Part shown: in pieces, positions 1-64,000 of the stretch
How the letters are laid out: every line of letters begins with the position of its first letter
How positions within the stretch are numbered: the first letter of the stretch is position 1
Assembly: GCA_938005545.1 (NCBI GenBank)
Contig: CALKXV010000002.1
Span: 1 to 64,000, forward strand
DNA length: 64,000 bases
DNA from: an uncultured Paracoccaceae bacterium
GTDB lineage: Bacteria > Pseudomonadota > Alphaproteobacteria > Rhodobacterales > Rhodobacteraceae
Direction of reading: 5' to 3'
The notes under the pieces: model-generated
The model's database searches: none
Seen by the model: only the letters and a program-made list of their open reading frames with translations
What the model was told of the DNA's origin: nothing
Position numbers and translations under genes: made by a program

Positions 1-216
1 TCGACTCTCCGCGTTGGCAGCGATCCCACATCTCGGACTTCTGTTTGGCTGTATAAAACGTTCGCGAACGATACTTCATCTCTCACAATCCATCTTTCCA
101 AAAAGAGTAAAGTGTTGCGCTCACCCGTTGAAACCGTCCCCCACTTAGCCGCCGTCTGAACACAAAGAGCAATTGATTGCTTGAGACCAGTTGAGGCAAC
201 AACGCAAATCCAACCT
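1..216. other. left-edge region, no assignable gene
   Basis: Short open frames cross the left edge on the plus strand but none shows a recognisable domain or a ribosome binding site. The only structure seen is a perfect 12-bp palindrome, CGTTCGCGAACG, at 59-70, just after a TATAAA at 52-57. This could be an operator or part of a promoter for a gene outside the window; nothing here decides it. Confidence 0.4.
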
Positions 217-1209
217 CTACCCATTTCGCAAACGGCGGCGTGCTTTCATGGCTTCGTCTGCTTCTGGTGAGCCGTCGTGGAATGAGCCGAACCATTTGTC
301 GAGCGGGACCATGCCGTCTGCGTAATTTACCTCGTGATAGCGGTGATGCAGATAGTGCGCGTAATAGGAAACGTTCCATGTAGTTTTATCGTCAACCACA
401 ACGCGGTCAAATCCGGTGTGGCCTTGTGCGGGTGCTACGCCCAACCGGGATGCCAGATTGATCATGTGGATCGGGTGCGACGGGATCACAAAGAACAACA
501 AGATAGTCGAAAAATAGATGACATGTTCAATGGGGTGCATGGATAGCCCCGACCATGGGCCGGGATTCACGTTGCGGTGGTGCAAGCTGTGGGCCAGCCG
601 ATAGAGCGGCGGCCAGTGCAGTGTTCGGTGAGCGAAGTAAAAGCCGACTTCGTGGATGAAGGGCACCAGAAAGAAGACCGCCGCGAAAACCCAAGGGTTT
701 TCCGCCGGGTTGATCATGGGCGCAAAGCCGTTTGCATAGGCCCAGAGCAGCAGTAATTCATAGCACGTCCAGATTGGCACGCCGCTGACCAGTGTCCAGA
801 ACATGTTGTCGTAGGTTTGGTTGTTGAACAGAAAGACTGTGGATTTTTCGCTGGGCCAATTACGGTTGTATTTGAATGCCGTCCCCTGCTTTCGCCATCC
901 ATAAAGCCACATGTGCCAAGCGCCATAAACGGCGATAGCCAGCACGATGTTTCGGCCAAGGATGATGCCGGCCCATTTGAAAGAAAAGGTTTCGAAGATT
1001 TCAAGCGGTGGCGTCAGGAACATCCAAATCGCGACGGCGGCAATTGCGTAAAGAACGTTCCAAGGCAGCAGATAGCCGGGAACGGCAAAAAACCATTTTA
1101 GGAGCGCCTTTGGTTGCGGTGGCCATGCGAAAGCGGGCCCATAGCTTACGCGTTCTTTCGGGGTCCAATAACCGCGGGCGTTTTCGGTTCCGTGGGATTT
1201 ATCGTCCAT
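217..1209 (-). CDS. sterol desaturase / fatty acid hydroxylase family protein
   Basis: Integral membrane non-heme di-iron oxygenase of the fatty acid hydroxylase superfamily, 330 aa. The histidine clusters expected for the di-iron site are all visible: HEVGFYFAHRTLH at residues 186-198, HSLHHRN at 207-213, HPIEH at 225-229 and HYLHHRYH at 275-282. Hydrophobic segments lie at about 43-65, 80-103, 145-160 and 170-185, and again after 228. The family hydroxylates or desaturates lipid chains, sterols or carotenoids; the substrate cannot be read from the sequence. It stands alone on the minus strand about 100 bp beyond icd, so it may be transcribed from icd or from its own promoter. The ATG at 1209 fits the family N-terminus. 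Confidence 0.85.
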   Translation of the reverse strand: MDDKSHGTENARGYWTPKERVSYGPAFAWPPQPKALLKWFFAVPGYLLPWNVLYAIAAVAIWMFLTPPLEIFETFSFKWAGIILGRNIVLAIAVYGAWHMWLYGWRKQGTAFKYNRNWPSEKSTVFLFNNQTYDNMFWTLVSGVPIWTCYELLLLWAYANGFAPMINPAENPWVFAAVFFLVPFIHEVGFYFAHRTLHWPPLYRLAHSLHHRNVNPGPWSGLSMHPIEHVIYFSTILLFFVIPSHPIHMINLASRLGVAPAQGHTGFDRVVVDDKTTWNVSYYAHYLHHRYHEVNYADGMVPLDKWFGSFHDGSPEADEAMKARRRLRNG

Positions 1210-1309
1210 GGTTGATCGCTTTCGATGCGCGTTTCAACCAGCTTAAACCCGAGGGCGCGTGCGGGCCTAGCTTAATTTGCAAGCCAGGCCCTTTGCGTTA
1301 TTTTGCGCG

Positions 1310-2521
1310 CTAGCTCAGCGCTTTTTGCAAATTCTCGTCCACTTTGTCCAAGAACCCCATTGTGGTGAGCCAGCTTTGATCCGGGCCAACCAACAGGGCC
1401 AAATCTTTGGTCATGGAACCGCTTTCGACGGTGTCGACAAGCACCTTTTCAAGCGTTTCGGCAAATTTGGTCAGCGCATCGTTGCCGTCCAGTTTGGCGC
1501 GGTGGCGCAGACCGCCCGTCCATGCATAGATCGAGGCGATTGAGTTGGTCGAGGTTTCTTCACCGTTCTGGTGCTGGCGGAAATGGCGCGTAACGGTGCC
1601 GTGCGCCGCCTCGGCCTCGACGATTTTTCCGTCAGGCGTCATGAGTTGGGACGTCATCAGGCCGAGCGAGCCAAATCCTTGGGCCACCGTATCGGACTGG
1701 ACGTCACCGTCATAGTTTTTGCAGGCCCAGACGTAGCCGCCCGACCATTTCATGCTGGCCGCGACCATGTCGTCGATCAGGCGGTGTTCGTACCAGATTT
1801 TCTTTTCTTCGAATTGCTCTTTAAATTCGGCTTCGAACACTTCTTCGAAGATGTCTTTGAAACGCCCGTCATAGGCTTTCATGATCGTGTTCTTAGTCGA
1901 CAGATACACAGGCCAGCCGAGGTTCAACCCATAGTTCAGCGAGGCGCGGGCAAAGTCGTAGATCGAAGCGTCCAAGTTGAACATCGACACCGATACACCG
2001 GCGCCGGGGGCATCATACACCTCGTGTTCGATGACCTTGCCATCTTCACCTTCGAACTTCACGGTCAATTTGCCGGGCCCGGGAAATTTGAAATCCGTAG
2101 CACGGTATTGATCGCCAAAGGCGTGGCGACCCACGACAATCGGTTTGGTCCAGCCGGGTACAAGGCGGGGCACGTTCTTGCAGATGATCGGTGCACGGAA
2201 AATCACACCGCCCAAGATATTGCGGATGGTGCCATTGGGGCTGCGGTACATGCGTTTAAGATTGAATTCTTCAACCCGCGCTTCGTCGGGCGTGATGGTC
2301 GCGCATTTGACAGCCACGCCGACTTCCTTGGTCTTTTCGGCAGCATCGACGGTGATCTGGTCATCCGTGTCGTCGCGGGATTCGATCCCAAGATCATAAT
2401 ACAACAGATCGATGTCCAGATGTGGCAGGATCAGTTTCTGTTTGATGAAGTCCCAGATAATCCGGGTCATTTCATCGCCGTCCATCTCAACGATGGGGTT
2501 GTCTACTTTAATCTTCGACAT
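1310..2521 (-). CDS. icd: NADP-dependent isocitrate dehydrogenase
   Basis: TCA-cycle enzyme converting isocitrate and NADP+ to 2-oxoglutarate, CO2 and NADPH in the cytoplasm. The 403-aa length and sequence match the homodimeric, eukaryote-like type II NADP-IDH found in alphaproteobacteria rather than the longer E. coli type. It has the N-terminal [20 protein letters not shown] stretch, the YDGRFKDIF and [12 protein letters not shown] segments that carry substrate- and metal-binding residues, and the C-terminal [11 protein letters not shown] nucleotide-binding loop. The start is the ATG at 2521. No operon partner is obvious: pncA is upstream on the same strand with a 100-bp gap, and the hydroxylase gene lies downstream. 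Confidence 0.97.
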
Positions 2522-2626
2522 GGGGCTTCGCCTCGCACTGGGGGAATCTCTTGTCGCGGGGCATAGCCGAAGTCACGCTTCAGGGGAAGATAGTATGCAA
2601 ATGTATACCGAATGAAAGGTTAATGC

Positions 2627-3232
2627 CTAAGCGACCGTGACACCAGCGTCCTGCATTCCAGCCTTTGCCGCCGACAGCGAGCCGTCGAAATCAATTGCGC
2701 GACACAGGCTTTCGATGACGGTTGCCTCAAAGCCCAGTTTAGCTGCATCTACGGCCGAAAAATTTACACAGAAATCAGTCGCCAACCCAACCAGCGTCAG
2801 TTTCTCAACGCTGCGACTGCGTAAATAGCCGTCTAACCCTGTCGAAGTTACATGGTCGTTTTCAAAAAATGCTGAATAGCTGTCAATCTCGCGCCGGAAC
2901 CCTTTTCGGATGATCAGATCAGCGGGGCGTGTGTCGAGACGGTCGTGAAACGCAGCACCGCTGGAGCCGACGATGCAATGATCGGGCCAAAGCACCTGAG
3001 GGCCGTAAGGCATTTCGGTTACGGACATCGGCGCGGCACCCGCGTGTTGGCTCGCGAAACTCAAGTGGTCGATTGGATGCCAGTCTTGAGTGAATACCCG
3101 CACTGGGAATTCCGCCACCAAAGCGTTGATGGGGGCCACAATCTCGTCCCCGCCCGGCACAGCCAAAGCGCCGCCCGGGCAAAAATCGTTTTGTACGTCA
3201 ATCACAAGGATCGCTTCGTTGGCCGCGCGCAT
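2627..3232 (-). CDS. pncA: nicotinamidase
   Basis: Cysteine hydrolase of the isochorismatase fold that deamidates nicotinamide to nicotinate for NAD salvage. The catalytic triad is visible: Asp12 in VIDVQNDF, a lysine in IIRKGFRREIDSYSAFF, and cysteine in ATDFCVNFSA. The metal-site segment TQDWHPIDH is also present. Two in-frame ATGs occur, at 3238 and 3232. A GGAG Shine-Dalgarno sits one base before the first but seven bases before the second, so the second is taken as the start, giving 201 aa. The gene is divergent from trhO across a spacer with a nested inverted repeat. Confidence 0.93.
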   Translation of the reverse strand: MRAANEAILVIDVQNDFCPGGALAVPGGDEIVAPINALVAEFPVRVFTQDWHPIDHLSFASQHAGAAPMSVTEMPYGPQVLWPDHCIVGSSGAAFHDRLDTRPADLIIRKGFRREIDSYSAFFENDHVTSTGLDGYLRSRSVEKLTLVGLATDFCVNFSAVDAAKLGFEATVIESLCRAIDFDGSLSAAKAGMQDAGVTVA

Positions 3233-3277
3233 GAGCATACTCCAATTTTTTCACTTATTCGCGCCAAAGTGACCGAT

Positions 3278-3318
3278 GGTCAATGTGCGACAGGCCACTT
3301 GTCGTTGACAAATTGACC
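3278..3318. repeat. nested inverted repeat between pncA and trhO
   Basis: In the divergent spacer an outer dyad GGTCAAT (3278-3284) / ATTGACC (3312-3318) encloses an inner dyad CGACA (3288-3292) / TGTCG (3300-3304). The arms are perfect; the distances between inner and outer arms differ on the two sides (3 and 7 bases). A TTGACA hexamer lies inside at 3305-3310. It may be an operator serving one or both divergent genes, or a 5' leader stem-loop. No regulator gene is adjacent. Confidence 0.4.
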
Positions 3319-3384
3319 CTGTTCGACAATCGAATTGAAGCACGATCTCTTTTCCTTGTGCCCAGCAAAGGGTAAGCCACCGGC

Positions 3385-4290
3385 ATGTTTACTGTCGCTG
3401 CTTTTTATAAATTCACACGGTTTTCCGACCCCGAAGCGCTTCGCGCGCCGCTTGTCGACTTGGCCCAAAGCGAAGGCGTAAAGGGTACGCTTTTGCTTGC
3501 AGAAGAAGGCGTCAACGGGACAATGGCCGGGCCGCGAGCGGGCATTGATGCGGTGCTTGCACATATTCGCGCCTTACCTGGATGTGCCGATCTGGATTGG
3601 AAGGAAAGTCAGGCGACCGACATGCCGTTTCTTCGACTGAAGGTTCGGATCAAGCGCGAGATCGTCACGATGCGTCAGCCAAACGTCGATCCAATTGCGG
3701 GCGTGGGCACCTATGTGCAACCTGAGGATTGGAATGCCTTGATCGCTCGCGACGATGTGGCCGTCATTGATACGCGCAACGATTATGAGGTTGGTATCGG
3801 GACGTTCGACGGTGCCATTGACCCGAAGACCGATAGTTTTGGTGAGTTTCCCGCATGGTGGGCTGAAAACAAGCACCGTTATGAAGGTAAGAAAATCGCT
3901 ATGTTCTGCACCGGCGGCATTCGCTGTGAAAAGGCGACGAACTATCTGATCGGAGAGGGCGAGGAGGACGTCTTTCACTTGAAAGGCGGCATCTTGAAAT
4001 ATCTGGAAGAGGTGCCCGCAGATCGAAGTCTTTGGCAAGGCGAATGCTTTGTCTTTGATAAGCGGGTTTCGGTGGGCCACGGCTTGGTCGAAGGGTCGTA
4101 CAAACTGTGCCACGCGTGCCGCCGACCGCTTTCAGACGAGGACAAAACCCACGCTGTCTATGAACCCGGTGTGTCCTGTCATCAATGTATAAACCAATTT
4201 GATGATACCGACCGTGACAGGTTTCGCCAGCGTCAGCGTCAGATCGAATTGGCGCGTGCGCGCGGCGAAGTTCACATCGGAGATCGCTGA
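3385..4290 (+). CDS. trhO: rhodanese-family tRNA uridine(34) hydroxylase TrhO
   Basis: TrhO (formerly YceA) catalyses oxygen-dependent hydroxylation of U34 in tRNA, the first step toward (methoxy)carbonylmethoxy-uridine. The 301-aa protein has the family layout: an N-terminal ferredoxin-like domain (residues about 1-90), a rhodanese domain (about 110-210) with the active-site loop FCTGGIRCEK containing Cys175, and a C-terminal zinc-binding part with paired cysteines (LCHACRRP and SCHQC). The ATG at 3385 is preceded by AAAGGG. It is divergent from pncA and followed after about 60 bp by the DUF4178 cluster on the same strand, with no clear terminator between. Confidence 0.92.
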   Translation: MFTVAAFYKFTRFSDPEALRAPLVDLAQSEGVKGTLLLAEEGVNGTMAGPRAGIDAVLAHIRALPGCADLDWKESQATDMPFLRLKVRIKREIVTMRQPNVDPIAGVGTYVQPEDWNALIARDDVAVIDTRNDYEVGIGTFDGAIDPKTDSFGEFPAWWAENKHRYEGKKIAMFCTGGIRCEKATNYLIGEGEEDVFHLKGGILKYLEEVPADRSLWQGECFVFDKRVSVGHGLVEGSYKLCHACRRPLSDEDKTHAVYEPGVSCHQCINQFDDTDRDRFRQRQRQIELARARGEVHIGDR

Positions 4291-4350
4291 ACACGGGTTG
4301 CGCCGCTGCGGTCCAAAAGGCATCTTGTGCTTAGGCCAAGAGCAGAGTTG

Positions 4351-4962
4351 ATGACCCCGATTGAGCGACCGAATTGCGGGACCTGTGGCGCGGCACTACC
4401 GGGGCGGCTGGCTCAGGCACGCATGATCACCTGTGAATTCTGCGGCACCTCATCTGTATTGCGTGATAAGGTCTTTGAGATCGCGGGTTCGGGCGGCGAG
4501 ATGTTGGATGCCCCTTCGCTGATCCAATTGGGCCACTCGGTGATGGTCAGATCGTTGAATTTGATGCCCACGGGGCACGCACGGTTCAGCTATGGCCGGG
4601 GCTGGTGGGATGAATTCTGGTGTATCGATGGGCAAGGCGAGGGTCATTGGCTGAGCGTTGACGAAGGCAATTATGCGCTGGAGCGTGATCTTCACCGCCA
4701 CAACTGGCCCAAAGATTTCCGTGCCCGGTTTGGAGCGACGGCCCAAATAATGACCGAAATCTATAAGGTAACCGAAGCCGAAACCGCAAGCTGTCTGGCG
4801 GTTCGGGGCGAGTTTCCAGAAGAGTTGGAACTAGGCGAAGCGCATCTCTACTTCGATTTGAGCGCCAAAGACAGCGCGATGGCCACATACGAAAAGTGGG
4901 ATGGTGGCGAAGCTTGGTCTATCGGTCATTGGATCGATCCTTGGGACGTCAAAGCGTCATGA
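4351..4962 (+). CDS. zinc-ribbon DUF4178 domain protein (first copy)
   Basis: Protein of 203 aa with an N-terminal zinc ribbon (CGTC at residues 9-12 and CEFC at 28-31) followed by a DUF4178 domain rich in aromatic and glycine residues, including YGRGWWDEFWCIDGQGEGHW. DUF4178 has no established biochemical function. There is no signal peptide or membrane segment, so a cytoplasmic location is likely. The open frame begins at a GTG at 4327, but the ATG at 4351 starts directly before the ribbon and is preferred. Its stop overlaps the ATG of the next gene by four bases, so the two are probably translationally coupled. It heads a five-gene cassette ending in a spermidine-synthase-like gene. Confidence 0.75.
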   Translation: MTPIERPNCGTCGAALPGRLAQARMITCEFCGTSSVLRDKVFEIAGSGGEMLDAPSLIQLGHSVMVRSLNLMPTGHARFSYGRGWWDEFWCIDGQGEGHWLSVDEGNYALERDLHRHNWPKDFRARFGATAQIMTEIYKVTEAETASCLAVRGEFPEELELGEAHLYFDLSAKDSAMATYEKWDGGEAWSIGHWIDPWDVKAS

Positions 4963-6236
4963 AGGCGCCCCAAGATCAGACCCACGCCTTCAATTGCACC
5001 CAATGTGGGGCTGGCTTGGATATATTGGGCGGCGGGCGCGTCAAAACCCATGTTTGTCCCTATTGTAGGTCCGAGTTGGACGCGCAAGACAACTATAAAA
5101 TTATCCGGCAATTCCGCGACATGAAGCGCCCTGAAACCCCGTTTGATCTGGGAATGACAGGTCAGGTTTGGGGTGTGGATTTCACGATCATCGGCACCAT
5201 GGCCTGGGCCGAATACTATGGCGGAAAACGCTGGGATTGGGTGGATCATCAAGTGTATTCGCACACCCATGGCTATGGTTGGCTCAGCGTCGAGAATGGC
5301 CACGTGAGCTATTCCCGCAAAACCCGCGATGTACCGTCGCCAACCTATATTTCCGAAAGTGTCATCGAAAACAGCGAAGCCCGCCCCAGTGTCCGGTTTC
5401 AGAACGAAACATTTCGCTATTACGGTTCCGGTAAAGCCAGCCCTACCTTTATCGAAGGTGAATTCAACTTTCGTCCAAGCATGGATGACAAACTGCGTTA
5501 CGTCGATCTGATGGGCGGTGACCGTATGCTCAGTATCATCGACAGCGGAAAAGAGCGTGAGTACGAAGTGACAGAGTTGCCCGATCAGCCGTCTTTGCTG
5601 GACAGTTTCGGCGTTTCGAAAGATCGTCGACCGCGAGCGCGTGGCGTGCATCCTTTGGACGCGATAGACCGTTCGCCCTTACAGCTGTTCATCCGCAATT
5701 TGGCGTTGGCGGGCGCAGCTTTGGCCGTAATCGTCGGAATTGGCGTGGCCTTCAAAGGAGACGAAATTGCCGAAAGTGGTCGAACCGGCACTAATTCCGA
5801 AATCAGGCTGCCATTCGCTGTCACCAATGAAACCGGGCTGACCCAGATCACTATTTCCGCGAATGCAAACAACAGTTGGGCATGGTTCGAGGCTGAACTC
5901 ACCGATGCTGATGACGAACCTGTCGCAGCCTTTGAACGCGGCGTTGAATACTATACCGGAAGCGACTGGAAAGAAGGTTCGCGGCGGGTCAGCACGCAAG
6001 TCAAGCTCCTGCCCGGCAGCTATACGGTTTATGTCTCAATGGTTGAGGCTAAGGTTGATTGGCCGAATGGACGCTTGGCATCGAACATGGAGGCCCGCGT
6101 GCGCCAAGGTGTGGCAAACCCGGATTGGCTTTGGGGTGCCGCCGCGATTTTGGGGCTGATCGGATTCGTGTTTATGGGACAACGCTACCTGCGTAGTGCC
6201 CGGCGTTGGTCAGGCAGCGATTGGAGCGACGACTGA
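4959..6236 (+). CDS. zinc-ribbon DUF4178 protein with membrane anchor (second copy)
   Basis: Protein of 425 aa, paralogous in its front half to the gene before it. A zinc ribbon (CTQC at 13-16, CPYC at 33-36) leads a DUF4178 domain to about residue 220. A transmembrane helix follows at about 246-265, then a predicted beta-rich domain of about 130 residues with many aromatic residues, then a second helix near 395-412 and a short charged tail. This topology places the beta domain outside the membrane and the ribbon/DUF4178 part in the cytoplasm (inference). The start is the ATG in the ATGA overlap at 4959; a longer frame from 4896 only shadows the previous gene. The function is unknown. Confidence 0.75.
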   Translation: MKAPQDQTHAFNCTQCGAGLDILGGGRVKTHVCPYCRSELDAQDNYKIIRQFRDMKRPETPFDLGMTGQVWGVDFTIIGTMAWAEYYGGKRWDWVDHQVYSHTHGYGWLSVENGHVSYSRKTRDVPSPTYISESVIENSEARPSVRFQNETFRYYGSGKASPTFIEGEFNFRPSMDDKLRYVDLMGGDRMLSIIDSGKEREYEVTELPDQPSLLDSFGVSKDRRPRARGVHPLDAIDRSPLQLFIRNLALAGAALAVIVGIGVAFKGDEIAESGRTGTNSEIRLPFAVTNETGLTQITISANANNSWAWFEAELTDADDEPVAAFERGVEYYTGSDWKEGSRRVSTQVKLLPGSYTVYVSMVEAKVDWPNGRLASNMEARVRQGVANPDWLWGAAAILGLIGFVFMGQRYLRSARRWSGSDWSDD

Positions 6237-6397
6237 TGGTGGTGCGTGTTGTTCTTGTCGTTTTGGTTCTGGGCCTGATCGGGGCCGCGACAGTCATGTC
6301 GATCGCAGGCGTCTGGGGGGATTCCAGCGCCGTTATTTCCACCCGCAATGGGTCGCCCGGTGGCGGCTATGGCATCGGCGGACGAGGCGTCAAATAA
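6236..6397 (+). CDS. small single-span membrane protein
   Basis: A 53-aa product starting at an ATG that shares one base with the preceding TGA stop. Residues 3-25 are a valine/leucine-rich transmembrane helix, followed by a short polar segment and a glycine-rich tail ending GGGYGIGGRGVK. No family is recognised. The one-base stop/start overlap upstream and the 10-base gap to the DUF350 gene argue that it is real and made as part of the cassette. It could be a small subunit of a membrane complex with the neighbouring proteins; that is inference only. Confidence 0.6.
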   Translation: MVVRVVLVVLVLGLIGAATVMSIAGVWGDSSAVISTRNGSPGGGYGIGGRGVK

Positions 6398-6407
6398 GGA
6401 GAGAACA

Positions 6408-6626
6408 ATGTTTGCAGAAGTTATTTTGGCCGAGGTGATCGCCACGGTGTTCTATGTTTTCTTGGGGCTGGTTCTGTTGGGTCTCAGTTGGAAGGCCATC
6501 GAATGGCTAACGCCGTTTTCGTTGCGCAAGGAAATTGAAGACGACCAGAACATCGCCATTGCGGTGCTGATCGGTGCGCTGTTCATTTCGATTTCTCTGT
6601 TGATCGGAGCGGTGATCCTGTCGTGA
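6408..6626 (+). CDS. DUF350 (YjfL-like) membrane protein
   Basis: A 72-aa protein with two transmembrane helices (about 8-31 and 49-71) joined by a conserved polar loop, LTPFSLRKEIEDDQNIAIA, typical of half-length DUF350/UPF0719 proteins. E. coli YjfL is in the same family and is encoded with a PspA paralogue (YjfJ). The function is unknown, although membrane-stress and polyamine-linked neighbourhoods are known for the family. AAGGAGAG precedes the ATG at 6408. The stop overlaps the GTG start of the spermidine-synthase-like gene (GTGA), so the two products are probably made in fixed proportion. Confidence 0.8.
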   Translation: MFAEVILAEVIATVFYVFLGLVLLGLSWKAIEWLTPFSLRKEIEDDQNIAIAVLIGALFISISLLIGAVILS

Positions 6627-8164
6627 ACGACGCCCCCCGTCTGAAGGACGGCCAAGCGCTTTGGCTGTTGGCGGCGACCTTTACGGTGGCCGTGGCGGGG
6701 TTGGTGTATGAGTTGATCGCGGGCGCGGTGTCGTCCTATTTGCTGGGCGATAGTGTCACACAGTTTTCGCTGGTGATCGGGGTGTTCATGACCTCGATGG
6801 GATTGGGCGCATGGGCGTCGCGCTATGTGACACGGGCCGAACGCGGGTTCACGCTAAGCCAGATCATGCTGGGGATTGTCGGCGGGTTTTCTGCGCCGAT
6901 GCTGTTTTTGGCCTATGGATATCTGGATGGATTACAGATCATCCTGTTCGCCATTGTCATCGCAATTGGCGCATTATCGGGCTTGGAAATCCCGCTGATC
7001 ACCCGCATCCTGACGGAACGCGGGGCCATGACCCACACATTGTCGAGCGTTCTGACTGCGGATTATGCCGGGGCCCTGGTGGCCGCAGTCGCCTTTCCGT
7101 TGCTGGTGGTGCCCCAGCTTGGATTGATGGCTGCCAGTCTGGTCTTTGGGCTTTTGAACCTTGTGGTCGCAGGCGTCAGCGTTTGGATGTTCCGCGATCA
7201 GATCGGTTGGGGGTTACGTGCGGCTTGGGGGTTCGGGTTGATCGCTTGTGTGGCCGGGTTGATCTGGGCAGATCGATTGGTGTCATTGACCGATGCGGCT
7301 TTCTTTGACGACGATGTCGTGTTCAGCGAAGAGACACCCTATCAGCGTATTGTCGTCACCCGTTGGAAAGACCGGTACCGGCTGTTTCTGAACGGGTCGA
7401 TCCAGTTCGATACGCTGGATGAATACCGGTATCACGAAGCCTTGGTGCATCCTGCCATGAGCCGCCTATCCCGCCGTAAGGATGTGTTGATCCTTGGCGG
7501 CGGTGACGGAATGGGATTGCGCGAGGTGCTGCGCTGGCCCGAGGTTGAGCGGGTCACGGTGGTTGATCTTGATCCGCGTGTTGTTGGGTTGTTCCGCGAC
7601 AATGCCGAACTTGCCGATTTGAACAGCAACGCTTTCGCAGACACCCGCGTCACCGTGAAAAACGAAGATGCCTGGACGTTCATCCGTGATGACCAAGCGG
7701 TCTATGACCTGATCGTTCTGGATCTGCCCGACCCAAGGGATTTCTCAGTTTCGAAACTGTACAGCCGCGAATTTTACGCGCCCCTTGTCGAACGAATGGC
7801 GGCGAACGGGGCCATCGTCGCGCAAGCCGGATCGCCCTTGTTTGCGCGCGATGCCTATTGGTCGGTGGTCCGCACTATGTCGGAAACCCGCAATCCGTTT
7901 TCCGTTTCCGGCCCGTTGAACGTTGCGCCGTATCACACCTATGTGCCCAGTTTTGGAGATTGGGGTTTTGTGCTTGTCAGTGCCACTCCATTGCCATCGG
8001 TCGCCGAATTGCCGCCTGATTTGCAGTATTTTTCGCGCGATCTTTGGGACATCATGACGACGTTCCCCGATGACATGAGCCCAACGGATGCGGAAGCAAA
8101 TACGATCCTCTCGCATCCTTTGGTGCGCTATTACGAAAAGGGCTGGGCTGAGTGGATGAACTGA
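6623..8164 (+). CDS. membrane-anchored spermidine-synthase-like aminopropyltransferase
   Basis: A 513-aa protein with about seven or eight transmembrane helices (residues 12-225) fused to a spermidine-synthase Rossmann domain. The decarboxylated-SAM site is visible as LILGGGDGMGLREVLRW near residues 290-306, followed by VVDLDPRV and LDLPDP near 365. The N-terminal part resembles the MFS-like membrane module of large bacterial SpeE homologues. Soluble relatives transfer aminopropyl groups to putrescine; the real substrate of the membrane-fused type is not established. No speD or ornithine decarboxylase gene is in the window. The GTG at 6623 overlaps the DUF350 stop. It ends the cassette and converges on yqgE. 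Confidence 0.85.
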   Translation: MNDAPRLKDGQALWLLAATFTVAVAGLVYELIAGAVSSYLLGDSVTQFSLVIGVFMTSMGLGAWASRYVTRAERGFTLSQIMLGIVGGFSAPMLFLAYGYLDGLQIILFAIVIAIGALSGLEIPLITRILTERGAMTHTLSSVLTADYAGALVAAVAFPLLVVPQLGLMAASLVFGLLNLVVAGVSVWMFRDQIGWGLRAAWGFGLIACVAGLIWADRLVSLTDAAFFDDDVVFSEETPYQRIVVTRWKDRYRLFLNGSIQFDTLDEYRYHEALVHPAMSRLSRRKDVLILGGGDGMGLREVLRWPEVERVTVVDLDPRVVGLFRDNAELADLNSNAFADTRVTVKNEDAWTFIRDDQAVYDLIVLDLPDPRDFSVSKLYSREFYAPLVERMAANGAIVAQAGSPLFARDAYWSVVRTMSETRNPFSVSGPLNVAPYHTYVPSFGDWGFVLVSATPLPSVAELPPDLQYFSRDLWDIMTTFPDDMSPTDAEANTILSHPLVRYYEKGWAEWMN

Positions 8165-8182
8165 CCATCCGGCTTTTGGAAA

Positions 8183-8755
8183 CTAGGCGTGACCGGCCTC
8201 GCTGGACAACATTCGAGAATCGACACCCATGGATTCCAGTGCTGCGGTCCATTTGTCGGCGTCTTCCGTGCCAAACACGATATTGGCCGGTGCATCGCAT
8301 GTGAGCCATCCATTCGACAAAATTTCGGATTCCAACTGCCCCGGACCCCAGCCGGAATAGCCCAATGCCAAAAGCGCGGATGATGGCCCTTCGCCGCGCG
8401 CGAGTTCTTCCAAGACATCCAAAGTGGCTGTCATGCCGAATCCGTCCGACACATTCAGCGTTGAATTTTCGGATTTGTAATCGTCAGAATGTAACACAAA
8501 GCCACGACCGTGTTCGACGGGGCCCCCAAGGTGAACGCGAATATCACGCTGAATGGGTCCTGCATTGATCTCAAGTTGTTCAAGTAGAGCAGAAAATTCA
8601 AGATCTGGTGCAGGTCTGTTGATGATCAACCCCAAAGCCCCGTCATCCGAGTGCGCACACATAAAAATAACGGCTTTCTCGAAGCGCGGATCACCCATTC
8701 CGGGCATTGCGATCAGAAGTTTGCCGTCAAGCTGGGGCGCGCTTTCATCGATCAT
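8183..8755 (-). CDS. YqgE/AlgH family protein
   Basis: A 190-aa member of the conserved UPF0301 (YqgE/AlgH) family, which has no settled function. Hallmarks are LDGKLLIAMPGMGDPRFEKA at the N-terminus, FMCAHSDDGALGLIINRP, and the HLGGPVEHGRGFVLHS and GYSGWGPGQLESE segments. An in-frame TTG six codons upstream (8773) would lengthen it; the ATG at 8755 matches the usual family start. It is convergent with the spermidine-synthase-like gene and divergent from the DsbD-domain gene. In many proteobacteria the family neighbours ruvX, but not here. Confidence 0.9.
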   Translation of the reverse strand: MIDESAPQLDGKLLIAMPGMGDPRFEKAVIFMCAHSDDGALGLIINRPAPDLEFSALLEQLEINAGPIQRDIRVHLGGPVEHGRGFVLHSDDYKSENSTLNVSDGFGMTATLDVLEELARGEGPSSALLALGYSGWGPGQLESEILSNGWLTCDAPANIVFGTEDADKWTAALESMGVDSRMLSSEAGHA

Positions 8756-8868
8756 AAGGCAACCATGACCCAAGCCAGAGTGACCATCAAGGGCCGAGAT
8801 ACATCGGTCACAACCATTGACTGGAACGTGATTTTAACTTGTTAGTCCGAATGCGGTATTGTGGCGGA

Positions 8869-9639
8869 ATGATTAGATCAACCATTACTGCGCTTTTGTG
8901 CCTTGTCACCCCCGCATTGTCTTCCGACATCCCTGCTGAATTGGCTCAGGCAAAATTTATGCCGGGCTGGCGGGATGGCGGCACGCATGTGGCCGGGTTG
9001 ACGATCAAGTTGGCGCCGGGTTGGAAAACCTACTGGCGCTCGCCGGGCGATTCCGGCATTCCGCCGCGGTTCAACTGGTCTGGCTCATCAAATATTTCGG
9101 CTGTGCAGGTGCAGTTTCCGGTTCCGCAAATCTATGACCAACACGGAATGCGTAGCATTGGGTACAAAGACACTGTGACCTTCCCGCTTTTAATCACGAC
9201 CCGCGATGGAAGCCAGCCCGTTTCGCTTCAAGGCGAAGTTAGCATTGGCGTCTGCGAAGAAGTTTGCATTCCGGTCACCCTTAGGGTGGCAACAAATCTT
9301 CCAGCAGGTGGATCGCATGACCGATATCTGGTTGCACTTATGGACGACAAACCCGAGCGCGGTGGTCGTTTGACCTGTGAGATAACCCCGATTGCCGATG
9401 GTCTGCGGATGACGGCTGTGGCCTCGGTTCCAAAGCTCAAGGGCGAGGAAATCGCCATCATTGAAACCGGCAATGCCGAAGTCTGGGTATCATCCCCTGT
9501 TGTTGAACGTCGCGGTGGCGAATTGCGTGCGGAAGTTGAAATGGTGGCGCCCTCTGCCAAGCCATTTGCCTTATCCCGATCCGAAGTTCGCATGACGGTA
9601 ATGGCAGGCGGTCGTGCAATCGAAATGGTCGGTTGCTGA
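8869..9639 (+). CDS. secreted DsbD-domain (alpha-like) protein
   Basis: A 256-aa exported protein: residues 1-20 form a signal peptide (MIRSTITALLCLVTPALSS) and the rest is a DsbD N-terminal-like immunoglobulin fold. A cysteine pair, VCEEVC (Cys129 and Cys133), matches the redox-active pair of the DsbD alpha domain. No membrane or thioredoxin-like gamma domain follows, so it is a stand-alone periplasmic module that would need an electron donor such as a CcdA/DsbD protein encoded elsewhere (inference). The ATG at 8869 is preferred over an upstream TTG at 8839 because it begins the signal peptide and has GGCGG close upstream. Confidence 0.82.
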   Translation: MIRSTITALLCLVTPALSSDIPAELAQAKFMPGWRDGGTHVAGLTIKLAPGWKTYWRSPGDSGIPPRFNWSGSSNISAVQVQFPVPQIYDQHGMRSIGYKDTVTFPLLITTRDGSQPVSLQGEVSIGVCEEVCIPVTLRVATNLPAGGSHDRYLVALMDDKPERGGRLTCEITPIADGLRMTAVASVPKLKGEEIAIIETGNAEVWVSSPVVERRGGELRAEVEMVAPSAKPFALSRSEVRMTVMAGGRAIEMVGC

Positions 9640-9650
9640 TCTAGGCGCGT

Positions 9651-12600
9651 TTAGGCACGCACGAAACGCAAGGCTGCCAAGGCCCATGTCACGAAACAAA
9701 CTGCTGCTGATCCCAACACGAACAGTCCCAAGGCCTGTGGTAAAGATGTGCTGCCGCCAAGTGCCGCTGGCAAACTGCCGGTGACCATGACGCTGCCCAT
9801 TGTTGCCACGAACCATCCCCCGATACATGCCATCGTCAGTCCAAGCGCGGTAGCCAGCCCTGGCACGCGCGTCCCGGCATATAGCCCTTTGTAAAAGGCG
9901 CGATAGTTTCGGCCTATGTCGTGGCCAATCGCCAGAAGTGCGGGCACGACGAGTAATACTAAAACAAGCCCGAAACCCAGACCATAGGTCAGTGTGATCA
10001 CGGTCGGTTTCAGGAACTGCGCGTCCTTTGATGTTTCGTAAAGAAGGGGTGCAAGGCCCAGAACAGTGGTTGCCGTGGTCAGGAAGACGGGCCTTAGGCG
10101 GTCGGCGGCGGCATCAATGATGGCGGGCACAAGTCCGCGGTCTTCCGCATATTCGTCCACCGTTGTCACCAACACGATGCTGTCGTTGATGATAATACCC
10201 ACCATTCCGATTAAACCAACGACCGAGAACATTGAAAGCGGCACATCCCAAAGATAATGGCCCCAGATCGCACCGACGAGACCAAAGGGAATGATCGCCA
10301 TAACAACAAAGGGCCGGGCCCATGATGCAAAGACCCAAGCCAGCACCAAGTAGATACCCAGAAGACAAAGGATTAATCCGGTGCCCGCGTCCGACAGGAA
10401 GTTGCGTTCGTCTTCCGCCAAGCCGGACATATAGGTCGCAATGCCGAAGTCTTGTTCCAGTTTCGGCAAAAGTGTGCCGCGAATTTCTTCCGCGATTTCT
10501 TCAGCGCGGTCGGGATCGTCTTCTGACAAGTCAGCCGTAACCGAGACGACAGCAATGCCGTTTTCACGGCGGATCGTCGAAAATCCTGTGCGTCGTTCGG
10601 CGGTCACAATGTCGGCCAGCGGTACATAAACTCCTGCGCCCGCCGTCGTCGGACCCGTGCGGATCAGCATCCGTTCAAGGAAATCTGCCGTCAGTTCACC
10701 GGTTGGAAGTTCAACGCGAATTGCAGCTGATCGTGGGCCATCAGGAAACGTGGCTGCTTCGATGCCGTTCAGACGAGCGCGCAAGGTTGCGCCTAGCATG
10801 TCGATGGTGATGCCAAGCGCCTGGCCTTGAGGTGTAAGTTCTAAGAGCAGTTCTTCTTTGTCGTAGCCAAGGTTGTCTTCGACGGCCGAAACTTCGCCAA
10901 AACGGCTGAGTTGGGTTTTCAACGTCTCGGCGGCGTCTTTCAGTATTAGAGTGTTGGCGCCCGATAGTTCGACATCAACGGCATCCCCGCCGGGGCCACG
11001 ACGCCAGCCACGAAAACTGATGGTTTCCAGAAGCGGATGACGCAGGACGGCGTCTTGCAGGTCGGCGACGAAGGCAAAGCTGGAATAGGGGCGCAGATCG
11101 GCATCGATCAGTTCGATGGCAATGGACCCCAATTGGAAGTTTTCTTTGTTTTCGGTGCCCGCAAGCCCGCGACCGGTATTGCCGCCGATTTCGGCGATGG
11201 CGAATTTGATCGGGTTCAAGCCATGCTCGGCTTCGTATTTTGCGCCCAATTCCTCGGCGGCGCGTTGCGCAGCACGTACGACTTCCATCGTGTCTTCGCG
11301 CGTTGCACCGGGCACCATGGCGAAGTTACCGGTGACGGATGATCGTTCCGGCGCATTGAAGAACCGCCACTTTACATCGCCGGAAATGAATAGCACGGCT
11401 TGGCTCGCAAGGATCACGAAAGCCATCGCGATAACAGGATAGCGCGCCCAAACCACACCCGAGATGAAAGGTCGGAACAAACGTTCCCGGAAGATACGGA
11501 ACCCCTTGTTCACTTGGCGCGACGGCCAATCGTACCAGTGCTCTTGTGCCGTATGCCTCAGCGCAAGTTTCATGTGGTGTGGCAAGATGAGGAAGCATTC
11601 GACCAGTGAAGCTGCCAGCACAACGATGACGGTGAAAGGGATGTCTCGGATAAGGTCGCCGAACCGGCCGCCGATGGCAATCAACCCGAAGAAGGCGATG
11701 ATCGTCGTAATGGTGGCAGAGAAAACCGGCGTAAACATGCGGCGTGCGGCGTTCTCGGCAGCGGTCGTTGGATCTTCGCCCAAACGGCGGGCGCGGAAAT
11801 CGGCATGTTCACCCACGACGATGGCGTCATCCACGACGATGCCAAGGGTGATGATCAACGCGAACAGTGAGATCATGTTGATCGTCAGACCGGCCATGAA
11901 CATAATGGCGATGGTGGCTAGCATGGCGACGGGGATGCCTGCGGCAACCCAGATTGCTGTACGAGTGTTGAGGAAAAGAAATAGTAGCAGCACGACAAGG
12001 CCAAGGCCCATCAGCCCGTTGTCCAAAAGGATATTCAGGCGACCGGTGATGGATTCCGCCAGAGTTCGGATCAGGCTGATTTCGACGCCATTTGGAAGCG
12101 TGGATTCCATTTCGGCGGCGACGTCTTCCACCAGGGCTTGCATGCGGATGGCATCACCGTTGGAAGAACGATCAACCCGGATCGAAATGGCGGATTCGTC
12201 GCCGACGAAATAGGCACGGTCTCGGTCAACGCTGCCGACAAGGACGGTCGCGACGTCACCGATCCGAAGTTGGGTTCCGTCATCGTCCGTTCGCAGAACG
12301 ATATCCGCAATCTGGTCCGCAGACCGTTTGGCAACACCGGTGCGCACGCGGGACGAACCTGCGACGTCCCCTGCGGGATCGGTTTCGGCTTCGCCGGCGA
12401 TGGCATCGGCGATCTGGCGCATTGTGACATCGTGGCGGATCAGATCGAGCGATGTGACCTCGACCACACTTTCGGGGGCGGCGATACCGCGGATGGTGGT
12501 GCGGGTCACGCCGACGGCGAAAAGCCGGGTCGTGAATTCGTCGGCAAAGTTAGCCAGTTGATCGACACCGACGGGGCCTTTGATCACAACGTCGGTCACC

Positions 12601-13031
12601 CTGTCTGACCATCGGCCACGACGAATTTCGGGATCGTCGGCGTCATCGGGCAGGTTTGAAACGGTATCGAGTGCGGAGGCCACATCATCCTGCGCCTGCG
12701 TCATGTCCCAGCCGGGTTCGAACTCAAGAGATATGGTTGCATTGCCTTCGCGCGACCGGGATTCCGTTTCGGTGACACCGTCGACCGATTGCAATGTGGG
12801 TTGCAGAACTTCGACAATCGACGCGTCGACATCTTCGGCGCCTGCGCCATCCCATGCAATGTCGATGGTGATATCGTCGATAATGACATCCGGGAAGAAC
12901 TGCGCGCGCATTTGCGGGATCGCATAAAGACCCGCACAGACGAGCAGTACCAGAAGAAGGTTCGCCGCCGTTCGATGACGCGTGAAGTAAGACAAAAGCC
13001 CGCCGGTTGCTTTGCCGAGATCGCGTGCCAT
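9651..13031 (-). CDS. RND-family efflux transporter permease
   Basis: Proton-driven inner-membrane pump of the AcrB/HAE1 type, 1126 aa. It has the N-terminal first helix (LLLVLLVCAGLYAIP), two large periplasmic loops and the paired acidic residues in TM4 (GIVVDDAIVVGEH) used for proton relay. After the last canonical helix it carries a tail of roughly 80 residues with two further hydrophobic stretches, longer than in AcrB. It lies 57 bp downstream of its membrane fusion protein gene on the same strand. No outer-membrane TolC-type gene is adjacent, so a channel from elsewhere would complete the complex. The substrate is unknown. Confidence 0.92.
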   Translation of the reverse strand: MARDLGKATGGLLSYFTRHRTAANLLLVLLVCAGLYAIPQMRAQFFPDVIIDDITIDIAWDGAGAEDVDASIVEVLQPTLQSVDGVTETESRSREGNATISLEFEPGWDMTQAQDDVASALDTVSNLPDDADDPEIRRGRWSDRVTDVVIKGPVGVDQLANFADEFTTRLFAVGVTRTTIRGIAAPESVVEVTSLDLIRHDVTMRQIADAIAGEAETDPAGDVAGSSRVRTGVAKRSADQIADIVLRTDDDGTQLRIGDVATVLVGSVDRDRAYFVGDESAISIRVDRSSNGDAIRMQALVEDVAAEMESTLPNGVEISLIRTLAESITGRLNILLDNGLMGLGLVVLLLFLFLNTRTAIWVAAGIPVAMLATIAIMFMAGLTINMISLFALIITLGIVVDDAIVVGEHADFRARRLGEDPTTAAENAARRMFTPVFSATITTIIAFFGLIAIGGRFGDLIRDIPFTVIVVLAASLVECFLILPHHMKLALRHTAQEHWYDWPSRQVNKGFRIFRERLFRPFISGVVWARYPVIAMAFVILASQAVLFISGDVKWRFFNAPERSSVTGNFAMVPGATREDTMEVVRAAQRAAEELGAKYEAEHGLNPIKFAIAEIGGNTGRGLAGTENKENFQLGSIAIELIDADLRPYSSFAFVADLQDAVLRHPLLETISFRGWRRGPGGDAVDVELSGANTLILKDAAETLKTQLSRFGEVSAVEDNLGYDKEELLLELTPQGQALGITIDMLGATLRARLNGIEAATFPDGPRSAAIRVELPTGELTADFLERMLIRTGPTTAGAGVYVPLADIVTAERRTGFSTIRRENGIAVVSVTADLSEDDPDRAEEIAEEIRGTLLPKLEQDFGIATYMSGLAEDERNFLSDAGTGLILCLLGIYLVLAWVFASWARPFVVMAIIPFGLVGAIWGHYLWDVPLSMFSVVGLIGMVGIIINDSIVLVTTVDEYAEDRGLVPAIIDAAADRLRPVFLTTATTVLGLAPLLYETSKDAQFLKPTVITLTYGLGFGLVLVLLVVPALLAIGHDIGRNYRAFYKGLYAGTRVPGLATALGLTMACIGGWFVATMGSVMVTGSLPAALGGSTSLPQALGLFVLGSAAVCFVTWALAALRFVRA

Positions 13032-13088
13032 GGCGCTTAGGTTCTCCTGTTCATTCGGTCGCTTGAGGGGAATGAGGGCGAAACAACA

Positions 13089-14546
13089 TCATCCCCCCAT
13101 TCGGCTTTCGATCCGTTCGACCATACGGGCCGGTACGCGATCTTCTTTCAAAGCCGACAGGACACGTGTTTTCGCTTCGTCTGGCATGAATTGATTGCCT
13201 TCTACAAAGGCCACAAGACGCGCGCGACGGTCGGGATCAAGCGCCAGAAGTTCGGGTTCCTGAGGTGCTTCTTGGCCCTCGGGGCGCACCGGACGAATAC
13301 GGATGCCAGCGCCCAAAAGCGGTGTGCGTTCGGCAACGATTTCGCGCCCCTGAAGATTGCGTGCGCGCACGATCACGTCGTCGCCTTCTCGGCGCAGGAC
13401 GTTGACGTTGGCGACGGTCAACCTGTCTTCATCGCCCAAAACCAACACCGTGCCTGCGCCATCGACGGCCAAGGCTGGCAAGCGCGCGACATTATCAAGA
13501 GGCGGTTCTTCGATGCGGATCGACACAAAATCACCCGGACGAAATCCCGGCGCATCGTCGAGGCGCGCGAAAAGGAGCCGCCCGGTTTGACCATCGCCGA
13601 CAGCGGCACTTTCGCGGCTGATCTTGCCTTTGGCTTCCATATCCACACCAAGGATGTCGATTGAAGCCGTGACATCGGCCCCAATAAGATCGCCATTTTC
13701 ATTGATGAGCCGGATGTATTGCGGGGTTGAGACCCGAAAGGCGACTTCCAAAGCATCCGGGTCGATCAGACGAGCCAAAGGTTCGCTTGCCGAAACGCGG
13801 CCACCCGGGATCATTGAAACCTCGGACAGGACACCGTTAAACTCGGCGGCAATTTCTGTGTCATCGAGGCCACGAACAGCGTCGGCCAATGCGATGCGGC
13901 GACGGTCGAGCATGGTTTTGGCTTGATCAATGCGGGCTTCGGCGCTGGCTTCGGCCTGTCGGCTGGACAGGATCGAACCATTGGCGGCGGACAGAGCAAG
14001 TTCTGCGGTTTCGACGGCGGCGGTCGAACCAACCCCGCGGCTCAGTAAATCCTGTTGGCGGGTCAGGGCATTGGCACGCAAGCGGGCCTGATCTTCCGCA
14101 CTTTTGATTTCGTCGCGCGACAAGATAAGAAGACGTTCGGCATCGCGAAGATCGGCTTCGGCTTCGGCCAAATCGGCGCGGGCGGTATCGACGGCGGATT
14201 GGGCTTGAACTGGATCGATGCGCACCAGAACATCCCCGGAGCGCACTTGCCCGCCTTCTTCTACCTTGTCGGAAATCCACATGATCGCGCCTGCCGTTGC
14301 TGCGCGCAGTTCAAGCGAACGACGTGTGCGAAGTTCGCCAAAGGTGGTCAAAACGGGCCGAATGGTCTCCGGTTCGACGGTTACAACGTTGGCTGCGAAA
14401 ATGCGTTCGCGTTGCGGCCTTTGCCGGGGTTCTTCGGACCAACGCGCTTCCAATGCGCCCCAAACCATCGACCCGGCATAAGCCATCAGGCCAAACGTCG
14501 TGGCCATGAGGAACAATCCGATGATGCATCTTCGAAGAAACTGCAC
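13089..14546 (-). CDS. RND efflux periplasmic adaptor (membrane fusion) protein
   Basis: HlyD/AcrA-like adaptor, 485 aa, that bridges the RND permease and an outer-membrane channel. A membrane anchor occupies residues about 8-28. It is followed by a biotinyl-lipoyl-like half-motif (GAIMWISDKVEEGGQVRSGD), a long alanine- and glutamate-rich coiled-coil hairpin (about 115-215), and beta-barrel and membrane-proximal domains. The C-terminal about 60 residues, rich in charge and proline, are longer than in AcrA. The start is a GTG at 14546 with AGGA seven bases upstream; no ATG fits. It is the first gene of the efflux operon; no TetR regulator is adjacent, but a short dyad lies upstream. Confidence 0.9.
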   Translation of the reverse strand: MQFLRRCIIGLFLMATTFGLMAYAGSMVWGALEARWSEEPRQRPQRERIFAANVVTVEPETIRPVLTTFGELRTRRSLELRAATAGAIMWISDKVEEGGQVRSGDVLVRIDPVQAQSAVDTARADLAEAEADLRDAERLLILSRDEIKSAEDQARLRANALTRQQDLLSRGVGSTAAVETAELALSAANGSILSSRQAEASAEARIDQAKTMLDRRRIALADAVRGLDDTEIAAEFNGVLSEVSMIPGGRVSASEPLARLIDPDALEVAFRVSTPQYIRLINENGDLIGADVTASIDILGVDMEAKGKISRESAAVGDGQTGRLLFARLDDAPGFRPGDFVSIRIEEPPLDNVARLPALAVDGAGTVLVLGDEDRLTVANVNVLRREGDDVIVRARNLQGREIVAERTPLLGAGIRIRPVRPEGQEAPQEPELLALDPDRRARLVAFVEGNQFMPDEAKTRVLSALKEDRVPARMVERIESRMGG

Positions 14547-14628
14547 GTGTTTTTCCTAATTCGGGCACCGTACTATGTAGTGTTTTCGCGAATTTAGTAA
14601 AGTTCTGGTGGTAAAACGTGCGCGAGCG

Positions 14629-15171
14629 CTATTTCCGTCGCAAATGTTCATCAAGACGCGGCATTATTTCCACAAAATTACAGGGACGGTGCCGATAATC
14701 GAGCTGAAAGCTTAGAATTTCATCCCAAGCGTCCTTGCAAGCGCCTGTGCTGCCGGGCAGCGCAAAAAGATATGTGCCTAGTGCAACGCCCCCGCAGGCC
14801 CGGCTTTGGACTGCGGATGTGCCGATTTTAGCCATAGAAACATGGGTGAAAACCGTTCCGAAGGCATCGATCTCTTTTTCATAGACATCGCGGTGTGCTT
14901 CCACGGTGACATCGCGGCCGGTCAATCCTGTGCCGCCGGTGGAAATGATCACATCAACGGCGTCATCTGCGCACCAATTGCGTAGAATTTGGGCGATCTT
15001 GTCTCGGTCATCGGTCACAATATCACGCGCAGCGAGTTTGTGACCGGCATCCTCAAGTCGTTTGACCAGAATGTCGCCGGAACGATCTTCATCCAAGCTG
15101 CGCGTGTCGCTGACGGCCAAAACGGCGATGCGGACAGGTAGGAATTCGCGTGTGTCGTCGATGCGGCTCAT
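14629..15171 (-). CDS. moaB: molybdenum cofactor biosynthesis protein MoaB
   Basis: A 180-aa MogA/MoaB-fold protein that adenylylates molybdopterin or otherwise acts in molybdenum cofactor assembly. It shows the diagnostic IAVLAVSDTRSLDEDRSG near the N-terminus, DVIISTGGTGLTGRDVT, and the C-terminal ALPGSTGACKDAWDEIL loop. The true start is the ATG at 15171, which overlaps the stop of the LysE-type gene by four bases; a longer open frame continuing upstream is a shadow of that gene. It is the last gene of a minus-strand UDG - LysE - MoaB run with ATGA overlaps. Confidence 0.93.
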   Translation of the reverse strand: MSRIDDTREFLPVRIAVLAVSDTRSLDEDRSGDILVKRLEDAGHKLAARDIVTDDRDKIAQILRNWCADDAVDVIISTGGTGLTGRDVTVEAHRDVYEKEIDAFGTVFTHVSMAKIGTSAVQSRACGGVALGTYLFALPGSTGACKDAWDEILSFQLDYRHRPCNFVEIMPRLDEHLRRK

Positions 15172-15788
15172 GTGCGTTTGTCTTCCAGCAAGAGGCGAAG
15201 CGCGAGGGCTCCGAAGATTGTGGCGGTGATCCAGCGTAGGTATCGTTCGAAGGTTGGGTTCTTTGCAAGGTGTTCGCCGAGGCCACCTGCGAATACGCCG
15301 ACGAGGCCATTGATGATGAAACCGCCGATGGCGAGGACCGTTCCGAAAATAAGAAACTGTGGCAAGACCGGGCGGGTTGGATCGACGAATTGCGGGAGGA
15401 AGGCGAGAATGAAAAGGATCACCTTGGGGTTGGTAAGGTTGACGATCAGACCGTCCCGAAAAGCGCGGCTTGGTCGCACACTTTGGGTGTCTGACGTGCC
15501 CATAGGTGTGTTGAGCGTTCGCCAAACGAGCCAGAGCAGATAGGCGACACCTGCGTACCGGATCGCATCGAAAATGACGGGGTATTGCGTGACGAGAATG
15601 CCGAGACCTAGGCCCGCGATCGTCACATGGATCATTGCGCCCGTAGATATACCAGCCGAAGCCGCAAGTGCCGGGCGGGCGCCGCCGCGGGTCCCTTGGG
15701 CGAGGCAAAAGAGCATATCAGCCCCCGGCGTCAGGTTGAGCGCAAGGCCCGCTGGCAGAAAGGCAAGAAGGACAATGGGATCGATCAT
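15168..15788 (-). CDS. LysE/RhtB family translocator
   Basis: A 206-aa inner-membrane exporter of the LysE superfamily, which usually exports amino acids or related metabolites. It opens with LLAFLPAGLALNLTPGADML, the family N-terminal signature, and has about six hydrophobic segments. The substrate cannot be deduced. Its ATG overlaps the stop of the uracil-DNA glycosylase gene upstream, and its own stop overlaps the moaB start, so the three are probably co-translated, although their functions look unrelated. Confidence 0.9.
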   Translation of the reverse strand: MIDPIVLLAFLPAGLALNLTPGADMLFCLAQGTRGGARPALAASAGISTGAMIHVTIAGLGLGILVTQYPVIFDAIRYAGVAYLLWLVWRTLNTPMGTSDTQSVRPSRAFRDGLIVNLTNPKVILFILAFLPQFVDPTRPVLPQFLIFGTVLAIGGFIINGLVGVFAGGLGEHLAKNPTFERYLRWITATIFGALALRLLLEDKRT

Positions 15789-16546
15789 CCGCGAAGCCTG
15801 GCTTTTAGGTCAAGAAGGTCCGCCCAAGCATCGCGCTTGGCTTCAGACGTGCGTAATAAATATGCGGGGTGGAACATCGGCAACGTGGGTTTGCCCAAAG
15901 CCTCGCTCCAATTGCCACGAAGGCGGGTGATACCACGTTTGCCCAGAAGCGCCTGGCACGCATGGTTGCCCATGGCGACAATCAGGTCGGGGTTGATCAA
16001 TTCGACGTGGCGCTTAAGGAACGGCAGCATCATCGCCATTTCGTCGGGCTTGGGATCGCGGTTCTGGGGCGGACGCCACGGCAGAACGTTGGTGATGTAC
16101 AGTGCTTGGTCGCGGTCAGGGTTCTCACGCGACAGACCGATGTGGCTGAACATCAGGTCCAAAAGCCGCCCGGCCCTGCCGACAAAGGGTTTGCCCGCCA
16201 TATCCTCATCACGCCCCGGAGCTTCGCCAATGATCATCACGCGCGCGTTTGGTTGGCCGTCGGCGAACACCAATTGCCGGGCACCCCGTTTCAAGTCGCA
16301 GTGGGGATAGGCCTCCATTGCAGCTTTGAGGGTGTTGAGGTCAGTTGCGGCTTCGGCGGCGGCGCGTGCGATGCCAACGGTGTCGACTTCGGCCATGGGC
16401 ACGGGACCGGTGGACTTCGGTTTGTTCGGTGCTGCCTTGGGCGTTTCGGGAATTTGCCTTCGGTCAATGGGGGCGTCAAGTATAGCTTCGTCAGCGCCAC
16501 AAGCGATTTGCCATTCGAGGGCCGTTTTCATCTCCCAGAATCCCAT
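15785..16546 (-). CDS. family 4-type uracil-DNA glycosylase
   Basis: A 253-aa protein of the uracil-DNA glycosylase superfamily that removes uracil from DNA. Motif A is IIGEAPGRDED and motif B HPAYLLR, both as in family 4 enzymes. An N-terminal extension of about 70 residues precedes the domain. Family 4 enzymes normally hold a [4Fe-4S] cluster with four cysteines. Here the ligand positions read YPHC (only one Cys of the usual CxxC), VLPWRPP (Trp where Cys is usual) and MMLPFL (no Cys), so the cluster appears lost. The start at 16546 is uncertain; an ATG at 16531 is also possible. It is the first gene of the moaB run. Confidence 0.88.
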   Translation of the reverse strand: MGFWEMKTALEWQIACGADEAILDAPIDRRQIPETPKAAPNKPKSTGPVPMAEVDTVGIARAAAEAATDLNTLKAAMEAYPHCDLKRGARQLVFADGQPNARVMIIGEAPGRDEDMAGKPFVGRAGRLLDLMFSHIGLSRENPDRDQALYITNVLPWRPPQNRDPKPDEMAMMLPFLKRHVELINPDLIVAMGNHACQALLGKRGITRLRGNWSEALGKPTLPMFHPAYLLRTSEAKRDAWADLLDLKARLRG

Positions 16547-16600
16547 GCGGGAAGGTTATGCGTGACGCCTCGCAGGGGCAATGGGCTTCGATGGTACGCG

Positions 16601-16864
16601 TTAGTCGATTGTCACGCCGAAAACAAAGGCCGTGACCTTGTCTTCAGTCATTTCGCAGGGCTTTAGAAGGGCGGTCCCATCGGCCAAGCGGTAAAGGTTG
16701 AAGCTGATGTAATCACTGCCGCCAAGCTCTTCAGCTTCCAGCTTTTGTGATCGTCCCGTCGCAAATATCGTTTTGGTGATCCGGTAGCGATTGCCTAAGT
16801 AAGTGCCGCCATAACCACCAACCGGAAGCGCATCGAAAGCTGCAACGAAATCATCCATTGTCAC
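16601..16864 (-). CDS. small conserved-looking hypothetical protein
   Basis: An 87-aa soluble protein of unknown function. It has no signal peptide or membrane helix and is rich in short beta-like segments (GGTYLGNRYRITKTIF, YISFNLYRL). The GTG at 16864 overlaps the plsY stop as GTGA, suggesting coupling; an ATG two codons further in, at 16858, is an alternative start. Co-transcription with plsY is likely but no functional link is evident. Confidence 0.6.
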   Translation of the reverse strand: MTMDDFVAAFDALPVGGYGGTYLGNRYRITKTIFATGRSQKLEAEELGGSDYISFNLYRLADGTALLKPCEMTEDKVTAFVFGVTID

Positions 16865-17469
16865 GTCTTTTTACCAACGCGCGGTTCTGTCCCTTCGCGA
16901 AGACGTTTAAGGTTGGCGCGGTGCGCCCAGAACACGATCAGGGCCATCACGAAGGCAACAACTGATGCGTGACCAGCCCCCAGAAACACTGCCGTGAGCG
17001 GGGCGCAGGCGGCTGCGACCAATGCTGAAAGCGATGAGATGCGAGTTAGCAAAAAGCAGACCAGCCAAAGCGCCATGGCAGCCAATCCAAGAAACGGTGC
17101 AATGCCAAGCAATGTTCCAAGGAACGTCGCGACGCCTTTGCCGCCTTTGAATTTGAGCCAAACCGGAAAGATATGGCCCAGAAAAGCGCAGAGCCCGGCA
17201 ATTTGTGCGGCGTCTTCGCCTGCAACGGCTCGTGCACCCAGTACGGCGATCAGCCCTTTGGAGCTATCGAGGATCAAAGTGGCAAATGCGGCTGGCTTCG
17301 ATCCAGTGCGCAGAACGTTCGTGGCCCCGATATTTCCCGAACCGATGCTGCGCGGATCGGGTAACCCAAAGGCTTTTGCCAGAACCAAACCGAAGGGAAT
17401 GCCGCCCAATAGAAATGCGGCAAGGGCGATGATCAACAACACTGGAACGGTGGTTTCAAATGGTGGCAT
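16861..17469 (-). CDS. plsY: glycerol-3-phosphate acyltransferase PlsY
   Basis: Inner-membrane acyltransferase, 202 aa, that moves the acyl group of acyl-phosphate (made by PlsX) to glycerol-3-phosphate, the first step of phospholipid synthesis. The conserved motifs are present: SIGSGNIGATNVLRTG (motif 1) and KFKGGKGVATFLG (motif 2). It has about five hydrophobic segments. It lies downstream of the pyrC-like gene on the same strand, with a gap of about 50 bp, and shares a GTGA overlap with the small hypothetical gene after it. Confidence 0.95.
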   Translation of the reverse strand: MPPFETTVPVLLIIALAAFLLGGIPFGLVLAKAFGLPDPRSIGSGNIGATNVLRTGSKPAAFATLILDSSKGLIAVLGARAVAGEDAAQIAGLCAFLGHIFPVWLKFKGGKGVATFLGTLLGIAPFLGLAAMALWLVCFLLTRISSLSALVAAACAPLTAVFLGAGHASVVAFVMALIVFWAHRANLKRLREGTEPRVGKKT

Positions 17470-17522
17470 GGCCAGGTTCCCTTATGGCGAGAATAAGCAG
17501 AGCGGGGACCGAGGCCAAGTGT

Positions 17523-18803
17523 TTAGGAGTTTGGTGAGGGCGAGACATCGATCCTGTGGCTCGCAACCCATGTACCCAACACGCGGCCTTCCATGCGAGC
17601 TTCGTCGAAGGGGGTGTTTTTGGATTTGGACTGGAGCTTGAAGCGATCCATCACAAAGGGCGCATCGGGGTCGAACAGGACAAGATCTGCTGGGGCTCCG
17701 GCGGTCAGACGGCCCGACGTAAGTCCGAAACGTTTTGCCGGGTTGAGCGATAGCGCGCGCCAGAGTGTGGGAAGGTCCATCTGTCGTGCGTGGTACAGGC
17801 GCATCGAGGCTGGCAACAGGGTTTCCAGTCCAATGGCACCCGAGGCCGCTTCTTCGAAGGGCAAACGTTTGCTTTCTTCGTCTTGAGGCGTGTGCATTGA
17901 GGATATGACATCGATCAGGCCGGAAGCGACGGCGTTTACCGAAGCCACACGATCATCTTCGGACCGAAGCGGCGGTTTGACCTTAAAGAAGGTGCGATAG
18001 TCACCAACGTCCAGCTCGTTCAACGTCAGGTGATGGATCGAGACGCCCGCCGTCACGTCGTGGCCGGCTTCTTTTGCACGGCGCAACCGGGTAATTGCGC
18101 GGATCGTCGTCACTTGGTCGGCATGATAGCGACCACCTGCCATCTCGACGATTGAGATATCGCGATCGAGCCCCATGCGTTCAGCCAAAGGTGACACCGA
18201 CGGGATGCCTCTCAGTGCTGCGAACTTGCCGCTGGTTGCAGCGGCACCAGCCGAGAGCGTGGGGTCCTGCGGATGTCCGACAACAAGTGCGCCGAGCGAC
18301 GCAGCATAGGACATACAACGCGAGAAGACTTTCGGATTCTCGATGACCCGGTCGCAATCGGTGAAGGCCACAGCACCTGCATCAAGCAGGAATCCGATCT
18401 CGGCCATTTCGCGGCCATCGCGGCTTCGGGTCAGAGCCGCCATGGGCAGAACATTGACCGGGGCGGCTTCATTGGCGCGGCGCCGGACGAACTCAAGCAC
18501 TTCCGGTGTATCGATGGCGGGCAAAGTGTCGGGCCGGGTGACAATTGTCGTGACGCCTCCGGCTGCGGCGGCAAGACCGGCGGTACGAAAACTTTCCTTA
18601 TGGCGTTCACCTGGTTCCGAGACCTTAACGCCGATATCGACGATGCCGGGGGCCAGGCATTTGCCGTCGCAGTCAATTTGGGTCGCGCCGTCCAAACCTT
18701 GCGGGCCCGCAATCAAACCGTCCTTGATGGCCAGCGTGCCAATCGTGTCGGTGCCCTTCTCGGGATCAATCAGGCGAGCGTTGGTGAATATCGTCGGCGT
18801 CAT
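17523..18803 (-). CDS. dihydroorotase-like protein lacking metal ligands (PyrC'/PyrX type)
   Basis: A 426-aa amidohydrolase-fold protein in a pyr cluster. Active dihydroorotases begin their metal site with HxH after a PG-hydrophobic-D stretch. Here that segment reads PGIVDIGVKVSEPG, with no histidines. The position usually occupied by the catalytic Asp (TDHAPH) reads SSMHTPQDEE. The HHL motif in SIHHLTL persists. Such degenerate copies next to pyrB are known in Pseudomonas, where they are structural partners of aspartate carbamoyltransferase, not catalysts. That role is inferred here. If so, a second, true dihydroorotase gene should be elsewhere in the genome. One gene, for a 178-aa membrane protein, separates it from pyrB. 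Confidence 0.87.
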   Translation of the reverse strand: MTPTIFTNARLIDPEKGTDTIGTLAIKDGLIAGPQGLDGATQIDCDGKCLAPGIVDIGVKVSEPGERHKESFRTAGLAAAAGGVTTIVTRPDTLPAIDTPEVLEFVRRRANEAAPVNVLPMAALTRSRDGREMAEIGFLLDAGAVAFTDCDRVIENPKVFSRCMSYAASLGALVVGHPQDPTLSAGAAATSGKFAALRGIPSVSPLAERMGLDRDISIVEMAGGRYHADQVTTIRAITRLRRAKEAGHDVTAGVSIHHLTLNELDVGDYRTFFKVKPPLRSEDDRVASVNAVASGLIDVISSMHTPQDEESKRLPFEEAASGAIGLETLLPASMRLYHARQMDLPTLWRALSLNPAKRFGLTSGRLTAGAPADLVLFDPDAPFVMDRFKLQSKSKNTPFDEARMEGRVLGTWVASHRIDVSPSPNS

Positions 18804-18815
18804 AGGGATCAGGTG

Positions 18816-19352
18816 TCAGAAGACGGCAAAAAGCACAAGAGCGGCAGCAATGATCAACGCGCCGAGCGCAATGAACCAAGAGCCTTTGTGTTGTGGAAGA
18901 TGTGCGGTGTTGGCGGAGGTTTCGGACGGTGTGATCTGTCCTTCGGCGGAGGCATTTGCAGGCGTCGGGGCACGTGGCTGGTTTCGCGGTTCGCGGAACA
19001 CGCCGATGAATTTAAGCGCGGGGTTGGGATCGAGCACCTGCGCGCTGCCGCCAAAAGCTGAGGACGGGATGAGCACGATCAAGTCAGTTAAAGCGTCAAG
19101 CGCGGCGCGCTTGCCCTTCAGGTCACTGTCCTCGATCCCGTAGCCTTCGGCGAGGTAGGCAGCAAGGCCCATGGAGGCTATGATCTTTGAGGGAAAAACT
19201 TCGACCTTGCTTGGGTCAAGCAACACGTCTTGTCCCAAAAGGCGCTCTACGTTCTGGGCGGTAATTGCCGATGACCCTTCGGGATCAAGGTCGGTTGCGA
19301 AGACGCGGACAAGCCCATGTTCGGTGGCTTCGATCTGATATGGATCGCTCAT
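18816..19352 (-). CDS. tail-anchored hypothetical protein between pyrB and the pyrC-like gene
   Basis: A 178-aa protein not assigned to a family. Residues 1-110 look like a soluble alpha/beta domain. A proline-, alanine- and threonine-rich linker of about 30 residues follows, and the C-terminus is a single hydrophobic helix (about 156-177) that would anchor it in the inner membrane facing the cytoplasm. It sits 12 bp before the pyrC-like gene and about 40 bp after pyrB, so all three are probably co-transcribed. It could tether pyrimidine enzymes to the membrane or be unrelated; nothing in the sequence decides. Confidence 0.65.
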   Translation of the reverse strand: MSDPYQIEATEHGLVRVFATDLDPEGSSAITAQNVERLLGQDVLLDPSKVEVFPSKIIASMGLAAYLAEGYGIEDSDLKGKRAALDALTDLIVLIPSSAFGGSAQVLDPNPALKFIGVFREPRNQPRAPTPANASAEGQITPSETSANTAHLPQHKGSWFIALGALIIAAALVLFAVF

Positions 19353-19391
19353 CTTTTCCTGGCTTTTGAGTGATCCTGACGCCCTGTCATG

Positions 19392-20348
19392 TTACACCAT
19401 GACCCCGGTTTCCTCGCGGGCCGCGCGCAGGTTTCGCGCCAGGAGGTTCATGGCGGCCATACGGACGGCCACACCCATTTCCACCTGTTCCTGAATGACC
19501 GAGCGGTTGATGTCGTCGGCAATGGTGCTGTCGATTTCCACACCACGGTTCATGGGGCCGGGATGCATAACGATGGCGTCGGGTTTTGCGTGGCTCAGCT
19601 TTTTCGCATCAAGGCCAAAACGGTGGTAATATTCACGCTCGGAGGGAATAAACCCGCCGTCCATCCGTTCTTTTTGTAACCGAAGCATCATGACAACATC
19701 GGCGTCTTTAAGACCCTCTTCCATCGTCGCGCAGACTTCTACGCCCCACTCAGCCGCGCCGGATGGCATCAGGGTTGGCGGGGCAACCAAGCGGATACGG
19801 TTTTCCATCTTCCCCAAGAGGTGAATGTTCGATCGCGCGACGCGGCTATGGGCAATGTCGCCGCATATGGCGATGACAAGACGATGCAGGCGACCCTTGG
19901 CCCGACGGATTGTCAGGGCATCAAGCAAGGCTTGGGTCGGATGTTCGTGCCTGCCGTCACCGGCGTTCAGAACGGCGCAATTCACCTTCTGGGCCAACAG
20001 GTTCACAGCGCCGGAGTTCGGGTGCCGCACGACCAACAGGTCCGGGTGCATGGCGTTCAGCGTTAAGGCCGTATCCACAAGGGTTTCACCCTTCTTGACC
20101 GATGACGCCTGCATATTCATGTTCATCACATCTGCACCCAATCGCAAACCCGCCAATTCGAAACTGGCTTGGGTGCGGGTCGAGTTTTCGAAGAACATGT
20201 TGATCTGAGTCAGGCCCGTCAGCGCGGTGTCATGTTTGACGTCACGACGATTCAGTTCAACGTAGGAATCGGCAAGATCGAGAACCGTTGTGATCTCGGC
20301 TGGCGCGAGGTGTTCAATGCCAAGAAGGTGACGGGCGCGAAAGCTCAT
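19392..20348 (-). CDS. pyrB: aspartate carbamoyltransferase catalytic subunit
   Basis: Catalyses carbamoyl phosphate + L-aspartate to N-carbamoyl-L-aspartate in de novo pyrimidine synthesis. At 318 aa it has the carbamoyl-phosphate loop [13 protein letters not shown], the [11 protein letters not shown] motif, [10 protein letters not shown] in the 240s loop and [12 protein letters not shown]. No pyrI gene is nearby, consistent with the class that pairs with a PyrC-type partner. The ATG at 20348 ([13 protein letters not shown]) matches the family start; an upstream in-frame codon at 20402 would add an atypical leader. It is divergent from the GbsR-type regulator. Confidence 0.95.
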
Positions 20349-20432
20349 GGGGCTTCTATAGAACGGTGGTTCCTTCGTGGAAAGGCTTTCTAAAGGGCGC
20401 ATCTGCGATGCGACACGGTTTTTTGGGGGTGC

Positions 20433-20473
20433 TTGACATTTTCCGTAATTCTGTTATTTCAGTCTTAACAGAA
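20433..20473 (+). promoter_or_regulatory. promoter and palindromic operator of the GbsR-type operon
   Basis: A consensus -35 hexamer TTGACA at 20433-20438 is followed after 16 bp by a weak -10, TATTTC, at 20455-20460. A perfect 8-bp inverted repeat, TTCTGTTA (20449-20456) and TAACAGAA (20466-20473) with a 9-bp centre, overlaps the -10 and runs to within 14 bases of the regulator start codon. A repressor bound here would block the promoter, so autoregulation by the gene it precedes is likely (inference). Confidence 0.6.
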
Positions 20474-20486
20474 ATTGGAGACAATA

Positions 20487-21020
20487 GTGGAGCTAACGCC
20501 GGCAATGCAGGATTTTATCCTCCACTGGGGGGAAATGGGCACGAAGTGGGGGACCAATCGTTCGGTCGCTCAGATACACGCATTGCTGCATTTGTCCGAC
20601 GCCCCCCTGCCTGCCGATGAAATTGCCGAGACGTTGGGGATTGCGCGGTCGAACGTATCGACCGGCATAAAGGAGTTGCAGGCTTGGAAGCTGGTGAGCG
20701 TTGAGCGGCAATTGGGTGATCGCCGCGATCATTTTACCAGTGTGCGGGACATGTTTGATCTGGCGCTTGTGGTGATCGAGGGGCGGCGGGAACGGGAGTT
20801 TGCGCCGACGCTTGCGGCATTGGAAAAGGTTCTTGTCGAAGCACGTGAGGACGGAACCCCCGCCCCTAACGTGGGGCGGATCGAGGAAACGCTGGAAACC
20901 ATGCGTCTTTTTGATCGCTGGTATGCCGACGTCGCGCGGATGCCGCGCGCTGTGCATCTGGGGGCTTTAAGATTAGGCGCGAAAATCGCGCGGTTCCTTC
21001 CGGGGGCAAATAAGGCGTAA
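20487..21020 (+). CDS. GbsR/MarR-family transcriptional regulator
   Basis: A 177-aa winged-helix DNA-binding protein. It has LTPAMQDFILHWGEMGTKWG at the start and IAETLGIARSNVSTGIKELQ as the recognition helix region, both typical of GbsR-type MarR relatives, and a C-terminal helical dimerisation part. The GTG at 20487 has TTGGAGA five bases upstream; a TTG at 20475 inside that Shine-Dalgarno is less likely. It heads a four-gene plus-strand operon with a membrane protein, a desaturase and a frameshifted gene, and its promoter carries a palindrome suited to self-repression. The ligand is unknown; GbsR of Bacillus senses choline, but this should not be assumed here. Confidence 0.8.
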   Translation: MELTPAMQDFILHWGEMGTKWGTNRSVAQIHALLHLSDAPLPADEIAETLGIARSNVSTGIKELQAWKLVSVERQLGDRRDHFTSVRDMFDLALVVIEGRREREFAPTLAALEKVLVEAREDGTPAPNVGRIEETLETMRLFDRWYADVARMPRAVHLGALRLGAKIARFLPGANKA

Positions 21021-21044
21021 AAAATTTGGCTTGGAGTTTCAGTG

Positions 21045-21509
21045 ATGACAGAAGTAACTGTAAGTGATGATGGGAAAACCATCGCAAAGATAATCCCCTT
21101 TATCGCGGCCCTGACGCTTGCCCCGCTGGTTTTGGGCGCTCCAGCGTGGGGATTGATGTGGCTATCAGAGGAGTTCAATCTCTACTTTTCATTTGTGAAC
21201 TTCATCGTTGTTCTGCCGGCATTGGCTTTTTTCTTCGGAATACCGAGTTACATCGTTTTCGGCGCTCCGGCCTTTTGGCTTGCAATTCGACATGACGGAT
21301 CGACCGCCGCCGCCGCGCTTGTGGCTAACACGGTGTCGATCCCGTTTATTGTTCTGTGCTTTTATCTCTTTGTTGAACATGCCGAGATCAGCCTGCTCAT
21401 CGTCCTCTACCTCTTCTTTGGATCGGTCTTCGCTGCGATCTGGAGGTGGTTTTTCGGCAAGCTCTACCGCCGCTTTGCAAAGGAGGGTCCAAATGCCCAA
21501 CGCAATTGA
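21045..21509 (+). CDS. hypothetical four-helix membrane protein
   Basis: A 154-aa inner-membrane protein with hydrophobic segments at about 16-38, 47-74, 84-109 and 112-132 and a basic C-terminal tail (WRWFFGKLYRRF). No family is recognised. The ATG at 21045 has TTGGAG eight bases upstream. Its 3' end overlaps the start of the desaturase gene by 17 bases, and the desaturase ribosome binding site (AGGAGG, 21481-21486) lies inside this gene, so the two are coupled. It may assist the desaturase or be an independent part of a lipid-adaptation operon. Confidence 0.7.
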   Translation: MTEVTVSDDGKTIAKIIPFIAALTLAPLVLGAPAWGLMWLSEEFNLYFSFVNFIVVLPALAFFFGIPSYIVFGAPAFWLAIRHDGSTAAAALVANTVSIPFIVLCFYLFVEHAEISLLIVLYLFFGSVFAAIWRWFFGKLYRRFAKEGPNAQRN

Positions 21510-22314
21510 AAAAGCCCCGCGCGGTGTAATCTGGCATGATCTGACGTCGATGAATGCCTTGGACGTGATCCGCGAACTTACGCTGCCCTTGCCCTGGTTG
21601 GGATTGAGCCTCTGGCTCTTTTCGACACCGATGTGGGTACTGGGGTTTCCGGCGTCTTTCATGTTCTTCCTGTGCGCCTTGCGTCTCAATCACGAAGCGA
21701 TCCACAGCAATCTTGGGCTGTCGCGCGTGGGCGATCATCTGGTGATGCATGTCCTCAGCGCGATTATGGGTGCGTCGAACTCAGCTGTTTCTTACGGGCA
21801 TATGGTGCACCACAAGCACGCCATGGGTCCCGGAGATTTCGAGGGTAAATGCGGGCATATGTCGTTCCGGCAAGTTCTGCGCTATGGGCCGCGATTTCCG
21901 CTGGATGTGAACCACGCGGCATGGGTCGGGGGCACTCCGGCTTTACGCAAGCGCATCCTCATTGATTGGGGATTGAACGGCGTGGTGGTGGGCGCTGCAA
22001 TTCTGTTCAGTTGGCAATTTCTGTGGTTTCACGTCGCTGCGATGGGGATCGCGCAATGCCTGACTGCACTGTTCGCGGTTTGGATTACCCACCAAGGTCT
22101 TGGTGATAATGCGCTTGTTGCGCGGTCTCAGCGAGGGGTGTTGGCGCGGATCGCTTACTTGATGTTCTATCACCGCGAACACCACTTGTTTCCGAATGTG
22201 CCGGTCCGCCGGTTGCCCAAGCTTGCCGCACGATTGGACGCGAGCGTGCCGGGATATGCCCAAAGCCGCCGCGCCGTCGTTCCGTGGCTTGATCACGGGG
22301 AATTTGGCAGATGA
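21493..22314 (+). CDS. fatty acid desaturase family protein
   Basis: A 273-aa membrane di-iron enzyme. The three histidine boxes are clear: HEAIH (67-71), HMVHHKH (103-109) and HREHH (227-231), with a further His at 200 in the position often seen in this family. Hydrophobic pairs lie at about 32-62, 85-100 and 165-195. Relatives desaturate or hydroxylate acyl chains or carotenoids; the substrate is undetermined. A full AGGAGG sits seven bases before the ATG at 21493, so the start is firm. It lies in an operon under a GbsR-type regulator, and its TGA overlaps the ATG of the next, frameshifted gene. Confidence 0.88.
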   Translation: MPNAIEKAPRGVIWHDLTSMNALDVIRELTLPLPWLGLSLWLFSTPMWVLGFPASFMFFLCALRLNHEAIHSNLGLSRVGDHLVMHVLSAIMGASNSAVSYGHMVHHKHAMGPGDFEGKCGHMSFRQVLRYGPRFPLDVNHAAWVGGTPALRKRILIDWGLNGVVVGAAILFSWQFLWFHVAAMGIAQCLTALFAVWITHQGLGDNALVARSQRGVLARIAYLMFYHREHHLFPNVPVRRLPKLAARLDASVPGYAQSRRAVVPWLDHGEFGR

Positions 22315-23050
22315 CTTTGGCAGATGACCACAAACGCGTGTCCCAAAATGGCTTGCAACTGGCCGGTGGGCCCGACGATCTGACGCAACGTGCTTTGGTC
22401 TATCTCAACCTCTACCGGTCTTCTGGCGGTAATCATGTGTTTCCGCTTTTGGCGGCCCATGGCGCACTATGGGCGTCCAGACACTTTAAACGCGGCATGC
22501 GGATCAGCCGGATTTTTGCTCGCTTGGAATTGTTAGACCCCCAGCGTCGCCAAGACCGATTGGAAGAAGTTTCGGCATTCGCAAATGCAATGAAGGACAT
22601 CAACCGTCGTGTCTGCGTGGAGACTTACACGGCTTTTCACATGACGCGGCTTCGCGATCTGGATTGCATTTGTCAGTCAAAGAAAAACGCAGTTTATTCG
22701 AGGCGTTTTTCCTTTGGGAGCAGGATACAATTGTCGGGCCTGCCGTCGATGCAGCCGTTAAGGGTATGACATGGCCTTCGGTTCGCGCACTTGTCCTGCG
22801 CCCCCCGATTGGGTTCTCTTATTTCGGCCCTTTGTCCTGGCTTTGGTTTAGATCCTTCGCCAATAAGACAGAACGCGTTCAGCGTGGGTTGGAGGCCGCT
22901 TCGATTGCCGAAAGACGTGGTTGGGATCATGTTGAGCGCAGTTTGGTACGCTATCCGGGCATGCCCAGGAAAGTTTTGCAGAACCCGGACGCCTGTTTTG
23001 CCGATATCGCAAATCAACTGGGAATTGAGGTGGATGAGGGCAACAGATAA
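22311..23050 (+). pseudogene. frameshifted gene of unknown function, last in the desaturase operon
   Basis: The frame opened by the ATG at 22311 reads sensibly to MTRLRDLD near 22664. It then turns into an implausible cysteine- and arginine-rich tail ending at 22769. A second frame (22664-23050) continues naturally from LHLSVKEKRSLFEAFFLWEQ to a stop at 23050. Adding one T in GATTG at 22662-22666 (to GATTTG) would join them into one protein of 246 aa. The joined product is helical and soluble, with no recognised domain. Either the gene is broken, the assembly lacks one base, or a shift is programmed; the absence of a slippery heptamer at the junction favours the first two. Confidence 0.65.
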
Positions 23051-23142
23051 CTGCAACCAGCGGTGCGTTTGAACACGAGGAAACTGGGAATACTGGCACG
23101 CTAAATTCGCGCGAAGACACCCCTGATTGCAGCAACTACGCT

Positions 23143-23197
23143 TGTGTATAAGTCTGTGGAAAACGGCAAGAGTGCATACCCACACTATATCTAGTGT
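23143..23197. promoter_or_regulatory. two DnaA-like boxes next to an NrdR-like box
   Basis: Three motifs lie within 55 bp in the spacer between the convergent frameshifted gene and gshA. TGTGTATAA (23143-23151) is the complement of a consensus DnaA box, TTATACACA. TGTGGAAAA (23155-23163) is the complement of the relaxed box TTTTCCACA. ACACTATATCTAGTGT (23182-23197) is a palindrome matching the NrdR box pattern ACACwATATnTwGTGT. Such sites normally precede ribonucleotide reductase genes, but none is here. Confidence 0.45.
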
Positions 23198-23227
23198 GTG
23201 GCACGATTGCCGCATCTAGGGCCGTTG

Positions 23228-24598
23228 TCAGTAGCTGTATTCGCCAAAAACCTTCGTTACATCCCCGTCCCAGTCTGTTTCATAGCGTCGGATCAGCTCG
23301 TCTGCGGGTGTTTCGCCGGTTTCGAGTGTTTCTTTCAAGGCGTTCAGGAAATGCGTCTCGTCCGGAAGCAATCCCCCTGCGCCAGGCATGGCGCGGGCTT
23401 TTAGCCCGGCCTCGGCGATGTCGACGACTTGAGCCGCAAGGGTGCGCATGTTGATGCCATCTACCTCTGCGGCCAACCCGTCAACAGAGGCGGCAATGCG
23501 CATTTTTTCGCGGGTTTCCGCATTCCAATCCTTGGCCAAATCCCACGAGGCATCGAGCGATGGTTGATCGTAGATCAGTCCGACCCAGAACGCAGGCAAC
23601 GCACAAAGACGCCGCCAAGGCCCCCCATCAGCACCACGCATTTCGATGAATTTTTTGACGCGTGCTTCGGGGAATATTGTGGTCAGATGGTCGGCCCAAT
23701 CGGACATCAGGGGCTTTTCGCCTGGCAGGGCCGGCAATTCGCCCTTCATGAAGTCGCGGAACGACATGCCCAGTGCATCGATATAAACACCGTCGCGGTA
23801 GACGAAGTACATTGGCACATCCAGAGCATAGTCGACCCAACGCTCAAACCCAAACCCGTCTTCGAACACAAATGGCAGGGTGCCGGTGCGCGCATCATCA
23901 AGGTTGCGCCAAATGCGCGAGCGCCAACTTTTGTGGCCATTCAACTTGCCGTCGAAGAAAGGTGAGTTCGCGAACAACGCGGTCGCAACAGGTTGCAGAG
24001 CCAGTGCCACGCGCATCTTCTGAACCATGTCGGCTTCGGTGGCGAAATCGAGGTTCACCTGAACTGTGCAGGTTCGACGCATCATCTGGGTGCCGTGGGT
24101 CCCGACCTTGCCCATATAGGCGTCCATCAACTTGTAGCGACCTTTTGGCATCAAAGGCATGTCGTCGTGAGACCAATGTGGTGCTGCGCCCAAACCGATA
24201 AAACGCGCACCAATGTCGTCGGCAACAGATTGAACTTCGACAAGGTGTTCGTTTACCTCATCACAGGTTTGGTGAATGGTTTCCAAAGGCGCGCCAGAGA
24301 GCTCCAATTGACCACCCGGTTCAAGCGAGACATTCGCACCGTCCTTGGTGAGGCCGATAATCTTGCCAGCTTCTTCGACGGGCGCCCAGTCATAGCGATC
24401 ACGCAGGCCTTCCAGAACCGCGCGGATCGAACGTTCGCCGTCATAGGGCAGCGGCATCAATGTGTCTTTGCAATAGCCGAACTTTTCATGTTCGGTCCCG
24501 ATGCGCCAATCGTCTTTCGGCTTACAGCCGTCGGCCAGATACTCGGCCAGTTGTTCGTGCCGTTCAATGAGTGCGCCGCCGGATTGGGGGATGGACAT
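23228..24598 (-). CDS. gshA: glutamate-cysteine ligase (plant/alphaproteobacterial type)
   Basis: First enzyme of glutathione synthesis, joining glutamate and cysteine with ATP. The 456-aa protein belongs to the GCS2 group shared by alphaproteobacteria and plants. Signatures include DDWRIGTEHEKFGYC near the N-terminus, LEPGGQLELSGAPLETIHQT, MRRTCTVQVNLDFATEADM and the FIEMRGADGGPWRRLCALPA block. The start is the ATG at 24598. The upstream genes on the same strand (a 183-aa membrane protein, a 63-aa frame and rsmE) are closely packed, so gshA probably belongs to the rsmE operon. Downstream, across 177 bp, lie the NrdR/DnaA-like sites. Confidence 0.95.
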   Translation of the reverse strand: MSIPQSGGALIERHEQLAEYLADGCKPKDDWRIGTEHEKFGYCKDTLMPLPYDGERSIRAVLEGLRDRYDWAPVEEAGKIIGLTKDGANVSLEPGGQLELSGAPLETIHQTCDEVNEHLVEVQSVADDIGARFIGLGAAPHWSHDDMPLMPKGRYKLMDAYMGKVGTHGTQMMRRTCTVQVNLDFATEADMVQKMRVALALQPVATALFANSPFFDGKLNGHKSWRSRIWRNLDDARTGTLPFVFEDGFGFERWVDYALDVPMYFVYRDGVYIDALGMSFRDFMKGELPALPGEKPLMSDWADHLTTIFPEARVKKFIEMRGADGGPWRRLCALPAFWVGLIYDQPSLDASWDLAKDWNAETREKMRIAASVDGLAAEVDGINMRTLAAQVVDIAEAGLKARAMPGAGGLLPDETHFLNALKETLETGETPADELIRRYETDWDGDVTKVFGEYSY

Positions 24599-24628
24599 GA
24601 GAGAGGCCTCTTTGGCTGTTTGACGGGT

Positions 24629-25180
24629 TCAGTCGCGCGAATTTGGGGGCAAGTCAATCGAAGGTGTCTGTGCGCTGGTCCACACAAGGTGCTCGCTTTC
24701 TTCGGTGATGGTGGACGCACGAATGACGGCTTCGTAATCCGCCCCTTTCAAAACAGTCAAAGCATCGAACAAAGCACCGGCGTTTTCGGCATCGCCGGGA
24801 ATGGTAAGGCGCTGGCCTTCGCGGTCGGTGAATTCCCAATAGAAATCCGACGCGGCAGGCCCAAGGCTTGTGGTGCGGACCTTGACGCGGATCAATTCAT
24901 TGATCGAAATGGCACCGCCACTCATTGGACCAAGATAGGTGATGCGGCGCTCGTCAACTTCGACCACACCCACACCACCTGAATCGTAAGGCAAGCGGGC
25001 ACGGCGCACACCTTCGATAAACAATGCGGCGCCAACAAGCGCGCCCGCATAGGACATGTATTTCAGGAAACCGATGTTCATAACGGCTGCTTGGAGTGAG
25101 CCCAACAAGATGATGCCCGCGACAATCGCTTCGCGCCATTTATAGAGGAAAGCTCTGACTTCAGGACGGATGAAATTCAT
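24629..25180 (-). CDS. hypothetical membrane protein
   Basis: A 183-aa protein with two N-terminal transmembrane helices (about 17-33 and 37-57) and a soluble cytoplasmic part of about 120 residues that looks beta-rich (YDSGGVGVVEVDERRITYLG). The C-terminus is acidic and polar. No family assignment can be made beyond a conserved-looking Rhodobacterales-type hypothetical. The ATG at 25180 overlaps the stop of the preceding 63-aa frame, and gshA follows after 30 bp. It is probably co-transcribed with rsmE and gshA. Confidence 0.7.
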   Translation of the reverse strand: MNFIRPEVRAFLYKWREAIVAGIILLGSLQAAVMNIGFLKYMSYAGALVGAALFIEGVRRARLPYDSGGVGVVEVDERRITYLGPMSGGAISINELIRVKVRTTSLGPAASDFYWEFTDREGQRLTIPGDAENAGALFDALTVLKGADYEAVIRASTITEESEHLVWTSAQTPSIDLPPNSRD

Positions 25181-25368
25181 GTGTTTTCACCGGAAGCAAT
25201 AAACCAATCTAGAATAGAGACGGCGAATGCTTTTGTAACAGCTTGACCGATATTGCACTTCTTCTGTCCATATACTTCGGGGGTGAGCCCAAGGGGCGAG
25301 GGGGCAGAGCCCCTTATCCAACGCTGTCCAATAACCCAATCCAGTTGGTCTTTTGCCCATGTGTTCAT
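25177..25368 (-). CDS. 63-aa open frame built around a GC-rich repeat element
   Basis: A frame starting MNTWAKDQLDWVIGQRWI and ending AVSILDWFIASGENT, with four-base ATGA overlaps to rsmE upstream and to the membrane-protein gene downstream. Such overlaps are typical of real coupled genes. However, its middle (GSAPSPLGLTPEVYGQKKC) is encoded by a GC-rich repeat with an internal hairpin, so the product may be a small protein disrupted or extended by repeat insertion. The two flanks both carry an I-LDW/LDWVI-like hydrophobic pattern. The function is unknown. Confidence 0.5.
   Translation of the reverse strand: MNTWAKDQLDWVIGQRWIRGSAPSPLGLTPEVYGQKKCNIGQAVTKAFAVSILDWFIASGENT
25259..25313 (-). 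repeat. GC-rich short repeat with GGGGCTCTGCCCC hairpin
   Basis: On the minus strand this stretch begins with the hairpin GGGGC-TCT-GCCCC (25313-25301), runs through a C-rich section with GGGCTCACCCC, and ends in a CCCGAAGTATATGGACAGAAG-like tail. It resembles a short intergenic repeat that I recall being scattered through Rhodobacterales genomes, usually ending in an AGAAGAAG or AGATGAAG tail. That is recollection, not a search. Its composition differs sharply from the flanking coding sequence. Confidence 0.45.
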
Positions 25369-26087
25369 CGCCAATCCCCCATCTGCATTTGCCACATCGT
25401 TATGGCCGCCACTGCTGCCGTGTCCGCGCGTAAGATTCGGGGCCCTAGAGCGACGGGAGTGGCAGATCGCAGCTTGGCAAGGCGGGTGCGTTCGGTATCT
25501 GAAAACCCGCCTTCTGGCCCGATAAGGATGGCCCAAGGGCCGTCGTATTCCGGAAGGTTTTGTGTCTCACCTACGAGCGCTTCGTCACAAAACATGAGGC
25601 GGCGGTCTTCTGGCCATGTGTCGAGCAGCCTGGTGAGCGGTGTCAGGTCATCGACCGGTGGCACAAAGGTGCCTCCGCATTGTTCGGCGGCCTCAATGGC
25701 GTGGGCTTGCAGACGGTCGCGTCGGATGCGCTCCGCGTTAGTAAAGTCGGTTGCGACTGGGTAAATGCGTGCAGCCCCCATTTCCGTAGCTTTTTCGACG
25801 ATGAAATCGGTGCGGGCCTTTTTGATCGGGGCAAACAAGAGCCAGAGATCGGGTGGATTTTGCTGAGCGGCACTTTGGTTACGGCAGACCATGACGCCTT
25901 TGCGTTTGCCTACTTCAATGACTTCTGCTTGCCATTCACCGTCTGTCCCGTTGAACAGAGCCACCGGCGCACCAAGCCCAAGGCGCATTACGCCGAACAG
26001 GTAATGCGCCTGGTCCCGCGACAGCGCGACCGATTGCCCTGTACCCAGAGCCTGTTCTACATAGAGCCTGACTTTTGCGTCTTTCAT
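25365..26087 (-). CDS. rsmE: 16S rRNA m3U1498 methyltransferase RsmE
   Basis: SPOUT-class methyltransferase, 240 aa, that methylates U1498 of 16S rRNA using SAM. An N-terminal PUA-like domain (RLYVEQALGTGQSVALS) leads to the trefoil-knot domain with IEKA-type FIVEKATEMGAARIYP, IGPEGGFSDTE and ALGPRILRADTAAVAA, which form the SAM site. The ATG at 26087 matches the usual start; an ATG at 26099 would add four residues. Either way the start is nearly back-to-back with that of divergent ubiA. It overlaps the following 63-aa frame by four bases. Confidence 0.94.
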   Translation of the reverse strand: MKDAKVRLYVEQALGTGQSVALSRDQAHYLFGVMRLGLGAPVALFNGTDGEWQAEVIEVGKRKGVMVCRNQSAAQQNPPDLWLLFAPIKKARTDFIVEKATEMGAARIYPVATDFTNAERIRRDRLQAHAIEAAEQCGGTFVPPVDDLTPLTRLLDTWPEDRRLMFCDEALVGETQNLPEYDGPWAILIGPEGGFSDTERTRLAKLRSATPVALGPRILRADTAAVAAITMWQMQMGDWR

Positions 26088-26099
26088 GGTGAGGACCAT

Positions 26100-27056
26100 A
26101 TGAACGAGACGAGCCCCGAGGGACAAGTGGCAGATGCAGTGCACGGCAATTGGGTGGACCATTGGGCACCTGCCTTTGCCCGACCCTATCTTCGGCTGTC
26201 CCGCGCAGATCGACCGATTGGAACATGGCTATTGTTGCTCCCATGTTGGTGGAGCCTTGGCCTTGCCGCCTTGGTATCAGGTGGATTTACCCTACATCAT
26301 CTGTGGATCGGTGTTGGATGCGCCATGGGCGCTTGGTTGATGCGAGGGGCCGGGTGCACGTGGAACGACGTCACTGATCGCGACTTTGACGCGGCTGTCG
26401 AACGGACACGTTCGCGCCCTATCCCGTCAGGTCAGGTCACCATTCGGCAGGCTATGGTTTGGATGTGCGTCCAAGCGTTGTTGGCTTTCGCGATATTGCT
26501 TACGTTCTCGCCTTTGGCCATCGCATTGGGCATTGGTTCCCTGATTTTGGTGGTCGTTTATCCTTTTGCAAAACGGTTTACCTGGTGGCCCCAGATGTTT
26601 TTGGGATTGGCGTTCAACTGGGGTGCTTTGTTGGCCTGGGCGGCCGCAACCGGAACGTTGAGCTGGCCCGCCTTTGCGCTTTACTTGGCCGGGATTTCCT
26701 GGACGTTGTTTTACGACACGATCTATGCCCATCAAGATAAGGAAGACGACGCGATGATTGGTGTGAAATCCACCGCACGGCTTTTTGGCGAACATACAGC
26801 AAGCTGGTTGAAGTGGTTTCTTGTCGCCTCGGTTTCGCTGATGGGTATCGGTTTGATCGGCGCTTTGGCAAATAATGCCAACGTGCTACACATGACTTTC
26901 GCTTTGGGTGGCGCTTGGGCCTTTGGCTGGCATATGGCATGGCAACTGCGGCGATTGGACATAGACGACCCCGATCAATGCCTGTCGTTGTTCCGATCAA
27001 ACCGTAATGCGGGACTAATCCCGGTGATATTTCTTGGCATCGCATTCTTCCTTTGA
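26100..27056 (+). CDS. ubiA: 4-hydroxybenzoate polyprenyltransferase
   Basis: Membrane prenyltransferase of ubiquinone synthesis, 318 aa. Both aspartate-rich motifs that bind prenyl diphosphate through Mg2+ are present: NDVTDRDFD early and DTIYAHQDKEDD in the second half. About eight hydrophobic segments follow a cytoplasmic N-terminus. The start is the ATG at 26100 with GGTGAGG close upstream. The longer open frame reaching back to 25560 only shadows rsmE. It is divergent from rsmE with 12 bases between the start codons, so at least one promoter must lie inside the other gene. Confidence 0.95.
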   Translation: MNETSPEGQVADAVHGNWVDHWAPAFARPYLRLSRADRPIGTWLLLLPCWWSLGLAALVSGGFTLHHLWIGVGCAMGAWLMRGAGCTWNDVTDRDFDAAVERTRSRPIPSGQVTIRQAMVWMCVQALLAFAILLTFSPLAIALGIGSLILVVVYPFAKRFTWWPQMFLGLAFNWGALLAWAAATGTLSWPAFALYLAGISWTLFYDTIYAHQDKEDDAMIGVKSTARLFGEHTASWLKWFLVASVSLMGIGLIGALANNANVLHMTFALGGAWAFGWHMAWQLRRLDIDDPDQCLSLFRSNRNAGLIPVIFLGIAFFL

Positions 27057-27090
27057 TTGCGTGGCACGATAGGTCCGACTACAAAACGCC

Positions 27091-29001
27091 ATGACCAGTA
27101 AAAGACCCCTGTTACGATCACGTACCCTGCCCCATGTTTTGGCGGTTGCCTTGGGCGCTGCGGGCTGTGTAGGCGTTGCGTTCTGGGCGAAAAACCTTGT
27201 CGAAGGACAGGCCGTAACCGGGCTGAACCTTGCGATGTCACAGGCGGGACATGACTGGGTTGGTATTGATGTGGACGGCTTGTCGGTGATGCTGACCGGG
27301 ATGGCATCGGACGAAGCGACCCGATTTGCGGCTTTGTCAGCCGCCGGGCGCGTTGTGGATGCGTCGCGGATCATTGATGCAATGGATGTTGTCGCTGCCG
27401 AAGCGATCAAAGCTCCTGATTTTTCGATTGAAATGTTGAAAAACGAAGATGGTGTTTCGCTGATTGGCTTGGTGCCCGCATCGTCTGATCCCCAGGACAT
27501 TGTTGCCCGTGTTGAAGGCAATGCAGATGGCGCACCGATTTCGGAGCTGTTGGAAAGTGCCAATTTCGATGCGCCTGATGGTTGGGAACGTGCGTTGGCC
27601 TTTGGAATTGAAGCGCTTGAGGTTTTGCCACGTTCGAAAGTCTCGATTAATTCACGCCGAGTGGCCATCACAGCAGTGGCAAAAGACGCCGATGACAAAT
27701 TGGCACTTGAGCGCCGATTGAACCGGGATGCGCCGCCGGGCTTGATTTTGGCGCTGAATATCTCGGCGCCGCGCCCGGTTGTTGCGCCCTTCACTTTGCG
27801 ATTTTTGATCGATGAAAGCGGTGCGCGTTTTGACGCCTGTGCGGCCGCCAGCGAAGAGGGCCGTGATGCCATTCTGAATGCCGCGAAAAGCGCAGGTCTG
27901 ACGAATGAAGTTGACTGCGTTTTGGCGCTTGGCACGCCGACAACCCGTTGGGGCGAAGCCGCTGCTGCCGGGATCAATGCTTTGTCGGCCATAGGCGCTG
28001 GTACGCTGACAATGTCGAACGCGGATATCACGCTGGTTGCTCAGGAAGGCACATCCCCGACGGTCTTTGAACGAAGTGCGGCCGACTTGCAGGCCGCCCT
28101 GCCCCCGGTTTTTTCGCTGAGCATGATCCTGCCCGAAACACCGGAAGACCCCAAAGATGGCGGCGTTCAGCCGCCCGAATTTACCGCAACGCGATCCCCG
28201 GACGGACAGGTTCAATTGCGCGGAAAATTGGGTGATGCGGCGAGCCGGTCTGCCGTTGAAAGCTTTGCCGCCGCGCATTTTGGCAGCAATCGGATTTATT
28301 CGGCGACGCTTTTGGATCCCAACGTGCCGGGTGGATGGCCGCTTCGTGTATTGAGCGCCTTGGAAGCATTGCAGTTCCTGCACAATGGTGTTGCCACAGT
28401 CACAGCCGACAATATAGCGATATCCGGTCAAACGGGCAGCAAGGATGCCCAGGCCCGCATGACACGCATTCTATCCAGCAATTTGGAAAGTGGGGCCGCT
28501 TATCAGTTGGATGTGACTTATTCGGAGGCGCTTGATCCGGCATCCTCAATCCCGACGCCGGAAAACTGTATCAAGATGATCAGCGACGCCGGTAACCGCC
28601 GTAAGATCACCTTTGCACCTTCGTCGACGGATTTTGAAGACGACGCCGTTGAAACGATTGATTCAATTGCTGAGATTTTGCGCGATTGTACAAGCGTTCG
28701 TATCGAGATCGGTGGCCATACCGACAGTCAAGGTCGCGATGTGATGAATGACCAATTGAGCCAAGCCCGCGCCGACGCTGTGCTGAATGCAATCATGGCA
28801 CGCCGTGTGCTTGTTTCGAACTTGACCGCAAAAGGGTATGGTGAGACCCAACCGATTGCAGACAACGACAGTGAAACAGGTCGCGAAGCCAATCGGCGGA
28901 TCGAATTCCGCCTTGTCACCGAGGATGAAGACATCGCGTCGGAAGAAGACCCCAGCACCGAATTAGCGCCAGACGACGGCGATGGAGAGCAAAGCGAATG
29001 A
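27091..29001 (+). CDS. OmpA-family protein with BON-like repeats
   Basis: A 636-aa envelope protein. A hydrophobic segment at about 17-35 serves as an uncleaved anchor or signal. The long central region (about 45-480) contains BON-like repeats recognisable by alternating LTG/LRG turns (e.g. MLTGMASDEATRFAALSAAG and VQLRGKLGDAASRSAVESF). The C-terminus (about 500-615) is an OmpA-like peptidoglycan-binding domain with IEIGGHTDSQG and YGETQPIADNDSETGREANR. It probably spans the periplasm between membrane and cell wall. An acidic tail ends the protein. Its stop overlaps the start of the small coiled-coil gene by four bases, so the two are likely partners. Confidence 0.85.
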   Translation: MTSKRPLLRSRTLPHVLAVALGAAGCVGVAFWAKNLVEGQAVTGLNLAMSQAGHDWVGIDVDGLSVMLTGMASDEATRFAALSAAGRVVDASRIIDAMDVVAAEAIKAPDFSIEMLKNEDGVSLIGLVPASSDPQDIVARVEGNADGAPISELLESANFDAPDGWERALAFGIEALEVLPRSKVSINSRRVAITAVAKDADDKLALERRLNRDAPPGLILALNISAPRPVVAPFTLRFLIDESGARFDACAAASEEGRDAILNAAKSAGLTNEVDCVLALGTPTTRWGEAAAAGINALSAIGAGTLTMSNADITLVAQEGTSPTVFERSAADLQAALPPVFSLSMILPETPEDPKDGGVQPPEFTATRSPDGQVQLRGKLGDAASRSAVESFAAAHFGSNRIYSATLLDPNVPGGWPLRVLSALEALQFLHNGVATVTADNIAISGQTGSKDAQARMTRILSSNLESGAAYQLDVTYSEALDPASSIPTPENCIKMISDAGNRRKITFAPSSTDFEDDAVETIDSIAEILRDCTSVRIEIGGHTDSQGRDVMNDQLSQARADAVLNAIMARRVLVSNLTAKGYGETQPIADNDSETGREANRRIEFRLVTEDEDIASEEDPSTELAPDDGDGEQSE

Positions 29002-29324
29002 ATGGTCCCGAGTTCATTGCGGCCACAGCGGCCATCCTGTTCATGGCCTTTTTGGCCGGCTGGTTCACTCACTGGCTGATCAGTCGGATCACACGCGTCA
29101 CGCGCTCTGATATGGATGACTTGGACAAAATGGCCCAGGAACTCCATCAGGCCGAAGAAGAGCGCGATAGTACAACCGCGTTTTACCAGCAACGCGAAGC
29201 GGAACTGGCCAATAAACTCAGCCAGACCGAAGCGGAATTAAACGCGGCGATGGAAGGGCTTCGCACGGCGCGGGGCGAATCCGAAGAACTAAAGGCCTAT
29301 ATCGAGCGGGTCAGCCAAACCTAG
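28998..29324 (+). CDS. small membrane-anchored coiled-coil protein
   Basis: A 108-aa protein with one transmembrane helix (about 7-29) and a long charged coiled coil (about 40-105) rich in Glu, Gln and Ala. The ATG overlaps the stop of the OmpA/BON gene (ATGA). No family name is certain. The topology and tight coupling suggest it forms a complex with or regulates the OmpA-like protein; this is inferred from context only. No terminator hairpin is evident in the 150 bp that follow. Confidence 0.7.
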   Translation: MNGPEFIAATAAILFMAFLAGWFTHWLISRITRVTRSDMDDLDKMAQELHQAEEERDSTTAFYQQREAELANKLSQTEAELNAAMEGLRTARGESEELKAYIERVSQT

Positions 29325-29477
29325 ATCGCCAACATGCGGCATCGGGGTTTGAAACATATTTTACCATTTTGATCGCAATTTACGCCAAGCGTGTTGAATA
29401 TTGACCAGTTTTGAAATGCGTATCACTAGGGCGTGACAAGCCTTGCGCTATTGGAGCTTGGCCGCGATCTTGAGCCC

Positions 29478-30704
29478 ATGACAATGCAACGTTTTACATT
29501 TCCCGGACATGCAGGTGACGAGCTTTCAGCCCGTCTCGACATGCCCGAAGGCCCGCATTTGGGCACCGCAGTTTTCGCTCATTGCTTTACGTGCGGCAAA
29601 GACATTTCGGCCGCGCGACGCATCGCCAGCCGATTAGCCGCCATGGGGATCGCCGTTTTACGATTCGATTTCACCGGGTTGGGGCATTCAAAGGGCGAGT
29701 TTGCCAACACTACGTTTTCATCGAATGTAGAAGATCTTGTTTTGGCTGCGCAGAACCTTGCCGAGCGCGATATGGCCCCAAGCCTTTTGATCGGCCATTC
29801 ACTTGGCGGTGCTGCGGTTCTTAAAGCTGCTGGCGAGATCGATAGCATCAGGGCCGTAGCAACCATAGGCGCACCGTTTGATCCAGGTCATGTGACCCAC
29901 AACTTTGGGTCCGTGCTGGACACGATAGTGACGGATGGCAAGGCTGAAGTTGATTTGGGCGGGCGTCCATTTACGATTGGGAAGCAATTCGTTGAAGATG
30001 TCGCGGCAGCCGAGTTGGCCCCTGCGATCGGGCATTTGGGCAAAGCGCTTTTGGTGTTGCATGCACCGATGGACACCACCGTTGGGATTGAGAACGCGAC
30101 CCAGATCTTTATGGCTGCGAAACACCCGAAAAGCTTTGTGACGCTGGACGACGCGGATCATCTGATCAATCGGAATGAAGATGCAGAATACACAGCCGAG
30201 GTGATTGCGGCTTGGGCCGGGAAGTATCTGGACCTGACGCATCCCGCCCCACCGCCCGGAGCACCGGAAGGCATCGTTCGTGTCTCCGAAGTTAACGCCG
30301 ACGGCTATTTGCAGGATGTGAATGCAGGGCCCAACCACCATGTGCTGGCCGATGAGCCCGAAGCTTATGGCGGTACCAATAAGGGCATGTCGCCTTATGG
30401 ATTTCTGTCGGCAGGGTTGGGTGCATGTACGACGATGACAATCCGCATGTACTCACGGCGCAAAAAATGGCCACTGCATCACGTGGCCGTTGAGGTGAGT
30501 CATGACAAGGTTCACGCTCAAGACGCCGACAATCCCGAGGGGTTTCGGATTGATACCTTCCGCCGCGAAATCCGGCTGGAAGGCGATCTTGATGATGAAC
30601 AGCGTGCGCGGTTGTTGGAGATCGCGGATCGGTGCCCCGTACACCGGACTTTGGAACATGGTGCTCGGGTCGAGACAATTCTTGTGTCGAATAATGCGGG
30701 TTAA
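29478..30704 (+). CDS. bifunctional alpha/beta hydrolase - OsmC family protein
   Basis: A 408-aa natural fusion. Residues 1-255 are an alpha/beta hydrolase with nucleophile elbow IGHSLGGAAV and a late histidine in DDADHLI. Residues about 270-405 are an OsmC/Ohr domain with both thiol positions: GACTTMT and CPVHRTLEHG. OsmC domains reduce organic hydroperoxides through such a cysteine pair. The hydrolase half may release a fatty-acid or ester substrate to it, but the natural substrate is unknown. The start at 29478 (MTMQRF) fits domain homology; a GTG at 29433 is in frame but less likely. It is followed by deoC after 60 bp on the same strand. Confidence 0.88.
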   Translation: MTMQRFTFPGHAGDELSARLDMPEGPHLGTAVFAHCFTCGKDISAARRIASRLAAMGIAVLRFDFTGLGHSKGEFANTTFSSNVEDLVLAAQNLAERDMAPSLLIGHSLGGAAVLKAAGEIDSIRAVATIGAPFDPGHVTHNFGSVLDTIVTDGKAEVDLGGRPFTIGKQFVEDVAAAELAPAIGHLGKALLVLHAPMDTTVGIENATQIFMAAKHPKSFVTLDDADHLINRNEDAEYTAEVIAAWAGKYLDLTHPAPPPGAPEGIVRVSEVNADGYLQDVNAGPNHHVLADEPEAYGGTNKGMSPYGFLSAGLGACTTMTIRMYSRRKKWPLHHVAVEVSHDKVHAQDADNPEGFRIDTFRREIRLEGDLDDEQRARLLEIADRCPVHRTLEHGARVETILVSNNAG

Positions 30705-30764
30705 GCGCGCAGGGGTGGCGCGAGCCCGGTTGCAAGTGGTGCTGGAGCATGTCAGCATTTCGGC

Positions 30765-31766
30765 ATGCCCACGACACGTTCCAAAACACCTTCGCTGAAG
30801 ACTGCGCAATTGCCGCAGGTCCAAGAACCGCGCAATACCGGGATGGCGCTTGATCTGGATCTGATTGCCGGTTTGCAAGCCAACACCAGCGCAATCGAAC
30901 GCCGCGCCGCGACCCTTCCCGGTCGCCGATCGGTTAAGAAAGACTATCAAGCCGCCTGGATGTTGCGTGCCCTGACGATGATCGATCTGACAACGCTGTC
31001 TGGTGATGACACTGCGGGTCGGGTGCGACGATTGTGCGCGAAAGCCGCCAACCCGGTGCGGGCCGATCTGTTGGCCGCCATGAAAATGCCGTCTGTGACC
31101 GTCGGCGCAGTCTGCGTCTATCACGATATGATCGAAACGGCCGTCAACGCTTTGGACGGCACGGGCATTCCGGTGGCCGCGGTCTCGACCGGATTTCCGG
31201 CAGGGCTGTCACCTTTCAAACTGCGGTTGGCCGAGATCCGCGAAAGTGTAAGTGCCGGAGCCCGCGAGATCGACATCGTCATTTCGCGCCGTCATGCGCT
31301 GACCGGGAACTGGACGGCGCTTTATGATGAGATGTGCGCTTTTCGGGAAGCTTGTGGCGATGCGCATGTGAAGGCCATTCTGGCAACCGGCGAGCTGGGC
31401 ACGCTGCGCAATGTGGCGCGTGCGTCTTGGGTTTGCATGATGGCTGGCGCGGATTTCATCAAAACCTCAACAGGGAAAGAGCCGGTGAACGCGACGCTGC
31501 CAGTATCGTTGGTGATGACGCGGGCCATTCGGGGTTACCACGAATTGACCGGGCACCGGGTTGGTTACAAACCGGCAGGCGGAATTTCCAAGGCCAAAGA
31601 CGCGGTCACTTACCTGACGCTGATCAAGGATGAATTGGGGGATCGCTGGCTGCGCCCCGATCTGTTCCGCTTTGGCGCATCGTCGTTGTTGGGCGATATC
31701 GAACGCCAGTTAGAACACCACGTTACAGGCCATTACTCGGCGGGATATAGGCACGCAATCGGATGA
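30765..31766 (+). CDS. deoC: deoxyribose-phosphate aldolase
   Basis: Class I aldolase cleaving 2-deoxyribose 5-phosphate into glyceraldehyde 3-phosphate and acetaldehyde. The 333-aa protein has an N-terminal extension of about 70 residues compared with E. coli DeoC. The Schiff-base lysine is Lys233 in DFIKTSTGK, and KAILATGELG supplies the second conserved lysine region. PAGGISKAKDA forms the phosphate loop. The last bases overlap the start of the aldehyde dehydrogenase gene (ATGA), which suggests that acetaldehyde produced here is oxidised by the next enzyme. Confidence 0.93.
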   Translation: MPTTRSKTPSLKTAQLPQVQEPRNTGMALDLDLIAGLQANTSAIERRAATLPGRRSVKKDYQAAWMLRALTMIDLTTLSGDDTAGRVRRLCAKAANPVRADLLAAMKMPSVTVGAVCVYHDMIETAVNALDGTGIPVAAVSTGFPAGLSPFKLRLAEIRESVSAGAREIDIVISRRHALTGNWTALYDEMCAFREACGDAHVKAILATGELGTLRNVARASWVCMMAGADFIKTSTGKEPVNATLPVSLVMTRAIRGYHELTGHRVGYKPAGGISKAKDAVTYLTLIKDELGDRWLRPDLFRFGASSLLGDIERQLEHHVTGHYSAGYRHAIG

Positions 31767-34093
31767 TCGAAGACATTTTCGAAACTATGGAATATGGACC
31801 TGCGCCCGAGGATGCTTCGCAGGCACGGGCCTGGATCAAAAGCCATGATGGGAAATTCGGCCAGTTCATTGGCGGCGCGTGGACGAAGCCGAACAAAGTG
31901 TTTGCAACGAAGAACCCGGCCACTGGGCGGGCCTTGGCCAAGGTCAGTCAGGCCACAAAACGTGATGTAAATGCTGCGGTTGCGGCGGCTCGCGGAGCGC
32001 AAACGAAGTGGGCCCAGGATGCCAAACGTCGGGCAAAGGTCTTGTATGCCTTGGCGCGGATGATCCAGAAGCAATCCCGGTTATTTGCAACGCTTGAAAC
32101 ACTGGACAACGGCAAACCGATCCGCGAAAGCCGGGACATCGATATTCCTCTTGTCGCGCGCCATTTCTACTACCACGCGGGCATGGCCCAATTGATGGAT
32201 GACGAATTGGACGACCGCGAACCGCTTGGTGTCGCGGGGCAAATTATTCCCTGGAACTTTCCCTTGTTGATGTTGGCCTGGAAGATCGCACCCGCCTTGG
32301 CAATGGGGAACACAGTCGTTTTGAAACCGGCGGAATACACATCGCTGACTGCGCTGTTGTTTGCGGACCTTAGCCGTCAGGCGGGCGTACCGCCGGGCGT
32401 GCTAAACATCGTGACCGGTGACGGCTCCGTGGGGCAGATGCTCACCGAGCATTCCGACATCGACAAGATCGCCTTTACCGGCTCAACCGAAGTGGGGCGT
32501 TTGATCCGGCGATCAACTGCCGGATCGGGCAAAGCGCTGACTTTGGAATTGGGCGGCAAGTCACCCTATATCGTCTTTGACGATGCGGACATTGACAGTG
32601 CTATCGAAGGCTTGGTTGACGCGATTTGGTTCAATCAGGGTCAGGTGTGCTGTGCCGGGTCGCGACTGCTTTTGCACGAAGGGATTGCCGCAGATTTCAC
32701 CCGTCGTTTAAAGGCGCGAATGGACAAGCTGCGCGTCGGCGATCCATTGGACAAATGTATTGACGTCGGCGCGATGGTGGATCCGTCGCAGGTGAAATTG
32801 ATCAATGGATTGGTCGCAAGCTCGGGTGGTGAAGTATATCACGCAGCCTGCGAATTACCTTCGAAGGGGTGTTTCTATCCACCGACATTGATCACGGGCT
32901 TATCGTCGTCTGATGCTTTGATGCAGGAAGAAATTTTCGGTCCGGTTCTGGTGTCGACGACGTTCCGTACGCCGGGCGAAGCCGTCGAACTGGCAAACAA
33001 CACAAGGTACGGGCTGGCCGCGACAGTTTGGACCGAGAACGTGAACTTGGCCTTGGATATGGCGCCAAAGCTGGCTGCCGGTGTGGTTTGGGTGAATGCA
33101 ACGAATTTGTTTGACGCGGCAGCCGGGTTTGGCGGTGTCCGCGAAACCGGGTTTGGCCGCGAAGGTGGGTGGGAAGGGCTGCGCGCCTACACCAAACCTC
33201 GGCGGTTGGCGAAGGCTTTGGAACCTGTTGTTCCCAATGACCCCGGTAAGGGTACAGTTTCCGAGAACGTTGATCGAACGGCGAAATTCTATGTTGGCGG
33301 CAAACAATCGCGGCCTGACAGTGGGTATTCGCAAGCCGTTTGGTCGCCACGTGGGAAGCTCTTGGGTCACGTAGGAATTGCGAACCGGAAAGACGTGCGG
33401 AACGCGGTCGAAGCGATGAACTCAGCCAAGGGTTGGGGCAAGACAACTGGGCATCTGCGCGCGCAGATACTTTATTATCTGGCCGAGAATCTGTCGGCGC
33501 GGGCGAATGAGTTTGCGACACGGATCGACAGCATGACAGGTAGGCGCGGTGGAGCGGCGGAGGTGGAAGCCTCAATCGACAGGCTATTCACGTGGGCAGC
33601 CTGGGCCGACAAATACGACGGGCGAGTAAAAGGCGTGCCGATCCGGGGGGTGGCTTTGGCCATGCACGAACCTGTGGGGAAGATTGCCGCGTTTGCGCCG
33701 GACAGTGCCTTTTTGGGGCCTGTGACTTTGGCAGGTGCGGCTATGGCCATGGGGAACAGGATTACTTTGGTGGCTTCGGAAGCCTATCCACTGGCGTTGA
33801 CGGATTTCTATCAAGTCCTTGAGACATCGGACGTTCCGGGCGGTGTCGTCAATATTTTGACTGGGCGCCATACCGAGCTGGCCAAACCCGTTGCGGGCCA
33901 TATGGATGTGGATGCAGTTTGGAGTTTTTCCTCGGCCGATGTTTCAAAAACCATCGAGTTGGAAGCTGCGAGCAATCTGAAGCGCACGTGGGTCAACAAC
34001 GGGTTAGCTCATGATTGGTCCAAAGCTGATGCGCCTGGTTTTCTGGCAGCGGCGACCGAAGTTAAAACAATCTGGGTGCCCTACGGAGAGTAA
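31763..34093 (+). CDS. ALDH16-type tandem aldehyde dehydrogenase
   Basis: A 776-aa protein made of two aldehyde dehydrogenase-like units. The first (about 30-500) has the full active site: IIPWNFPLLM, FTGSTEVG, LELGGKSP with the general-base Glu, and FNQGQVCC with nucleophile Cys296. The second (about 515-776) is shortened and keeps the fold features (FAPDSAFLGPVTLAGAAMA) but has no equivalent Cys or Glu motif. This is the ALDH16 layout; a bacterial ALDH16 from Loktanella, also a rhodobacterial genus, has been characterised. Coupling to deoC suggests oxidation of acetaldehyde from deoxyribose breakdown (inference). A strong hairpin follows the stop. Confidence 0.9.
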   Translation: MIEDIFETMEYGPAPEDASQARAWIKSHDGKFGQFIGGAWTKPNKVFATKNPATGRALAKVSQATKRDVNAAVAAARGAQTKWAQDAKRRAKVLYALARMIQKQSRLFATLETLDNGKPIRESRDIDIPLVARHFYYHAGMAQLMDDELDDREPLGVAGQIIPWNFPLLMLAWKIAPALAMGNTVVLKPAEYTSLTALLFADLSRQAGVPPGVLNIVTGDGSVGQMLTEHSDIDKIAFTGSTEVGRLIRRSTAGSGKALTLELGGKSPYIVFDDADIDSAIEGLVDAIWFNQGQVCCAGSRLLLHEGIAADFTRRLKARMDKLRVGDPLDKCIDVGAMVDPSQVKLINGLVASSGGEVYHAACELPSKGCFYPPTLITGLSSSDALMQEEIFGPVLVSTTFRTPGEAVELANNTRYGLAATVWTENVNLALDMAPKLAAGVVWVNATNLFDAAAGFGGVRETGFGREGGWEGLRAYTKPRRLAKALEPVVPNDPGKGTVSENVDRTAKFYVGGKQSRPDSGYSQAVWSPRGKLLGHVGIANRKDVRNAVEAMNSAKGWGKTTGHLRAQILYYLAENLSARANEFATRIDSMTGRRGGAAEVEASIDRLFTWAAWADKYDGRVKGVPIRGVALAMHEPVGKIAAFAPDSAFLGPVTLAGAAMAMGNRITLVASEAYPLALTDFYQVLETSDVPGGVVNILTGRHTELAKPVAGHMDVDAVWSFSSADVSKTIELEAASNLKRTWVNNGLAHDWSKADAPGFLAAATEVKTIWVPYGE

Positions 34094-34104
34094 GGCGCTG
34101 GCTC

Positions 34105-34129
34105 GCGCCGTCCGAGGGCCGGACGGCGC
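34105..34129. terminator. hairpin between convergent ALDH16 and hsp20 genes
   Basis: A perfect 9-bp stem, GCGCCGTCC (34105-34113) and GGACGGCGC (34121-34129), closes a 7-base loop just after the ALDH16 stop. Only a modest T-rich stretch follows on the plus strand. It lies between two convergent genes and may stop transcription from both sides. Confidence 0.7.
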
Positions 34130-34145
34130 ATTGTGATTGTTTGGG

Positions 34146-34604
34146 TTACTTGGCCTCAACAGCTTTCGCGTCGACGGTATCCCCGCTTGAAATAGCGATC
34201 TGACGCGGCTTCAGGGCCTCGGGCACTTCACGCACCAGGTCGATGTTTAGCATTCCGTTCACATGGCTTGCGCCCGAAACGCGCACGTGCTCGGCAAGGG
34301 CGAAACGGCGTTCGAAGGCACGGTTGGCGATGCCACGGTGCAGAAAGACTTTGTCGTCCGTCTCGTCTGCTTTTTGGGCCGAGACATAAAGCGCGTTATC
34401 GCGAAGTTCGACGTTCAGGTCTGATTCCGAAAATCCCGCGACGGCAATCGAGATCCGCCATCCGTCGTCGGAGGTTTTTTCGATGTTGTAGGGGGGATAG
34501 GACGGTGTTGACTGTGTGTCGGTCAAAATCCGATCCATCATGTCCGCGATCTGGTCAAATCCGACGGTGGCGCGGTGCAAAGGTGCAAGATCAATTCTAC
34601 GCAT
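34146..34604 (-). CDS. small heat-shock protein, Hsp20 family
   Basis: A 152-aa alpha-crystallin-domain chaperone that binds unfolding proteins in the cytoplasm. The N-terminus MRRIDLAPLHRATVGFDQIA and YPPYNIEKT are typical of the IbpA-like class of alphaproteobacteria. The alpha-crystallin core runs from about 40 to 130, with RGIANRAFERRFALAEHV and a GMLNIDL segment near the end. A GGAGG Shine-Dalgarno precedes the ATG. The 5' leader can form a GC-rich stem, but I cannot show a ROSE-type thermometer. It is convergent with the ALDH16 gene. Confidence 0.93.
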   Translation of the reverse strand: MRRIDLAPLHRATVGFDQIADMMDRILTDTQSTPSYPPYNIEKTSDDGWRISIAVAGFSESDLNVELRDNALYVSAQKADETDDKVFLHRGIANRAFERRFALAEHVRVSGASHVNGMLNIDLVREVPEALKPRQIAISSGDTVDAKAVEAK

Positions 34605-34729
34605 GGTTTATCCTCCATTGAGCGATACCAAAAAGCCTTCCCGCAAAGGGCGAAAGCCAATGTTTACAAAGCAGTCGAACCCGATTTCGGCGTCCGACAG
34701 TGGATAGATAGGAAAGGAAAATCGCCCGT

Positions 34730-35383
34730 TCAAGGGGTGGTGGCATCAACTATATCAAAGAGAGGCGGCAGGCGCAGACGAACATCCGAGGCCTGCGCAA
34801 TGGGTTGTTCGCGACGCCGTGTACTGCTGCTGATGATCGCCACAAGTTCGAGCCCATTAGCAGTTTTGCGCAACACGGGCGCGCCGCTTTCACCGCCCCT
34901 GACGCGACACCCCAGCGTTACAAGACCTTGGATACCTTCAATGACCGGGCACGCCCTCTGGCGAGGTCGGTCGGTTCCGTCGTTTCGCCAACTGACAATG
35001 AACAACCGCTCGCCGGTCTGCGCGTCATCCCCAAATGAAAAGGGCACGGCCATTCCGGATGGCACGGGTTTTGCCAAACGACCAATCGCAATGTCGAAGC
35101 GAAGTTTCCAATCCACCCGTTTACTTGTTTGATCGTAGAGCGGGTGAGTAATCAGTTCGACGACTTCAAAAGGTTCGCCACTCAGGCCATCACCCAGCCG
35201 GAAAATCACATCGTTGCTTGTGGAACAGTGAGCGGCGGTCGCGATGAGATCAGGGCGGACAAGAACGGCCGAGCATGAGCCATCGCTCTGACGATGTTCA
35301 AATCGGCCCACGCTTGAGATTGTGCCTTCAGCCCACGCAATGGATGCCGTGAGTGCCAGTGTTGGAAACAGAAAACGGATCAT
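34730..35383 (-). CDS. secreted trypsin-like serine protease
   Basis: A 217-aa S1-family protease with a signal peptide at residues 1-18 (MIRFLFPTLALTASIAWA). The catalytic triad is recognisable: His in ATAAHC, Asp in RFDIAIG and Ser in GGESGAPVL. The mature domain is compact and has no extra module. The ATG at 35383 begins the signal peptide; an upstream in-frame TTG at 35419 lacks a ribosome binding site. It follows a second protease gene of the same type within about 40 bp on the same strand. The likely target is a periplasmic or extracellular protein; none can be named. Confidence 0.85.
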   Translation of the reverse strand: MIRFLFPTLALTASIAWAEGTISSVGRFEHRQSDGSCSAVLVRPDLIATAAHCSTSNDVIFRLGDGLSGEPFEVVELITHPLYDQTSKRVDWKLRFDIAIGRLAKPVPSGMAVPFSFGDDAQTGERLFIVSWRNDGTDRPRQRACPVIEGIQGLVTLGCRVRGGESGAPVLRKTANGLELVAIISSSTRRREQPIAQASDVRLRLPPLFDIVDATTP

Positions 35384-35421
35384 GTTCAACAGAAGACGCG
35401 AGACGGTTGGCAGGGTCAACT

Positions 35422-36252
35422 CTAGGGTCTGACAAACTTTGCGCCACCGCCACCCGTTAACACGCGTGGAGTGTTTGGTTTTGTTCGGCGTGCCGCGGTT
35501 GGAGCTGGCGCTCGTGTACCGCCGTTGGTTTCCAAAAGCGTCAGCATTTCGGCCAATGGCTTTTGAAGGTTGGTGCCATAGGAAACTTGCCGATCGCGGA
35601 TCGTCGCAATTGCCGAGACGACAGATACGATCTCGGGCGTTCCTGCGATGTCAGCAAAGATGGGCGCGCCGGAAGTGCCGAAATCCGCATCGCAGGACAG
35701 GACCAGCGTTCCTTGACGTCGTGCCAATACGTGGCATTCTTCCTGGATTGACGGTGAATCAGCCCTGTCGCGCGCATAGGAAACCACCCCGACGCTGGCC
35801 CCTTTTCGCGGGCGTTTTCCTGTTGGAAATGGCTGGATTGTCGGGCGGTTGATGGGAGAGTTCAGTTTCAGAACGGCAAGATCAACAGCGACCGTTTCAT
35901 TGCCGGTGGGACCCGTAAAAACATAGTCAGGATGAACCACGGCTTGGCGCACCTGACGCGACGCCGAGGCACGACCGTTTCGCCATCCGGCCAAGAATTC
36001 AATTGTTGTGGGATCAACTTGCTGACCTGTTCGTTTGTCAAACAGACAGTGACCCGCAGTCAGAACCACATCAGGTGCGATCAATGCACCAGTGCACATG
36101 CCAATCCGCCCGATGTTCAGGCGGCCAACAGCCTCCCAACCGCGCACATCATAGGCGGTTTTGAGTTTTGTGAGCGCAGGTTTCTCAGTTTCCTGAGCAG
36201 CGGCAGGCAGAGCAATGGCCAAAAATAGAATAGCGGCCGGAAAAAATCGCAT
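35422..36252 (-). CDS. secreted trypsin-like serine protease (second of pair)
   Basis: A 276-aa S1-family protease with signal peptide MRFFPAAILFLAIALPAAA. The triad is His in LTAGHCLF, Asp in VDLAVLKL and Ser in FGTSGAPIF. A basic, proline- and threonine-rich C-terminal tail of about 30 residues follows the domain. The ATG at 36252 has AAGGGG seven bases upstream, so it is favoured over a TTG at 36270. It shares only the fold and motif spacing with the adjacent protease, so the pair looks like an old duplication. Both lie downstream of glcF on the minus strand. Confidence 0.87.
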   Translation of the reverse strand: MRFFPAAILFLAIALPAAAQETEKPALTKLKTAYDVRGWEAVGRLNIGRIGMCTGALIAPDVVLTAGHCLFDKRTGQQVDPTTIEFLAGWRNGRASASRQVRQAVVHPDYVFTGPTGNETVAVDLAVLKLNSPINRPTIQPFPTGKRPRKGASVGVVSYARDRADSPSIQEECHVLARRQGTLVLSCDADFGTSGAPIFADIAGTPEIVSVVSAIATIRDRQVSYGTNLQKPLAEMLTLLETNGGTRAPAPTAARRTKPNTPRVLTGGGGAKFVRP

Positions 36253-36306
36253 CGTTATCCCCTTCAACACGCCACGATCTTAGTGCGCGCGTGAGGCAAG
36301 ATTGTG

Positions 36307-37596
36307 TCATGTTTTGGCGATGACGTTAAGCGCCTTGGGACATGGCCCACCGGTAGCCCAATCAAGCAATTCAACCGTGTGAACGATTGGAATGTCTGTG
36401 CCCGAACCGATCTGCATCATACAGCCGATATTGCCGGCAGAAATCACATCGGGTGTCTTGGCTTCCAGCGTTTTGACTTTTCGCGCCTTCAACTCGCCCG
36501 AGATCTCGGGTTGCAGCAAATTATAGGTGCCCGCGGAGCCGCAGCAGAGGTGACTATCTTCTGGTTCGACTACGTCATAACCTGCTGTTTTTAAAAGAGA
36601 CTTCGGCGCCGTTTTGATTTTTTGCCCATGTTGAAGCGAGCAGGCCGAATGGTAGGCAACGCGCAGGTTCTTCGGCTCACTTACCGGCAAGCCCAGTTTT
36701 TCAATCACTTCGGTCACATCCATGGCTTTCGCGCTGATCTGGGCTGCGTCCTTGGCCAATGGATCGTTGCGAAACATGTGGCCATAGTCCTTGATCGTAG
36801 TGCCACACCCGCTGGTGTTGATGATAATACCGTCAAACGGGCCTTCGTTTGTCCACGCCCGGATATTGTTTGCCGCCTGCGCGTGGCTTTTGTCTTCTTG
36901 CCCCATGTGATGGACCAATGCGCCGCAACAACCGGCTTCGCGCGCGACAACAACTTCGGCGCCAAGACGGGTTAACAGACGGATGGTCGCATCGTTGATA
37001 TCCGTGTTCAGCGCCTTTTGAGCACATCCGGTCATCAAAGCGACGCGCATTTTCTTCGGGCCGATTGCAGCGAATGTCTGTGGATCATCATTGCGGCTAA
37101 CGGGTGGTATTTTCTTTGGAGCCATCGTTAGCATGGCTTTCAGCCGAGCATCTGGCATCAGAAAGGCGAAGGGTCGCCCGATTTTTGCACCCAGCAAGGC
37201 CAGCCGAAACCGTTTGGGATAAGGGATGATCCGCGCCAAAGTCCATCGCAGCATCCGGTCCATTAGAGGCCGCTTATAGGTTTTTTCGATATGCGCGCGG
37301 GCGTGATCAACCAAATGCATATAGTGGACGCCCGATGGACAGGTGGTCATACAGGCAAGGCACGACAAGCAACGGTCAATGTGCCTGACCGTTTTGGCAT
37401 CTGCGGGTCGATCATTTTCCAGCATGTCCTTGATCAGGTAGATGCGACCACGCGGGCTGTCCAATTCGTCACCAAGCACTTGGTATGTCGGACAAGTCGC
37501 CGTACAAAATCCACAGTGAACGCAAGATCGTAGGATTTCATTCGAGCGCTTGAGAGCCGGGATTTTCAGCTGTTGTTCGGTGAAATTGGTTTTCAT
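36307..37596 (-). CDS. glcF: glycolate oxidase iron-sulfur subunit GlcF
   Basis: Electron-transfer subunit of membrane-associated glycolate dehydrogenase, 429 aa. Two [4Fe-4S] ferredoxin motifs are visible near the N-terminus (CVHCGFCTATCP and CLSCLACMTTCP). They are followed by two cysteine-rich CCG domains (GCCGALVHHMG and LCCGSAGTYNLL). It passes electrons from GlcD/GlcE flavins toward quinone. The start codon shares a base with the glcE stop at 37596. It is the last gene of glcDEF. Confidence 0.95.
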   Translation of the reverse strand: MKTNFTEQQLKIPALKRSNEILRSCVHCGFCTATCPTYQVLGDELDSPRGRIYLIKDMLENDRPADAKTVRHIDRCLSCLACMTTCPSGVHYMHLVDHARAHIEKTYKRPLMDRMLRWTLARIIPYPKRFRLALLGAKIGRPFAFLMPDARLKAMLTMAPKKIPPVSRNDDPQTFAAIGPKKMRVALMTGCAQKALNTDINDATIRLLTRLGAEVVVAREAGCCGALVHHMGQEDKSHAQAANNIRAWTNEGPFDGIIINTSGCGTTIKDYGHMFRNDPLAKDAAQISAKAMDVTEVIEKLGLPVSEPKNLRVAYHSACSLQHGQKIKTAPKSLLKTAGYDVVEPEDSHLCCGSAGTYNLLQPEISGELKARKVKTLEAKTPDVISAGNIGCMMQIGSGTDIPIVHTVELLDWATGGPCPKALNVIAKT

Positions 37597-38735
37597 CAGC
37601 CCATGAGCCCCGGATTGAGAATACCTTTTGGATCGAAGTTTTTGCGCAAGTCTGCGGCCAACTTAGCCAACGGAGGTGCCTCGGGATGGAAGGTTGCGAT
37701 CTGTTTCCTGGTCTGGTCGCTGGCGCGCACCAAGGTCGCGTGACCCTTTGGGACTTTTGACCTGATATCGATTCCCGAAAGGCAGGCAACCCAGACCAAA
37801 CCGCCGCCCCAGTCCAACATCACGCGCGCGTCCTTCAACGTAGCGGTCAAAGCAGGTGCGTCGCTTGGTTTGATCGAAACGCGCCAAACATCTTCGTCAG
37901 TTCCCGCAAAGGTTTCAACGTCGCGAACCCAACGCCATCCGGCAGTCGTACTGACAGGCCCGTCGATACGACGCTCAATCTCGGATGGGCCGAATTGCGA
38001 GAGCCGCTCTTTCAGTTGCTTTGCACGATAGGTCACTGAATTTTCGAAGCCTTCCAAGCGGATCATCGTAACCGGTGAACCGTCCTGTCCCTCAGGAATG
38101 TGCGCCGCGCCCGATACATCATAAGGCGACGTCAAGGCGCTGGACATCGCGCGAACCGCATCGGCGACTGTCAAACCTGTCAACAACAGCACGCCGGTCG
38201 CCTCTGGGCGGGGGAGGACCTTGAAGCTCACCTCACTCAGCACACCCAACGTCCCGTGCGCGCCTGCCATGAGTTTCACCAGATCATAACCGGTAACGTT
38301 CTTCATCACGCGGCCGCCGTTCTTGATGATTTCGCCGGTTCCGTCGACAAAACGCACGCCTAACAGGAAATCTCGGCAAGCTCCGGCCTGAACTCGGCGT
38401 GGTCCGGAAATGTTGGCTGCGACCACGCCCCCGATTGTGGGATCGCCAGTGGTGCCCAAAAGGCTTCGATGATCCATCGGTTCAAAAGCCAACATCTGGT
38501 TTTCCACCGCCAGTGCCGCTTCGATCTCGGCCACAGGCGTTCCGGCCTGTGCCACGAGTGTCAGTGCGCCCGGTTCATAGAGCGTGATGCCGGAAAGGCC
38601 TGCGGTTGAAAGCGCCGTTCCTTCGGGTTTCAAGCCGCGCGTTCCACCACCCGAGATGGCGAGCGGACCGGTCGCAGTTGCGATGCATTCGGCAAGATCG
38701 GATTCGGATGTTGGGGCAAGCATGGGGTTGGTCAT
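37596..38735 (-). CDS. glcE: glycolate oxidase FAD-binding subunit GlcE
   Basis: A 379-aa flavoprotein subunit of glycolate dehydrogenase with a PCMH-type FAD-binding domain. GGGTRGLKPEG near the N-terminus and a TIGGVVAANISGPRRVQAGACRD-like block (positions about 115-135) are typical of GlcE, as is FKVLPRPEATGVL. It works with GlcD and GlcF to oxidise glycolate to glyoxylate. The ATG overlaps the glcD stop by four bases, and its own stop overlaps the glcF start by one base. Confidence 0.94.
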   Translation of the reverse strand: MTNPMLAPTSESDLAECIATATGPLAISGGGTRGLKPEGTALSTAGLSGITLYEPGALTLVAQAGTPVAEIEAALAVENQMLAFEPMDHRSLLGTTGDPTIGGVVAANISGPRRVQAGACRDFLLGVRFVDGTGEIIKNGGRVMKNVTGYDLVKLMAGAHGTLGVLSEVSFKVLPRPEATGVLLLTGLTVADAVRAMSSALTSPYDVSGAAHIPEGQDGSPVTMIRLEGFENSVTYRAKQLKERLSQFGPSEIERRIDGPVSTTAGWRWVRDVETFAGTDEDVWRVSIKPSDAPALTATLKDARVMLDWGGGLVWVACLSGIDIRSKVPKGHATLVRASDQTRKQIATFHPEAPPLAKLAADLRKNFDPKGILNPGLMG

Positions 38736-40180
38736 GCCGCCGGTCTTATCGTGTCGCGCCGATCAGAGCTGTTGGACAAAGGGAAGACCTTGGCAGGGTT
38801 CAAGAGCCACGCCGGATCGAAGACATCCTTGACCTTCATCTGTGCTTCGAGGTCGGCAGTGTTGAACTGTACGGTCATGAGTTCGCGTTTTTCGATGCCA
38901 ACGCCATGTTCTCCGGTCAGGCAGCCGCCAGCCTCGACGCAAAGTTTTAAAATTTCAGCACCCATGGCTTCGCAAGTCTCAAGGTCGCCAGGCTTGTTTG
39001 CGTCGAACAGAATAAGCGGATGCATATTGCCATCGCCCGCATGGAACACGTTCCCGACGTCCAAACCGTATTCATCGGAGAGTTCGCCAATCCGACGCAA
39101 AACATATGGCAAGGCAGACACCGGGATCGTTCCGTCGAGACACATGTAATCGTTGATCTGCCCCATGGCCCCAAAGGCCGACTTGCGCCCTAGCCAGATG
39201 CGTGCAGCTTCGTCAGCGTCTTGGGCTTCGCGTAGTTCAACCGGGTCGTGGGTGCGGGCAATCTGTTTGATGACGCCAAGCTGTTCGTCGATTTCTTCAG
39301 GGCTTCCCTCGACCTCAACGATCAGAAGCGCCTCGCAATCCGGATACCCGGCCTTGGCGTAATCCTCGACCACTTCGATCACGCGCTTATCCATGTATTC
39401 GATGGCCACGGGCAGAACACCCGCCTTTATGATGTCGCTGACGCAGGCCCCTGCAATTTCGGCGCTGGAATATCCGATCAGAACGGGGCGCGCGCCTTCG
39501 GGTTTGGGGAGAATGCGGAGCGTGGCTTCGGTCACCACGCCCAACTGGCCTTCGGATCCACAGATCAGCCCGAGCCAGTCGTATCCGCCAGCGTCCATAT
39601 GCGCGCCGCCGATTTCGACCACTGTGCCATCCATCATCACCATGGTTACGCCCAACAGATTGTTGGTTGTGACGCCGTATTTCAAACAATGTGCACCGCC
39701 GGAATTCATCGCGATGTTTCCAGCAATCGCGCAGGCCAGTTGTGACGACGGATCGGGCGCATAGAAGAAACCGTCTTCATCGACTGCGCCCGTCACCGAA
39801 AGATTGGTGCGTCCGGTCTGCACCCGGATCACGCGATTGTCGTAGTCGGTTTCCAAGACATCGCTCATCCGCGAGACGCCCAAGACCACGCTGTCGGCTG
39901 TGGGCAATGCACCCCCTGCTAGGGATGTGCCAGATCCGCGCGGAACGACCGGAACGCCTTCTTCGTGACAAATCTTCAAAACCGCCGATACTTCTTCGGT
40001 TGTTCCGGGCAAAACGACGCATAGGGGCTGACAGGCGTAAGCAGCAAGCGCGTCACATTCATACACCCGCGTTTCCATTACATCCGAGATCACATGCTCA
40101 TCCGCGAGAATGGTCTTTAAACGGCTGATAAATCTTGTCTTTTTTCCCAATACATGTTCAGAGGGACGCGGCATTTCCAT
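38732..40180 (-). CDS. glcD: glycolate oxidase subunit GlcD
   Basis: Catalytic FAD subunit of glycolate dehydrogenase, 482 aa. It has the FAD-binding VVPRGSGTSLAGGALPT and NSGGAHCLKYGVTTNNLLG motifs and the C-terminal GEHGVGIEKRELM active-site segment of the FAD-linked oxidase family. It allows growth on or detoxification of glycolate, a common algal exudate. It is the first gene of glcDEF; two ATGs, at 40180 and 40174, are possible starts. A well-formed promoter overlapped by an inverted repeat lies directly upstream. No glcC-type regulator is adjacent. Confidence 0.95.
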   Translation of the reverse strand: MEMPRPSEHVLGKKTRFISRLKTILADEHVISDVMETRVYECDALAAYACQPLCVVLPGTTEEVSAVLKICHEEGVPVVPRGSGTSLAGGALPTADSVVLGVSRMSDVLETDYDNRVIRVQTGRTNLSVTGAVDEDGFFYAPDPSSQLACAIAGNIAMNSGGAHCLKYGVTTNNLLGVTMVMMDGTVVEIGGAHMDAGGYDWLGLICGSEGQLGVVTEATLRILPKPEGARPVLIGYSSAEIAGACVSDIIKAGVLPVAIEYMDKRVIEVVEDYAKAGYPDCEALLIVEVEGSPEEIDEQLGVIKQIARTHDPVELREAQDADEAARIWLGRKSAFGAMGQINDYMCLDGTIPVSALPYVLRRIGELSDEYGLDVGNVFHAGDGNMHPLILFDANKPGDLETCEAMGAEILKLCVEAGGCLTGEHGVGIEKRELMTVQFNTADLEAQMKVKDVFDPAWLLNPAKVFPLSNSSDRRDTIRPAA

Positions 40181-40194
40181 TGGTAATACTCCGA

Positions 40195-40232
40195 ATTGGT
40201 CATTTTATATAACCAATAATGGAATTTGGCAA
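40195..40232 (-). promoter_or_regulatory. glcDEF promoter with overlapping operator palindrome
   Basis: Reading the minus strand, TTGCCA (40232-40227) and TATAAA (40209-40204) are separated by 17 bp, a good sigma-70 promoter. An inverted repeat ATTGGT / ACCAAT (40195-40200 and 40212-40217 in plus coordinates, 11-bp centre) covers the -10. The half-sites resemble those bound by GntR/FadR-family regulators such as PdhR, although those usually have a shorter centre. Binding there would repress glcDEF (inference). Confidence 0.65.
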
Positions 40233-40248
40233 GTTTTCTACTTCGGAG

Positions 40249-40680
40249 TCAATCGACGTCTGGAATCGTAATACGGCCATCTGGATCAATGTCCCAAAAC
40301 GGATTGTGGGCAAGTTCCCACACGTGACCATCCGGATCTGCGTATTGGCCGGAATAACCACCCCAGAAAACTTCTGTTGGTTTTTTGAGCGGTTCCGCTC
40401 CGACATCAACCGCCGCTTTAAAGGCCGCATCAACCGCATCGCGATCCGCAAAATTTTGAGCCAGCGTCAGGGCACCTGTTTTTAGCGCCACACCCGGACG
40501 CCCTTGATCTTCAGCCAGGGCCTCCAAACCAAAAAGTCCAAGAACCATGCCGTCGAGTTGGTAAAACACAACGGTTGGCGGTGTCGGGACTGGCTTCCAA
40601 CCCAAAGCACCGTAGAAGTCGCGTGACCTGTCTAGATCGGCGACGCCAAGGGTAATTAAGCTAACGCGTTGTGGGGTCAT
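40249..40680 (-). CDS. VOC (glyoxalase/bleomycin-resistance) family protein
   Basis: A 143-aa vicinal-oxygen-chelate protein. The beta-alpha-beta-beta-beta repeats are recognisable from ITLGVADLDRSRDFYGALGW at the start and YADPDGHVWELAHNP near the end, where the Glu is a usual metal ligand. The reaction is not predictable. The ATG at 40680 overlaps the recF stop by four bases, so it is probably co-transcribed with recF; a longer frame to 40791 shadows recF. The glcDEF promoter begins just after its stop. Confidence 0.85.
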   Translation of the reverse strand: MTPQRVSLITLGVADLDRSRDFYGALGWKPVPTPPTVVFYQLDGMVLGLFGLEALAEDQGRPGVALKTGALTLAQNFADRDAVDAAFKAAVDVGAEPLKKPTEVFWGGYSGQYADPDGHVWELAHNPFWDIDPDGRITIPDVD

Positions 40681-41789
40681 GAGGCTTCCTTCAATGTGAT
40701 GTGGCTGCCGGCATCGTTCTCGCCAACTTCCAGGTATTGCGCGCGGTCTTCGAAGCCATCGAATAATTCGGCTTCGGTACCTGTCATCCACGCTTGTGCA
40801 CCCAACGCACAGATTTCATTGTATAATGCGTTGCGCCTTTCTGCGTCGAGGTGTGCTGCGACCTCATCCAACAGGATCAGTGGCGCGGCTCCTGTATCTT
40901 TGGCCAATGCGCGGGCGTTTGTCAGTACCAAAGAGATCAACAGCGCCTTTTGTTCACCGGTCGAACATTGTGCAGCTGGTACTTGCTTTTCGACATAGAA
41001 CGCCTTCAGGTCGATGCGGTGCGGGCCAACCAATGTACGCCCTGCCCGCAGGTCTCTTTGGCGACCTTCATCAAATAGGGCGGTGAAATCTTCTACGGTT
41101 TCAGGCAGTTCGATGTCTGGATGGCGCAGCGACAGATCTGCCGCCGGGAACGCGGTTTCTGCACCCTGTTGGGCACTGGTCAATCGTTCCAACGCTGCCG
41201 CCCGGTTCGTCATGACACGCACAGCCGCCTCGGCCATCTGGCGTTCGAGGGCAGCGTACCAATGGGCGTCACGGACCATGTCTTTTAGCAACCGGTTCCG
41301 CTCGCGCATGGCTTTTTCATATATCAGAACGGCTTCACCATGGGTTGGTTCAAAGCTCATTGTCATGCGATCCAAGAAGCGACGGCGCCCATCGGCACCT
41401 TCGATCCAAAGACGATCCATCGCCGGGATCAGCCAAACGATCCGTGCGATTTTTCCAAGGGCCATTTGGGGCGCGGCCTTTCCATCGATCCGAACCTGCC
41501 GCGCATTGCCCGGTTCGGCATAGGTTTCAACCTCGTGCACATGGCCCGAATTTTGGATATGCGCGGTGACTTTCCAGCCCAAAGCTTCGGGGCGGCGGAT
41601 CAGTTCTTCAGCACCAGCGCGGCGCAAACCACGACCGGGTGACAGCAATGAAACCGCTTCGAGAATGTTCGTTTTTCCAGCGCCGTTCGGCCCATAAATC
41701 GCGACGGGGCGATCATCGACGGCGAGTTCGGTTCTTCGGTGCGAGCGAAGATGCGACAGTGTCAATTGGGTGACGGAAAGCCCGGCCAC
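40677..41789 (-). CDS. recF: DNA replication and repair protein RecF
   Basis: SMC-like ATPase, 370 aa, that helps load RecA at single-strand gaps through RecFOR. The Walker A motif is IYGPNGAGKTN near residue 34. The ABC signature region CSTGEQKALLISL and Walker B ILLDEVAAHLD are in the C-terminal third. It lies 10 bp after dnaN on the same strand in the usual dnaN-recF order. gyrB, often next, is absent; a VOC gene follows instead. recO is also in this window, at 60-61 kb. Confidence 0.95.
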   Translation of the reverse strand: MAGLSVTQLTLSHLRSHRRTELAVDDRPVAIYGPNGAGKTNILEAVSLLSPGRGLRRAGAEELIRRPEALGWKVTAHIQNSGHVHEVETYAEPGNARQVRIDGKAAPQMALGKIARIVWLIPAMDRLWIEGADGRRRFLDRMTMSFEPTHGEAVLIYEKAMRERNRLLKDMVRDAHWYAALERQMAEAAVRVMTNRAAALERLTSAQQGAETAFPAADLSLRHPDIELPETVEDFTALFDEGRQRDLRAGRTLVGPHRIDLKAFYVEKQVPAAQCSTGEQKALLISLVLTNARALAKDTGAAPLILLDEVAAHLDAERRNALYNEICALGAQAWMTGTEAELFDGFEDRAQYLEVGENDAGSHITLKEAS

Positions 41790-41799
41790 ACGTGCCCCG

Positions 41800-42918
41800 T
41801 CAAACCCTCATCGGCATAACGACGTAAACCGCACTTTCGTCGCTGCCTTCACGCATCAAGGTTGGATCGCCCGATGAATTGAAAAGGAAAACTGCATTTT
41901 CACGATCCACTTGGCTGGCAATTTCCAGCAAGTACTTGGCGTTAAATCCAATTTCCAGGGGTTCGTCTGGATAAGCGACCGCAAGTTCTTCTTCCGCCGC
42001 ACCGCTATCGGGCGCGTTCACAGACAAAACCAACCGGTCTTCGTCCAATGCCAGTTTCACCGCCCGCGACCGTTCGGAACTGACCGTGGCCACACGGTCG
42101 ACCGCTTGTGCGAATTCCGAAGCGTCGACTTCAAGCCGCTTGGTATTGCCCGATGGAATAACGCGCGTGTAATCCGGGAAGGTTCCGTCGATGACTTTGG
42201 ACGTCAATGTGATGCCGGGTGTCGCAAAGCGGACTTTGGTTTCGCTGACGCTGACTGCAATCTGAGCTTCATCGTCATCCAAAAGCTTGCGCAGCTCGCC
42301 AACGGTTTTTCGCGGGACGATCACACCGGGCATCGAGCCCGCACCTTCGGGCAGTTCGGCATCAATCCGAGCAAGACGGTGTCCATCAGTTGCCACGCAC
42401 CGCAGCACCTGAGAACCTTCGTAGTCTGAAACATGCATATAGACGCCGTTCAGGTAATAGCGGGTTTCTTCGGTCGAGATTGCAAACTTCGACTTGTCGA
42501 ACAACCGTCTTAGAACGGGCGCTGGGGCCGCAAAGTTTGCTTCGTATTCCGACGATGCCATCACGGGGAAATCCTCGCGTGGCAAGGTGGCCAAAGAAAA
42601 GCTTGATCGACCGGCATCTACCGACATGCGACCTGACGTTCCGTCATCGTTGATGGTGACCAGAGCACCGTCAGGCAATTTGCGGACTATCTCGTGGAAC
42701 ATGACGGCACTGACAGTCGTGGCGCCTGCGCGCGAAACTTTGGCCGGAGCCTGATCGACGATTTCGATGTCCAGATCCGTGGCGCGAAAACTGACCTGAT
42801 CTCCTTCGGCCTCAATCAATACATTGGCGAGAATCGGAATGGTGTTCCGACGTTCGACAACTGACTGTGCCTGAGCGACCGCTTTCAATAATGCGGCGCG
42901 TTCGATCGAAAATTCCAT
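41800..42918 (-). CDS. dnaN: DNA polymerase III beta sliding clamp
   Basis: A 372-aa clamp that forms a dimeric ring on DNA and tethers DNA polymerase III. The start MEFSIERAALLKAVAQAQSV and the terminal VVMPMRV are conserved in alphaproteobacterial DnaN, and three similar clamp domains of about 120 residues each are evident. The C-terminal hydrophobic pocket residues near the end are intact. A 97-bp gap separates it from the TauE/SafE gene upstream, which breaks the usual dnaA-dnaN adjacency, so dnaN may have its own promoter there. Confidence 0.97.
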   Translation of the reverse strand: MEFSIERAALLKAVAQAQSVVERRNTIPILANVLIEAEGDQVSFRATDLDIEIVDQAPAKVSRAGATTVSAVMFHEIVRKLPDGALVTINDDGTSGRMSVDAGRSSFSLATLPREDFPVMASSEYEANFAAPAPVLRRLFDKSKFAISTEETRYYLNGVYMHVSDYEGSQVLRCVATDGHRLARIDAELPEGAGSMPGVIVPRKTVGELRKLLDDDEAQIAVSVSETKVRFATPGITLTSKVIDGTFPDYTRVIPSGNTKRLEVDASEFAQAVDRVATVSSERSRAVKLALDEDRLVLSVNAPDSGAAEEELAVAYPDEPLEIGFNAKYLLEIASQVDRENAVFLFNSSGDPTLMREGSDESAVYVVMPMRV

Positions 42919-43015
42919 GACCCCTCGCTTTGTGCTGTTCCGGGACGATCAAACTATCGTGTTTCCCGCCCGGCGCAATGGCTTTGCGCGACTTTCCATC
43001 CTGAAAACGCAAGCG

Positions 43016-43771
43016 TCAAGGAGCGGCGGCACCGAGAATGCCCACAGCCGCTTTCCCCAACAAGATCAGAGACAGAACAAGAAGCAGGATTTCGATCACC
43101 CGCCCATAAATTTTGTCCGGCATATTTTGAACCAACCATCGACCAATAAGCGTTCCCACAAGACCCACGACGGACAGGCCCGCGATCAAAGGCCAATTCA
43201 ATCCTTCAAAGAACCCAAGCGCGTGGTAGCTGGGAATCTTGGCGAAATTTGCAATGGCGAAGGTGATGGCCATAGTGCCCGCAAAGATCAACCGCGGCAG
43301 ATTTTGGGGCAGCAGATAAGCTTGCGTGGGCGGCGCGCCCGAATGCGTGATGAATGTGGCGATGCCTGCAAACGTGCCCCAGATTAAGCCGGGAACAATG
43401 CGGGCGTCTCGTCTCGTCGTTGTATCCTTTTGAGACCAACGCCGCATGACAGCCCAAAGGCCGATGCCCCCGGTGAAAGCAAGCAAAAGCGGTTCAGACA
43501 CAAATGGGACGATTAGCGCCGCGACGACGATCCCTGCAATCATCGCTGGCAAAAGGATCGCAACGTTTCGGCGCGACGTATCTCCGTGATAGAACCAGAT
43601 GGCGGCCATATCCGTGACCAAAATAACAGGCAGCAGCAGGGCGGCAGCCAGTACCGGGTTCATGAATATCGCAAGAAATGGAACTGCCAGCGCGCCCGCC
43701 GAAGCAAGCCCGCCTTTTGACAATCCAATCAGAATGGCCGCAATGATAAGCCAGTGCAGATGCTCGATCAC
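43016..43771 (-). CDS. TauE/SafE-family membrane permease between dnaA and dnaN
   Basis: A 251-aa membrane protein with about seven or eight hydrophobic segments and the family's opening pattern (ILIGLSKGGLASAGALAVPF). TauE/SafE proteins export sulfite or organosulfur anions; this one's substrate is unknown. It is inserted 15 bp after dnaA and 97 bp before dnaN on the same strand. In many bacteria dnaA and dnaN are directly adjacent, so an extra permease here is a local feature worth noting. A second TauE/SafE gene lies at 57.2-57.9 kb but is not closely similar. Confidence 0.88.
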   Translation of the reverse strand: MIEHLHWLIIAAILIGLSKGGLASAGALAVPFLAIFMNPVLAAALLLPVILVTDMAAIWFYHGDTSRRNVAILLPAMIAGIVVAALIVPFVSEPLLLAFTGGIGLWAVMRRWSQKDTTTRRDARIVPGLIWGTFAGIATFITHSGAPPTQAYLLPQNLPRLIFAGTMAITFAIANFAKIPSYHALGFFEGLNWPLIAGLSVVGLVGTLIGRWLVQNMPDKIYGRVIEILLLVLSLILLGKAAVGILGAAAP

Positions 43772-43786
43772 CTGGGCCGGACCGGC

Positions 43787-45142
43787 CTAGGCTTCCAAAG
43801 ACCGGCGGAGTAATTCCAGATCATCGGCGATCTGGCTGTCTTTTTGCATCAGTTCTTCGATTTTACGCACCCCGTGCATGACGGTGGTGTGATCCCGGCC
43901 CCCGAACCGGCGTCCGATTTCGGGAAGTGAACGTGACGTCAGCTGTTTCGCTAGATACATCGCAATTTGCCGAGGGCGGGCAAAGGTTCGCACGCGTTTC
44001 GGACCGATCATGTCGGAAAGACGAATGTTGAAATGGTCGCTGACCTTACGCTGGATTTCTTCAACCGTTATTTTCCGATCCGATGCGCGTAGAATGTCGG
44101 CCAAGCAATCTTCGGTAAGTTCCATTGTGACTTCGCGACCAACCAAGGACCCGAAAGCAAAAAGCCGCATCAGTGCGCCTTCCAACACCCGAACGTTGGA
44201 TGAAATGCGATGTGCCAGAAATTCTAACACGCCGTCCTGAATATCGAGGTTCGAGAACTGCGCCGAGAACTGATCGACCTTTTGTTGCAGAATGCCGAGG
44301 CGAAGCTCGTAGTTCGTTGGATGCAGGTCGACGACCAATCCGGATTGCAGGCGGCTGACGATCCGGTCGTCGATGCCGTCGATGTCTGTCGGGGCCGAAT
44401 CCGAACTTACGATGATCTGTTTGTTTTGGTCGACCAGTGCATTGAAGGTGTGGAAAAATTCTTCCTGGGTGGCGTCTTTACCAGCGATGAACTGAACGTC
44501 GTCGACCATCAGAACGTCTACTGAACGGAACAACTGTTTGAACGTCATCATGTCTTTGTCGCGCAGTGCTTGAACGAAACGGTACATGAATTGCTCGGCT
44601 GACAGATAGACGACGCGCAACCCGGGCGAACGTTTGCGCAGTTCCCAAGCGATGGCGTGCATCAGGTGGGTTTTGCCCAATCCAACACCGCCATAGAGGA
44701 ACAAGGGGTTAAACGTGACTGTTCCGCCTTCGGCCACACGGCGTGCCGCTGCGTGGGCCAGCTCATTCGGTTTGCCGACAACGAAGCTATCGAAAGTGAA
44801 GCGCGCGTCCAATGGCGCCCCTGGAACATCACCGCCGCCGCCGTTGCTTTGTTTCACGGGTTTTGCAGGTGTTTGTGTCTTTTTGCCAACCGGCGCTGCA
44901 GCCTTAGGGACCGAGAATTCCACGCGCGACACTTTCTGGCCAGCGTTCGATAGCTCTTGCAAAATGTGGTCTCCAAAATTGCGCGACACCCAGTTTCCCA
45001 TAAAGCTGGTTGGCACCAAAAACGTCGCCACACCGCCCTCAAGATCGGAAAATTCAAGCGGTTCGATCCAGTTTACGTAGTTGTTCTTGCCGACGGTCGT
45101 CAAAAGGTTCTCGCGAACCTCTCCCCAAGATTGATCTGTCAT
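43787..45142 (-). CDS. dnaA: chromosomal replication initiator DnaA
   Basis: AAA+ initiator protein, 451 aa, that opens the origin. Domains in order: N-terminal helicase-interaction domain (1-85), a linker rich in Lys, Pro and Gly, an AAA+ domain with Walker A YGGVGLGKTHLMHA and Walker B VLMVDDVQFI, and the C-terminal DNA-binding domain with GRRFGGRDHTTVMHGVRKI. No cluster of DnaA boxes is seen beside the gene. The rhodanese gene ends 24 bp upstream, so dnaA may be read through from it or have a promoter inside it. Confidence 0.97.
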   Translation of the reverse strand: MTDQSWGEVRENLLTTVGKNNYVNWIEPLEFSDLEGGVATFLVPTSFMGNWVSRNFGDHILQELSNAGQKVSRVEFSVPKAAAPVGKKTQTPAKPVKQSNGGGGDVPGAPLDARFTFDSFVVGKPNELAHAAARRVAEGGTVTFNPLFLYGGVGLGKTHLMHAIAWELRKRSPGLRVVYLSAEQFMYRFVQALRDKDMMTFKQLFRSVDVLMVDDVQFIAGKDATQEEFFHTFNALVDQNKQIIVSSDSAPTDIDGIDDRIVSRLQSGLVVDLHPTNYELRLGILQQKVDQFSAQFSNLDIQDGVLEFLAHRISSNVRVLEGALMRLFAFGSLVGREVTMELTEDCLADILRASDRKITVEEIQRKVSDHFNIRLSDMIGPKRVRTFARPRQIAMYLAKQLTSRSLPEIGRRFGGRDHTTVMHGVRKIEELMQKDSQIADDLELLRRSLEA

Positions 45143-45166
45143 GTTCTGCCCACTGCGTCCTCTGAT

Positions 45167-45610
45167 TTATGACTGGCGCCAAGCCAGCCCCCGAGCTTTC
45201 CAGCCATTTTGGCTGCCTCGGTGTCCCGACGCGTCCACGTCACCCTCGAACCCTTCAAGCACATTCACGCAAGCGACCGATTTGCCGGATTGGGCAAATA
45301 ATTCGGTGACTGCAATGGCAGCCTTCAAAGACCGGACGCCTGACCGGCACAGGAAAAGAAGTGGCCCGGGATTCTCTGACCCGATGGCTTCTTTGACCTC
45401 TGCGGCAAACGCCGGATTAACGGACATGTCAGGATAGGACGACCACTCGATGAATATCGGCGTCTGTTCCAGTTCCCGAACATCAGGTACACCGACAAAA
45501 CCCCATTCGGCACGTGTCCTGACGTCAATGAGACGGGCGGTCTCGTCGTTTTTCAATTTATCCCATGCCTCGTCGGGGGTCATTTCCCCGACGTCGCTGC
45601 CCAGTCTCAT
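45167..45610 (-). CDS. rhodanese-like domain protein
   Basis: A 147-aa single rhodanese domain. The substrate-binding start is ARLIDVRTRAEWGFVGVP and the catalytic cysteine lies in LLFLCRSGVRSLKAA. It could carry persulfide sulfur or act in cyanide detoxification; the family does not specify. The C-terminal end (NGWKARGLAWRQ) is of the conserved type seen in short rhodobacterial rhodaneses. It begins at the ATG at 45610 and lies immediately upstream of dnaA on the same strand. Confidence 0.9.
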   Translation of the reverse strand: MRLGSDVGEMTPDEAWDKLKNDETARLIDVRTRAEWGFVGVPDVRELEQTPIFIEWSSYPDMSVNPAFAAEVKEAIGSENPGPLLFLCRSGVRSLKAAIAVTELFAQSGKSVACVNVLEGFEGDVDASGHRGSQNGWKARGLAWRQS

Positions 45611-45735
45611 ATCCCATGTCCCCCCAAGGACGAAATGAATCGCATGATCAAACTAGACGTGGGGAACACGAGCAAGCAACAGGCCTTTGCTATTGACAGA
45701 GCCAACCCCTAAGACGAATCCCGATTTTTTATTTT

Positions 45736-46095
45736 TCAAGCTGGTTGCCACAGTTCAATCGGTGTGCCTTCCGGGTCTTCAATGTGCACAAACCGGCCAA
45801 GACCGTCCATTTTTTGATCGTTCTTAATTTCGATTCCCGCGGCGGTCAGCTGAGCAACCAGCTCGTCCATATCATCGACACGAAAGTTGATCATGAAACT
45901 CTTGTCAGCTCGAAAATAATCGCTGTCGGCCGCGAATGGTGAAAATACCGTCACGCCATCTTCTGTGATCCAAGGTGGCGTTGTCATGTCTGTTGGGGCG
46001 GGATTGATGCCAAGGTGTTTCTCATACCAAACTGCCAAAGCCTTCGGGTCCTTTGCCCGAAAGAACAATCCGCCGACACCCAATGCTTTTGCCAT
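45736..46095 (-). CDS. VOC family protein
   Basis: A 119-aa glyoxalase/dioxygenase-fold protein. LGVGGLFFRAKDPKALAVWY begins the first half, and VHIEDPEGTPIELWQP ends the second with the usual Glu ligand. The specific reaction is unknown. The ATG at 46095 has GGGAGA upstream; a longer frame to 46206 has no support. It is divergent from etfB with about 130 bp between the starts. Confidence 0.85.
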   Translation of the reverse strand: MAKALGVGGLFFRAKDPKALAVWYEKHLGINPAPTDMTTPPWITEDGVTVFSPFAADSDYFRADKSFMINFRVDDMDELVAQLTAAGIEIKNDQKMDGLGRFVHIEDPEGTPIELWQPA

Positions 46096-46229
46096 TTCAT
46101 TTCTCCCTGGATTCGATCTTAGGATATCATAACCCTGCGCCGATCGTCCGGCTCTTGTTATTTTTTCACTGTCCAAGATGATTCCTGTCCGATAAACCAT
46201 TGTCAAAATTGTCTAAAGGAGCACCGCAG

Positions 46230-46988
46230 ATGAAGGTCTTAGTACCCGTCAAACGCGTGATCGATTACAATGTCAAAGTTCGTGTCAAAGCGGATGGCAG
46301 CGGTGTCGATTTGGCGAATGTCAAAATGTCGATGAACCCATTCGACGAAATCGCAGTCGAAGAAGCGATCCGCCTGAAAGAAGCCGGTAAGGCTGAGGAG
46401 GTTGTTGCTGTCTCAATCGGCGTCAAGCAAAATCAAGAGACCTTGCGCACCGCATTGGCCATGGGTGCGGATCGCGCGATTTTGATCATTGCGGCAGATG
46501 ACGTCCACACAGACATCGAACCACTGTCGGTCGCCAAGCTTTTGAAGGGTGTTATTGACGAAGAACAGCCCGGAGTTGTGATCTGCGGCAAGCAGGCCAT
46601 CGACAACGACATGAATGCAACCGGCCAAATGCTGGCAGCGTTGACGGGCTGGGCGCAGGCAACATTTGCGTCCGAGCTGAATATTGACGGCGACAGCGCA
46701 ACGGTTACCCGCGAAGTTGATGGCGGACTACAAACGATCAAGGTCAAGATGCCTGCGATTGTCACCGCCGATCTTCGGTTGAACGAGCCGCGCTATGCGT
46801 CGCTGCCGAACATCATGAAGGCAAAGAAAAAACCATTGGACGAAAAAACACCCGCTGATTACGGCGTCGATGTCAGCCCTCGGCTTGAGATCGTGTCGAC
46901 AACTGAGCCGGAAACCCGCAAGGCGGGCGAAATTGTTGGATCTGTTGATGATCTTGTAGCGAAACTCAAAGAAGCGGGGGCAATCTGA
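46230..46988 (+). CDS. etfB: electron transfer flavoprotein beta subunit
   Basis: A 252-aa subunit of the FAD/AMP-containing electron carrier that takes electrons from acyl-CoA dehydrogenases and passes them to ETF-ubiquinone oxidoreductase. The start [19 protein letters not shown] is diagnostic, as is [18 protein letters not shown], which binds AMP. The ATG at 46230 follows AAGGAGC; the open frame extends to 46200 without support. Its stop overlaps the etfA start by one base. The mcd product elsewhere in the window is a likely electron donor. Confidence 0.96.
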
Positions 46989-47914
46989 TGGCAGTCCTTC
47001 TACTCGCAGAAGTTACGGATGGCGCTTTGAACATCGACGCGACTTCGAAAGCAATCACAGCCGCAGTTGCTATGGGCGAAGTTACAGTGCTTTGCGCTGG
47101 TGCATCCGCTGCCGAGGCTGGCAACGCGGCCGCTAAGATCGACGGTGTGTCCAAAGTCCTGGTCGCCGAAGACGCATCATTGGGTCACCGGATGGCGGAA
47201 ACGACCGCGGCCCTTTTGGCATCGCTCGCCGGCGACTATAGCCATATTGTCGCCCCGGCCACGACGGATGCGAAGAACGTCCTGCCCCGCGTTGCGGCGC
47301 TTTTGGATGTGATGGTTATTTCCGACATTTCCGGTGTCGTTGATGCTGATACTTTCGAGCGCCCGATTTATGCCGGTAATGCGATCCAGACCGTGAAATC
47401 CGCAGATGCAACCAAGGTCGTTACGATCCGGACTTCGACATTCGATGCCGCAGGCGAAGGAGGTGCAGCCAGTGTGGAAACGATCGCTGCCGCCGAGGAT
47501 CCGGGCCTGTCGGAATGGGTTGAAGACAAGGTTGCGGCAAGTGATCGGCCTGAGTTGACAAGTGCAGGCATTGTCGTTTCCGGCGGTCGTGGAGTTGGGT
47601 CCGAAGAGGATTTTGCCTTGATCGAGAAATTGGCCGACAAACTGGGCGCGGCTGTGGGGGCCTCACGCGCAGCAGTCGATTCTGGCTATGCGCCGAACGA
47701 TTGGCAGGTTGGTCAAACCGGGAAGGTAGTTGCGCCTGACCTATACGTTGCGGTTGGCATATCGGGTGCCATCCAGCACTTGGCAGGCATGAAGGATTCC
47801 AAAGTGATCGTTGCGATCAACAAGGATGAAGAAGCGCCGATTTTCCAAGTGGCGGATTACGGGTTGGTGGCCGACTTGTTCACGGCTGTTCCAGAACTAA
47901 TGGAAAAACTTTAA
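46988..47914 (+). CDS. etfA: electron transfer flavoprotein alpha subunit
   Basis: A 308-aa partner of EtfB that holds the redox FAD. The C-terminal FAD domain has [34 protein letters not shown] and [20 protein letters not shown], all strongly conserved. An N-terminal alpha/beta domain contacts EtfB. It is co-translated with etfB (one-base overlap). A terminator hairpin begins nine bases after the stop and lies within the end of the convergent DUF6473 gene. Confidence 0.96.
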
Positions 47915-47919
47915 TAACT

Positions 47920-48771
47920 TCAGGCGCGGACTTGAAACGACTCCAAGTCCGCGCCCTTTATTTTTGCTATTTCCAAGGCGATAGCTTCCGCAGCGCGTAT
48001 ATGATCCTGCGGACCCGGCAAACAAAGTGCGGCGCCGGTTTCATCGCTTCCAATCACCATTTCGTTCAATTTTTCCGGATTCGTCTCTGTCACGATTTCA
48101 ACCGTGCCCGATACTTCGTTCGACAAAGCTTCGAGCATGCCGCGGTCGATAAAGAGTGGCTCGCAAGATTCGCGAGAGGCGCCACCTTCATCTGAGCTGC
48201 GATCTGACATCCAAAGTAAAATGACGTCGCCCTTCAGCATTGAAATCACGCGCCGCATCCGTTGAACCCAAGCCCACTTCAGTTCCTTGACCAGCGAGGC
48301 GAACATAGCTTCGTCTGTTGAAAGCGTTTCAAGCAAATGGCCGGTGAAGTGGATTTCGGTGAAATCGACGTCTGGATACATTTCACGCAGAGCAGGTGAT
48401 ACAGAAAGAAAACGATCATTCCGGCGGGAATGCACGCTGTACAGCCGATTGGACATGTTCTGCGCACCCAAAACCTGAAGCACTGTGATATCAGACCGCG
48501 AGCCTGCATCCAAAAGCCAGGGTTCTTCGCTGAAAAGCGACAATCCGGCCTGCGACACGCCAAAGTTGGCGACGGGCAAACCAAGCCATTCCTGAACGAG
48601 TTCTGGGAAAGGGTGTTTGACAAATCGCCCAAACACCTCGGTTCCGCCAAGAACCGCAATGTAAGGTTCTGTCATCGAAACCATGGGGCCGCGAAAATTC
48701 AGACGGCACCCGTTGTAGGCGCACATCTGATATTCCAGCGATGGCGATTGTTCTGTGGCGTCCAAAGTCAA
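47920..48771 (-). CDS. DUF6473 family protein
   Basis: A protein of about 283 aa of a family found mainly in Rhodobacterales, with no known function. Typical features are EYQMCAYNGCRLNFRGP near the start and YIAVLGGTEVFGRFVKHPFP, followed by an alternating alpha/beta pattern. The start is uncertain. The frame stays open to 48978 into the next gene, but homology begins near residue 70 of that long frame, and a TTG at 48771 (TLDATEQSPSLEYQ) is the closest plausible start. A GTG at 48858 is the alternative. The last seven codons lie inside the etfA terminator hairpin. It is divergent from hbd. Confidence 0.7.
   Translation of the reverse strand: MTLDATEQSPSLEYQMCAYNGCRLNFRGPMVSMTEPYIAVLGGTEVFGRFVKHPFPELVQEWLGLPVANFGVSQAGLSLFSEEPWLLDAGSRSDITVLQVLGAQNMSNRLYSVHSRRNDRFLSVSPALREMYPDVDFTEIHFTGHLLETLSTDEAMFASLVKELKWAWVQRMRRVISMLKGDVILLWMSDRSSDEGGASRESCEPLFIDRGMLEALSNEVSGTVEIVTETNPEKLNEMVIGSDETGAALCLPGPQDHIRAAEAIALEIAKIKGADLESFQVRA
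47923..47955. terminator. etfA terminator hairpin inside the DUF6473 gene
   Basis: A perfect 12-bp stem, GGCGCGGACTTG (47923-47934) and CAAGTCCGCGCC (47944-47955), has a 9-base loop and is followed by CTTTATTTTTG. It is a classical intrinsic terminator for etfBA. The same bases encode the C-terminal residues of the convergent DUF6473 gene. Confidence 0.88.
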
Positions 48772-48918
48772 TGAAAATTGCCCGAAGATATGTCCATTGC
48801 CCGCTTGTATGCGCCCAATCGTTTGAGAATGTCCTAAGGTTAAAATTTTAAAGATCACGTGGGCTTGCACAGCCTTTGCGGCAAGGCCTATTGTTCCGGC
48901 GAAAGGTAGGCATCCTCC

Positions 48919-49794
48919 ATGAGTATCAACACAGTAGGCGTGATCGGCGCGGGACAGATGGGTAATGGCATTGCCCATGTATTTGCGCTTGCCGGATATG
49001 ATGTGGTTATGAATGACATCGATCAGGCCGCATTGGATGCGGCGCTAAGCCTGATCGACGGGAACCTTGAGCGGCAGGTAAGCCGGGACAAGATTTCAAA
49101 AGAAGATGCCCAAGCGACCATGGATCGTATTTCGACGACACTGGTTCTGGCCGACCTTGGAAAGACAGATCTGGTGATCGAAGCCGCCACTGAGCGGGAA
49201 TCGGTAAAGGCGAAGATCTTCGAAGACTTGGTGCCCCATCTTGAGCCGCACACCATTTTGACGTCTAACACCTCGTCTATATCAATCACACGTTTGGCCA
49301 GCCGCACGGATCGGCCTGAGAAGTTCATGGGATTTCATTTCATGAACCCGGTTCCAGTGATGCAGCTGGTCGAGTTGATCCGTGGCATCGCAACGGACGA
49401 TGAGACCTACCAGCAGTTGAAAGATGTCGTGGATCGTTTGGGAAAAACCTCGGCGACGGCAGAAGATTTTCCTGCGTTTATCGTCAACCGCATCCTGATG
49501 CCCATGATAAATGAGGCGGTTTATACCCTATACGAGGGTGTTGGATCCGTGGCTTCGATTGATTCCGCGATGAAGTTAGGCACGAACCATCCGATGGGGC
49601 CACTGGAATTGGCCGATTTTATCGGTTTGGACACATGTTTGGCGATCATGAACGTACTGCACGAAGGTTTGGCCGACACCAAGTATCGCCCTTGCCCGCT
49701 ACTGACGAAATATGTGGAAGCAGGGTGGTTAGGCAGAAAGTCTGAGCGCGGCTTTTACGATTACCGTCAAGACCCACCGGTTCCGACCCGCTAA
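48919..49794 (+). CDS. hbd: 3-hydroxybutyryl-CoA dehydrogenase
   Basis: A 291-aa NAD(P)-dependent 3-hydroxyacyl-CoA dehydrogenase of the short single-function type, which interconverts acetoacetyl-CoA and 3-hydroxybutyryl-CoA. The Rossmann motif is VGVIGAGQMGNGIAHVFA. The catalytic region has SNTSSISITRLA and GFHFMNPVPVMQLVELI, and the C-terminal domain has NHPMGPLELADFIGLDT. It may act in fatty-acid, polyhydroxybutyrate or ethylmalonyl-CoA pathway metabolism. It lies downstream of etfBA with the DUF6473 gene in between on the other strand. Confidence 0.93.
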   Translation: MSINTVGVIGAGQMGNGIAHVFALAGYDVVMNDIDQAALDAALSLIDGNLERQVSRDKISKEDAQATMDRISTTLVLADLGKTDLVIEAATERESVKAKIFEDLVPHLEPHTILTSNTSSISITRLASRTDRPEKFMGFHFMNPVPVMQLVELIRGIATDDETYQQLKDVVDRLGKTSATAEDFPAFIVNRILMPMINEAVYTLYEGVGSVASIDSAMKLGTNHPMGPLELADFIGLDTCLAIMNVLHEGLADTKYRPCPLLTKYVEAGWLGRKSERGFYDYRQDPPVPTR

Positions 49795-49817
49795 TTTCGG
49801 CCTTTCAATCTGAGCAC

Positions 49818-50699
49818 CTATTTGGAAGTGCCGAGGCTCATCGTCTCGCTACGCATCCAATCCAGAAGATCACGTTGCGCAGACTTGCGCGCCTCGATTT
49901 CCTTGGGATCGAACGGTTTCCCGATGTGTGGCCGTTGAGGTCGATTTAGCGCATGGACGACTTCGTGAAGCAGCAGCCCCTGACGGCAGGTCGCGCTGAT
50001 TTTGTCGGCGATCTGATAGGCACGCGAGTTGGCACCTGGGAAATGGATTGGCACTACGGCCGCTCCTGACTTTACGATCATCTTGGCGGTGAACGGGTTC
50101 CAGTCCCGTTCTATGGCCGGGCCCCACCAACCGTCTGACGAGGCGACCGTTCCAGAGGGAAACAACACGACAACGCCACCGGTCGCGAGGTGCGCCATAG
50201 CGGTTTCTCGCATCTTGAGGCTTTTTTGAAGTGCGTCTTCTTCGTGCGGGAAAGGTACGGGAATCATAAACTGCTCGATCTCGGGAATGCCGGTCAGAAG
50301 CGAGCGGGTCAGAATTTTGTAATCAGTGCGTACACGTCCGATAAGTTCGGCAAGGATCATTCCATCGACCAACCCGTGGGGATGGTTGGCAACGATAATC
50401 ACAGGCCCTGTTTTTGGAATGTTCGCCAGTTCTTCGTCAGGGGTCTCCAGTGCGATGCCCATAACGCGAAGCGCATGGGGCCAAAAGCCCTGCCCGGTCT
50501 CGACGCCTTCGGCCTCAAAACGACGAATAAGTTGCAAAAGTCGCAGTTTGCCGGTCAGCCATTCCAAAGTGCGGATAACCGCACGTTTTCCACGATGCGG
50601 AAAAGTGTTGGCATAGCTCAGACGGCGTTTGTCGTAAGGAATATAGCCATCTGCGTTGTCTGTCGTGTCGCCAGGTGCGTTGGTGATGTGATCGGCCAA
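49818..50699 (-). CDS. PlsC-like lysophospholipid acyltransferase family protein
   Basis: A 293-aa acyltransferase. The catalytic NHxxxxD motif is NHPHGLVDG, and the substrate-binding motif is LFPSGTVASSDGWWG. The family acylates lysophospholipids, glycerol-3-phosphate or ornithine lipids; the acceptor is not known here. No strong membrane helix is seen, only amphipathic stretches. Two TTG starts are possible: 50699, four bases after the HPr stop, and 50720, inside the HPr gene. The first is preferred. It is the last gene of the ChvI-to-HPr run. Confidence 0.83.
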   Translation of the reverse strand: MADHITNAPGDTTDNADGYIPYDKRRLSYANTFPHRGKRAVIRTLEWLTGKLRLLQLIRRFEAEGVETGQGFWPHALRVMGIALETPDEELANIPKTGPVIIVANHPHGLVDGMILAELIGRVRTDYKILTRSLLTGIPEIEQFMIPVPFPHEEDALQKSLKMRETAMAHLATGGVVVLFPSGTVASSDGWWGPAIERDWNPFTAKMIVKSGAAVVPIHFPGANSRAYQIADKISATCRQGLLLHEVVHALNRPQRPHIGKPFDPKEIEARKSAQRDLLDWMRSETMSLGTSK

Positions 50700-50703
50700 T
50701 GCT

Positions 50704-50982
50704 CTACGCGTCCTCGCCAAAGCGGTCGGCCACCAGAGCTACGATCGCATCTGACAGCGCTACGGCGTCGGTGCCACTGGTTGTGACGTCGATTGTCGTA
50801 CCGCGTGCAGCTGCGAGCATCAAAAGTCCCATGATACTGTCACCGGTCACGTCCATTCCATCCTTTGAGACCACCGCTTCGGCGTCAAATTCTTCGACCA
50901 GCTCGACCAATTTCGCGGATGCGCGGGCGTGAAGCCCTTTGACATTCACAATGGTCAGTGTGCGGGTCACAGGATCAGACAT
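50704..50982 (-). CDS. ptsH: HPr phosphocarrier protein
   Basis: A 92-aa HPr-fold protein with the phosphorylatable His18 in KGLHARASAKL and the regulatory Ser49 in GDSIMGLLML, the target of HPr kinase. In alphaproteobacteria such HPr works in an incomplete, regulatory phosphotransferase chain without sugar permeases. Enzyme I is not in the window. It follows the EIIA gene by six bases and precedes the acyltransferase gene. Confidence 0.93.
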   Translation of the reverse strand: MSDPVTRTLTIVNVKGLHARASAKLVELVEEFDAEAVVSKDGMDVTGDSIMGLLMLAAARGTTIDVTTSGTDAVALSDAIVALVADRFGEDA

Positions 50983-50988
50983 AGCACT

Positions 50989-51378
50989 TCATTCATTGCC
51001 TTCGAAACAGTCTATGTACTTTCGACCTGCCGCAAGAGCCGCCTCGACTGCTGAATTCAGTGGCTTATGGCGCGATTTTGCCAGTTTAATGAGCATTGGT
51101 AAGTTTGCACCATAGAGAATCTTTCGATCCTTTGGGTTGCAGGCGCGAAGTGACAAATTCGACGGCGATCCGCCAAACATATCCGTTACAACGACAACAC
51201 CGCTTCCGGTGTCCACGCTATCAGCCGCAGCGCAGATTTCGTCCTGTTTGGCATCTCTGTCATGATCCGGCGCAATAGGGATCGCGCAGATCCCGGTTTG
51301 CTTGCCGACGACATGCTCCATCGCTGCCAAATACTCTTTAGCCAGACCACCATGGGCCACTATTACAACACCGATCAC
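50989..51378 (-). CDS. PTS EIIA component, mannose-family type
   Basis: A 129-aa EIIA domain of the mannose (Man) family. The phosphorylated histidine is His9 in [12 protein letters not shown], and [17 protein letters not shown] is the second family motif. No EIIB, C or D genes accompany it, which agrees with a regulatory role. The GTG start at 51378 overlaps the rapZ stop (GTGA); a longer frame to 51522 is a shadow of rapZ. It probably receives phosphate from HPr and relays carbon/nitrogen status to partners. Confidence 0.9.
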
Positions 51379-52289
51379 CCGGCTTTCCCCAACACAGGCG
51401 ACGCATCTTTGCCGCGCCGCTCTAATTCCCGGTGGCGAGTTGACACCTGCCACCCATGCTCTGCAAGGGCCTTCGCCAATTTTTCCGCAACGGCAACGGA
51501 CCTGTGTTGCCCGCCTGTGCAACCCAATCCGATGGAAAGATAGGTTTTTCCCTCCTCGATGAAGGCGGGAAGTAATTTCAGGATCATGGCTTCCAGCATG
51601 GCAAAGAAATCCGCGTAGCGCTTGTCGCCTGCTACGTAAGTAGCGACCCGAGGATCACGCCCATCGAGAGCCCGCAGGTTCTCTTCCCAATGAGGGTTGG
51701 CCAAAAACCGGGTGTCGAAAATCATGTCAACACCACGAGGCAAGCCCCGCTTATAGGAAAAGCTTTCAACCGACAGCGCCAACATGCCTTCGCCAGGGCG
51801 TCCAAACCGACGCTCGATTTCTGCTTTCAAGTCATGGGGCGTCATGTCTGACGTGTCGATCAGGTGGTCCGCGCGTTCTCGGATGGGGATCAAAAGCTCC
51901 ATCTCACGCGCAATGCCGATTTCGGGTGTTTCGGACGGTGCAAGCGGGTGACGTCGCCGGGTTTCAGAATAGCGGCGAAGCAGCACTTCAGATCGGCAGT
52001 CCAGGAAAAGAAGTTCGGTGTCTAGCGTGCTTTCAGCGGCAACGTATTCCAACAAGCTGACCATGGCATCGACCGAAAAGTCACGATTGCGGACATCAAT
52101 CCCAAGGGCCAAAGGCGGCATAGACGTAGGGCCGTCGAAAACGCGCGACACGAGCGACAACGGCATATTGTCGATTGACTCAAATCCCAGGTCTTCCAGT
52201 GCACGGGTCGCCGTTGACCGTCCGGCGCCTGATGCGCCGGTGACCAGAACGGCTTGTGATTGTGTGGCGTTTGATGCGCCCTCGGTCAC
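51375..52289 (-). CDS. rapZ: RNase adapter protein RapZ
   Basis: A 304-aa P-loop protein with Walker [10 protein letters not shown] at residues 18-26 and the conserved C-terminal [13 protein letters not shown] motif. In E. coli RapZ binds glucosamine-6-phosphate and directs small-RNA decay by RNase E; the role in alphaproteobacteria is not settled. It is encoded with HPr kinase, EIIA and HPr. The GTG start at 52289 overlaps the hprK stop, and its stop overlaps the EIIA start, so the block is translationally chained. Confidence 0.93.
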
Positions 52290-52711
52290 GCTGACCCTCC
52301 ACTGAGCAAGACATAGAGCATAGACGGGAATGCAGCGCTCTCAACCCGACGCACCAGTCTAATTCGTTCGCCGGCGATCACGATTTCTTTCTGGTCTGGC
52401 AATCGCGCGGTCTCTGATGTGTTCAGATCAACGGCCATTTGGAGCAATGCCGGGCGAGTGGGTTGGCGAAGAATGCCGAGGCCGCGCGCTTCGATCTGGT
52501 TTTGCAGAACGGGTGGTGCCGACATGATCAGACCTTGGTTTTTACGGGCCAGGCAGACCTGATCGTCGGCGACCAGGTCGGCACCAAGCGCTATGAGCGA
52601 CAGCGCCAGTGTGGACTTTCCAGCACCCGATTTTCCCATAATCAAAAGGCCCGTCGCGCCCACAGCCACAGCAGATGCATGAATACATTCAGAGGTTTCC
52701 GCGGCGGCCAC
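52286..52711 (-). CDS. hprK: HPr kinase/phosphorylase, short alphaproteobacterial form
   Basis: A 141-aa catalytic-core HprK lacking the N-terminal domain of the Firmicutes enzyme, as is usual in alphaproteobacteria. The Walker A motif is LIMGKSGAGKSTLALSL, followed by GADLVADDQV, which carries the catalytic acidic residues. It should phosphorylate Ser49 of the HPr encoded two genes downstream. The GTG start at 52711 lies 12 bp after the chvG stop, placing a PTS switch directly behind an envelope-stress kinase. Confidence 0.91.
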   Translation of the reverse strand: MAAAETSECIHASAVAVGATGLLIMGKSGAGKSTLALSLIALGADLVADDQVCLARKNQGLIMSAPPVLQNQIEARGLGILRQPTRPALLQMAVDLNTSETARLPDQKEIVIAGERIRLVRRVESAAFPSMLYVLLSGGSA

Positions 52712-52723
52712 GGACGCGCTGAC

Positions 52724-54424
52724 CTATACGGGAAGGCCGACGACAAATCGCGCGCCCAATGGCTCGGATGTGACATCGGCGTCGGTCGGCCGGATGTTTT
52801 CGGCCCAGATTACACCCCCATGGGCTTCGACAATCTGCTTTGAGATCGCAAGGCCAAGGCCCGAGTTATTGCCGAAGTGATCGACGGGGCGTTCGGTGTA
52901 AAACCGATTAAAGATTTTCGTCAACGCCTGCTCCGGGATGCCTGGCCCGGTGTCTTCGACAACGACCAACACACGATTTTCGCGTTTGCGGACCCAAACG
53001 CGAATCGCATCACCGTCATCGCAAAACGAAATCGCATTCGTAATGAGGTTCACAAAAACCTGCGCCAGCCGAGACTCCAAACCTTCGATGACGATGGCAT
53101 CAGACGGCACATCCGTGATGAATTCGACGCCTTTCTCGCGGGCTTCGTTTCCCAGATAGTCGCCAAGGTTGCCGATCATCTTCAGCAAATCGAAGGGCGC
53201 TTCGTCTTCCTTGACCAACTCGCTGTCAAGTCGTGAGGCGTTTGAGATATCGCTGACAAGCCGGTCCAGACGTCGGGTATCATGTTCGACAACATCAAGA
53301 AGCTTGTTCTTTTGGTCTTCACGATGGGCAAGTCGCAGCGACGACACAGCCGACCGGAGCGATGCCAGTGGGTTTTTGATTTCATGTGCAACATCTGCTG
53401 CGAACTGTTCATTGGCATCTATACGGTCGTAAAGTGCTGTGACCATGCCACGAAGAGCGCTCGACAATCGTCCAATTTCGTCTGGGCGCGCCGTCAGGTC
53501 AGGAATACGGACTCGAGCCGGGCTGAATTTTCGCGCGTTCTTGTCACGCCCGATTTCTGCGGCAGCGGCCAAATCCGACAAGGGGTTCGCAATCGTCGAG
53601 GCCAGAACGAGGCTGAGAACCACTGACACGAGTATGGCAATTACAAACATTTGCAGGATTTGTTCCCGTTCGGCAGCGACGAGACCATCGATTTCGCCGG
53701 CAGCGCTTGCAATGGCCACGGCGCCAGTCTTGACGTCGCCCGACATGATCGGGGTTGCGACAGTGAATATCGTATTGCCGAATAAATCAGTCGAGGATCT
53801 TACTTCGGTACCATTCTTTAAGGCATCCTCAACAAGGGTTTTCACCAATGCCGCATTGTCGGTGTCGGCTTTGGGGCGTGCGGTGTCTTGTCCGAATATC
53901 CACGCCATGCCACCCCAGATCCGGCCCAACGTGTCGGTCAGGATGGTCGAGCGCTCGCGGGCAACAAGCACATCGGCTGCTGAAGGCCGCACCGGTGCTT
54001 CAAGCGAACCCGTTAATTCACCTGACGCATCAAAAACAAACACCGATGCACCAGACGGCAGCGGCAATGTGTTCAGAAGTTCGCCGGGATCGCCTGCGAT
54101 TTCCGCGTTGTTCCGTGCGCTTAGAAAACCGGCGACCAATTCTGCTTCGCTGACGATTGCGCGTTCGCGCTGTAGCACCAAACTTTCACGAAACGGGGTC
54201 AGAAACAGCACTCCGGCCACAAGGACCAGAAGTGCCAGCAGGTTGAAAGTGATGATTTTCCGCGCCAACGGAGAGCGGTTCATGGCAATGACACCACGAC
54301 CGTCCCGTTTCGCGCGCGCTTCGCTTTCAGCCGCCGCGTCGGCACCAATCCAGTCCTCGCCAAGGACCACATCGGCCTGACGTACTGGTTTGCTGCCGTC
54401 CATGTTGGCCCCCGCCGCAGTCAT
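52724..54424 (-). CDS. chvG: sensor histidine kinase ChvG
   Basis: A 566-aa two-component sensor. A cytoplasmic leader of about 55 residues precedes TM1 (about 56-77), a periplasmic sensor loop (80-258), TM2 (about 259-279), a HAMP linker and the HisKA domain with His347 in FAADVAHEIKNPLAS. The ATPase domain shows NLITNAISFC, VEDTGPGIPE and GLGLAISKQIVEAHGG. ChvG orthologues sense acid or envelope stress and control exopolysaccharide, motility and carbon genes. It starts directly after the chvI stop. Confidence 0.94.
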   Translation of the reverse strand: MTAAGANMDGSKPVRQADVVLGEDWIGADAAAESEARAKRDGRGVIAMNRSPLARKIITFNLLALLVLVAGVLFLTPFRESLVLQRERAIVSEAELVAGFLSARNNAEIAGDPGELLNTLPLPSGASVFVFDASGELTGSLEAPVRPSAADVLVARERSTILTDTLGRIWGGMAWIFGQDTARPKADTDNAALVKTLVEDALKNGTEVRSSTDLFGNTIFTVATPIMSGDVKTGAVAIASAAGEIDGLVAAEREQILQMFVIAILVSVVLSLVLASTIANPLSDLAAAAEIGRDKNARKFSPARVRIPDLTARPDEIGRLSSALRGMVTALYDRIDANEQFAADVAHEIKNPLASLRSAVSSLRLAHREDQKNKLLDVVEHDTRRLDRLVSDISNASRLDSELVKEDEAPFDLLKMIGNLGDYLGNEAREKGVEFITDVPSDAIVIEGLESRLAQVFVNLITNAISFCDDGDAIRVWVRKRENRVLVVVEDTGPGIPEQALTKIFNRFYTERPVDHFGNNSGLGLAISKQIVEAHGGVIWAENIRPTDADVTSEPLGARFVVGLPV

Positions 54425-55129
54425 CTATTCTTCGTTGTATCGGTACCCGATGCCATAAAGCGTCTCGATGGCCGAGAATTCATCATCAACCATCCGCATC
54501 TTCTTGCGCAGGCGTTTGATGTGGCTGTCGATAGTACGGTCATCAACATAGACCTGATCATCGTAGGCGACATCCATCAACTGATCGCGGCTTTTCACAA
54601 AACCAGGACGTTGTGCCAAAGCTTGAAGAAGCAGGAATTCCGTGACCGTCAGCGAGACTTCACGGTTTTTCCATGTGACCGAGTGACGAAGCGGATCCAT
54701 TCGCAGTTCGCCGCGTGTCATCACCTGAGCGGTGTCAATTTCCACACCTTCACCGTCGCCTGCAATTACTTCTTGGCGGCGCAGCAAAGCGCGAATGCGC
54801 TCGACCAGCAAACGTTGTGAGAAGGGTTTTTTGACATAGTCGTCGGCCCCCATGCGAAGCCCTAGTACTTCGTCAATCTCATCGTCTTTAGACGTGAGAA
54901 AGATCACCGGCATCGACGTCTTCTGACGTACCCGCTGGAGCAAATCCATGCCGTCCATACGCGGCATCTTGATGTCAAAAACAGCCATGTCCGGCAGCTT
55001 TTTGTTGAAAGCATCGAGGGCGGCTTGCCCGTCGTTATATGTCTCGACTTCGAAACCTTCCGCCTCAAGTGTCATAGACACGGACGTCAGAATATTCCGA
55101 TCGTCATCGACCAGTGCGATCCTGGACAT
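54425..55129 (-). CDS. chvI: response regulator ChvI
   Basis: A 234-aa OmpR-family regulator: receiver domain with phospho-acceptor Asp52 in [11 protein letters not shown], Lys in FLTSKDDE, and a winged-helix DNA-binding domain (about 130-232) with [16 protein letters not shown] as recognition helix. It pairs with ChvG encoded immediately downstream. AAAGGAA precedes the ATG at 55129. It is divergent from pckA across a 367-bp spacer containing repeats, so it may regulate that promoter, although the repeat sequence does not by itself prove this. Confidence 0.95.
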
Positions 55130-55496
55130 TGGTTATTCCTTTTACTGCTCTTAAACGCCTTATTAATGGCGCATTGTACGATGTCTTTTTCGGGGCATAA
55201 TCATGTCTGCCTTTGGGTAATTCAACAATAATCGGCGAATCACGCCATTCGCCATGCAATGAGAACGGTATTTTTGTTTCGGAATGGCTAATTTGCCGCA
55301 GTTTTCGGGATATGGCCCTCATTTCGCGGATTTGGTGGCGCTAACGTCGTCAATGGTTGCGCTAACCTAAAAAAATCAAGGGCTTGGTGGCGCTAACTGT
55401 GCGCATCCGTCCTGTTAAGTGGTGTAAGACATATCCTGTAGATTAACGGTATCGGCCCCAATCGGGCTAAAATTAATTGTCAGGAGCACGTGCGCA
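55130..55496. other. chvI-pckA intergenic region
   Basis: This 367-bp divergent spacer holds no convincing coding frame. It contains three copies of a GGTKGCGCTAAC repeat (55334-55397), a CAGGAG ribosome binding site for pckA at 55481-55486, and AT-rich patches. Promoters for both operons must lie here or nearby. Confidence 0.7.
55334..55397 (+). promoter_or_regulatory. three phased GGTKGCGCTAAC repeats upstream of pckA
   Basis: GGTGGCGCTAAC at 55334-55345, GGTTGCGCTAAC at 55355-55366 and GGTGGCGCTAAC at 55386-55397 are direct repeats. Their start-to-start distances of 21 and 31 bp equal two and three DNA turns, so bound proteins would sit on one face. Each copy has an imperfect palindrome around GCGC, as in LacI-family operators. 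The nearest copy ends 99 bp before the pckA start. Confidence 0.65.
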
Positions 55497-57101
55497 ATGA
55501 GCCAAGGTCGGGTCAATCCCCAGAAAACACTCGAAAACCAGGGCATCACAGGACTTAGAGATGTTCATTACAACTTGATGGAACCAGATCTGATCCAACA
55601 GTCGCTTTGCCGTGGCGAAGCAGCGTTGGGAATAGGTGGTGCCCTTTTGGTTGAAACAGGCAAGTTTACGGGCCGATCCCCCAACGACAAACACATTGTA
55701 AAGTCACCTTCGGTCGACGCTCACATTTGGTGGGACAACAATCGCGCCATGTCGTCTGAGGGTTTCGATCAGCTGTATGAAGACATGCTGGCGCATATGA
55801 AGGACCGCGATTACTTCGTGCAAGACCTCTTTGCTGGTGCCGACAGCGCCCATCGTCTGGACGTGCGTCTGGTCACTGAACTGGCTTGGCATTCCTTGTT
55901 TATCCGGCACATGTTGCGCCGACCTGAGCGTGATGAGCTGGACAACTTCGCACCCGAGTTCACGATCATCAATTTGCCAACGTTCAAGGCCGATCCCGAA
56001 CGTCATAACTGCCGGTCCGACACTGTGATCGCCATGAACTTCGACAAAAAGCTGATCCTGATCGGCGGCACGGAATATGCCGGTGAGAACAAGAAATCCG
56101 TCTTTACGCTGTTGAACTATTTGTTGCCGGAAAAAGGCGTGATGCCAATGCATTGTTCGGCCAACCATGCGGCGCGCAACCCTGTGGATTCAGCCGTTTT
56201 CTTTGGGCTTTCGGGCACAGGCAAAACAACGCTTTCCGCAGATCCCAACCGGGTTCTGATCGGCGATGACGAACATGGCTGGTCGAACCGGGGCATCTTC
56301 AATTTCGAAGGCGGTTGCTATGCCAAAACGATTAACCTGTCGCGCGAAGCCGAGCCGGAGATTTATGACACAACGTCCAAATTCGGCACCGTCATCGAAA
56401 ACATGGTGTTTGATCCTGAAACCAAGGAACTGGACTTTGATGACGACAGCCTGACTGCGAACATGCGGTGCGCCTATCCAATGCACTATATTTCCAACGC
56501 ATCTGAAAGCGCGCTTGGCGGGCATCCGAAAAACATCATCATGCTGACCTGCGATGCCTTTGGCGTTCTGCCGCCGATTGCGCGTTTGACCCCGGCGCAG
56601 GCGATGTACCATTTCTTATCAGGTTTCACCGCCAAGGTTGCCGGAACCGAGCGCGGCGTGACCGAGCCTCAGCCAACCTTTTCGACCTGTTTTGGCGCGC
56701 CGTTTATGCCCCGTCGTCCGGAAGCTTATGGCGCGCTTTTGCGGGATAAAATTGCCAAACATGGTACGACATGCTGGCTGGTGAACACCGGCTGGACCGG
56801 GGGGGCTTATGGCACCGGAAGCCGTATGCCGATCAAAGCGACACGCGCTTTGCTGACTGCTGCATTGGATGGATCGTTAGAAGACGCGCCGTTCCGAAAG
56901 GATACAAATTTCGGCTTCGAAGTTCCCGTCAGCGTCAAGGCGAGCGCCGTGCCGGACATCTTGCTTGACCCACGCCGGACTTGGGATGACGGTTCTGCAT
57001 ATGACACCCAAGCCAAGAAGCTGGTCGATATGTTTGCGCAAAACTTCGAACAGTATGAGGCGCACATCGATGACGATGTAAAAGCCGTCGCAATCGGGTA
57101 A
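55497..57101 (+). CDS. pckA: phosphoenolpyruvate carboxykinase (ATP)
   Basis: Gluconeogenic enzyme, 534 aa, converting oxaloacetate and ATP to phosphoenolpyruvate, ADP and CO2. The kinase-1a P-loop is [15 protein letters not shown], followed by kinase-2 [16 protein letters not shown] and the [14 protein letters not shown]-like segment ([17 protein letters not shown]). It is essential for growth on C4 acids and acetyl-CoA-derived carbon. The ATG at 55497 follows CAGGAG by ten bases. It is divergent from chvI, the standard alphaproteobacterial arrangement, and ends in a hairpin terminator. Confidence 0.97.
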
Positions 57102-57123
57102 ACTCCCTTGTTTAGTGACGAAA

Positions 57124-57150
57124 GACCGCGTTTTGTTTGCGCGGCCTTTT
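57124..57150. terminator. hairpin after pckA
   Basis: GACCGCG (57124-57130) pairs with CGCGGCC (57140-57146) around a T-rich loop, with one mismatch, and TTTT follows at 57147-57150. It lies in the 50-bp spacer between convergent pckA and the TauE/SafE gene. Confidence 0.65.
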
Positions 57151-57151
57151 C

Positions 57152-57922
57152 CTATCCGAACAACCCGCGTCGGATGAGGTTTAGGCCAGCCAACGCCAGA
57201 ACAACCAAAACCACCAAACGGAACCGATCCTGATCCAACTGGTCCTGTATCACGAAGCCAAATGCCATTCCCAAAAGCGCGGGCGGGATCAAGACCAACG
57301 ACAGACCCAGGCCCGGCCCGCTTAGAACTCCAGACTGCAAATGTGCCAACGTCAACATCACGGCGCCTGAGGCGTAAACTACACCCTGTACGCGAACATG
57401 CTCCATCTTCGGCGTGCCGAGCGCCGTTAGATACAACACCGTTGGTGGGCCCCAAGTGCCTGTTAATCCGCCAAGAACCCCTGCCAAAGTGCCGACGCCA
57501 AGTTCTGTGCCGGTTTTGTTGGACGTCGATATCTGTGGTCGCCAACCGGCGAGTTGCAAAGATGAAAATAGAGTCACGGTCAGGCCGAGTATTAGAAACA
57601 GTAAATTGCCTGGAATTCTCAAGACCAGTTGAGAGCTTATTGCGATGAATATCAACACCATAGCCATGTACCGCCAATGGATCCGCGCAGAGTCTAATGC
57701 AGCCCGTCCGCCCTGACGAAACGCCTGCCAAAGGTTTGAGACCAAAGCCGGAAGAACCATTCCGGCAAGCGTCAATTCCGGCGACAAAAAGGACCCGAGT
57801 CCCGATACCAGGATCATCGGCAGAGCAAACCCTGTCATGCCTTTGACAACACCCGCCGCGAAGCCAAGTGTCAGTGCAGCAGCCAAGACAATGGTTCCGA
57901 GTGTGGTAAGGTCTATGAACAT
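57152..57922 (-). CDS. TauE/SafE-family membrane permease (second copy)
   Basis: A 256-aa membrane protein with about eight hydrophobic segments. The first repeat carries GFAAGVVKGMTGFALPMILV and the second GVLGGLTGTWGPPTVLYL, the paired glycine-rich signatures of TauE/SafE. Members export sulfite, sulfonates or related anions; no sulfur genes are nearby to choose among them. The open frame runs to 58069, but the ATG at 57922 gives the family-typical N-terminus. It is convergent with pckA and divergent from mcd. Confidence 0.87.
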   Translation of the reverse strand: MFIDLTTLGTIVLAAALTLGFAAGVVKGMTGFALPMILVSGLGSFLSPELTLAGMVLPALVSNLWQAFRQGGRAALDSARIHWRYMAMVLIFIAISSQLVLRIPGNLLFLILGLTVTLFSSLQLAGWRPQISTSNKTGTELGVGTLAGVLGGLTGTWGPPTVLYLTALGTPKMEHVRVQGVVYASGAVMLTLAHLQSGVLSGPGLGLSLVLIPPALLGMAFGFVIQDQLDQDRFRLVVLVVLALAGLNLIRRGLFG

Positions 57923-58068
57923 AACGCTTGGTATCGTTTGAGGTTTGACGGCGAAAGCAAAAATGCCTGCGACACATTCGTTCAATTCGTACTGAGCAAA
58001 CGAAACCATCTTGCGCTGCAACTGCACAATCAGATAACCTTCGCAGGTGCAGAATAACGAGGATTCCA

Positions 58069-59757
58069 ATGGCCCATGATGGCAATGTCACAACGACTGA
58101 AACACCTGTTCTAAAAAACCTTTTGGCGGTGACAGAAACGGCTGTTCCTCAGGCGGAGGCTTTGCTTCAACGAGCAAAAGACGTTGTGCGATCGCTGGTT
58201 TGCGACAAAGCGACAGGCAAGATCGATGCCGCGCTTTTGGAGAGCGAGCAGACCGCCGTTCACGGGTTGGCGTGGGTCGCAACCTATGTGGAAGCTTTGC
58301 GTCAAATGCAGGGTTGGGCGGAACGGTTGCACGCTGAAGGGCGCTTTGGCGAGGTGGAACAACTGCTGCACCAGATCGCTTTTGGTGAATACCTTTGGCA
58401 GCTTTACGGCGGTATCCCGATGAGCCAAGGCGAGATCGTCAGACCGCAAGACTTGGGTTTAAGCCAAGATGATCAACGCACGATGATGTCGTCTGAAGTT
58501 ATGTCTTTGACACAAAAAGGAAATACCCAAGCCGCGCGGATGCGTTTGGTCGAATTGATGCGCGAGCGGACCGCTGAAGTTACCTTTGGGGTAACCGGTC
58601 TGGACGACGAACTGGAAATGATACGCGAACAGTTTCGCCGTTTTTCAAAAGAGCGCGTCGAGCCTCACGCTCACAACTGGCATCTGAACGACGAATTAAT
58701 TCCGATGGAGATCATCGACGAGTTGGCCGAAATGGGTGTTTTTGGGCTGACAATTCCGGAAGAGCACGGCGGTTTGGGGTTGTCGAAAGCCTCAATGGTC
58801 GTGGTGTCGGAAGAATTGTCGCGCGGTTACATTGGCGTTGGCTCGCTTGGGACCCGGTCGGAGATTGCCGCAGAACTGATCCTTTGCGGTGGGACAGACG
58901 CACAAAAAGCCAAATGGTTACCGGGACTTGCTTCGGGAAAGATATTACCGACGGCAGTGTTCACCGAGCCGAACACCGGATCCGATTTGGGCGCGTTGCG
59001 AACTAAGGCGGTTAAGGACGGCGACGATTGGGTCATCTCAGGCAACAAAACCTGGATCACCCACGCGGCGCGCACCCACGTGATGACGGTGCTGGCAAGG
59101 TCCGTTTCACAGACAGCCAATTACAAAGGACTGTCGATGTTTCTGGCCGAAAAGACACCGGGGACAGATGCGCAACCTTTTGTTGATAAAGGGCTTTCCG
59201 GTGGCGAGATCGAGGTTTTAGGCTATCGCGGCATGAAGGAATACACCGTCAACTTCGACGATTTCAAAGTGAAGGGCGAGAACCTGCTTGGCGGCGAAGA
59301 AGGTCAGGGTTTCAAGCAATTGATGCAGACGTTTGAGAGTGCCCGGATACAGACGGCAGCTCGCGCAATAGGTGTTGCGCAGTCGGCTTTGGATGTTGGC
59401 TTGCAATACGCCGAGGATCGCAAGCAATTTGGTAAGCCATTGATTTCATTTCCTCGTGTTGCGTCAAAACTGGCGATGATGGCCGTTGAAATCATGGTCG
59501 CGCGGCAACTTACGTATTTCTCGGCGCGCGAAAAGGACGAGGATCGGCGTTGTGATCTGGAAGCAGGTATGGCGAAACTGTTGGGTGCTCGGGTGGCATG
59601 GGCGGCGGCGGATAATGCGTTGCAGATCCATGGCGGTAACGGATTTGCCTTGGAATATGGAATTTCGCGTATTCTTTGCGATGCTCGGATCCTGAATATC
59701 TTCGAGGGAGCCGCGGAAATTCAGGCGCAAGTGATCGCGCGGCGTCTTCTGGCATAG
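58069..59757 (+). CDS. mcd: (2S)-methylsuccinyl-CoA dehydrogenase
   Basis: FAD-dependent acyl-CoA dehydrogenase of the ethylmalonyl-CoA pathway, which converts (2S)-methylsuccinyl-CoA to mesaconyl-CoA during acetyl-CoA assimilation. At 562 aa it is much longer than ordinary acyl-CoA dehydrogenases: about 170 N-terminal residues (HGLAWVATYVEALRQMQGWA, IAFGEYLWQLYGGIPMSQ) precede the catalytic fold, as is characteristic of Mcd. The core has TEPNTGSDLGALRTKA, the flavin-contacting TWITHAA and the C-terminal IHGGNGFALEYGISRIL. ACGAGGA precedes the ATG. It should feed electrons to EtfAB. No other pathway genes are in the window; a general acyl-CoA dehydrogenase is the alternative. Confidence 0.85.
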   Translation: MAHDGNVTTTETPVLKNLLAVTETAVPQAEALLQRAKDVVRSLVCDKATGKIDAALLESEQTAVHGLAWVATYVEALRQMQGWAERLHAEGRFGEVEQLLHQIAFGEYLWQLYGGIPMSQGEIVRPQDLGLSQDDQRTMMSSEVMSLTQKGNTQAARMRLVELMRERTAEVTFGVTGLDDELEMIREQFRRFSKERVEPHAHNWHLNDELIPMEIIDELAEMGVFGLTIPEEHGGLGLSKASMVVVSEELSRGYIGVGSLGTRSEIAAELILCGGTDAQKAKWLPGLASGKILPTAVFTEPNTGSDLGALRTKAVKDGDDWVISGNKTWITHAARTHVMTVLARSVSQTANYKGLSMFLAEKTPGTDAQPFVDKGLSGGEIEVLGYRGMKEYTVNFDDFKVKGENLLGGEEGQGFKQLMQTFESARIQTAARAIGVAQSALDVGLQYAEDRKQFGKPLISFPRVASKLAMMAVEIMVARQLTYFSAREKDEDRRCDLEAGMAKLLGARVAWAAADNALQIHGGNGFALEYGISRILCDARILNIFEGAAEIQAQVIARRLLA

Positions 59758-59782
59758 CAATGCTTCGTTAACCCCACCGTTC

Positions 59783-59828
59783 TTCCGTTTTGTACGGGCC
59801 TGTCGGGCCACAATTTCCGTTTTGTACG
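59783..59828. repeat. 14-bp direct repeat upstream of the META-domain gene
   Basis: TTCCGTTTTGTACG occurs exactly at 59783-59796 and again at 59815-59828, 32 bp apart (three helical turns), with GGCC-TGTCG-GGCC between them. The pair lies in the 135-bp spacer between mcd and the lipoprotein gene. It may be a regulator binding site for that gene; no promoter can be fixed. Confidence 0.55.
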
Positions 59829-59892
59829 TTTTTGCGCGCGCTACAATTAACAGGATGTTGATGGCAGCGGTCGCATTCGGCAGAGTAACACC

Positions 59893-60279
59893 ATGATCCG
59901 ATTTTCGCTTCTTGCTTTGTCGCTGCCGTTTCTTGGTTGCACGGATGAAACTGTGTCCGGCTATGCAGATCCGGCGGCGACCTATCGTTTGGTCGAAATT
60001 GCCGGATTGGAATTCACGGCTCGTGCAACGATTACGTTTCCCAATGAAGGTCAAATTGCTGGTGAGGCGCCTTGCAACAGATGGGCTGCGACGCAGTCGG
60101 TGCCCTATCCGTGGTTCGAAGTTGGCCCGATCATGGCGACCAAACGGGCCTGCTTGGATTTGAAATCCGAAACTGAGTTTCTCACAACTCTCGCCGAGAT
60201 GACTTTGGTTGAGGTGCAAGGACCAGTTTTAATCTTGTCTGACGATGATGGCCGCGAAATGGTTTTTGAAGCCGAATAG
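59893..60279 (+). CDS. META-domain (HslJ-like) lipoprotein
   Basis: A 128-aa small envelope protein. The N-terminus MIRFSLLALSLPFLGC is a lipoprotein signal with the acylated Cys at residue 16. The rest is one META domain: YRLVEIAGLEFTARATITFP, then GEAPCNRWAA and MATKRACLD, with the usual pair of cysteines likely in a disulfide. Related HslJ affects heat resistance and novobiocin tolerance in E. coli; the biochemical role is unknown. It is convergent with recO. Confidence 0.85.
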   Translation: MIRFSLLALSLPFLGCTDETVSGYADPAATYRLVEIAGLEFTARATITFPNEGQIAGEAPCNRWAATQSVPYPWFEVGPIMATKRACLDLKSETEFLTTLAEMTLVEVQGPVLILSDDDGREMVFEAE

Positions 60280-60310
60280 GATCATGTTTCGGAATTCGTG
60301 AAGTGCAACA

Positions 60311-61048
60311 TTAGTCAATCTTTCCACGCTTTTGAATAAGCATATCGATGAGACGATCACGTGCTGGCGGCAAGGGCTTGTTGCCCAAGGAGGTCGCGAG
60401 CCCGGTTTTGAGGAAATGCCCGGTGGTGCGCAGCCCTTCGGTGATATCTGTTGGCGTTCCGTCACCGCCGCCGACAAGGGCAGGCGTTAAGGGCAGCAGC
60501 TTGGTTTTCCACTTTCCTGCCGCCGCGCCAGACACAGCCCGGCCAGATTTCGGAGAAACGTAAATCAGGTTTTCGGTTTGGCCGGTAACGGCACAGGCTG
60601 ACAGATCCAACCCGAAGCCAAGGTCTTCCAGCAGCGACATTTCCCAGCGCAGGTATGCCATTGGCCAATACGGACTTGAGGTGAGCATATTGAGAACGGT
60701 GAGTGTTCCGTCATACAGGTTTGGGTGCGCCTCGCGTTCGGGGAGCGCGAAACACAGGAGCGACGTCAGAGCGTTCAAACCTGCGAGCGTTACCCGGTCG
60801 GCCATAAGCAGTGCGGCTCGGGATTGAACGGGTTCGACGGTGTAGGTGCCCAAGTGGTCTTCGAGCCGGGCGCGCCATGTAACGTCGATTTGGTTGCCGG
60901 GTTCTAAGATGGGTGTCATGCGGCGGCTTGTGCCACCACGTACAATTCCAGCGTGACGGCCATGATCCCGCGTGAAAACTTCGATGATGGCCGCATTCTC
61001 GCCGTGGCGACGGCGTGCCAGAAGGATACCGTTTTCGCGCCAATCCAT
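60311..61048 (-). CDS. recO: DNA repair protein RecO
   Basis: A 245-aa recombination mediator that anneals strands and, with RecR and RecF, loads RecA on SSB-coated gaps. It begins [20 protein letters not shown] with the N-terminal OB fold (1-80). The helical C-terminal domain carries [24 protein letters not shown]; the four zinc cysteines of some RecO proteins are reduced here. The start codon shares a base with the stop of the DUF2161 gene, so they are coupled. In alphaproteobacteria recO more often follows era. Confidence 0.93.
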
Positions 61049-61695
61049 CAGGTGTCCGTCACGGCAGCGCGGCCTTTTGGCGTGACATCGTAAATTCCCT
61101 TTTCGACGCGCGTGAACCAGCCGTAGTGGTTGATCGCCATCATCTGCGTTGCCTTTTCAACGCCGGTTTCTTTTGCAACATGTGCGCCTTTGGAGGGACC
61201 GGTTGCCGCCAGATGTTTGGCGCACCGGATCGCGTCTTGGCGATAGGCGGTGACGATACCGCCACGTGTGCCGCCTTGGTTCGGATCACCATCGCGCCGG
61301 GCAAATTCGCGCAAAAGTCGGGTTTTTCGCCAGGCTGTTCGGCGCGGTTGGTAGGGTGCAGGATCAACGTGCGGTTCGATGAGACCATCCTTTAGGCGGA
61401 CGGTCAAAAGACCCAGACCAAGCCGTCGGCAAAGAATTTTCATAGACTTCAGCGAGGCGGCAAACCCTTTTCCCTTGCCACGTGGAACGGCGATGTAAAC
61501 GGCGTCGGTGATCTTTTGCCGTTCGATCCCCTGATGGATGAGCGCAAGCGAGAAAGTGGTTTTGAGTTCGACAATGACGGGATCTTCGCCTGTACGGCAA
61601 GCAACCACGTCGGCAGAGGCCACTTCGGCTTTTACCTCGTAGGTCTGACTTTCAAGAAAGGCTTTCACGGGGGCGTAGAGTTCTGTCTCTCGCAT
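61048..61695 (-). CDS. DUF2161 domain putative nuclease-fold protein
   Basis: A 215-aa protein of the DUF2161 family, whose members are predicted PD-(D/E)XK-type phosphodiesterases. The nuclease-like core is seen as [19 protein letters not shown] followed by [17 protein letters not shown], where the Asp, Glu and Lys match the catalytic pattern. A winged-helix-like C-terminal part ([21 protein letters not shown]) follows. The ATG at 61695 ([11 protein letters not shown]) fits the family; the upstream frame to 61821 does not. Coupling to recO suggests a DNA-repair context, but no activity is proven. Confidence 0.82.
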
Positions 61696-61884
61696 GATGT
61701 TCTCTGGCTGATCGGGGTCAGGATGCCGGAAGGTTGAGCAGGCTTCAAGGCGAACCCTGATTTGCTCTCCGATGCACATCAAATTCCAAAATTGGCTATG
61801 TAGTTTTACCAATTCGGTCATTATAAGTTTTGAAGTGTTCAGCTAGATTTGTGCCCAAACAGGCTTCTGCATCAGGAGATCACT

Positions 61885-62919
61885 ATGAAAATTCTTATCC
61901 TCGGCGCGTCCTATGGATCGCTTTTATCGACGAAACTTTTGATGGCCGGGCACGATGTTTCGTTGGTTTGTCTGCCCGAAGAGGCCGATTTGATTAACGC
62001 CGAAGGGACAATCGTGCGCATGACGCTGCGCGGTGAAGACGAGCCACGGTTGTTACGTTCGGGTGATTTTCCAGGAAATTTGGACGCGATTGCGCCTGAT
62101 GTGGCTGATCCAGCGACATACGATTTGATTGGCTTGGCGATGCAAGAACCTCAGTTCCGCGCAGACCCCATTCGCGCCCTATTGGGACGCATTGCGACGA
62201 GCGGCAAGCCATGTTTGTCCATCATGAATTTCCCGCCGCTCCCCTATTTACAGCGGATCGAAGGGCTGGATGTCGATGCGCTTCGTGACGCGTTTACGGA
62301 TGCCAGCGTTTGGGATGGGTTTGATCCCGGGTGCATGTCGCTCTGCTGCCCTGATCCACAGGCCTTCCGACCACCCGAAGAAAAGCTGAACTTTCTACAT
62401 GTCGGTTTGCCAACCAATTTCAAAGCAGCGGCCTTTGCCAGCGAAGCGCATACCGACTTGTTGCGTCAGCTGGAAACCGATATTGCCGCTGTCACGCTGG
62501 ATGGCAAAGACGTTCCGGTGAAGTTGAGGTTGCACCAGTCGATTTTTGTGCCGCTGGCAAAGTGGAGCATGTTGCTGACCGGAAACTACCGGGCGATTAC
62601 GCCAGGCGATCCGCAAGCGATCCGAGATGCTGTACACGGCGACATCGAAACCTCGCGGGCGATTTATGCATGGGTCGATGCTTTGGCGCGCGATATGGGG
62701 GCCGATCCTACGGATCAGGTTCCATTTGAGAAATACGCCAAAGCCGCAGAGAACTTGTTGAAGCCTTCGTCTGCGGCGCGGGCGATTGCGGCAGGTGCAA
62801 AAGATATCGAGCGGGTCGACAAGCTGGTGCAACTGATTGCGGCGTCCCATGACAAGAATCTGGACGTCGTTGATGGGATTGTTAGGCTTGTTGATTCCAA
62901 GCTGGAAGCAAATCGCTAG
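61885..62919 (+). CDS. ketopantoate reductase-like NAD(P)-binding protein
   Basis: A 344-aa protein with an N-terminal Rossmann motif, ILILGASYGSLLSTKLLMAG, of the ApbA/PanE type and a helical C-terminal domain. The usual GxGxxG is modified to GASYGS. The middle part and C-terminus are longer than in PanE (about 300 aa), so it is a distant relative rather than the vitamin B5 enzyme. The substrate is unknown; opine- or hydroxyacid-dehydrogenase activity is possible. AGGAG sits seven bases before the ATG at 61885. It is divergent from the DUF2161 gene and convergent with fliP. Confidence 0.72.
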   Translation: MKILILGASYGSLLSTKLLMAGHDVSLVCLPEEADLINAEGTIVRMTLRGEDEPRLLRSGDFPGNLDAIAPDVADPATYDLIGLAMQEPQFRADPIRALLGRIATSGKPCLSIMNFPPLPYLQRIEGLDVDALRDAFTDASVWDGFDPGCMSLCCPDPQAFRPPEEKLNFLHVGLPTNFKAAAFASEAHTDLLRQLETDIAAVTLDGKDVPVKLRLHQSIFVPLAKWSMLLTGNYRAITPGDPQAIRDAVHGDIETSRAIYAWVDALARDMGADPTDQVPFEKYAKAAENLLKPSSAARAIAAGAKDIERVDKLVQLIAASHDKNLDVVDGIVRLVDSKLEANR

Positions 62920-62932
62920 CGGTTCGTGCGCC

Positions 62933-63688
62933 TCAAAAGTAGCTGCGCACCAGTGCACCACTGACGAGGCTCCAACCGTCTGCAACGACAAAGAATGCCA
63001 GTTTGAATGGAAGCGAGACGATGACGGGCGGGACCATCATCATGCCCATCGACATCAGGATCGCCGCGACGACAAGATCGATGATCAGGAAAGGTAGAAA
63101 AATCAGAAAGCCGATTTGAAACGCACGCTCGATTTCGCTTAGAAGAAACGACGGCACGAGGATTGATAGCGGGGCAGATTCGACAGTGATGCCTTCGGTT
63201 TCCGGCCTGAGTGATGCGAGAACCGCCATGGTGTCACCGTGGACACGGCCCGTCATGAATTCGCGAAATGGAGCGATGGTCGCGCGAGCGGCTGCATCTG
63301 GTTCGATGTTGCCTTCGATCAAGGGTGATATCCCGGTCACCCAAGCGGTCATAAAGACGGGCTCCATCACGAAATAGGTCAGGAACAACGCCAAGCTGAC
63401 GATCAACATATTCGGTGGTGATTGTTGCAGACCGATGCCTTGCCGCATGATTGACAAGACGGTCACCATGAATGGGAAACAGGTGAACATGATGGCGATG
63501 GCGGGCACCAAGCTTAGCACCGTCACTAGGATCAACAGTTGGACTGATCGCGCTGCTAACGAGCCGTCTTCAGGCAACGTTAGCCCTGACAAATCCTGAG
63601 CCGCCAGCGGTTGACCCGCGACAAGAACGCCAAGCGACACCAAAACCCATAACGGGGCGAGACTTGGGATTTGGCGGAGCGTTTTCAA
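62933..63688 (-). CDS. fliP: flagellar export gate protein FliP
   Basis: Integral component of the flagellar type III export gate (FliPQR), 251 aa. It has a signal-like N-terminus (APLWVLVSLGVLVAGQPLAA), then FTCFPFMVTVLSIMRQGIGLQQSPPN-type membrane block at about 75-105, FREFMTGRV, and LSEIERAFQIGFLIFLPFLIIDL with the closing GMMMVPPVIVSLPFKLAFFV. The preferred start is a TTG at 63688, directly after the fliN stop; the longer frame to 63811 lies inside fliN. It is the last flagellar gene before the convergent reductase-like gene. Confidence 0.93.
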   Translation of the reverse strand: MKTLRQIPSLAPLWVLVSLGVLVAGQPLAAQDLSGLTLPEDGSLAARSVQLLILVTVLSLVPAIAIMFTCFPFMVTVLSIMRQGIGLQQSPPNMLIVSLALFLTYFVMEPVFMTAWVTGISPLIEGNIEPDAAARATIAPFREFMTGRVHGDTMAVLASLRPETEGITVESAPLSILVPSFLLSEIERAFQIGFLIFLPFLIIDLVVAAILMSMGMMMVPPVIVSLPFKLAFFVVADGWSLVSGALVRSYF

Positions 63689-63689
63689 T

Positions 63690-63974
63690 TCAGTCGTCGT
63701 CTTTGGGTTGGGTGATTTCAACAACGCGCACACCAAGCTTTCCAGAACCTTCGCCGTCGACTTCTTCCAACTGCCCGCGACCGATAAGCTTGTCGCCGAC
63801 ATAGAGTTCAACGGGATCGTCGAGCGAGCGATCCAAAGGCAGCACCGCGTCTTCTTCGAGCGACAACAAGTCCTTAATCAACGGGCGCGCCATGCCGACC
63901 GAGATTGTGATTTCAATTGGAACCTGTGCAAAACGTGTATCTGCCAGCCCGCTTAATTCGCCTTCATCTGCCAT
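63690..63974 (-). CDS. fliN: flagellar motor switch protein FliN
   Basis: A 94-aa C-ring component containing one SpoA domain, which controls motor direction or speed together with FliG and FliM. Visible are FAQVPIEITISVGMARPLIKDLL, DDPVELYVGDKLIGRGQLEEV and LGVRVVEI, the conserved order of the family. GGAAA lies just upstream of the ATG at 63974. Its stop is one base before the fliP start. A possible TAG stop of a preceding gene lies at 63983-63985, so more flagellar genes probably continue to the right. Confidence 0.93.
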   Translation of the reverse strand: MADEGELSGLADTRFAQVPIEITISVGMARPLIKDLLSLEEDAVLPLDRSLDDPVELYVGDKLIGRGQLEEVDGEGSGKLGVRVVEITQPKDDD

Positions 63975-64000
63975 TCATTTTCCTATCTTGGTCTGATGCT

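Follow-up and report, generated by a model that had tools for sequence, protein, structure and literature searches.

The window is a stretch of 64,000 nucleotides from an uncultured Paracoccaceae bacterium, and near its beginning five open reading frames follow one another on the forward strand, all of which were confirmed in the sequence at the positions given in Table 1. They encode two zinc-ribbon proteins, G1 and G2, a micro-protein (G3), a short DUF350 protein (G4) and an aminopropyltransferase fused to membrane helices (G5, here called mSpeE).

Table 1. Features of the five-gene set, in positions of the window
Feature	Position	Strand	Description
G1	4351..4962	+	203 aa; zinc ribbon (C9, C12, C28, C31) + DUF4178
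G2	4959..6236	+	425 aa; zinc ribbon + DUF4178, TM ~240-264, beta sandwich ~268-385 (PPC-like), TM ~389-416, acidic tail
G3	6236..6397	+	53-aa micro-protein; single hydrophobic helix, Gly-rich tail, C-terminal Val-Lys; proposed substrate
C-terminal Lys codon of G3	6392..6394	+	AAA, then TAA (sequence)
G4	6408..6626	+	72 aa; half-length DUF350 membrane protein
G5 (mSpeE)	6623..8164	+	513 aa, GTG start; membrane helices ~9-214, aminopropyltransferase domain ~230-513

Layout and conservation of the gene set

The genes are closely packed, as the sequence-only reading had stated, although it had counted five junctions where there are four, namely three overlaps (4, 1 and 4 bases) and a 10-base gap between G3 and G4. 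A search for sigma-70-like promoters between positions 4000 and 8900 found 0 sites, against 2.6 expected, and no Rfam match was obtained anywhere in the window. G1, G2, the DUF350 gene and the SpeE gene occur together in 79 of the 80 named alphaproteobacterial loci, the remaining locus being cut by a contig end, and the micro-protein was found in all 79 loci that could be checked. The genes recur together in 18 of the 18 sampled relatives, and the set occurs in marine bacteria. This recurrence rules out chance clustering and establishes the five genes as one real unit; rare adjacency in other genomes, the outcome that the sequence-only reading had named as counting against its idea, is not what these loci show.

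G1 is a DUF4178 protein (Pfam PF13785, E 2e-15) in which no membrane helix was seen. The G2 of the window has no DUF4178 match of its own in Pfam at E<=1, so that the pair of DUF4178 zinc-ribbon proteins first proposed is supported directly for G1 and, for G2, through its homologues, of which 16 of 19 match at E<=0.1 (best 1e-18), and through a profile comparison of G1 with G2 (97% probability). The four zinc-ribbon cysteines of each protein are invariant across its 19-row alignment, as is an Asp-Trp pair in the acidic tail of G2. In the predicted model of G2 (pLDDT 94.7), the beta domain gave a best structural match of Z 9.8 and 2.6 A across 98 residues. For the DUF4178 part no clear relative in the PDB emerged, with TM-scores of <=0.18 by query length among the 50 Foldseek matches listed, a result with no bearing on novelty, and a second structure comparison of G2 covered mainly the beta sandwich. 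G4 passes the gathering cut-off of DUF350 (PF03994; 45.8 vs 26 bits, E 8e-12). Its match is confined to positions 3-65 of the 133 in the profile, and its description as half-length is therefore correct; a 19-row alignment was made for this protein also. Among the five window proteins, neither PspA nor CesT/Tir (Pfam) nor an ATP-grasp ligase was found.

The membrane aminopropyltransferase and its probable donor

G5 matches PF01564 (E 2e-34) and scores above the curated cut-off of NF002956 (PRK03612, polyamine aminopropyltransferase; 608 vs 472 bits), while remaining below that of the spermidine synthase equivalog TIGR00417 (speE; 124 vs 249.55 bits). Its predicted model (pLDDT 93.2) aligns to a solved SpeE with Z 34.6 and 2.7 A over 278 residues, the membrane part being barely covered. 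The fold and most active-site residues are thus common to mSpeE and soluble SpeE, but the latter has no membrane domain. Thirteen of the 16 checked active-site positions are invariant in all 63 mSpeE rows (Q261, D266, E267, Y270, H271, D295, D317, D349, D367, D370, Q401, S404 and W447), and those that vary are E272 (48/63), P442 (62/63) and S443 (59/63). We take D370 to be the acceptor-side aspartate and W447 to have a role in the active site. D295 corresponds to the acid of the GGGDG motif that PMC10349129 describes as the one engaging decarboxylated S-adenosylmethionine (dcSAM).

Within the membrane helices, E30, E122 and D147 are conserved. That the enzyme domain is fused to membrane helices was borne out, while the first estimate of about eight gives way to a probable seven crossings, read from the model, with the unbroken helix 140-189 counted as two; the hydrophobicity of TM7 is weak in some members (minimum 0.17). 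An even number of crossings would place the catalytic domain inside. The loops between helices 2-3, 4-5 and 6-7 hold on average 2.1-2.8 Lys+Arg, and those between 1-2, 3-4 and 5-6 only 0.06-0.30, and these charges suggest an outward orientation of the catalytic domain. With the catalytic site outside, dcSAM would be required outside.

The gene for SpeD was found in 19 of the 19 Rhodobacterales genomes carrying the system and in 15 of the 130 others, a co-occurrence that the sequence-only reading had listed for checking; in 26 of the 80 loci, speD is convergent and directly downstream of mSpeE. The statement that neither pspA nor speD is present is true of the window and not of the genome, which has one match to each (pspA on contig C13, speD on contig C16). 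The absence of speD is hence only local, and the idea that mSpeE acts without dcSAM for want of speD is wrong in the source genome.

Lysine-ended partners

The 79 homologues of G3 were chosen by hydropathy only, ignoring the final residue, and all 79 end in [VI]K, compared with 22 of 958 other genes. None of the 33 other ORFs in the same gaps ends in lysine. An S[IVLT]R motif is present in all 79 as well, and its two final residues hardly change among homologues, unlike the variable ones before them. The terminal lysine is encoded by AAA in 68 loci and by AAG in 11. Between the window and locus L072, the G3 codons differ by 16 synonymous and 4 non-synonymous changes, which, together with its presence in 79 of 79 checkable loci, rules out G3 being a spurious micro-ORF. 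The N-terminal flank of the helix is more positive than the C-terminal one in 45 homologues and equal to it in 29, leaving the topology undecided by charge. Braun's lipoprotein is exported, lipid-anchored and joined to peptidoglycan by the side chain of its C-terminal lysine; the G3 of the window does end in lysine, but it has a hydrophobic helix and no cysteine. The constancy of the lysine end in this tiny membrane partner, wherever it was checked, suggests an enzyme that tags a protein rather than one that makes free spermidine.

Outside the family, 45 of 47 distant genomes with an mSpeE match have a micro-protein, a lipoprotein or a DUF4178 fusion with a lysine end near mSpeE or DUF350, a tally judged by eye with the pattern already in mind. 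A blind filter for lysine tails selected 37 of the 51 loci with mSpeE and 3 of the 19 controls. Beside 12 soluble SpeE loci, lysine-tail filtering gave two matches (L029 and L063). In three Rhodobacterales loci of a second type, the partner is likewise lysine-ended. No DUF350 match was found in the second-type operons of G077, G689, G567 and G433, and since such operons retain the lysine tail, the tail goes with mSpeE. Lipoprotein-like partners make up all 14 rows of alignment A8 (10 by pattern, 4 by eye). Thirteen of the 14 genomes carrying the lipoprotein have mSpeE, and among the 298 genomes lacking an mSpeE match a single one carries it; this link is partly circular because nine of the 14 genomes gave profile rows, and among the five outside those rows, four have mSpeE. 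As for the DUF1190 proteins beside the peptide-spermidine ligase (n=7), six end in GG, one in Ala and none in Lys.

Proposed reaction, alternatives and known systems

Judging from these sequence patterns, the most likely product of the operon is an aminopropyltransferase that modifies a protein. The specific proposal is that mSpeE aminopropylates the C-terminal lysine of its partner, probably at the outer face of the inner membrane, and here we find the case nearly balanced. SpeD would make dcSAM, and mSpeE would move its aminopropyl group onto the side-chain amine of the C-terminal lysine of G3; with its (CH2)4-NH2 arm, this lysine is similar to putrescine, which normally serves as acceptor. 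A location at the outer face is proposed because the loop charges put the catalytic domain there and the tails of the lipoprotein counterparts are expected there. G1 and G2, the beta sandwich of the latter lying outside, and the half DUF350 could sense or hold the complex, and the purpose might be, as a guess, to alter the charge or the contacts of an envelope protein, perhaps during envelope stress. Tentatively, we extend this to an envelope system in which an outside-facing mSpeE, receiving dcSAM by way of its own membrane helices with their conserved E30, E122 and D147, would aminopropylate the C-terminal lysine of interchangeable anchored tails, as the counterpart of the ligases that act with GG tails. 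The membrane modification machine envisaged by the sequence-only reading is probably right, and among the lipid, peptide and polyamine substrates it had allowed, a peptide is favoured.

It is rather unlikely, in our judgement, that mSpeE is an ordinary membrane-tied spermidine or polyamine synthase, with SpeD encoded elsewhere and the small partner serving only in assembly or regulation. The NCBIfam family name, the invariance of D370 and W447, and the distribution of polyamine genes agree with such a role: the source genome has SpeD and mSpeE with no second SpeE-like match and no NspC match, 15 of the 19 carriers in the order have neither a soluble SpeE-like match nor a full-length NspC, as this reading expects, and of 149 genomes, 34 have SpeD and 57 a full-length NspC, with only 3 having both. 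However, a soluble SpeE exists as well in the carriers G016 and G097, and a full-length NspC in G145 and G058; the fixed lysine end is left unexplained, and the apparent orientation of the catalytic domain is outward. A lysine tail occupying the acceptor site of mSpeE as a regulatory pseudosubstrate, released by the DUF4178/zinc-ribbon sensors, is quite unlikely. Tail, anchor and enzyme are indeed co-produced from closely packed genes, and the likeness of lysine to putrescine would suit this role, but an amine inside an active aminopropyltransferase site should become a substrate, and the GG tails of the ligase variant would resemble substrates, not plugs.

Anchoring of the partner to peptidoglycan by its lysine side chain in the manner of Braun's lipoprotein, with mSpeE acting elsewhere, appears very unlikely. 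Many partners are lipoprotein-like, as in alignment A8, with flexible tails and a lysine end; against this, the lipoprotein is nearly confined to genomes with an mSpeE match, as counted above, the DUF1190 counterparts end in GG, and an incidental look at the operons brought up no L,D-transpeptidase. Least credible to us is a methylation or aminocarboxypropylation of the tail by mSpeE with SAM in place of dcSAM. Searches with PF02675 and TIGR03331 found no SpeD in 7 of the 47 distant mSpeE genomes, six of them at least 99% complete, and in fungi a SpeE-like enzyme with 7TM is reported to methylate secreted proteins at their N-terminus (PMC10349129). That enzyme, however, is described there as lacking the acid of GxG(D/E)G, whereas D295 is present here in 63 of 63 rows, and speD accompanies the mSpeE family in all 19 carriers of the order.

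Besides soluble SpeE, three known systems bear comparison. An operon with CesT/Tir and PspA, described in 2024, contains SpeE-7TM, DUF350, DUF4178 and the lipoprotein Ctha_1186 (PMC11237479). SpeE-7TM, DUF350 and DUF4178 in one operon are shared with the window, but the latter has no PspA and no CesT/Tir, a 53-aa micro-protein in place of the lipoprotein, a half-length DUF350 and an additional DUF4178 protein that carries TM and a beta domain. The claim of an undescribed system must therefore be narrowed, as this core was already published, while in the passages covered we found no mention of the C-terminal lysine rule, the micro-protein or the PspA-free layout. Among the matches listed, in open-access main text only, no report of the lysine tail or of protein aminopropylation by SpeE was recognised, and prior publication is possible. 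In E. coli yjfIJKLMC/ygiBC, where RefSeq names YjfC and YgiC 'peptide--spermidine ligase', the yjf set likewise has DUF350 and a protein with a Gly/Ser-rich tail adjoins the polyamine enzyme, but a ligase stands in place of mSpeE and the tail ends in GG, not lysine. The fungal N-terminal-His methyltransferase (NHMT) also joins 7TM to a SpeE-like domain and acts on a terminus of a secreted protein, but it is a methyltransferase without the dcSAM acid; its 7TM sequence is termed unique to filamentous fungi in PMC10349129.

For a 'spermidine synthase' family whose annotation is that of a small-molecule enzyme, the analysis points to a likely protein substrate, and the link between polyamine enzymes, DUF350 and PspA-type envelope systems becomes directly testable. 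Any genome allows a check of the rule that a lysine tail goes with mSpeE and a GG tail with the ligase. If the proposed reaction is true, it would suggest a reason why SpeE-like and ligase enzymes swap beside DUF350, and aminopropyl-lysine at a protein end would join the known modifications.

The conserved five-gene unit

The five-gene set is real and conserved. The gene contents proposed in the sequence-only reading were borne out, while its small counts needed correction: the operon has four junctions, three of them overlapping (by 4, 1, and 4 bases) and one a 10-base gap. Relatives of G5 were matched in 35 of the 149 genomes of the order, many of them being soluble SpeE proteins or fragments, and an orthologue with at least 50% identity over nearly the whole length was found in 19 (the window's own counted). 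The genes G1, G2, DUF350, and SpeE are in identical order in all 18 other orthologue-carrying genomes, and a small ORF lies between G2 and DUF350 in every one (18/18). The 4-base G1–G2 overlap was found in 17 of these relatives, and the DUF350–SpeE junction is a 4-base overlap, as called, in 13. In contrast with those 17, one operon copy (locus L040, also L082) has long spacers of 82, 319, and 256 bases as called.

In a separate scan with a G2 profile, the best 80 of 111 relatives, with alphaproteobacterial titles, were taken. All four genes were present in 79 of these loci, the lone exception (L081) running into a contig edge. Gene order by stop codons was identical in all 79; L073, L085, L144, and L145 appear re-ordered because the mechanical ORFs begin too early. 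The acidic tail of G2 resembles the EDWGE sequence with which LysW ends, and the LysW zinc ribbon was weakly matched by 3 of 19 G2 members.

Features of the operon, its surroundings, and individual related loci
Feature	Sequence	Position	Strand	Content
Operon	window	4351–8164	+	G1 to G5
G1	window		+	zinc ribbon and DUF4178
G2	window		+	zinc ribbon and DUF4178, then TM, beta sandwich, second TM
G2 C-terminus	window	6200–6236		acidic tail with invariant Asp-Trp
G3 (micro-protein)	window		+	53 aa, single helix
G4	window		+	half DUF350
G5 (membrane SpeE, mSpeE)	window		+	membrane domain, then SpeE domain
Upstream gene	window	3385–4290	+	presumably rhodanese-like
Downstream gene	window	8183–8773	-	presumably YqgE/UPF0301-like; convergent with operon
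Split mSpeE	L080	2306–3979		two ORFs, one metagenome assembly
mSpeE and speD	L190 (oriented)	8932–10937		mSpeE, then same-strand FAD/NAD-binding oxidoreductase and speD
Rhomboid-GNAT fusion (Pfam)	L051 (oriented)	2635–3927		precedes Lys-tailed gene, second-type mSpeE locus
Rhomboid-like and GNAT-like genes (by eye)	L211 (oriented)	5915–7571		separate; precede Lys-tailed gene, second-type mSpeE locus

Lysine-ended partners of membrane SpeE

The ORF in the gap ends in Val-Lys in 50 and in Ile-Lys in 29 of the 79 loci; the first choice of ORF had credited a final Lys, and a second, by hydropathy alone, again gave 79/79. A final Lys was found in none of the 33 other ORFs of the same gaps, and in 22 of 958 ORFs of at least 150 aa in the 80 loci. 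The micro-proteins (76 distinct sequences) all carry an S-[IVLT]-R motif (79/79), the residues preceding the last two are variable, and the terminal codon is AAA in 68 and AAG in 11.

With a SpeE profile (threshold E ≤ 1e-40), mSpeE-like genes were detected in 31 of the 299 phylum genomes, 28 of which lie outside the family, and the SpeE profile also found them in 23 of 321 Gammaproteobacteria genomes (20 new). The analysis covered 47 of the resulting 48 genomes, all but G467, a contig-end fragment. A Lys-ending protein is encoded near mSpeE or beside DUF350 in 45 of the 47, a tally judged by eye with the pattern already in mind. These ends mostly follow a Gly/Ser/Arg-rich tail, and the partners include micro-proteins (e.g., L190, L192, L209), lipoproteins (L200, L206), and DUF4178 fusions (L184, L188). 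In eight genomes, a DUF350 search placed the Lys-tailed gene away from mSpeE, beside DUF350 elsewhere. No Lys-tailed gene was found in G723 (contig end, no DUF350 match) or G623 (SpeE-like protein of 292 aa).

A blind filter (ORF of at least 40 aa, final Lys, 35% Gly/Ser across the 16 preceding residues) selected 37 of 51 mSpeE loci versus 3 of 19 controls, or 47 of 4886 versus 3 of 2184 ORFs; a laxer filter gave two matches next to 12 soluble SpeE loci. The lipoprotein profile, built from 14 partners, matched 14 of 321 genomes, 13 with an mSpeE match (all but G614), although its rows came from nine of those genomes, leaving five independent, four with mSpeE; Fisher tests of the association ignore this overlap and shared ancestry. 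All 14 matched lipoproteins end in Lys.

The tail also occurs in three second-type Rhodobacterales loci (L050, L051, L065). The rhomboid and GNAT genes preceding the Lys-tailed gene in L051 and L211 are possibly involved in tail processing or capping. In L187 and L189, DUF350, one other gene, DUF4178, a micro-ORF with a Lys tail, and speD form a cluster divergent from mSpeE.

The enzyme, its donor, and its possible role

G5 reaches 608 bits against NF002956, for which the cut-off is 472, but only 124 against TIGR00417, below the cut-off of 249.55, and matches solved SpeE structures. Thirteen of 16 checked site positions are invariant across 63/63 relatives, the others being conserved in 48 (E272), 62 (P442), and 59 (S443). 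Mean Lys+Arg is 2.1–2.8 in loops 2-3, 4-5, and 6-7 and 0.06–0.30 in loops 1-2, 3-4, and 5-6; it is 1.3 at the N-terminus and 1.4 past the last helix, where Asp+Glu is 3.5. With helix 140–189 counted as two, there are seven crossings, in agreement with the published description of SpeE-7TM proteins (PMC11237479), and this together with the alternating charge would place the SpeE domain outside. Because E122 and D147 (63/63) and E30 (61/63) are conserved within membrane helices, the membrane domain may, as a guess, carry a cation such as dcSAM.

The gene for SpeD, which makes dcSAM, is present in 34 of the 149 genomes, comprising 19/19 operon carriers versus 15/130 others; it is just downstream of and convergent with mSpeE in 26 of the 80 loci (best 80 of 111), and SpeD occurs in 40 of the 47 distant genomes. 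By two models (PF02675, TIGR03331) it is absent from G305, G205, G185, G355, G424, G567, and G312, which still have mSpeE and the Lys tail, a point against the proposed dcSAM donor. Nearly full-length NspC (at least 379 bits) was found in 57 of the 149 genomes, 27 above the curated cut-off, and is almost exclusive with SpeD (both in only 3/149). Spermidine supply by SpeD and mSpeE, with mSpeE acting as an ordinary membrane-tied synthase, fits these data, and the lack of both soluble SpeE and nearly full-length NspC in 15 of 19 carriers (one of which, G072, has a second mSpeE) counts in its favor. Set beside it are the Lys ends, from which the micro-protein is probably a substrate; that mSpeE modifies the C-terminal Lys of its partner, by aminopropylation from dcSAM, is a mechanism to which we would give slightly less than an even chance.

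A mirror case is offered by the yjf and ygi sets of E. coli, where the enzyme is named peptide--spermidine ligase in RefSeq and the DUF1190 partners, YjfM and YgiB, both end in GG. Five more DUF1190 proteins were found in 274 genomes, four ending in GG and one in Ala (L262); judged by eye, four of the five are followed by a gene resembling the same ligase, and in L264 the following gene is cut off. Lys is the final residue in none of the seven, and most of them end in GG, so the C-terminal residue of the partner seems to track the enzyme, with a carboxyl end offered to the ligase and an amine side chain to the transferase.

A 2024 comparative study places SpeE-7TM together with DUF350, DUF4178, a CesT/Tir-PspA dyad, and a lipoprotein, and also refers to substrates other than the usual ones being aminopropylated; in the part of it consulted, no description of the Lys end, the micro-protein, or the PspA-free layout was met (PMC11237479). 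Secreted proteins are modified at their N-terminus by a fungal 7TM SpeE-like enzyme (PMC10349129). The conserved unit is more informative than was apparent from the window sequence alone, with the micro-protein as its probable substrate.
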